NCBI GenBank assembly: GCA_945906905.1
Contig: CAMDSM010000002.1
Span: 1-33,842, forward strand
Direction: 5' to 3'
DNA length: 33,842 nt
From: Altererythrobacter xiamenensis
GTDB lineage: Bacteria; Pseudomonadota; Alphaproteobacteria; Sphingomonadales; Sphingomonadaceae
Shown in pieces: positions 1 through 33,842 of this stretch (its first letter is position 1; the number at the start of each line of letters is the position of its first letter). Position numbers and translations under genes: made by a program. The notes beneath the pieces are model-generated. The model searched no databases and was not told the origin of the DNA. It was given only the letters and a program-made list of their open reading frames with translations.

Positions 1-2058
1 GGTCGAACAGCCGAGCGCGAGGCCGAGCGCGAACACGATACCGCCCTCGATCTGTTGCAGGGCAATGTCGCGATTGAGCACACGGCCGATGTTCACCGCC
101 GCCGAAATTTCCTCCACCCCCAGCCCGTGCTCACCCGCTCCGGCGCGGGCGACAATGGCGATGCGGGCAGTGGCCCCGCCGATTGTCATCCGGTGGCAGG
201 CGATCCCCTGGCCCGTGCCGCGCGCACCGCCGTCCCACTCACCCAGCCGCGCCGCGCGTTGCAGGCAATCGACCAGCAACGGATCACTGCCGAGCATCGA
301 GATGCGAAAGCTCATCGGCTCAAACTGGCCCCTGAGCGCCACCTCGTTGATGAAGCTCTCCATCATGAAACAGGTCAGGCCATGGGCATTGCCGCGCATC
401 CGGCCGGCCGGCAACGGCAGCTCGACCGGTATATGATAGAGCGCCATATTGGCGATGCCATAGGGCGGGTCGAGCCCTTCCAGCGCCATTGGATCAGCCG
501 ATCCGCTCACCGCATCAATCGCCGCCCAACTGGTCAGGTTGTCAAACAGACGGTGACCGAATTCCAACGCGGCGGGCGGCGTAGCGACGCGCGCACGTAG
601 CGCGGCGATCCGTCCATCGGGGGTCAACTGCGCGCCGATCAACCCGGCGGCGGGCGGGCGCGGTTGCAAGCACAATTGTTCCTCGCCCCGGCTCCACGTG
701 AGCTGCACCGGACGCTCAAGCTCGCGCGCGATCAGGGCCGCTTCGATGGCGTGGTCGTGTTCCAGCCGCCGGTCAAAACTGCCGCCTGCGGGCATCGGAT
801 AGAGCACCACATCGGCGAGGCTGAGGCCAATCGCCTTGCCCGCCGCCGCCCGCGCCGCTTCGGGTGCCTGGCTCGCCATCCACAGTTCCAGCCTTCCGGC
901 GACCAGCCGCGCGGTAACGCTGGCGGTCTCGACCGTGGCATGGACCACTGGCGCAATATCGAAACGCAGCGCGAAGCTGGGCGTATAGGCGCTGTCACCC
1001 TCGCCGCGCTGGTGCAGAATCACGCCCTTGCCGCGCCGCACCGCATCATCGAGCGCGGCCTCAATCCGTTCGGTGCGGACCATTTTTTCGGCGGCAAAGC
1101 GCGGGTTCATCGCAGTCAGTGCCTGTTCGGCGGTCCACCAGTCGGTCGCCGCCGTGGCCAGCCAGCGTTTGCCGCGCACCACGCCGACCAGCCCGCGCAT
1201 TCCGCTGACGTTTTGCACGTCATAGCCGACCAGCTCGGCCTGATCACGCGGCCCGTGGCGGATCGCAGCGTGGACCATGTCCGGCAGGCGGACATCGCCT
1301 GCGAAAGTCCACGAGCCATCGACCTTGCTCGGCAGATCGAGCCGGGGGAAGGCGAGTTCGGGCAAGGCATCGCCCGCAACCTCGGCATCGGCAGCCGAAG
1401 CGGGATCGCGCGGCGCTTGCGGCCGCAACGGCGGTGGATCGGGGGCTTCGTAGTCCGCCGCCTCCAGCGCCAGTTCAGCAAAACTCAGCCGCTGTTCGCC
1501 GTGCAGCACAAAGCCACCATCGGCCTCGCATTCCTCCCAGCCCACACCCCAGCGCGTCGCCGCGGCCATTTGCAGCATCGCGCGGGCCGAGGCCGCGGCG
1601 AGGCGGCAGGGCATTTCATAGGCGGCCATGCTCAGGCCTTCTGCCGTGGCGCTGAAGCGCTCCCCCTCGGCCCAGCGGCGCAGGAAATAATCGTCCGGCT
1701 CATCATTCAGCGCGGCAATGCGCGGGCGCCACAATTCGTGCCAGTGGGCAGCCAGCGGCAGATTGGCATAGGCCCCGCTGACCGGAGCGGGCTCGACCGC
1801 CATCTGCCGCCAATCCGCCCCCAGCTCCATAGCCACCACTTGCGGCAGCAGGGTGGTGATGCCCTGCCCCATTTCCAGCTGCGGCACGGCCACGGTAATC
1901 ACACCATCGGAGGCAATCTTGAGCCAGGCGTCAAATGCCACCTCACCCGCAAGCGGAGTCAGCGGACTGTCAAACCGGCGCGGCAGCAGCGAGAATACCA
2001 CCAGCAGGCCGCCGCCAGCCGCAGCCCCCGTCAACAGTCTGCGCCTGCTCAGCTTCAA
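1..2058 (-). CDS. Xanthine dehydrogenase family / isoquinoline 1-oxidoreductase beta-subunit-like molybdopterin-binding protein, 3' end outside window
   Basis: Hand translation of the minus strand is open from TTG at 2058 to base 1: LKLSRRRLLTGAAAGGGLLVVFSLLPRRFDSPL...AFDAWLKIASDGVITVAVPQLEMGQGITTLLPQVVAMELGADW...QQIEGGIVFALGLALG. 'PQLEMGQGI' and 'QxEGGIVFAL' are typical of IorB-like subunits. Twin-arginine-like N-terminus (SRRRLL). In-frame stop TAG at 2076..2074 upstream. Absent from the ORF track because its stop lies outside the window. Confidence 0.88.
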   Translation of the reverse strand, partial: MKLSRRRLLTGAAAGGGLLVVFSLLPRRFDSPLTPLAGEVAFDAWLKIASDGVITVAVPQLEMGQGITTLLPQVVAMELGADWRQMAVEPAPVSGAYANLPLAAHWHELWRPRIAALNDEPDDYFLRRWAEGERFSATAEGLSMAAYEMPCRLAAASARAMLQMAAATRWGVGWEECEADGGFVLHGEQRLSFAELALEAADYEAPDPPPLRPQAPRDPASAADAEVAGDALPELAFPRLDLPSKVDGSWTFAGDVRLPDMVHAAIRHGPRDQAELVGYDVQNVSGMRGLVGVVRGKRWLATAATDWWTAEQALTAMNPRFAAEKMVRTERIEAALDDAVRRGKGVILHQRGEGDSAYTPSFALRFDIAPVVHATVETASVTARLVAGRLELWMASQAPEAARAAAGKAIGLSLADVVLYPMPAGGSFDRRLEHDHAIEAALIARELERPVQLTWSRGEEQLCLQPRPPAAGLIGAQLTPDGRIAALRARVATPPAALEFGHRLFDNLTSWAAIDAVSGSADPMALEGLDPPYGIANMALYHIPVELPLPAGRMRGNAHGLTCFMMESFINEVALRGQFEPMSFRISMLGSDPLLVDCLQRAARLGEWDGGARGTGQGIACHRMTIGGATARIAIVARAGAGEHGLGVEEISAAVNIGRVLNRDIALQQIEGGIVFALGLALGCST

Positions 2059-2094
2059 CGCCCTTGTGCTCCTCTAGACCCGTTTAGACTGCGC

Positions 2095-3063
2095 TTATGT
2101 GCGCTTAGCGTCCAGCCAATCCGCCAATTTTGCCGCAATCGCAGCGAATACCGCGCCTTGCTCGCTATTGTTGGCGGCGGGCGGCTGGCCGGTGTCGCTG
2201 GCAATGCGGATCGCCATATCCAGCGGCACCCGGCCAAGGAAGGCATGGCCCATGTGCGCGGCAGCGGCCTGTCCACCGCCGCTGCCGAACGGATTGCTCA
2301 CCTCGCCGCAGTGCGGGCAGGCGTATCCGGCCATATTCTCGACCATTCCCACCACCGGAATCCCGGCCTGCGTGAACAGGTCAATCGCGCGGGTGGCATC
2401 GATCAACGCCAGATCTTGCGGAGTGGTGACGATCACCGCGCCATCGGGCTTGAACTTCTGCATCATGGTCAGCTGGACATCGCCGGTGCCGGGCGGAAGA
2501 TCGACCAGCAGCAGCTCGGCATCGCCCCAGTCGGCCTCCATCATCTGCGTCAGCGCCTGGCCGACCATCGGCCCGCGCCAGGCAATCGCCTTGCCGCCTT
2601 CGACCAGCTGCGCCATCGACAGCAGCCGCACGCCAAATTCGCTTTCCACTGGAATCAGCATATTGCCCTCGGCGCGAGGTTTTCCGCGCGCCGGATCGAG
2701 CAGCATCACTTGGCTCGGGCCATAGATATCGGCATCGACCACGCCCACCTTGCGACCCATGCCCGCCAGCGCCACCGCCAGATTGGCCGTCAATGTCGAC
2801 TTGCCAACCCCGCCCTTGCCCGATCCGACCGCGATGATCCGGCGTTTGACCCGCTCCGACATCAGCGCCACCCGCACCTCGGAAACGCCGGGGACGGCGG
2901 CCACGGCCACTTCCAGTTCCTTCTGCAATTGCGTTGCCGCGCTGCGACCCAAGGCCCCGGCATCGGCGATGATCGTGGCCACGCCATCAACAAATTTGAC
3001 CGACCGGACCATGGCGGAAAGTTCGCTGGGAATGGCTTGCTGGATGATTTCTATGCTGCTCAT
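2095..3063 (-). CDS. mrp: Mrp/NBP35 family ATP-binding protein (iron-sulfur cluster carrier, ApbC-like)
   Basis: Deviant Walker A GSGKGGVGKST, DADIYGPSQ, LPPGTGDVQLT, VENMAGYACPHCGE (CxxC); 322 aa. Confidence 0.95.
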   Translation of the reverse strand: MSSIEIIQQAIPSELSAMVRSVKFVDGVATIIADAGALGRSAATQLQKELEVAVAAVPGVSEVRVALMSERVKRRIIAVGSGKGGVGKSTLTANLAVALAGMGRKVGVVDADIYGPSQVMLLDPARGKPRAEGNMLIPVESEFGVRLLSMAQLVEGGKAIAWRGPMVGQALTQMMEADWGDAELLLVDLPPGTGDVQLTMMQKFKPDGAVIVTTPQDLALIDATRAIDLFTQAGIPVVGMVENMAGYACPHCGEVSNPFGSGGGQAAAAHMGHAFLGRVPLDMAIRIASDTGQPPAANNSEQGAVFAAIAAKLADWLDAKRT

Positions 3064-3147
3064 CGCGCCCTGCTAGCGGCAGAAGTGCAGGCGTGCAGCG
3101 AAAATTGCGCAGCCTTCCCCTGTTTTTTGCCGATTTGGCCCCTATAG

Positions 3148-4389
3148 ATGTTCTCTATGGAGAGATCAGGGTCAAGATTGAGCGAATTGTTCGGACGCAT
3201 CGGGCTGGCAATGGCCGGCAAACGCAACCCCTGGGGCACTCCCCCGGGCGGTGATGGCGGCGATGGCAGTGATAGCCGTGGCAGTCCTGAGGGCGAACAG
3301 CCGGCGGAACCCGCAGCGGAGGGTAATGACGATGCCCCGCGCGGCCCGCGCAATCCGTGGCAACCCGCTGGTGGCGGGGGCAGTGGTGGTGGGGGCGAGC
3401 CTGATCGCCCGCGGCGCTCGGCCTCGATCGAGGATCTGTTCCGCCAGCGTGGCCCCGAAGGCCCGCGCAAGGGCGGCGGCGGTCCGCGCGGCCCCAATTT
3501 CCGCCTGCCTGAACGCCCCGGCGGCGGCAGCTGGCTGCCGCTGATAGTGGGCGGTGTGGCGGTGATCTGGCTGTTTGTATCCTCGGTCCATTTCATCCAG
3601 CCGCGCGAGCAGGCCGTGGTCACATGGTTTGGCGGGCGGTTCTCTCACACGCTCAATCCCGGCACCAATTTCACCATGCCGTGGCCGGTCCACACGGTGG
3701 ACGTGGAAAGCGTCAGCGACATTCGCCTTGAACGCATTCCGGACGGCAACGAGGAAAAGCTGATCCTCACCGCCGACCAGAACCTGGTCAACCTGAGCTA
3801 TCTGATCCGCTGGAACATTTCGGACCTGTCGCTCTATCGCTTCCAGCTGGAGCAGCCGAACGAAACGATGCGCGAAATCGGCGAAGCGACGATGCGCGCA
3901 GCGGTAGCTGAACAGACTCTCGACCGGGTGCTGACCGGCGAAGGCCGTGCGGCGATCGAAGGCCAGGTGATGACCAATATGCAGGCCATCCTCGATGCCT
4001 TCCATTCGGGCATTCAGGTGCAGGGCGTTGAAATCGGCCGCACCGACGCGCCCGAAGAAGTGATCGAGAGCTTCAACGACGTGCTCGCTGCCCGCCAGGA
4101 TGCCGAACGTAATATCAACGATGCCCGCCGCTTTGAGCAGCAAGTGCTGGCTCAGGCGCAAGGCGATGCCACAGCCTTCAACAATATCTATGCCGAGTAT
4201 CGCCTGGCCCCCGAGGTCACCCGGCGCAGGCTCTACTACGAAACCATGGAGGCCGTGCTGTCACGCACCGACAAGACTATCGTCGAAGCAGCTGGTGTGA
4301 CCCCCTATCTGGCACTGCCCGAACTGCGCCGCCGCGCGGCAGCGTCTGCCGCGCCAGCACCTGCTGCCTCCGCCACAGGAGGGCAGTAA
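3148..4389 (+). CDS. hflK: FtsH protease activity modulator HflK (SPFH/Band 7)
   Basis: Gly/Pro-rich N-terminus with NPWG motifs, one TM, then IQPREQAVVTWFGGRFSHTLNPGTNFTMPWPVHTVDVESV and LTADQNLVNLSYLIRW; followed immediately by hflC. Start codon could be further downstream. Confidence 0.93.
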   Translation: MFSMERSGSRLSELFGRIGLAMAGKRNPWGTPPGGDGGDGSDSRGSPEGEQPAEPAAEGNDDAPRGPRNPWQPAGGGGSGGGGEPDRPRRSASIEDLFRQRGPEGPRKGGGGPRGPNFRLPERPGGGSWLPLIVGGVAVIWLFVSSVHFIQPREQAVVTWFGGRFSHTLNPGTNFTMPWPVHTVDVESVSDIRLERIPDGNEEKLILTADQNLVNLSYLIRWNISDLSLYRFQLEQPNETMREIGEATMRAAVAEQTLDRVLTGEGRAAIEGQVMTNMQAILDAFHSGIQVQGVEIGRTDAPEEVIESFNDVLAARQDAERNINDARRFEQQVLAQAQGDATAFNNIYAEYRLAPEVTRRRLYYETMEAVLSRTDKTIVEAAGVTPYLALPELRRRAAASAAPAPAASATGGQ

Positions 4390-4390
4390 C

Positions 4391-5224
4391 ATGTGGGAAA
4401 CGCACAAGTCCTCGATCATCGCGGTCGGTGTTGCGCTGGTCGTTCTACTCGCCTCGCTGGTGATCGTGCCCGAGACGCATCAGGGGGTGAAAATCCGCGC
4501 CGGCCAACCGGTCGAAGTGATCAACCGCTTCGATCCAAGCCAACCTTATGGCCGGACCGGAGCGGGCCTGTGGTATCGCATCCCGCTGTATGAACGCATC
4601 CAGATGGTCGACCGCCGCGTGCTCGATCTGGAGATGGAACGGCAGGAAGTGCTGGCGATCGATCAGCAGCGGCTGGTGGTCGATGCCTATGCCCGCTTCC
4701 GCATCATCGATCCGGTGCTGATGGTCGAACGCGCCGGGACCGAGGGCCAGCTGCGCGCCGCGCTGCTGCCGATCATGAACTCTGCGCTGCGGCAGGAACT
4801 GGGCCGCCGCACTTTCGCCAGCCTGCTCACGCCCGAGCGCGGCAATGCCATGACCAACATCCGCACCGCGCTCGATCGACAGGCGCGGCAATATGGCGCG
4901 CAGATCCTCGATGTGCGGATCAAACGGGCCGACTTGCCCGATGGCACACCGCTGGAAGCCGCCTTCAGCCGGATGGAATCGGATCGTCAGGAAGAGGCCG
5001 AGACCATTCGTGCAGGCGGCCGGCGCGATGCCCAGATCATCCGGTCCGAGGCAGAAGCCGCCGCCGCGCGGACCTATGCCGATGCCTATAACAAGGACCC
5101 GGAGTTCTACGACTTCTACCGCGCCATGCAGTCCTATCGCCGCACGTTCGAGACCGGCGAGGGTGAAAGCTCGATCATCATGAGCCCGGACAACGAATAT
5201 CTGCGTCGTTTCCGGGGCGGTTGA
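4391..5224 (+). CDS. hflC: Protease modulator HflC (SPFH/Band 7)
   Basis: 277 aa; N-terminal TM, VPETHQGVKIRAGQPVEVINRF, GAGLWYRIPLYERIQMVDRRVLDLEMERQEVLAIDQQRLVVDAYARFRI; 1 nt after the hflK stop. Confidence 0.93.
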   Translation: MWETHKSSIIAVGVALVVLLASLVIVPETHQGVKIRAGQPVEVINRFDPSQPYGRTGAGLWYRIPLYERIQMVDRRVLDLEMERQEVLAIDQQRLVVDAYARFRIIDPVLMVERAGTEGQLRAALLPIMNSALRQELGRRTFASLLTPERGNAMTNIRTALDRQARQYGAQILDVRIKRADLPDGTPLEAAFSRMESDRQEEAETIRAGGRRDAQIIRSEAEAAAARTYADAYNKDPEFYDFYRAMQSYRRTFETGEGESSIIMSPDNEYLRRFRGG

Positions 5225-5355
5225 GGACGGACAATCCGGGCGTAATCCCCTGAACCGAACAAGACCGACTACATTTGTCGTTCAATGGCGGTTCAGGCGC
5301 GCTCGGCTCGAACGGGCCAGGCAGATGGGCCAGGGGGCACATCAATAAGATAAGG

Positions 5356-6873
5356 ATGAACAAGGACGTGAAGCCAGTGCGCTATTCTTACGGCATCACC
5401 TCGGCCCTGCTTAGTGGCGTGGCCGCCCTCTGCCTGCTCACCAGCCTGCCTGCGGGCGCGCAGGAAGCCCAGCATGAGCAGCTGCGTGGCAGCAGCCGGG
5501 CCGTGCCAGTGGCGGGCGCGCCTGCCAGTTTTGCTGAACTGACTACAACGCTGATGCCCGCAGTGGTCAACATCTCCGCCCGCCAAAGCGTGCCCGTCAC
5601 CGAAGATCCGCGCCCCAATGGTCCGCGCGTAGAGGCGGTTGCGCTGGGATCGGGCTTCCTGATTTCTGCCGATGGCTATCTTGTCACCAACAACCATGTG
5701 GTCCACCCCGATCCCCGCGCGCGGCTGCTGACCTTGTCGGTCACTCTGGCCGATGGCACAGAATATGATGCCGAGCTGGTTGGGCAGGACGAGGCCAGCG
5801 ATCTGGCCGTGCTCAAGATCACCCGCCCGCGCGCCTTCCCGTTTGTGGCATTTGGCGATTCGGACCGGGCACATGTAGGCGATTGGGTAGTCGCCATCGG
5901 CAATCCCTTCGGCCTTGATGGCACGGTAACCAGCGGGATTATCTCCGCGCTCAACCGCTCCACCGGCAGCCGCGGCGCCTTTGATCGCAGCATCCAGACC
6001 GATGCCAGCATCAATTCGGGCAATTCGGGTGGTCCTTTGTTCGACATGGCCGGGCGGGTGATCGGCATCAATCGCTTCATCCTGTCGCCTTCGGGCGGCA
6101 ATATCGGCATCGGCATGGCCATCCCGGCGTCCGACGCTGAACCCATCGTGCGCCAGCTGATCAGCGGCGAGCCAATCCAGCGCGGCTTTATCGGCGTGCA
6201 GATTGACGCGGTAGACGAGGATTTTGCCGAGGCGCTGGGAATTGCTGAAAACAGCGGTGAATTCATCCAGTCGGTGCAGCCCGGCCAGCCCGCCGCCGCG
6301 GCCGGCCTACAAGCAGCCGATGTGGTCACATCGGTCAATGACGAGGATATTACCCGCGACCGCAGCCTGTCCTATATCGTCAGCAATATCCGCCCAGGCA
6401 CACGCGTGCCGCTGGTCTATGTCCGCGATGGGCAGGAACGGCGCACCACCGTTACCGTGGGTCGCCGCCCGAGCGAGGACGACCTGCGCGCAGGCCAACC
6501 CGAAACCTTTGATCCCGCGCAGGAAGGCGCGGATCAGCTGGAACCAGGCCAGGGACGCGGGGCGTCCGAAGTCGTAATGGGCCTGCGGGTGTCGGCAATC
6601 ACGCCCATTATTGCGCGCGGCCTTGGTGCCGGGCCAGAAATGGCTGGCGTGGTGGTTCTGGCGGTCGATCCCACCGCCGATGCCGCCCGCAAGGGGCTGG
6701 TGCGCGGCTTTGTCATCCATGCGGCCAATGGCAAGCCGGTGAGCACGCCCGAGGAACTGGAGGCGGTGGTTATCGCCGCCATGGCCGCCGATCGCGACGC
6801 CGTCCTGCTGCGTATCAGCGCTCGCGGCCAGCCCGAACGCTCAGTGCCGGTGCGCTTGCGCAGCCCGGGTTGA
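5356..6873 (+). CDS. Do/DegQ-family periplasmic serine endoprotease with PDZ domains
   Basis: Catalytic motifs TNNHVV, SDLAVLKI, SINSGNSGGPLF; signal peptide after MNKDVKPVRYSYGITSALLSG; two PDZ-like segments. Start placed at ATG 5356 (AAGG upstream) rather than the ORF-track start at 5275. Confidence 0.92.
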   Translation: MNKDVKPVRYSYGITSALLSGVAALCLLTSLPAGAQEAQHEQLRGSSRAVPVAGAPASFAELTTTLMPAVVNISARQSVPVTEDPRPNGPRVEAVALGSGFLISADGYLVTNNHVVHPDPRARLLTLSVTLADGTEYDAELVGQDEASDLAVLKITRPRAFPFVAFGDSDRAHVGDWVVAIGNPFGLDGTVTSGIISALNRSTGSRGAFDRSIQTDASINSGNSGGPLFDMAGRVIGINRFILSPSGGNIGIGMAIPASDAEPIVRQLISGEPIQRGFIGVQIDAVDEDFAEALGIAENSGEFIQSVQPGQPAAAAGLQAADVVTSVNDEDITRDRSLSYIVSNIRPGTRVPLVYVRDGQERRTTVTVGRRPSEDDLRAGQPETFDPAQEGADQLEPGQGRGASEVVMGLRVSAITPIIARGLGAGPEMAGVVVLAVDPTADAARKGLVRGFVIHAANGKPVSTPEELEAVVIAAMAADRDAVLLRISARGQPERSVPVRLRSPG

Positions 6874-6886
6874 TCCGGGCAAGCGC
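6852..6886. terminator. Strong stem-loop spanning the stop codon of the Do-family protease
   Basis: GCGCTTG(6852-6858)..CCCGG(6864-6868)..CCGGG(6875-6879)CAAGCGC(6880-6886); the TGA at 6871-6873 sits in the loop. Lies between convergent coding remnants. Confidence 0.5.
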
Positions 6887-6899
6887 GTCAAAAAGCGCT

Positions 6900-7358
6900 C
6901 TAGGCAGCCTGCTTGCCGGTTTCCGGCGCGGTGCTCCATGGCGCTGTTCCAACCGTGCCAGCGGCATCGCCAGCAGTCGTAGCGGTTGCCAGGCACACCA
7001 GCGTTTCACCCAGCGTCCGCGGCCCGAACAAGGCCCGCATCGGCAACCACAAGGGCGCTGTCAGCAGACGGCGCAGCGGCGTGGCAAAGGATGCGGTGGT
7101 CTCGACCATTTCGCAAGCAAAGCCGCATTCCTCAAGCATCAACGGCAATTGGCCGGCAGAAATGGCCGAAATATGCCGCTGGCTGCGATAGTTCTTTACG
7201 CCAAAGCCCCACAATTCACCCGTGGGCATGAATCTTATCCGGCCCTCGAAGAAGCCGATATTGGGGGTTGAAAGCACCAGCTTTCCACCTGGCTTGAGCA
7301 AAATGCGGCACTGTCTGAGGAAGTCTCGCGGATCGTCGAGATGTTCGATGGTTTCGGC
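6900..7358 (-). pseudogene. C-terminal remnant of a class I SAM-dependent methyltransferase
   Basis: AETIEHLDDPRDFLRQCRILLKPGGKLVLSTPNIGFFEGRIRFMPTGELWGFGVKNYRSQRHISAISAGQLPLMLEECGF is a UbiG/MetW-like motif II-III region. The N-terminal half with the SAM-binding glycine loop is missing upstream of ~7358. Confidence 0.7.
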
Positions 7359-7615
7359 AGCTGTCCCAGACCGGTGATGGCCGCGCGGCACTGGCCCGCA
7401 GGCTGGCCGAGCAAGGCCACTGGCAGACCAATTTCATCGCGATTGCTGCCACATATCTGCCCGCAGAAAACTATGCCGACACAATAGTGCGCGCACAGGC
7501 ACTGGGTGCTCCGCTCGATTGTGGCAGGCTGCAGCAGGCGGTCACTCTGTTGCAACAAGCCGGAGCAGAGGCGGCGGCGGCGCGCTTTTGGCCGGGGGAA
7601 TGTCCGGCGGGTTGA
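7359..7615 (+). pseudogene. C-terminal remnant of an unidentified helical protein
   Basis: Open plus frame without a start: RQLSQTGDGRAALARRLAEQGHWQTNFIAIAATYLPAENYADTIVRAQALGAPLDCGRLQQAVTLLQQAGAEAAAARFWPGECPAG*. Protein-like composition, stop TGA at 7613-7615, no plausible start before the methyltransferase homology begins. Confidence 0.45.
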
Positions 7616-7618
7616 AAC

Positions 7619-8221
7619 CTAGTTCCGCTCGGGAACCGCAAATGTGCCCGACACGCGCCCGCCGCGGCTTTGCCCGGCCACGCCTGATCCGCCGCCATCG
7701 ACGCTCGACAAGCCGGTGTTGAGATCAATAACCAGCCGCCCGCCGTTGAGATTATCACCGCCGCGGCGCAAGACCACGCCGCCGGTCAGGATGATCACCT
7801 TGCGGTTGAAATCATAGATCCCGGCAGACCCGCTCGCCCGCTCATCCCCGCGCGTAACCACGACCCCGCCGGTGGCATCGACACGGCTGATCGTCAGCGC
7901 GCCGCTGTCATCATAGGCGATGGTGGTCCGTTCGGCTGTCAGCTGCATGTCACCCTGGCGGATCTGCACCCCGCCCGACAGGACAACGCGGTTCTGCCGG
8001 TCCTGCAATTCAATCCGGTCGGCCTCAAAGCTGACCGGCTGATTGGTGTTGAACCCGCCCAGCGCCTGTGCCCCGGCCATCGAGCCAAAGCCCAAGGCCG
8101 CCACTGCCCCCGCCAGCGCACCAGCGGCAAGACCGCGCCGGGCCAGTTGGCCGAGCGAGAGGCGTGGGTGTTCCATGGCGCCCAGCGATAGCCGATCAGC
8201 GCGGGCAAGCAAGCGGATCAT
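7619..8221 (-). CDS. lptA: LPS transport periplasmic protein LptA (OstA-like)
   Basis: NQPVSFEADRIELQDRQNRVVLSGGVQIRQGDMQLTAERTTIAYDD...IYDFNRKVIILTGGVVLRRGGDNLNGGRLVIDLNTGLSSVDGG; 4-nt overlap with lptC. Confidence 0.9.
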   Translation of the reverse strand: MIRLLARADRLSLGAMEHPRLSLGQLARRGLAAGALAGAVAALGFGSMAGAQALGGFNTNQPVSFEADRIELQDRQNRVVLSGGVQIRQGDMQLTAERTTIAYDDSGALTISRVDATGGVVVTRGDERASGSAGIYDFNRKVIILTGGVVLRRGGDNLNGGRLVIDLNTGLSSVDGGGSGVAGQSRGGRVSGTFAVPERN

Positions 8222-8898
8222 TGGTTCACTCCGGGCAATCGGGTTGGCAATTGGCGCGGCAAATGCAGCTGGCCGGGCACCATCCGCAGCCGCGCATTGC
8301 CGATCAGCGACAGGTTGCGCCCGGGCAGGTCGGCCCGGAACTGGTCGGCGGCAAAGGCACCCGCCGGGATCGTCCCTTCGACCCGCCCGCGCCCGGTGAG
8401 CACTTGCGCGGGCAGATCGACCAGCACGTTGCGCGCGGTCAGGCTGTAGCCATCGGCAGCGGTGAACGAGATCGCCCCGGGGATCGCCACCTGCTCACGC
8501 TCGATATCATAGGCACCGCCCGCCGCGCTCAGCACCGCCGGGCCATCGGGCAGGACAATCCGGGCGACCAGATCGCGCATTTCCACCGTGGGCACGCGGT
8601 TGCTCACCTGCACCGCATCGCCCGCCGAAAGCGAGAACGGGCGGCCGCTGGCATCGACGCCGCGATACATGGCATTGTCCATCCGCAGCCGATCTTCGGC
8701 AATCGCCACCTTGTTGCGATCGAGCAGGAACGACAGTTCTCCGCGCGGAGACAAAGGCGTAATCAGCATCATCGCCGCCACCACGCCGACCAGCGCCGGC
8801 AGCACCACGGCCGCGGCGCGCACGGCCCGGTCAAGCCCAGAGCCGGGCGCGGCATAGGCCTGGCGGCGATTGCGGATGGTATCGGCTTGGAGCGTCAT
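8218..8898 (-). CDS. lptC: LPS export ABC transporter periplasmic protein LptC
   Basis: Single N-terminal TM then SFLLDRNKVAIAEDRLRMDNAMYRGVDASGRPFSLSAGDAVQ; position upstream of lptA. Start placed at MTLQADTIRNRR (8898). Confidence 0.85.
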   Translation of the reverse strand: MTLQADTIRNRRQAYAAPGSGLDRAVRAAAVVLPALVGVVAAMMLITPLSPRGELSFLLDRNKVAIAEDRLRMDNAMYRGVDASGRPFSLSAGDAVQVSNRVPTVEMRDLVARIVLPDGPAVLSAAGGAYDIEREQVAIPGAISFTAADGYSLTARNVLVDLPAQVLTGRGRVEGTIPAGAFAADQFRADLPGRNLSLIGNARLRMVPGQLHLPRQLPTRLPGVNQ

Positions 8899-8924
8899 GG
8901 CCTTGGTCTGTTGTCCCAGCGAGA

Positions 8925-9551
8925 TTACTCGTGGCTGAAGATGTCCTTGTCGATCCATCCGGCGATGTCGAGCAGGGCGCGCGCGGGCAGGAATTCATAG
9001 CACGCCTGCGCCAGCTCCAGCCGCCCTTCGCGTTCCAGCCGGGGGATCAATATATCGCGCAAGCGGTGGAGATAGCGCACATCGCTGGCGGCATATTCGC
9101 GCTGCGCATCGCTGAGCACGGGCGCGCCCCAATCGCTCGATTGCTGCTGCTTGGACAGATCTTCGCCCAACAACTCGCTGACCAGGTTTTTCAGCCCGTG
9201 GCGATCAGTATAGGTGCGCGTCATCTTGCTGGCGATCTTGGTGCAGAACACCGGGGCGGCCATAACGCCGAGATAAAAATGGATCGCCGCCAGATCGAAG
9301 CGGGCAAAGTGATAGAGCTTGATCCGCGACGGATCGGCCAGCACCGCCTTGAGGTTGGGCGCATCAAACTTGCTGCCCTTGGCAAAGCGCACCAGATGCT
9401 CATCGCCGCGCCCGTCGCTGATTTGCAGCAGGCACAGCCGATCACGGTGCGTGACAAGCCCCATGGTCTCGGTATCGACCGCAACCGGGCCGGGGGCCAG
9501 CACATCGGCGGGCAGGTCTTCTTCGTGGAAATAGACAGTCATAGCGGCCAT
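8925..9551 (-). CDS. rnd: Ribonuclease D / 3'-5' exonuclease domain protein
   Basis: DEDDy exonuclease motif AVDTETMGL, LCLLQISDGRGDEHLVRF, YTDRHGLKNLVSELLG, YAASDVRYLHRLRD; 208 aa. Confidence 0.9.
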   Translation of the reverse strand: MAAMTVYFHEEDLPADVLAPGPVAVDTETMGLVTHRDRLCLLQISDGRGDEHLVRFAKGSKFDAPNLKAVLADPSRIKLYHFARFDLAAIHFYLGVMAAPVFCTKIASKMTRTYTDRHGLKNLVSELLGEDLSKQQQSSDWGAPVLSDAQREYAASDVRYLHRLRDILIPRLEREGRLELAQACYEFLPARALLDIAGWIDKDIFSHE

Positions 9552-9584
9552 GCCTTAGGCGGATTGATGAACAAGGGGAAGTGT

Positions 9585-10268
9585 ATGATGGCACAGGCGG
9601 TTCCTGCAAGCTGGCGCACGGCGCTTGAGCCCGTGCTGGCCAGTGCCGAGGCGCGGGGGCTGGCCGATTTCCTGCGCGCCGAGGAGGCTGTGGGCCGCAC
9701 GATCTATCCGCCGAAAGGGGCGCGGTTGCGGGCCTTGGACCTGACGCCGCTGGACGAAGTGAAAGTCGTGATCCTGGGGCAGGATCCCTATCACGGGCCG
9801 GGGCAGGCGCATGGTCTGTGCTTCTCGGTGCCGCCAGGGGTGCGCAAGCCGCCGTCGCTGGTCAATGTGTTCAAGGAACTGCACGCCGATCTGGGGATCA
9901 CGCCGCCCGAACACGGCAATCTGGAAGGCTGGGCGGCCCAGGGCGTGCTGCTGCTCAACACCGTGCTGACGGTAGAGGCGGGGAAACCCGGATCGCACCA
10001 AGGGCAAGGCTGGGAGGCGATCACCGATGCCGTGGTGGCCGCTGTTGCCGCGCGGGCGGGGCCTTGCGTTTTTATACTGTGGGGCAGCCATGCGCAGAAA
10101 AAGGCCCGGGCCATCGCCGGGCTGGTCAACGGCCCGCATCTGCTGCTGCAATCGGCGCACCCCAGCCCGCTGTCGGCCTATCGCGGCTTCTTTGGTTCCA
10201 GACCGTTCAGCCAGACCAATGCCTTTCTGCAAAGCCAAGGCCGTGGGGCGATTGATTGGCGGTTGTGA
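9585..10268 (+). CDS. ung: Uracil-DNA glycosylase, family 1
   Basis: VVILGQDPYHGPGQAHGLCFSVP, GVLLLNTVLTVEAG..GSHQGQGWE, ILWGSHAQKKA, LLQSAHPSPLSAYRGFFGSRPFSQTN. Start at ATG 9585 with AGGGGAA upstream. Confidence 0.96.
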   Translation: MMAQAVPASWRTALEPVLASAEARGLADFLRAEEAVGRTIYPPKGARLRALDLTPLDEVKVVILGQDPYHGPGQAHGLCFSVPPGVRKPPSLVNVFKELHADLGITPPEHGNLEGWAAQGVLLLNTVLTVEAGKPGSHQGQGWEAITDAVVAAVAARAGPCVFILWGSHAQKKARAIAGLVNGPHLLLQSAHPSPLSAYRGFFGSRPFSQTNAFLQSQGRGAIDWRL

Positions 10269-10299
10269 ATTGGCGATAAGAGCGGTGGAGAGACTTGCC

Positions 10300-11214
10300 A
10301 TGACCATCACGATCACCCCCCTGTCCACCCGCTTCGGGGCCGAGATTTCCGGCCTCGACATCACCCGCCCGCTGGACCTCGCCACCAATGCCAAAATCCG
10401 CGCGGCGCAGGATCGCTGGGGCGTGACCGTGTGGCGCGATACCGGCCTGACCGACGCCAGCCATGTCGCTTTCAGCCGCCTGTTCGGGCTGGTGGAACTG
10501 GCCCCGCGCCACCAGGGCAAGCCGCCGCGTTTCAGCGAGCCGGAGCTGTTCGACGCCAGCAATATCGACGCCGATGGGCACATCATCGACAACGCCATGC
10601 GCCGCCTGATCAACGCCGGTAATCGGCTGTGGCATATCGACAGCTCCTATATGAACGTCCGCAGCGCCCAATCGCTGCTGCTGTGCCACGCGGCCCCGCC
10701 GGTGCCCGCGCCCACGCTGTTTGCCGACACCCGCAGCGCCTATGATGATCTGCCCCAGGCGATGAAGGCCCGGATCGAGGGGCTGACCGCGCGCCATTGC
10801 TATTTCTACAGCCGCATGAAAGCAGGCTACCCGACCAGCGAGGAGGAGCTCGACCGGATGCCGCACGCGCAACAGCCGCTGGTGATGGAGCACCGCGCCA
10901 GCGGGCGCCGCGCGCTTTATCTTGGCAATCATGCGCGCGATATCGTGGGCATGACCCGCGAGGATGGCCGCGCGCTGATTGACGAGCTGAACACCTGGAC
11001 CACGCAGGATCGCTATGTGATCGAAGTCGATTACAGCACGGGCGATATGAGCATCTGGGACAACCTTTGCACCATGCACCGGGCGGGCGATTTTGACGAC
11101 ACCGCCTATGCCCGTGACATGCGCCGCACCACTATCCGCGAGGCCGGAGTGGCGGCGGCCGAAGACCACTTCACCACCATGTTCGCCGCCTCAAAACGTG
11201 TGGCGGAGGGCTGA
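10300..11214 (+). CDS. TauD/TfdA-family Fe(II)/2-oxoglutarate-dependent dioxygenase
   Basis: MTITITPLSTRFGAEISGLDITRPLD; iron-binding HxD in LWHIDSSYMN; C-terminal LCTMHRAGDFDDTAYARDMRRTTI. Confidence 0.9.
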   Translation: MTITITPLSTRFGAEISGLDITRPLDLATNAKIRAAQDRWGVTVWRDTGLTDASHVAFSRLFGLVELAPRHQGKPPRFSEPELFDASNIDADGHIIDNAMRRLINAGNRLWHIDSSYMNVRSAQSLLLCHAAPPVPAPTLFADTRSAYDDLPQAMKARIEGLTARHCYFYSRMKAGYPTSEEELDRMPHAQQPLVMEHRASGRRALYLGNHARDIVGMTREDGRALIDELNTWTTQDRYVIEVDYSTGDMSIWDNLCTMHRAGDFDDTAYARDMRRTTIREAGVAAAEDHFTTMFAASKRVAEG

Positions 11215-11216
11215 AG

Positions 11217-11247
11217 CTTTAGGAAAGCGGGTTGCCCGCCGCTAAAG
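11217..11247. terminator. Bidirectional-type stem-loop between convergent genes
   Basis: CTTTAG(11217-11222) gaaa GCGGG ttg CCCGC cg CTAAAG(11242-11247), between the TauD stop and the M13 peptidase stop. Confidence 0.6.
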
Positions 11248-11315
11248 TGTGCCGAGTGTAAAACCGCTCATTTCAGGGCCAAGCAATTTCAAGGACGTTG
11301 AACGACCAGAATACA

Positions 11316-13421
11316 TCACCAGATCGAAACGCGCTGTTCGGGCGGCAAATACAGCGGATCGCCGGGGCTGACATCGAAAGCGGCATACCAGGCGTCGATC
11401 TGCCGCACCGCATTGTTGACGCGGAAATCGTCGGGCGGATGGCTGCCATTGATCATCTGCCCACGCTGCGCCTCGGGCCGCCATTGCGAACGCCAGATCT
11501 GCGCAAAGCCGAGGAAAAACCGCTGGTCGCCGGTCAGCCCGTCGATCACCGGAGCTTCCACGCCGTTCAGCGACAGGCGATAGGCACGATAGGCCATTTG
11601 CAAGCCCACGACGTCGCCCAGCGTCTCGCCCATCGCCTGCCCCGGAGTGAGGCAAATCTCGCCATCAGCGGTGCAATATTGCGCGATCAGCGTGGCCATG
11701 CGGGCTTGCAGCGCTTCAAACCCGTCGCGGTCGGCATCCTGCCACCAGTTGCGCAGCGTTCCGGTGCCGTCAAAACTCGCGCCCTGATCGTCAAAACCGT
11801 GGCCAATCTCGTGACCAATCACCGCGCCAATCGCGCCGTAGTTCACCGCTGGATCAGCTTGAGCATTAAAGAATGGCGCTTGCAGGATCGCGGCGGGAAA
11901 GACGATCTGGTTGAACGGCGGCATGTAATAAGCGTTCACTTCTTGCGGCAGCATTGCCCATTCCATCCGGTCAACCGGCTGATCCAGATCAGCCAGCTGA
12001 TCGGCCTGCGCCCACGCACCCGCGCTGACCCGGTTGGCCAGCGGCCGGCCGGGCGCGATCACAAGTCCGTCATAATTTTCGAACTCGGCCGGATAGCCGA
12101 TCTGGGTGGTGAAGCTATCGAGCTTGGCGACCGCCTCGGCCAGCGTCTGGGGGGTCATCCAGTCATTCTCGCCCAGATCCTGCCGCATCGCGCGCAGCAG
12201 ATTGGCGACCAGCGCATCCATCTGCGCCTTGCTGGCGGGCGGGAAATTGCGGGCGACATACATCGCGCCCAATTGCTCACCCAGCAGCGATTCAGCCTCG
12301 CCGATAGCGCGCTTCCAACGCGGACGCTGCTCGCTCTGGCCGCCCAGCACGGTGCCGAAGAAGGCAAAGTCGGCATCATCCACCTCGCGCGGCAGCACCG
12401 AGGCGTAAGCCGACAGGAACCGCACCGCCATCCACGCCTTGATGTTGGGCAAAGGGGTCTGGGCCAGCAAGTTCATCATCGCGGGCAGACCGCCGCCCAT
12501 CATCGCCAGCTGATCGGGCGTCAGGCCCAGCTCGGTCACTTCAGCATCGGTCGGCAGCAATTGCGCGGCCAAAAATCGCTGCTGATCGCCAAAGCCGCCA
12601 GCGTTGAGCATCGCCTCAACCGGAAATTGCGGGGCCAGAGCCACCAGCTGATCGCGGCTCAGTTCGTTATAAGTCAGCTCGGGGATGCGGAACATCTGGC
12701 TGTCCCATTCCAGCTGGGCCACCTGATGTTCAAAATCGTACACTACGCTGGCCGCCTGCGCCGGATCGGCATAGCCAGCCTGCCCCAGCATGAAGCTGAG
12801 GAATTCCATATAGGCGGCGCGGATTTCCAGATTGCGCGCGCTATCGACCAGATAATAATCGCGATCGGGCAGCCCCATGCCGGAAAAACCCACCGCCGCG
12901 ACGTGGGCATTGGGGTCCATATCATCGATAGTAACGCCTGCAGAAACTGGCGCGGGAATGCCGGGCTGGGTCGACAAGGCCACCAGCGCGGTCAAATCAG
13001 GCGCAGCGTAGATTTCGCGCAAGTATGGATAGGCAGGCGCAAGGCCAGCTGCATCGATCGCCGCTGTATCGAAAAAGGCCTGATAGGCATCGACCAGCCG
13101 CCGCTCGGGCGTGCCCGGCGCGGGATTGGCGGCGACCATTTCGGCCATCAAGGTCTCGACATCCGCGATTGCGCCATCAGACAGCATGTCGAAGGCGCCA
13201 TAGCGCACACGGTCTGCCGGGATCGGATTGGCCGCCAGCCAGCGCGCATTGACATAGGCGTTGAAATCCGCGCCGGGATCGATCGCGGGATCAAGCTGAT
13301 TGGTGTCGACGCCCCAGGTGCCAAAGCTCATCGTGGGTGCTTGATCTTGCGCCACAGCGGGCAGCGCGGCAGCAAGCGCTATGGCGGAAATGCTGGTGGT
13401 GAGAATCTGGCGGATCATCAT
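11316..13421 (-). CDS. M13 family zinc metallopeptidase (neprilysin/PepO-like)
   Basis: Signal peptide MMIRQILTTSISAIALAAALPAVAQ, zinc site GAVIGHEIGHGFDDQGASFDGTG, NAYYMPPFNQIVFPAAILQAPFF, VNNAVRQIDAWYAAFDVSPGDPLYLPPEQRVSIW. Confidence 0.95.
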   Translation of the reverse strand: MMIRQILTTSISAIALAAALPAVAQDQAPTMSFGTWGVDTNQLDPAIDPGADFNAYVNARWLAANPIPADRVRYGAFDMLSDGAIADVETLMAEMVAANPAPGTPERRLVDAYQAFFDTAAIDAAGLAPAYPYLREIYAAPDLTALVALSTQPGIPAPVSAGVTIDDMDPNAHVAAVGFSGMGLPDRDYYLVDSARNLEIRAAYMEFLSFMLGQAGYADPAQAASVVYDFEHQVAQLEWDSQMFRIPELTYNELSRDQLVALAPQFPVEAMLNAGGFGDQQRFLAAQLLPTDAEVTELGLTPDQLAMMGGGLPAMMNLLAQTPLPNIKAWMAVRFLSAYASVLPREVDDADFAFFGTVLGGQSEQRPRWKRAIGEAESLLGEQLGAMYVARNFPPASKAQMDALVANLLRAMRQDLGENDWMTPQTLAEAVAKLDSFTTQIGYPAEFENYDGLVIAPGRPLANRVSAGAWAQADQLADLDQPVDRMEWAMLPQEVNAYYMPPFNQIVFPAAILQAPFFNAQADPAVNYGAIGAVIGHEIGHGFDDQGASFDGTGTLRNWWQDADRDGFEALQARMATLIAQYCTADGEICLTPGQAMGETLGDVVGLQMAYRAYRLSLNGVEAPVIDGLTGDQRFFLGFAQIWRSQWRPEAQRGQMINGSHPPDDFRVNNAVRQIDAWYAAFDVSPGDPLYLPPEQRVSIW

Positions 13422-13522
13422 GGTCCCTCATGAATTGGCAGAACGACGCTTTAGCGCCGTCACCAGTCAAGGCGAAGCTGTTGATCGGTTTCACATGATA
13501 CTTCGTCGAATTTCTGGGTCGA

Positions 13523-15310
13523 TTAAAGCGCCGCATCATCGAACTGGAGTGAGGCGAGCCTGGCGTAAAGCCCGCCGTGGGCGATCAGGCTGGCGTGATC
13601 GCCCTGCTCGACGATCCGACCGCCATCGAGCACCACGATCCGGTCTGCCGCGCGCACGGTGGCGAGGCGGTGGGCGATGACGATCGTGGTGCGGTTGGCC
13701 ATCAGCCGGTCGAGCGCCTGCTGCACCAGCCGTTCGCTCTCGGCATCCAGGGCGCTGGTCGCTTCATCGAGCAGCAGGATCGGCGCATCACGCAGCAGCG
13801 CGCGGGCAATCGCCACCCGCTGGCGCTGGCCACCCGAAAGCCGCGCGCCGCCTTCGCCAAGGAAGGTGTCGAGGCCCTGCGGCAGGTCGCGCAGGAAGGT
13901 CTCGGCATTGGCGGCGCGGGCCGCATCCCAGATCGCCTCCTCGCTCGCTTCCCACGCGCCATAGCGCAGATTGTCGCGGGCATTGGCGGCAAACAGCGTG
14001 CCTTCCTGCGGCACCAGCGCCATGCGGGAGCGGATGGCGGAGGGATCGGCCTGCGTCAGCGGCACGCCGTCCATCTTCACCGTGCCGACCTGCGGATCAT
14101 AGAATCGTTCGGCCAGCTGGAAGATGGTCGACTTGCCCGCGCCCGAAGGGCCAACGATGGCCACCGTTTCGCCCGGTTCCACCGTCAACGTGAAGCCGTC
14201 GAGCGCCTTATCGGTTAGCCGGGTGGGGTAGCTGAAGGTAACATTGTCGAACGACAGGCTGCCGCGCGGCGGCTCGGGCAGCGCCACGGGCCGTGAGGGC
14301 GGGGCGATGGCGGGCTTTTCGTTGAGCAATTCATTCAGGCGGCTGGCCGCCCCCGCACCGCGCAGCAGATCGCCGTAAACCTCTGCCAGCGCGCCGAAAG
14401 CACCAGCCACCAGCACGCCTGTGAGCACGAAAGCAGCGATGGTGCCGCCGGTCAGTGTGCCATCGGCCACCTGCATCGCCCCGCGCCACATCACCGCAAT
14501 GATCGCCCCGAAAATCAGCGCGATCACCAGTGCGGTCATGCCAGAGCGCAGCATGATCCGGCGTTTGGCGGTGTTGAACGTGGCCTCGACACTGTTTGAG
14601 AAGCGGACGACCTCGCGCGGCTCCTGATTGAAGCCCTGAACGATCTTCATGGCGCCCAGCACTTCGGCCACTTGCGCCCCGACATTGGCCACCTGATCCT
14701 GGCTTTCACGGCTGACCTTGCGCAAGCGGCGACCAAAAAAGATGATCGGGACAATCACCAGCGGTATCGCCACCACCATCAGCAGCGTTAGCTTCGGGGC
14801 CAGAACGATCATATAGCTGAGCCCACCCAGCGCCATGATCGAATTTCGCAGAGCGATCGAGATGGTGGTTCCGACCACCACTTCGATTTGGGCTGTATCA
14901 GCAGTCATGCGGCTGGAAATCTCGTTCGGCGAATTCTCCTCGAAGAAGCCGGGAGAAAGGCGCAGCAGGTTTTGTTGCACCGCCAGGCGGATATCCGCCA
15001 CCACCCGTTCGCCCAACATCGAGACGAAATAGAACCGGCAGGCGGTCCCCAGAGCCAAGACCAGTGCAACCATGAAAAGCATACGAAACCAGCGGTTGAT
15101 CTCGGCAGGATTGGCCCCTTGCGCAAAACCGGAGTCGATCACCCCGCGAAAATAGGCCGGGATCGCCAGCGTGGCAGCGGCTGTCACCACCAGCGCCACC
15201 CCGGCCAAGGCGATCAGCCCGGGATAGCGGGCAGCAGCCGCAAAGATCATGCCCAGCGGGCCGATGCTGCTGGCGGGTTCGACGGCGACTTTGGTGGATG
15301 ATCTGGCCAT
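13523..15310 (-). CDS. MsbA-like ABC transporter, fused permease/ATP-binding protein
   Basis: Walker A GPSGAGKSTIFQL, signature LSGGQRQRVAIARALL, Walker B ILLLDEATSALD, TM domain upstream. Start placed at MARSSTKVAVEPASS. Confidence 0.92.
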   Translation of the reverse strand: MARSSTKVAVEPASSIGPLGMIFAAAARYPGLIALAGVALVVTAAATLAIPAYFRGVIDSGFAQGANPAEINRWFRMLFMVALVLALGTACRFYFVSMLGERVVADIRLAVQQNLLRLSPGFFEENSPNEISSRMTADTAQIEVVVGTTISIALRNSIMALGGLSYMIVLAPKLTLLMVVAIPLVIVPIIFFGRRLRKVSRESQDQVANVGAQVAEVLGAMKIVQGFNQEPREVVRFSNSVEATFNTAKRRIMLRSGMTALVIALIFGAIIAVMWRGAMQVADGTLTGGTIAAFVLTGVLVAGAFGALAEVYGDLLRGAGAASRLNELLNEKPAIAPPSRPVALPEPPRGSLSFDNVTFSYPTRLTDKALDGFTLTVEPGETVAIVGPSGAGKSTIFQLAERFYDPQVGTVKMDGVPLTQADPSAIRSRMALVPQEGTLFAANARDNLRYGAWEASEEAIWDAARAANAETFLRDLPQGLDTFLGEGGARLSGGQRQRVAIARALLRDAPILLLDEATSALDAESERLVQQALDRLMANRTTIVIAHRLATVRAADRIVVLDGGRIVEQGDHASLIAHGGLYARLASLQFDDAAL

Positions 15311-15398
15311 ATGCGCCAAGCGCCTAGCCCAATTGTTCGCCCGAAAGAAGCTGCCGCAGGTCACAAATTGTCGTGCGGGAGGCAAATGCACCAACAAA

Positions 15399-15418
15399 CT
15401 GCTTTTGCTGCATTGCAA
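15399..15418. promoter_or_regulatory. Candidate PhaR-type operator(s) upstream of phaZ
   Basis: Overlapping near-consensus sites CTGC-TTTT-GCTG (15399-15410) and CTGC-ATT-GCAA (15408-15418) versus CTGC-N3/4-GCAG. Confidence 0.45.
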
Positions 15419-15455
15419 CATGCCCTAGGCTGGCGCCACACAACCAAGGATCGCT

Positions 15456-16679
15456 ATGCTCTATTCCGCCTATGAAATGCACCGGCAGGTAATGAATGCG
15501 GCCAGCAACTGGGCGAATGTCAGCGCGCAATTGCTGTCTAACCCGGCGCTGCCGATGGGTTATTTCGGGCTTGGCCCGGCGATGGCATCCGCGCTCAAGG
15601 TGTTTGCCCATGTCTATGAGGAGCGCGGCAAGCCCGCGTTCAACATCGATGCGGTGAAGATCGGCGGCAAGTCATTTGCGGTTGCCGAGCAGGTGCTGGC
15701 GCACAGGCCATTCGGCGCGCTCAGGCATTTCAAACGCGAAGGCCTGCCAGCCGACGCCCCCAAACTGCTGATCGTGGCCCCGATGAGCGGACACTATGCC
15801 ACGCTGCTGCGCGGAACGGTGGCGCGGATGGTCGAAAATCAGGAAGTGTGGATCACCGATTGGGCCGATGCCAAGCTGGTGCCGCTATCGGCAGGCAGCT
15901 TCGATCTGGACGACTATATCGACTACCTGATCGAATTCCTGCGCGAGATCGGTGAGGGCACCCATATGCTGGCGGTATGCCAGCCATCGGTGCCAGCCTT
16001 CGCCGCAGCCGCCGTGATGGGGGCCAATAACGATCCTTGTCGTCCGGCCTCGCTCACCATGATGGGCGGTCCAGTGGACACCCGCGCCAGCCCGACCAGC
16101 GTCAACGATGTGGCGATGGACAAGCCGCTGGCCTGGTTTGCCAACAACGTGATCGCCACCGTTCCGCTCCCCCATCCCGGAGCGGGCCGCAAGGTCTATC
16201 CCGGTTTTCTGCAATTGGCCGGCTTCATTTCGATGAACCTGCAAAGCCATATGCTGAGCCATTACGAGATGTTCAAGCACCTCAACGTCGGCGACCATGA
16301 CAGCGCCGAGGCGACACGCAAGTTCTACGACGAATACCTCTCGGTCTGCGACATGACGGCCGAATTCTATCTCCAGACGATCGAGCACGTGTTCCAGGAA
16401 CATTCGCTGCCGCGCGGACTTTTTGTCCATCGCGGCAAAGTGATCGATCTCGGGGCCATCCGCGACACTGCCTTGCTGGCGATCGAGGGTGAGGAGGACG
16501 ATATCTCAGGAATAGGCCAGACCCGCGCCGCGCTCGACCTGGCCACGCATCTGCCGCCCGAACGCAAGAAATACCACCTCGCCCCGGACGTGGGCCACTA
16601 TGGCATCTTCAACGGCTCAAAATGGCGGACAAAGATTGCCCCGGTGGTGGAAGCCTGGATGCGCCAGAACGCGCGCTGA
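15456..16679 (+). CDS. phaZ: Intracellular polyhydroxyalkanoate depolymerase
   Basis: MLYSAYEMHRQVMNAASNWANVSAQLLSNPALPMGYF; ITDWADAKLVPLSAGSFDLDDYIDYLIEFL; nucleophile-elbow-like AVCQPSVPAFAAAA (Cys-type depolymerase); C-terminal HLAPDVGHYGIFNGSKWR. Confidence 0.93.
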   Translation: MLYSAYEMHRQVMNAASNWANVSAQLLSNPALPMGYFGLGPAMASALKVFAHVYEERGKPAFNIDAVKIGGKSFAVAEQVLAHRPFGALRHFKREGLPADAPKLLIVAPMSGHYATLLRGTVARMVENQEVWITDWADAKLVPLSAGSFDLDDYIDYLIEFLREIGEGTHMLAVCQPSVPAFAAAAVMGANNDPCRPASLTMMGGPVDTRASPTSVNDVAMDKPLAWFANNVIATVPLPHPGAGRKVYPGFLQLAGFISMNLQSHMLSHYEMFKHLNVGDHDSAEATRKFYDEYLSVCDMTAEFYLQTIEHVFQEHSLPRGLFVHRGKVIDLGAIRDTALLAIEGEEDDISGIGQTRAALDLATHLPPERKKYHLAPDVGHYGIFNGSKWRTKIAPVVEAWMRQNAR

Positions 16680-17315
16680 TCAACCCGCAGGCGGTGCAGG
16701 CTCAGTTGCCGCGCTGATCCGCCAGAACAGGCGGTGCAGCAGCCGCCGCGCCAGCACCAGCAGCCACAGGCACAGGGCCAGCACCAAGGCGCCAACGCCA
16801 ATCGCCGCCGCCGGATAATCATAGGCCAGATAGAGCAGGCCCACGGTCGCCACATCCTCCACCCCTGATACCGCCACATTGCTGACCGGTTCGGGACTGG
16901 TGTTGACCACCGCGCGTGCGCTGGCCTTGCCGCCGTGGGCGATCAGCGCCCCGCCGCCGCCCAGCAGGAAGGCCGCGACCTGCATCACCGGATCGCCCGG
17001 ATCGACAATCGCCAGTGTCAACAGCGCCCCACCGATAGGCCGCACCAAAGTGTGCACCGTATCCCACGCGCTATCGAGCCACATAATCTTGTCAGCGAAA
17101 AATTCGCAGAACGCCCCCACCCCGGCGATACCCATCACCCAAGGGTTGGCCAGAACTTGTAAACTATCGAGATGTTCGGGGAGCGGCACCATTCCGGTGC
17201 GCATGGCTATGCCCGTGGCCAGCACCACCAGATACAGCCGCCAGCCGGCCAAAAGGCTGGCGCTGGTGGCGATGCCGAGGATCTCGACTATCCCCAGGGC
17301 GGGTGTTGCATCCAT
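16680..17315 (-). CDS. DUF4126 family membrane protein
   Basis: Hydrophobic protein: GIATSASLLAGWRLYLVVLATGIAMR, LQVLANPWVMGIAGVGAFCEFFADKIMWLDSAWDTVHTLVRPIGGALL; abuts phaZ convergently. Confidence 0.82.
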   Translation of the reverse strand: MDATPALGIVEILGIATSASLLAGWRLYLVVLATGIAMRTGMVPLPEHLDSLQVLANPWVMGIAGVGAFCEFFADKIMWLDSAWDTVHTLVRPIGGALLTLAIVDPGDPVMQVAAFLLGGGGALIAHGGKASARAVVNTSPEPVSNVAVSGVEDVATVGLLYLAYDYPAAAIGVGALVLALCLWLLVLARRLLHRLFWRISAATEPAPPAG

Positions 17316-17361
17316 GAGGTTTAGTCTATGCGCAAGGGAGGCGCTTTGTCGAGTGGCAGGC

Positions 17362-18732
17362 TCAAACCGCCACGGCAGCCTTGGCCGGCCCTCGTCTTGC
17401 GCGGCTAAACTGCGCCTTCAACTCCGGCCCCTCAACCCGCCGGACATAGGACCACAGCCCGCATTGCAGCCCCACCAGCATGAACAGGAACGGCTGATAG
17501 GCAATCCCCACAAAGGCCGCGCCCGCCAGATAGACTAGGTGCGCCTGTTGCAGCGCAGTCGCCAGCCCCGCCTGCCAGCTGCCCCGATTGGAATCGCGAC
17601 GCTGGAACCGGCGGCGCAGCTTTTCCATCTGCCACAGCCCCAGCAATTGCAGCCACAGCCACAGGCCAAGCCCGATCCAGCCCTGTTCACCCAACATCTC
17701 GAAATAGGATGAGTGATAGGCCCGCGCCTCCTCGGTCACTTCGCGGAATTCCACTTGGCTGTTGCCAGCCTCGCCCGTGACCACGCGGGTCTGATAGGTG
17801 AAGCTGTTGGCGCGAAAGGCATCAAAGCCGCCACCCATCGGATGATCGCGGACATAGTCGAGCGTCCAGCCCCACACCGCCAGCCGGGTGGAGGCCGACT
17901 GATCGCCTTCATAACCGCCGATGGTGCCCATCCGCTCGACATAGCTTTGCGGCAGGAACGGCACTGCCGCCATCATCGCCAGCCCCGCCAGCCCGAGATA
18001 GACAAACCGATAACGCACCGATCGCAGCATCACCACGCCCAGCACGCCAAGGCACACAAGCCCCGTGCGGGCCGAAGTGCCGACCGGGATCAGCATACAG
18101 GCAAAGATTAGCCCGGCGGTAAAAGCGGTTACCATCCAGCCCGGTTTGAACAATGTGCCATGCCGCGCCAGCCACAGCGCCAGCGGAATAATCGCAATCG
18201 CCACGCAGGAGATGATCGAACCTTCGTAGAGGCCCGAATTCTCGTCCACCAGCAGGCTCAAGGTGGCATAGCCACCGCCGCCAAAAATGGTTTTTACCCC
18301 GCCGTTGATGGTGATCGTGCCCACCGCCAGCACGATGAACAGCACCGCCGCCTCAATCCTCAGCTTGGTCCGCAAGGTCAGCGGCAGGAGCGAGGCAAAG
18401 ACCAGCGCCTTCCACACCCAGTCCCACTTCTCCCACGCCGAATCCTGAAACTGTGCGCCCAGCGTAGTCATCCCGCACCAGGCCAGCAGCGCCAGAATCA
18501 GACCTTGGCGCAAGGTAAAGCGCGCATCGGACTTGGCATCGAGCAGCAGCCAGCCGGCAAAGGCAGCGACAAAAGCGATCAGCGACAATTGCAGGCTCTG
18601 GATCAGACCCCAGCCGATTTTCTGCGGGGCGACGATATCAATATAGACATAAGCCAGCACCCAGATGAAAGGGCGCTTGATCCCCAGCAAAAGCAGCAGG
18701 CCAATAAAGCCGAGCAGGGCGAAATCGAGCAT
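17362..18732 (-). CDS. Putative O-glycosylation ligase, exosortase A system-associated (O-antigen ligase family)
   Basis: MLDFALLGFIGLLLLLGIKRPFIWVLAYVYIDIVAPQKIGWGLIQSLQLSLIAF plus multi-TM O-antigen-ligase-like body (DHPMGGGFDAFRANSF, EARAYHSSYFEMLGEQGWIGL). ORF-track start (18855) is too early; ATG 18732 follows the 57-aa ORF by 4 nt. Confidence 0.87.
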   Translation of the reverse strand: MLDFALLGFIGLLLLLGIKRPFIWVLAYVYIDIVAPQKIGWGLIQSLQLSLIAFVAAFAGWLLLDAKSDARFTLRQGLILALLAWCGMTTLGAQFQDSAWEKWDWVWKALVFASLLPLTLRTKLRIEAAVLFIVLAVGTITINGGVKTIFGGGGYATLSLLVDENSGLYEGSIISCVAIAIIPLALWLARHGTLFKPGWMVTAFTAGLIFACMLIPVGTSARTGLVCLGVLGVVMLRSVRYRFVYLGLAGLAMMAAVPFLPQSYVERMGTIGGYEGDQSASTRLAVWGWTLDYVRDHPMGGGFDAFRANSFTYQTRVVTGEAGNSQVEFREVTEEARAYHSSYFEMLGEQGWIGLGLWLWLQLLGLWQMEKLRRRFQRRDSNRGSWQAGLATALQQAHLVYLAGAAFVGIAYQPFLFMLVGLQCGLWSYVRRVEGPELKAQFSRARRGPAKAAVAV

Positions 18733-18736
18733 CGCC

Positions 18737-18910
18737 TCAGTCCTGTCCCGCGTCTTTGGTACCCTTAGGCGTCGTTTCGGCCTGTTTGCGGCGCCAGCGC
18801 TGCGGGGGCTTTTCGCCGCCCTCCTCGTCCAGTTCACCGCGAGACAGCATGGCAATGGCCGCGCAGGCCATCAGTCCATGCGTCAGGGCAAGGGTGAGCA
18901 CATCGATCAT
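18737..18910 (-). CDS. 57-aa small protein upstream of the ligase, short hydrophobic N-terminus and basic tail
   Basis: Hand translation: MIDVLTLALTHGLMACAAIAMLSRGELDEEGGEKPPQRWRRKQAETTPKGTKDAGQD*. Stop is 4 nt before the ligase ATG. Below the length cutoff of the ORF track. Confidence 0.65.
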   Translation of the reverse strand: MIDVLTLALTHGLMACAAIAMLSRGELDEEGGEKPPQRWRRKQAETTPKGTKDAGQD

Positions 18911-18976
18911 CGCACTGCCGTCCTATCAGGCAGTCATTGACGCGCCGTTAAACATGTCGTGGCACTAATGCAGGCC

Positions 18977-20206
18977 ATGACCCGCGTGCTCCACGTCCTC
19001 GATCACTCGCTGCCCTTGCACAGCGGATACACCTTCCGCACCCGCGCGATCCTGCATGCACAAGCGGGTATGGGGCTGGAGGTGCGCGGGATCACGGGCT
19101 TGCGGCATATGGCTCAGGGGCCGGATATCGAGCAGGCAGAAGGCCTTACCTTTCACCGCACGCGGGGCGGTGCCAGCGGACCACCTGCTTATCGCGAATG
19201 GCGCGAGGTGGCCGCTCTCACCGATGCGATCTGCGCGCTGGCAGTCGACTGGCGGCCCGATGTGCTCCACGCCCATTCGCCCGCCTTGTGCGGCCTTGCT
19301 GCCGTTCGCGCGGGCAAGCGGCTGGGCATTCCGGTGGTTTATGAAATCCGCGCTTTCTGGGAGGATGCTTCGGTTGGCAATGGCACCGGGCAAGCCGGAT
19401 CGCTCAGATACCGCCTCACCCGCGCCCTGGAGAACCATGTGGTCGCTCAGGCTGACCGCGTGGTGACGATTTGCCACGGCTTGGCTGACGATCTGTTGGC
19501 GCGCGGCGTGGCGGCAGGCAAGTTGTCGATCATGCCCAATGGTGTCGATCTGGAACTGTTTGGCAATCCGGTGCCGCGCGATCCGGCGCTGGCTGATGAG
19601 CTGAAACTGGGAAATGGCCCCGTGATCGGCTTTATCGGCAGCTTTTATGACTACGAAGGGCTGGACGATCTGGTGTCAGCCATGCCGCTGCTGTTGCAGA
19701 GCCATCCCGATGCCCGGCTGCTGCTGGTGGGTGGAGGGCCGATGGAGGGGGCGATCAGGGCGCAAGTGCTCGCCTCGCCCGCCGCCCACGCGATCCGCTT
19801 TGCCGGACGGGTGCCGCACGGCGAGGTCGAACGCTATTATGCGCTGGCCGATATCATGGCCTATCCGCGCAAGGCCAGCCGCCTGACCGATCTGGTCACG
19901 CCGTTGAAGCCGCTGGAAGCCATGGCGCAGGGTAAACTTGTCGCCGCCAGCGATGTCGGCGGACACCGCGAGTTGATGACCCATGGGCTGACCGGCAGGC
20001 TATTCGCGCCCGATGATCCTGCCGCCTGCGCCGCCTCGTTGGCCGAACTGCTCGACCAGCGCGGCGAATGGAACACCATGCGCACGGCCGCGCAAAACCA
20101 TGTTCGCGACCATCACGATTGGGCGCGCAATGCACAGCGTTATCAAGACGTTTACCAAATCCTGTTAGCCGGATCGGTGAATAGCCGGAACAGCAAAGCC
20201 GCCTGA
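18977..20206 (+). CDS. Glycosyltransferase, exosortase A system-associated (TIGR04063-type, GT4-like)
   Basis: MTRVLHVLDHSLPLHSGYTFRTRAILHAQAGMGLEVRGITGLRH; RVVTICHGLADDLLARGVAAGKLSIMPNGVDLELF; GFIGSFYDYEGLDDLV; RLTDLVTPLKPLEAMAQGKLVAASDVGGHREL. Confidence 0.88.
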   Translation: MTRVLHVLDHSLPLHSGYTFRTRAILHAQAGMGLEVRGITGLRHMAQGPDIEQAEGLTFHRTRGGASGPPAYREWREVAALTDAICALAVDWRPDVLHAHSPALCGLAAVRAGKRLGIPVVYEIRAFWEDASVGNGTGQAGSLRYRLTRALENHVVAQADRVVTICHGLADDLLARGVAAGKLSIMPNGVDLELFGNPVPRDPALADELKLGNGPVIGFIGSFYDYEGLDDLVSAMPLLLQSHPDARLLLVGGGPMEGAIRAQVLASPAAHAIRFAGRVPHGEVERYYALADIMAYPRKASRLTDLVTPLKPLEAMAQGKLVAASDVGGHRELMTHGLTGRLFAPDDPAACAASLAELLDQRGEWNTMRTAAQNHVRDHHDWARNAQRYQDVYQILLAGSVNSRNSKAA

Positions 20207-22176
20207 TGGGCAGCTTGCTTGGGGAAATCGGCGCTGGACAGGACTTATACGTGGCTAGTCTCGCAGACAATTACGGGGTGAAGGGCAAGGTGGCGAAAGC
20301 CCCGATCAGCACCCATCCCGCATTTCCTTTCATTGTCGCGCTGTGGTTTGCCGCCCTGTTGGGGATGGGCAGCCTGGTGGTGCCAGTGGAACTGATCGAG
20401 CAGATCGCGGTGTCCACCGGCATTGCCACCGTGGTTCCGGCCACTGCCCCGCCGCTGGGCTTTACGGCCCGCTCGCTGATTGCGCTGTGCTTCACTGGCG
20501 CGGGCGCGCTGGCAGGATTGCTGATTGCCCGCCGGATTGGCAAGCTCCACGCGCCCGAAACGGGCCGCCGCTATCCGGCAGGCGCAGACCGGAACGGCGC
20601 GCGCAGCCCGATTTCGGCCCATGCTGAACTTGGTTCCGAAGGGCTCGACGGGCACCGCGGCTCGCGTCGCCCGGCGATCCAGCCGAAGGGCCGCCGCTCG
20701 CTGGCGATCGATGATGACCACGGCCCAAGCGAACTGCTCGATTTCGCGCCTTTACCGGGCAAGCGCGTGGACCAGAATGTCAGCTCGCTGGAATTGCTTG
20801 ACCTCAACGCCCGCGAAATCGCCCCCGAAGCCTGGGGTGCCCACACTTTCGATGAAGACGAACTGGAACTGACCGAGGACGATCTGGTGGCCGATGGACC
20901 GTTTTCCCGGTCGCTGCCGCAAAACCAATATGCTGGCGCCCAAATTGCTGAAGCTGTCCCCGGCTTCCAGACCTTTGCCGACGATAGCGGAGATGCAACG
21001 ATGGATGACAGGCCGCCCTTCAGCATGCCAGTTGGCAACCTGAGCACCTCCACCGCCCGACCATTGCCTGAACGACAGGAATTCCGCGCTCCGCCAGCCG
21101 CCGTTTTCGAACCGACCTGGAGCGACGAGGACGAGCTGCCCGCGCCAGAGCCAGTTGCCGAGACGTTTCCAGCAGCGGACGCCGAACCGCTGAGCTTCTC
21201 TCCGCCATCGATGGCCCGCTTTCAAGCGCCCGCCGCGATGGATTTTGCCACCAGCGAAGAGATCGAGGATACCGCACCGATGTTTGAAAACCACGAGCAG
21301 TTCGCTGGCCCGGTTGCCGATGGTCCCGAACCTGTGAATTCCGCGCTCGACAATCTGGGGCTGGTGCAACTGGCCCAACGACTGGGCAATTCGATCGAAC
21401 GCCGCCGAGATCTGCAGGCGGCCCGCGCGCTGCTGACCCCAAAAAGCGCGCCCGTGGCAAGTCTGGCTGAGGACCTTGAAGCCGCAGCACCTGCCGAGGC
21501 CGCAGAAGCCATGGCCGCCTATTTCGCCAGCCCGGTCGCACCTGCCCCTGCCGAGGCCTTTGAAGCCGGACCGTTTGACGCCGAGCCTACCTTTGACGAC
21601 GAGCCAGAAGAGGCTGAGCTTGTGGCAGAACGGCAGATGTTCCGGCCCGTCGCCGACACGTCCTTCACCCCCGCACCAGTCGCCTATCGCCCGCTGGAAG
21701 GTTTCGCCCAGTTCGATCCCGCAGGAGATGACGGCGAAGAAGACGACGATGGCGACATCGCCGATCTGGCCGCATCGTTCTCGTTGCCGCTCAACCGCCA
21801 GCCTGCCGCGCCCCCGGCTTTTGCCGCCCCGCAATTCGCCCCGCAATTTCCTGCGCCGACGGAGCCTCACCCAACCGCTCAAGCGGAATTGGAGGACGAG
21901 AAGGACTATGGCTCGCTGCTGGCGCTGCGCAATCCGTTCCACGAGCGCACCGAAGTGTTCGTGCGGATCGAGGACGAGCCCGAAGCCGGTGATGCAATCG
22001 GTCAGTCCGCCGTGGTATTCCCGGCCGAAGCCCCCATGCCCGTGCCTTCACCGACAGCGGGCTCCGTGCCCACCCAATGGGCCAGCCAGCCCGCCGCTCC
22101 GGTCGATAGCGAAGAGAATGAGCGGGCCTTGCGAGAGGCATTGCTCAACCTGCAACGGATGAGCGGAGCCGCTTAG
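20206..22176 (+). CDS. Hypothetical protein: two predicted TM helices followed by a long acidic, Pro/Ala-rich, probably disordered region
   Basis: TM1 FPFIVALWFAALLGMGSLVVPVELI, TM2 SLIALCFTGAGALAGLLIARRIG, then acidic low-complexity; short ordered-looking islands ALDNLGLVQLAQRLGNSIERRRDLQAARALL and DYGSLLALRNPFHERTEVFVRIEDEP. ATG overlaps the glycosyltransferase TGA by 1 nt (GTG 20251 is an alternative start). Confidence 0.8.
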   Translation: MGSLLGEIGAGQDLYVASLADNYGVKGKVAKAPISTHPAFPFIVALWFAALLGMGSLVVPVELIEQIAVSTGIATVVPATAPPLGFTARSLIALCFTGAGALAGLLIARRIGKLHAPETGRRYPAGADRNGARSPISAHAELGSEGLDGHRGSRRPAIQPKGRRSLAIDDDHGPSELLDFAPLPGKRVDQNVSSLELLDLNAREIAPEAWGAHTFDEDELELTEDDLVADGPFSRSLPQNQYAGAQIAEAVPGFQTFADDSGDATMDDRPPFSMPVGNLSTSTARPLPERQEFRAPPAAVFEPTWSDEDELPAPEPVAETFPAADAEPLSFSPPSMARFQAPAAMDFATSEEIEDTAPMFENHEQFAGPVADGPEPVNSALDNLGLVQLAQRLGNSIERRRDLQAARALLTPKSAPVASLAEDLEAAAPAEAAEAMAAYFASPVAPAPAEAFEAGPFDAEPTFDDEPEEAELVAERQMFRPVADTSFTPAPVAYRPLEGFAQFDPAGDDGEEDDDGDIADLAASFSLPLNRQPAAPPAFAAPQFAPQFPAPTEPHPTAQAELEDEKDYGSLLALRNPFHERTEVFVRIEDEPEAGDAIGQSAVVFPAEAPMPVPSPTAGSVPTQWASQPAAPVDSEENERALREALLNLQRMSGAA

Positions 22177-22227
22177 GTCGCGCATCGCCAAGCACAAATC
22201 GGCCAATTCAGGCCCCGTGTGGATTGG

Positions 22228-22250
22228 CAGTAGGGCATTTTGCCCTGCTG
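22228..22250. other. Stem-loop between the hypothetical gene and gltB
   Basis: CAGTAGGGCA-TTT-TGCCCTGCTG, 10-bp stem with one G-T wobble. No T-run follows, so terminator versus leader structure is undecided. Confidence 0.45.
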
Positions 22251-22404
22251 TTGATCTTGCCAAATCCCATTCCTGTCTCCAAGGGCGATCATCGCGACAT
22301 TTTCGATATGCGCCCACGCCGGGTGAGTCGCGTTTCGCTGCCTGCTTTGCGCTGGTAACGGGGCGCGCGCAGCTATCGGCCTGAGTGAGACGGGAACTAA
22401 AGAG

Positions 22405-27048
<4,644 letters not shown>

Positions 27049-27058
27049 GAATTATCCA

Positions 27059-28495
27059 GTGGGCAAGGAAACAGGTTTTCTCGAACTCGACCGCCAGGAT
27101 CGCACCTATGGCGATCCCAAGGAGCGGCTGCATCACTATAAGGAATTCGTGATCCCGCACGCCGAGGGCGCGCTGCGGGCGCAGGCCTCGCGGTGCATGA
27201 ATTGCGGCATTCCCTATTGTCACACCGGCTGTCCGGTGAACAACATCATCCCCGATTGGAACCATCTGATCTATGAGGGTGATTGGCGCACTGCGCTCGA
27301 AGTGCTGCATTCGACCAACAATTTCCCCGAATTCACCGGCCGCATCTGCCCCGCTCCATGCGAGGCGAGCTGCACATTGAACCTCACCGATCAGCCGGTG
27401 ACGATCAAGAGCATCGAATGCGCCATCGTCGATCGCGGGTGGAAAGAAGGCTGGATTGAGCCGCAGGTTCCGGCCCGCAAGACTGGCAAGAGCGTGGCCG
27501 TGGTCGGCTCTGGCCCGGCAGGCATGTCCGCGGCTCAGCAATTGGCGCGTGCGGGCCATTCGGTGACGCTGTTCGAGAAGTCTGACCGGATCGGCGGATT
27601 GCTGCGCTATGGCATCCCCGATTTCAAGATGGAAAAACATCTGATCAACCGCCGCGCGGTGCAGATGGAAGCCGAAGGCGTGACCATCCGCACCTCGACC
27701 GAGGTGGGCGTCGATGTCTCGATGAAGTCCTTGAAGGAAAACTTCAATGCCGTGGTGATGGCAGGCGGCGCGGAAGAAGCACGCGGGCTGACCATTCCGG
27801 GCGCGGAATTGCCCGGCGTGCGGATGGCGATGGAATTCCTCACCCAGCAGAACAAGCGCAATGCGGGCGACAATGAAGAACGCGCCGCGCCGCGCGGAAC
27901 GCTCACCGCCACGGGCAAAGACGTGATCGTGATCGGCGGCGGCGATACCGGCAGCGATTGCGTGGGCACGTCCAACCGCCAGGGCGCACGCTCGGTCACC
28001 CAGATCGAGATCATGCCGCAGCCCCCGGTGCACGAAAACAAGCTGCTGACCTGGCCCGACTGGCCAATGAAGCTGCGCACATCGACCAGCCATGACGAAG
28101 GCGTAAACCGCGATTGGGCGGTGCTGACCAAGGAAGTGGTCGGCGAAGGTGACACCGTCACCGGCCTCAAATGCGTCCGCGCCGATTGGTCTGACGGGCG
28201 GTTGACCGAAGTTCCCGGCAGCGAATTCACCATTCCGGCCGATCTGATCCTGCTGGCAATGGGCTTCACCGGCCCGCGCAAGGCCGGAATGATCGACCAG
28301 TCACTTGTGGAACTGGACAGCCGCGGAAATGTGCTGGCAGATACGCAGGATTACCGCACTTCCGATGCGCAAATCTGGTCCTGCGGCGACATGCGGCGCG
28401 GGCAATCACTGGTAGTCTGGGCCATCCGCGAAGGCCGCCAATGCGCGCGCGCAGTAGATGAGGCGCTGATGGGTGTTAGTGAGCTTCCGCGGTAG
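27059..28495 (+). CDS. gltD: Glutamate synthase small subunit
   Basis: [96 protein letters not shown] start at 27059 placed by similarity to GltD N-termini. Confidence 0.96.
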
Positions 28496-28517
28496 AGGAT
28501 AGGATGGCTTGACTCGA

Positions 28518-28543
28518 CCGCCCGCCTTGTCGCAGGCGGGCGG
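28518..28543. repeat. Perfect 9-bp inverted repeat ending 1 nt before the probable uppP start
   Basis: CCGCCCGCC (28518-28526) - TTGTCGCA - GGCGGGCGG (28535-28543). Confidence 0.75.
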
Positions 28544-28544
28544 C

Positions 28545-29357
28545 ATGGACACCACACTCACCGCGATCCTGCTCGGCATTGTCGAGGGGCTGACCGAATT
28601 CCTCCCCGTATCCTCCACCGGCCACCTGATCCTGGCCGCAGAGCTGTTTGGCTATGACGCGGCCGAATGGGCGATGTTCAATGTGGTGATCCAACTGGGG
28701 GCGATTCTGGCGGTGGTCTATCAATATTGGGGCACCTTCTGGTCCGCTGGGATGGGTGTGCTCAAACTGCAACCGGCGGGCCTTCGTTTTGCCCGCAATG
28801 TGCTGCTGGCCTTCGTGCCAAGCGCGGTGCTGGGGCTGGCGCTGAAGGACTATATCGACGTGATGCTCGGCAGCCCTTCGGTGGTCGGCTGGGCGCTGAT
28901 CGTGGGCGGGGTGGCCATTCTGGGGATCGAGAAAGTGGCCAAACCGGGCGCGGAAACATCTGTCGCCGATCTGCCGCTGCGCCAGGTTATCGGTATCGGC
29001 CTTGCCCAATGCACCGCCATGATCCCCGGCATCAGCCGCTCGGGCGCGACCATCATGGGGGCGCTGGCGCTGGGGGTGAACCGCAAGACCGCCGCCGAAT
29101 TTTCGTTTTTCCTCGCCGTGCCGACGATGATCGGGGCGACCACGCTGGAACTGTGGCAGAAGGGCGACGAGCTGGTGGCAGGCACAGCGCGGGTCGGCTG
29201 GTGGGAGATCGCGGTCGGTTTCGTGGTCAGCTTCATCGTGGCGCTGGTGGTGATCCGGCTATTCGTGGCCTTTGTCAGCCGCCGCAATTTCGCGCCCTTT
29301 GCGTGGTACCGGATTGTGATCGGCGCTGTGGCGGTGGGCTGGCTGGCCCTGCGTTAG
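28545..29357 (+). CDS. uppP: Undecaprenyl-diphosphatase
   Basis: ILLGIVEGLTEFLPVSSTGHLILAAELF and AMIPGISRSGATIMGALALGVNRKTAAEFSFFLAVPTMIGAT. TTG 28509 is an alternative in-frame start. Confidence 0.95.
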   Translation: MDTTLTAILLGIVEGLTEFLPVSSTGHLILAAELFGYDAAEWAMFNVVIQLGAILAVVYQYWGTFWSAGMGVLKLQPAGLRFARNVLLAFVPSAVLGLALKDYIDVMLGSPSVVGWALIVGGVAILGIEKVAKPGAETSVADLPLRQVIGIGLAQCTAMIPGISRSGATIMGALALGVNRKTAAEFSFFLAVPTMIGATTLELWQKGDELVAGTARVGWWEIAVGFVVSFIVALVVIRLFVAFVSRRNFAPFAWYRIVIGAVAVGWLALR

Positions 29358-29453
29358 GGATTTTTCGCTGTTGATGAAACGTGCACAAAATCTGTTGCCT
29401 TCGCCAGAAATGCGCTAAGCGAACTTTCGAAGGGGCGCCTAGCCCATTCATCG

Positions 29454-29473
29454 GGGGCGGCCATTGCCGCCCC
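29454..29473. terminator. GC-rich stem-loop upstream of the Ala/Glu-rich lipoprotein
   Basis: GGGGCGGC (29454-29461) CATT GCCGCCCC (29466-29473) followed by GTTTCTT; 21 nt before ATG 29495. Confidence 0.5.
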
Positions 29474-29494
29474 GTTTCTTGAAGGGGAAATATC

Positions 29495-29719
29495 ATGAAG
29501 AAGATTATTGCTGTCGCTGCTGCCGCCGTTCTGACCATGGGCGTTGCTGCCTGCGCCGAAGAAGCTGCTGAAGCTCCTGCTGAAGAAGCTGCTATGGAAG
29601 AAGTCGCTCCGGTTGAAGCCGTTGTGGAAGAAGCTGCCGTCGAAGGCGAAGCTGTTGTGGAAGAAGCCGCCGTTGAAGGCGAAGCCGCAATGGAAGAAGC
29701 CGCCGCTCCGGCCGAATAA
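29495..29719 (+). CDS. Small Ala/Glu-rich putative lipoprotein with internal 11-residue repeats
   Basis: MKKIIAVAAAAVLTMGVAACAEEAAEAPAEEAAMEEVAPVEAVVEEAAVEGEAVVEEAAVEGEAAMEEAAAPAE; lipobox-like GVAAC; RBS AAGGGGAAA upstream. Confidence 0.75.
   Translation: MKKIIAVAAAAVLTMGVAACAEEAAEAPAEEAAMEEVAPVEAVVEEAAVEGEAVVEEAAVEGEAAMEEAAAPAE
29621..29705 (+). repeat. 33-nt in-frame tandem repeat (about 2.5 copies)
   Basis: Copies at 29621-29653 and 29654-29686 both encode VVEEAAVEGEA; a degenerate partial third copy follows (AMEEAA). Confidence 0.8.
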
Positions 29720-29763
29720 TCGACCGAAGCAGGCAAGGCTTTCGGGCCTTCTGGCAAAGAATT

Positions 29764-29793
29764 GGGCCGGTTCCGCCATCGCGGGGCCGGCCC
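29764..29793. terminator. Stem-loop between convergent lipoprotein genes
   Basis: GGGCCGG (29764-29770) ... CCGGCCC (29787-29793) followed by TTGT. Confidence 0.45.
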
Positions 29794-29797
29794 TTGT

Positions 29798-30016
29798 CTA
29801 TTCTATCGCTGCTGTAGGCGCAGCCGATTCGCCCGGCTCAGTGCCCGGTTCCACCAACACTTCGTTAGGCAGGCGTTGCTGGTCGAGCATTTCGGCAGCC
29901 TGATCGAGGGCCTTGGCCTCGCCAACAGTCACTCCGCCGGGTCCGGGATCGGTGTCCGCCTCACCGCAGCCGCTCAGCACAGCAAGCACGCCGAGCATGA
30001 GTGCGGCGCGAATCAC
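29798..30016 (-). CDS. Small putative lipoprotein
   Basis: MIRAALMLGVLAVLSGCGEADTDPGPGGVTVGEAKALDQAAEMLDQQRLPNEVLVEPGTEPGESAAPTAAIE; lipobox VLSGC; 4-nt overlap with the upstream gene. Confidence 0.7.
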   Translation of the reverse strand: MIRAALMLGVLAVLSGCGEADTDPGPGGVTVGEAKALDQAAEMLDQQRLPNEVLVEPGTEPGESAAPTAAIE

Positions 30017-30297
30017 TCCGCAGCGGCTTCAGGGGTTTCGGCGGCAACAGGTGCATCGGCGGCCACCATCGCCTCGGCACTGTCGGCGGCTTCAACCGCT
30101 GCTTCTTCAGCGGTCGCTGCCTCTTCGGTCAGCGCAGCGGGATCGGCCACCGGCGCGGGCGCGGCCGACATCGCTTCATCAGCGGGCACCTCGACATTGT
30201 CGGCCAGCGCATCTTCCGAGGCATCGGTGGCCGAGCCGCAAGCGGCCAGAATCATCGCCGAAGTGGCAGCAAAAGCGAATTTGAAGGTCTTGGTCAT
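30013..30297 (-). CDS. Small Ala/Glu-rich putative lipoprotein
   Basis: MTKTFKFAFAATSAMILAACGSATDASEDALADNVEVPADEAMSAAPAPVADPAALTEEAATAEEAAVEAADSAEAMVAADAPVAAETPEAAAE; lipobox ILAAC. Start chosen at 30297 with AGGAGCC upstream, not the longer ORF-track start. Confidence 0.72.
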   Translation of the reverse strand: MTKTFKFAFAATSAMILAACGSATDASEDALADNVEVPADEAMSAAPAPVADPAALTEEAATAEEAAVEAADSAEAMVAADAPVAAETPEAAAE

Positions 30298-30409
30298 GGC
30301 TTTGGGCTCCTTTGAGGTAGCTTTAGCCCAGCATGGAGGGGAATAAAATCGGCAAAACACAAGCCGCACCGGGTTCCGGTGGCCGCGCCTGTGTGCCAAG
30401 TCAGCTTCG

Positions 30410-32224
30410 ATGGGCTCCACCGCTTCTCCAGACCTCATTGCCCCTGCAACCGCACATGCCGCGCTGCGCCATGTGTTTGGCTTCGAGCATTTTCGCGGCG
30501 TGCAGGAACAGGTAGTGGCGCGGGTGCTGGCGGGGCAATCGGCGCTGGCGATCATGCCCACGGGCGCGGGAAAATCGCTGACCTATCAGCTGCCCGCCAC
30601 GCTGCTGGAGGGCACCTGCGTGGTGATATCGCCGCTGATCGCGCTGATGCACGATCAGCTGCGCGCCGCCCGCGCCAACGGCATTGCCGCCGCCGCGCTC
30701 ACCAGCGTCGATGCCGATTGGCGCGAGACAGTCGACGCCTTCCGCGCTGGGCAGCTCGATCTGCTTTATGTTGCCCCTGAACGCGCCAGCCAGCCAGCCT
30801 TCCGCGAGCTGCTGGAGCAGGGCCGAATCGCCCTGTTCGCGGTGGACGAGGCGCATTGTGTATCCGAATGGGGCCACGATTTCCGCCCCGACTATCGCTT
30901 GCTGCGCCCGCTTCTGGATACCTTCGCCGAAGTGCCCCGCCTGGCGCTGACCGCCACCGCTGATGCCCATACCCGTGCCGATATCCTTCACCAGCTGGGT
31001 ATTCCTGAAGCCGGGATGGTGGTGGCAGGTTTTGACCGCCCCAATATCAGCTATGCCATTCGCCCGCGCGATGGCGCCTTGCAGCAATTGAAGCGCCTGT
31101 TGGCCGAGCAGCCCGGCCCCGGCATCATCTACGCCCAGACCCGCGCGCAGGTGGAGCGGCTGGCCGAGCAGCTGAGCGCGGGCGGGCGCAGCGTCTTGCC
31201 TTATCACGCCGGGCTCGATCCGCAGGTCCGCTCAGCCAATCAGGCAGCTTTTGTGGCGAGCGAGGACATGGTGATGGTCGCCACGGTGGCTTTCGGCATG
31301 GGGATCGACAAACCCGATGTGCGGTTTGTCGCCCATGCCGGCACCCCCAAGTCGATCGAGGCTTATTATCAGGAAACCGGCCGCGCGGGCCGCGATGGCG
31401 ATCCGGCGACGGCGGTGATGCTGTGGGGCGCCGACGACTTCGCCCGCGCCCGCAGCCGTCTGTCCGAAGTGGAGGAGCACCGCCGCGCGGGCGAACGCAC
31501 CCGGCTCGATGCGCTGGCCGCACTGGTCGAAACCGCCGGCTGCCGCCGCGCAATCCTGCTGCGCCATTTCGGCGAGGATCCGCCAGCCTCCTGTGGCAAT
31601 TGCGACAACTGCCTTGAGGCCCCCGGCGTGACCGACGCCACCGAGGCGGCGCGCAAGCTGCTCTCGGCGGTCTTTCGCACCGGGCAGAGCTTCGGTCTGG
31701 GCCATCTGGAAAAAGTGCTCACCGGGGTGTCGGACGAACGGGTGCTGCAACGCGGGCACGACAAGCTCAGCGTGTTCGGGATCATGGACAGCGTTGAGGC
31801 CGCGGTTTTGCGCGGTCTGGCCCGGGCACTGCAGGCGCGCGGCACGCTGGTGGTTACCGAGCATGGCGGTCTGGCGCTGGGCGGCGATGCCAAGGCGATC
31901 CTCAAGGGCGATCTACCGGTGCTGATCGTGGTCCCGCCAAAACGCGAATCTGGGCGCGAGACTGGCCGCAAGCGGCGTGCGGGCACTACCGCCGTGCTCA
32001 ACCCGGAAAATGATCCGTTGTTCGAAGCCTTGCGCGCGCTGCGCCGCGAGCTGGCCAAAGAGGCAGCCGTGCCGCCCTATGTCGTGTTCCACGATGCCAC
32101 CTTGCGCGACATGGCCCATGCCCGGCCGACCACGCTGGAGCAGCTGGGCGCGATCCCCGGCATTGGGGCGAAAAAGCTCGAAGCATACGGTGAGGCATTT
32201 CTGCGGGCAATTCGCCAGCACTGA
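30410..32224 (+). CDS. recQ: ATP-dependent DNA helicase RecQ
   Basis: MPTGAGKSLTYQLPATLL, FAVDEAHCVSEWGHDFRPDY, YYQETGRAGRDGDPA, zinc motif CGNCDNCL, C-terminal HRDC domain. Confidence 0.96.
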   Translation: MGSTASPDLIAPATAHAALRHVFGFEHFRGVQEQVVARVLAGQSALAIMPTGAGKSLTYQLPATLLEGTCVVISPLIALMHDQLRAARANGIAAAALTSVDADWRETVDAFRAGQLDLLYVAPERASQPAFRELLEQGRIALFAVDEAHCVSEWGHDFRPDYRLLRPLLDTFAEVPRLALTATADAHTRADILHQLGIPEAGMVVAGFDRPNISYAIRPRDGALQQLKRLLAEQPGPGIIYAQTRAQVERLAEQLSAGGRSVLPYHAGLDPQVRSANQAAFVASEDMVMVATVAFGMGIDKPDVRFVAHAGTPKSIEAYYQETGRAGRDGDPATAVMLWGADDFARARSRLSEVEEHRRAGERTRLDALAALVETAGCRRAILLRHFGEDPPASCGNCDNCLEAPGVTDATEAARKLLSAVFRTGQSFGLGHLEKVLTGVSDERVLQRGHDKLSVFGIMDSVEAAVLRGLARALQARGTLVVTEHGGLALGGDAKAILKGDLPVLIVVPPKRESGRETGRKRRAGTTAVLNPENDPLFEALRALRRELAKEAAVPPYVVFHDATLRDMAHARPTTLEQLGAIPGIGAKKLEAYGEAFLRAIRQH

Positions 32225-32252
32225 TACCACTTGCAATGGCCACCAAATCACG

Positions 32253-32272
32253 TAAATATGATATCATATTTA
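32253..32272. promoter_or_regulatory. Perfect 20-bp AT-rich palindrome, candidate operator for the SPFH-RHH operon
   Basis: TAAATATGATATCATATTTA equals its own reverse complement; an extra TATATCA half-site follows (32271-32277). Lies in the ~70-bp recQ/SPFH gap, 20 nt before the SPFH start. Confidence 0.65.
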
Positions 32273-32292
32273 TATCAGATGGAGGGTATGGC

Positions 32293-33204
32293 ATGGCCGA
32301 AATTTCCAATGGCATGAACATCAGTCAGGAACGGCCCGCGCGCACGTTCAGCGGCTATGTGATGGCCGGTGTGATCCTTTTGGTGCTGGGGTTGATCGTC
32401 ACGGCATTTGTGCAGTTCTTCAGCGGCCCGATGAAAGACCCGGACGCGGGCAGGTTGGTGGTCAGTCTCATCGTCCTGATTCTGCTCGAACTGCTGCTGT
32501 TCAGCGGCTTTTACATGATCCAGCCCAACCAGGGCCGGGCGATCACGCTGTTCGGATCCTATCGCGGCACCGATCGCACCACCGGCCTGCGCTGGGTGTG
32601 GTTCTGGATGGGCAAGACCAAGATCTCGATGCGCGCCAACAACCTCATCTCCGACAAGATCAAGGTCAACGATCTGCGCGGCAATCCCATTGAAATGGCC
32701 GCCCAAGTAGTGTGGCGCGTGGTCGATACAGCGCAGGCCTTGTATGATGTCGATGACTACAAGGCCTTCGTCATGGTCCAGATTGAGGCGGCAGTGCGGA
32801 CCATCGGCTCGCGCTACCCCTATGACGATTTCGCCCATGCCGAAGTGACCTTGCGCGGGAACCACGATCAGGTTGGGGCGGAATTGCGCACAGAACTGAT
32901 CGCCCGGTTGCAAACCGCCGGGATCACGGTCGACGAATGCGGCTTTACGCACCTGGCCTATGCCCAGGAAATCGCCGGGGCCATGCTGCGCCGCCAGCAG
33001 GCCGAAGCGGTGGTCGCCGCGCGCAAGACCATGGTCGAAGGCGCGGTTGGCATGGTGGAAATGGCGCTGGAGCTGCTCAGCGCCAAGAACGTGGTTCATC
33101 TGGACGATGAACGGCGCGCGGCCATGGTCAGCAATCTGATGGTGGTGCTGTGTGGTGACCGCGACACCCAGCCCGTGGTCAATGCTGGATCGCTGTATCA
33201 GTAA
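32293..33204 (+). CDS. SPFH domain-containing membrane protein
   Basis: Two N-terminal TM helices, then [33 protein letters not shown]...[64 protein letters not shown]. Start at ATG 32293 (GGAGGG upstream). Confidence 0.9.
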
Positions 33205-33216
33205 GGCGGACGCGGC

Positions 33217-33456
33217 GTGCCACTTCCTCCTAAGCCGAATCTGGCGAAAAAAGCCTTCCCGTTGCGGATAGACCAGCCACTGTATGACGCGGTGGAACGG
33301 CTTGCTGCAGCAGACCTTCGTTCGGTAAACGCCGAATTGGAGGTGCTGCTGCGCGAGGCGCTGGGGCGGCGCGGGATCAGGGTTGCAGTGGGCGAACGCG
33401 CGCCGCGTGGACGACCGCCGAAAGGTGGGGCACCGAAGGGGGAAGTAACGCAGTGA
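33217..33456 (+). CDS. Arc-like ribbon-helix-helix DNA-binding protein
   Basis: AKKAFPLRIDQPLYDAVERLAAADLRSVNAELEVLLREALGRRG fits the RHH pattern (beta strand FPLRI, then two helices with RSVNAELEVLL); basic C-terminal tail. GTG start. Confidence 0.8.
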   Translation: MPLPPKPNLAKKAFPLRIDQPLYDAVERLAAADLRSVNAELEVLLREALGRRGIRVAVGERAPRGRPPKGGAPKGEVTQ

Positions 33457-33842
33457 AATTCGGCATTTTTGACCATGTTGACGATAGCGGCCTGCCCTTA
33501 GCCGATCACTATGCCGCGCGGCTGGAGATGGTGGCGGCCTATGAGCGGGCGGGGTTCCAAGCCTATCACGTGGCCGAACATCACGGCACGCCTCTTGGCT
33601 CTGCGCCGTCACCAGCGGTCTATCTGGCCGCGGTCAGCCAGCGCACCACCTCGCTCAGGTTTGGCCCGCTGGTGTTCTTGTTGCCGCTGTATCATCCGCT
33701 GCGCCTGATCGAGGAGATCGCCATGCTCGATGCCTTGTCGGGCGGGCGGCTGGAATTTGGCTATGGCCGCGGCATCTCGCCGATCGAGATGGGCTTTTAC
33801 GGCGTCGATATGACCGAGCAGGCCGATCGCGCCGCCGAAACG
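33453..33842 (+). CDS. LLM class flavin-dependent oxidoreductase (luciferase-like), 3' end outside window
   Basis: Hand translation from GTG 33453: MKFGIFDHVDDSGLPLADHYAARLEMVAAYERAGFQAYHVAEHHGTPLGSAPSPAVYLAAVSQRTTSLRFGPLVFLLPLYHPLRLIEEIAMLDALSGGRLEFGYGRGISPIEMGFYG. Overlaps the RHH stop (GTGA). Absent from the ORF track because it runs off the edge. Confidence 0.93.
   Translation, partial: MKFGIFDHVDDSGLPLADHYAARLEMVAAYERAGFQAYHVAEHHGTPLGSAPSPAVYLAAVSQRTTSLRFGPLVFLLPLYHPLRLIEEIAMLDALSGGRLEFGYGRGISPIEMGFYGVDMTEQADRAAET

Follow-up and report, generated by a model that had tools for sequence, protein, structure and literature searches.

The perfect palindrome in front of the SPFH gene is very probably the core of an operator by which the 79-aa Arc-like ribbon–helix–helix (RHH) protein encoded downstream autoregulates the SPFH–RHH operon. 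The following features were located in the window, i.e., the whole stretch of 33,842 bp that was analysed:

32231 to 32236, plus strand: TTGCAA, probably a −35-like element (offset −28 relative to the central box), proposed from relatives, which have TTGA or TTGC there
32248 to 32255, no strand: where the left satellite box would lie; the sequence of the window (TCACGTAA) is degenerate there, from the alignment and the position profile
32253 to 32272, no strand: perfect 20-bp palindrome TAAATATGATATCATATTTA, which holds the predicted central operator box, from the sequence
32259 to 32266, no strand: predicted central operator box TGATATCA, near-invariant core of SPFH–RHH operons, from conservation
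32270 to 32277, no strand: putative right satellite box TTATATCA with a perfect half ATATCA (32272 to 32277), 11 bp from the central box, from half-site enrichment
32281 to 32286, plus strand: Shine–Dalgarno-like GGAGGG preceding the SPFH start, from the sequence
32293 to 33204, plus strand: first gene of the operon, encoding an SPFH/Band_7 protein of 303 aa (PF01145, E=2.1e-18)
33217 to 33456, plus strand: gene with a GTG start for the Arc-like RHH protein of 79 aa, which is proposed to bind the operator, from profile similarity and its position after SPFH

The palindrome is exact, as the original prediction had it, and lies inside a gap, estimated there at about 70 bp and measured as 68 bp, which separates the stop codon of recQ (32224) from the ATG of the SPFH gene (32293). 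It is the sole perfect 20-bp palindrome in the whole window, perfect 22-bp palindromes are absent from these 33,842 bp, and the exact 20-mer occurs once across the 2.73-Mb assembly. The stretch had also been named as the most AT-rich one, and indeed the 25-mer starting at 32253 ranks first in the window with 22 of 25 positions being A or T. The second ATATCA that had been pointed out is likewise present (32261 to 32266 and 32272 to 32277, 11 bp apart). Since a first-order Markov sequence of the length of the window already yields 0.115 perfect 20-bp palindromes on average, the symmetry by itself is only mildly unlikely and we take it as weak evidence. The decisive evidence for the predicted site is its conservation rather than its symmetry.

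A motif of the TGATATCA type had been expected in the promoters of orthologous operons, its absence there having been named as a refutation, and the proposal withstood this check. Of 201 loci with an RHH orthologue, 195 have this box with at most one mismatch before the operon (174 exactly, 21 with one mismatch). The loci were drawn from Alphaproteobacteria, other Proteobacteria and Acidobacteriota, i.e., from two phyla, and are phylogenetically related so that the counts are not independent. The count covers the region from −200 to +60 relative to the estimated start; motif-retrieved loci were excluded and the divergent RHH loci L220 and L221 were set aside. Four of the six exceptions (L077, L079, L268 and L287) hold the box farther upstream, and the RHH carriers without a clear box among the 201 loci are L062, where it is degenerate, and L320, where it is absent. 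In control windows drawn from the same loci the exact box was found once in 3852. In the Asticcacaulis loci L077 and L079 an additional gene stands before SPFH, and the array, about 250 bp ahead of SPFH, apparently fronts that gene.

In the upstream regions of the 80 SPFH orthologue loci, which were obtained by protein similarity and do not include the window's own locus (L001), the box or its one-mismatch form lies about 20–50 bp before the start. Most Sphingomonadales have a second NGATAT on the left of the box at a distance of 11 bp; other loci, among them the window, have ATATCR on the right at the same distance. The same box precedes SPFH in distant proteobacteria and in Acidobacteriota. 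The outer bases of the 20-bp palindrome differ among the clades; conserved is the 8-bp TGATATCA, repeated at a pitch of 11 bp. Because the outer bases vary, we regard the box as the probable recognition unit of the site. The earlier proposal of an RHH operator has to be modified in this point: the conserved motif, the satellites at 11 bp and the linkage of the site to the RHH gene (see below) speak for it, but its unit appears to be the 8-bp box and not the 20-bp palindrome.

When the sequences were anchored on the central box, half-sites were numerous solely at −11 (95 of 159 sites) and +11 (45 of 159). At these two offsets the mean similarity to TGATATCA exceeds the background by about 6–15 standard deviations in Sphingomonadales-type loci, by 9–15 in other Proteobacteria and by 22 in Acidobacteriota. 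Because additional boxes or half-boxes are seen at exactly −11 and +11 in all three groups, we read the site as a predicted array of up to three units at a pitch of one helical turn. Of the satellites, the alphaproteobacterial sites retain the outer halves (TGATATaa-ata-TGATATCA-taa-ttATATCA), and the other clades either the inner halves or the complete boxes (TATCA-N3-TGATATCA-N3-TGATA). The left satellite position reads YGATATAA in most Sphingomonadales of the alignment. In addition the flanks change in a complementary, paired manner, at positions −1 and 8 in 99 of the 159 sites (63 expected from shuffles) and at positions −5 and 12 in 92 (59.5 expected), which is as expected if the site were recognized as a dyad.

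The start of the SPFH gene is placed at 32293, from where the orthologues align; a start at the other in-frame ATG (32236) would place the operator within the N-terminal extension and is therefore unlikely. In 79 of the 80 fetched SPFH orthologue loci the RHH gene follows immediately after SPFH, the exception being L058, and the same order is found in other Proteobacteria and in Acidobacteriota. Within the conserved pair no toxin gene was found next to the RHH gene; its constant partner is SPFH/Band_7. Further downstream in the window (33453 to 33842) there is a luciferase-like monooxygenase gene whose GTG start overlaps the stop codon of the RHH gene (GTGA), suggesting that the two may be translationally coupled. 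A relative of this gene follows RHH in just 3 of 81 loci. Short small ORFs rich in alanine and glutamate are present on both strands between an uppP-like gene and recQ (region 29495 to 30016 of the window).

The 79-aa protein of the window gave no match at 1e-3 to the Pfam and NCBIfam models. With a profile of 18 orthologues the best relatives of solved structure were Arc repressors (pArc 1u9p, 3.9e-5; Arc 1arq/1par/1bdt, 0.016; 9pio, “Arc family DNA-binding protein”, 0.019). The Arc model PF03869 was weakly matched by 8 of the 18 members (best 4.6e-4), the protein of the window scoring 16.1 bits and thus below the Pfam Arc cut-off of 20.4 bits; several members also weakly resemble the Pfam families FitA-like_RHH, HicB and ParD_like. 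The AlphaFold model of the monomer consists of one helix (20 to 51) and no strand at a mean pLDDT of 74, a monomer model being a poor test of an obligate intertwined dimer. Judged by the similarity of this profile to solved RHH proteins, the 79-aa protein is a predicted member of the Arc-like ribbon–helix–helix family. The Sphingomonadales RHH proteins carry a basic, AT-hook-like RGRPPK tail at the C-terminus (33400 to 33456 in the window), which has no counterpart in the other clades. The operator flanks are AT-richer alongside the RGRP-tailed proteins (0.745 vs 0.653), a difference confounded by phylogeny and by the overlap with the −10 region.

We also analysed which of the two genes the box accompanies. 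Among 399 genomes of the phylum the RHH gene is present in 45, SPFH in 46 and both in 43. The box is absent in all six assessable SPFH loci without RHH (L058, L129, L130, L131, L249 and L250, most of them distant), and in the genome of L058 no RHH homologue was found anywhere. A seventh RHH-less locus has the box; it appears to be L175, which is cut by a contig end so that the absence of RHH cannot be judged. Conversely, four loci have RHH but no intact SPFH (L268, L272, L286 and L298), and each of them has kept the box. In L272 the array GGTATCAATGTGATATCACTTTGATACC stands directly before the RHH ATG with TTGACA upstream. Hence, as far as these loci tell, the box is linked to the RHH gene and not to the SPFH gene. 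In the acidobacterial locus L268 operator and RHH gene are both intact, and between them lies a remnant of SPFH with a large internal deletion.

In the family of the window the spaced motif was detected in 18 of 61 genomes. In the genomes carrying SPFH these places front SPFH, and outside of such places the motif is near-absent in the family. The places in genomes lacking SPFH (L106, L114 and L124) have no RHH gene nearby and look accidental. Since the spaced motif thus fronts SPFH and the remaining places are apparently accidental, the RHH protein is in all probability a local, single-site regulator.

In 86 of 102 Sphingomonadales-type sites TATAAA, TATAAT or TATTAA is found at offsets −8 to −3, and TTGA or TTGC at −28 to −30 in most of these 102 sites. 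In the Sphingomonadales the left box is therefore predicted to overlap the −10 region and the central box the probable transcription start. The −10 region of the window is weak, reading CGTAAA or, at 32253 to 32258, TAAATA, and a scan of the window site found no consensus sigma-70 promoter. Because both the left box and the −10 region of the window are weak, the central and the right box are likely to be the operative sites there.

These findings would be explained if RHH dimers bound to the 8-bp TGATATCA boxes, which, being spaced by 11 bp or one helical turn, would be presented on a single face of the DNA. In the window the full central box and the right half-box would be occupied. Because the array overlaps the −10 region and the probable start, its occupancy would be expected to exclude RNA polymerase, and this block would hold the SPFH and RHH proteins at a set level. 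We infer that the RHH protein binds directly, with a dimer stoichiometry as outlined, that it represses rather than activates, and that a releasing signal exists. As to the latter, the SPFH membrane scaffold might itself be the sensor and bind or release the effector-less RHH protein according to the state of the membrane, an idea which we consider doubtful. If true, the pair would be a minimal two-protein switch for membrane stress that is conserved in at least two phyla.

The sign of the regulation cannot be read from a sequence, and SPFH is a near-constant partner of RHH; the RHH protein could thus bind and activate, or SPFH could be a required co-regulator. Both are unlikely as the array overlaps the −10 region and the start, the usual place of repressors, and as the operator persists in the four RHH loci without intact SPFH, which implies that SPFH is dispensable for the maintenance of the site. 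Adjacency and co-inheritance of RHH fall short of proving binding, and another regulator encoded in trans could bind the box and control SPFH without the adjacent RHH protein being the ligand. This we regard as distinctly unlikely: the box tracks RHH in both directions, being absent with SPFH alone and kept with RHH alone, the spaced motif is essentially confined to a single locus per genome in the family, unlike the sites of a regulon, and small symmetric boxes at a pitch of 11 bp fit RHH dimers.

It is very improbable that the AT-rich block is a mere −10 element with its spacer and that the symmetry is accidental. The Sphingomonadales hexamers at −8 to −3 do resemble a −10 element with TTGA or TTGC upstream; the invariant part, however, is TGATATCA, which lies downstream of the hexamer, and the symmetric box, the two-sided satellites at 11 bp and the loss of the site along with the RHH gene would be left unexplained. 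Although inverted repeats can form hairpins, we rejected an RNA reading (a hairpin, a terminator for the gene upstream, an element of a leader) as hardly credible, since a G+C stem, a loop and a T-run are all absent and the terminator scan was negative, recQ is upstream in just 18 of 81 loci and yet the box is near-universal, and the primary sequence of the core is conserved with the predicted start inside the box.

Autoregulation by RHH proteins is textbook knowledge. In the open-access literature searched, neither this regulator nor its operator nor the pairing with SPFH was found to be described, an absence which is no proof. The regulator–operator pair of the SPFH–RHH operon thus appears to be undescribed, the kind of regulation being known. 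For most bacterial SPFH proteins we know of no established physiological role or trigger. An operator and its regulator at a single locus in two phyla would provide a direct handle on such a protein, as deletion of RHH or mutation of the box should free the SPFH protein from control. The RHH family, apparently undescribed and below the Pfam cut-offs, gains a predicted target sequence, and an RHH autoregulator as is typical of toxin–antitoxin units can, if our reading is right, pair stably with a membrane scaffold.

P22 Arc is the best solved relative of the RHH profile, with an RSVN-type start of helix B and an F-x-L-R strand in common, and its dimers occupy neighbouring half-sites separated by roughly one turn of the helix. 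Arc functions in phage immunity, however, whereas the RHH gene studied here belongs to a chromosomal operon with an SPFH partner, and the operator sequences differ. In Escherichia coli the RHH protein RelB autorepresses its own operon, its dimers binding palindromic half-sites of relO that are strictly spaced along a single face of the DNA; in relO, four [A/T]TGT[A/C]A hexads make up two half-sites of 12 bp, and the co-repressor is the toxin (PMC2812701). The predicted SPFH–RHH operator likewise has palindromic sites with a fixed spacing and an RHH product of its own operon as proposed ligand, but its boxes are TGATATCA at a pitch of 11 bp and a toxin is not adjacent. The nearest description found in the literature concerns PspA-linked operons for membrane stress, some of which reportedly end in an RHH transcription factor (PMC11237479). 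In that case spermidine-synthase-like genes accompany CesT/Tir-PspA, the paper names no operator, and the unit is not the two-gene SPFH–RHH pair.

The RHH antitoxins of type II toxin–antitoxin systems (FitA, HicB, ParD-like) share with the present family the weak Pfam similarity and, as proposed here, the autoregulation by the RHH partner. The partner is different, being an SPFH membrane protein in a conserved pair without a toxin gene. In locus L095, which belongs to the window's own genome (1493 to 1521; G000:C26:16981-17001), another RHH gene (90 aa, PF01402) is followed by a gene with a PIN domain (PF01850). Directly upstream of this RHH gene lie two exact TGATATCA boxes at a distance of 13 bp and a further TGATAT. 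By its gene content this locus is a putative VapBC-like toxin–antitoxin unit with a similar operator core and a different pitch.
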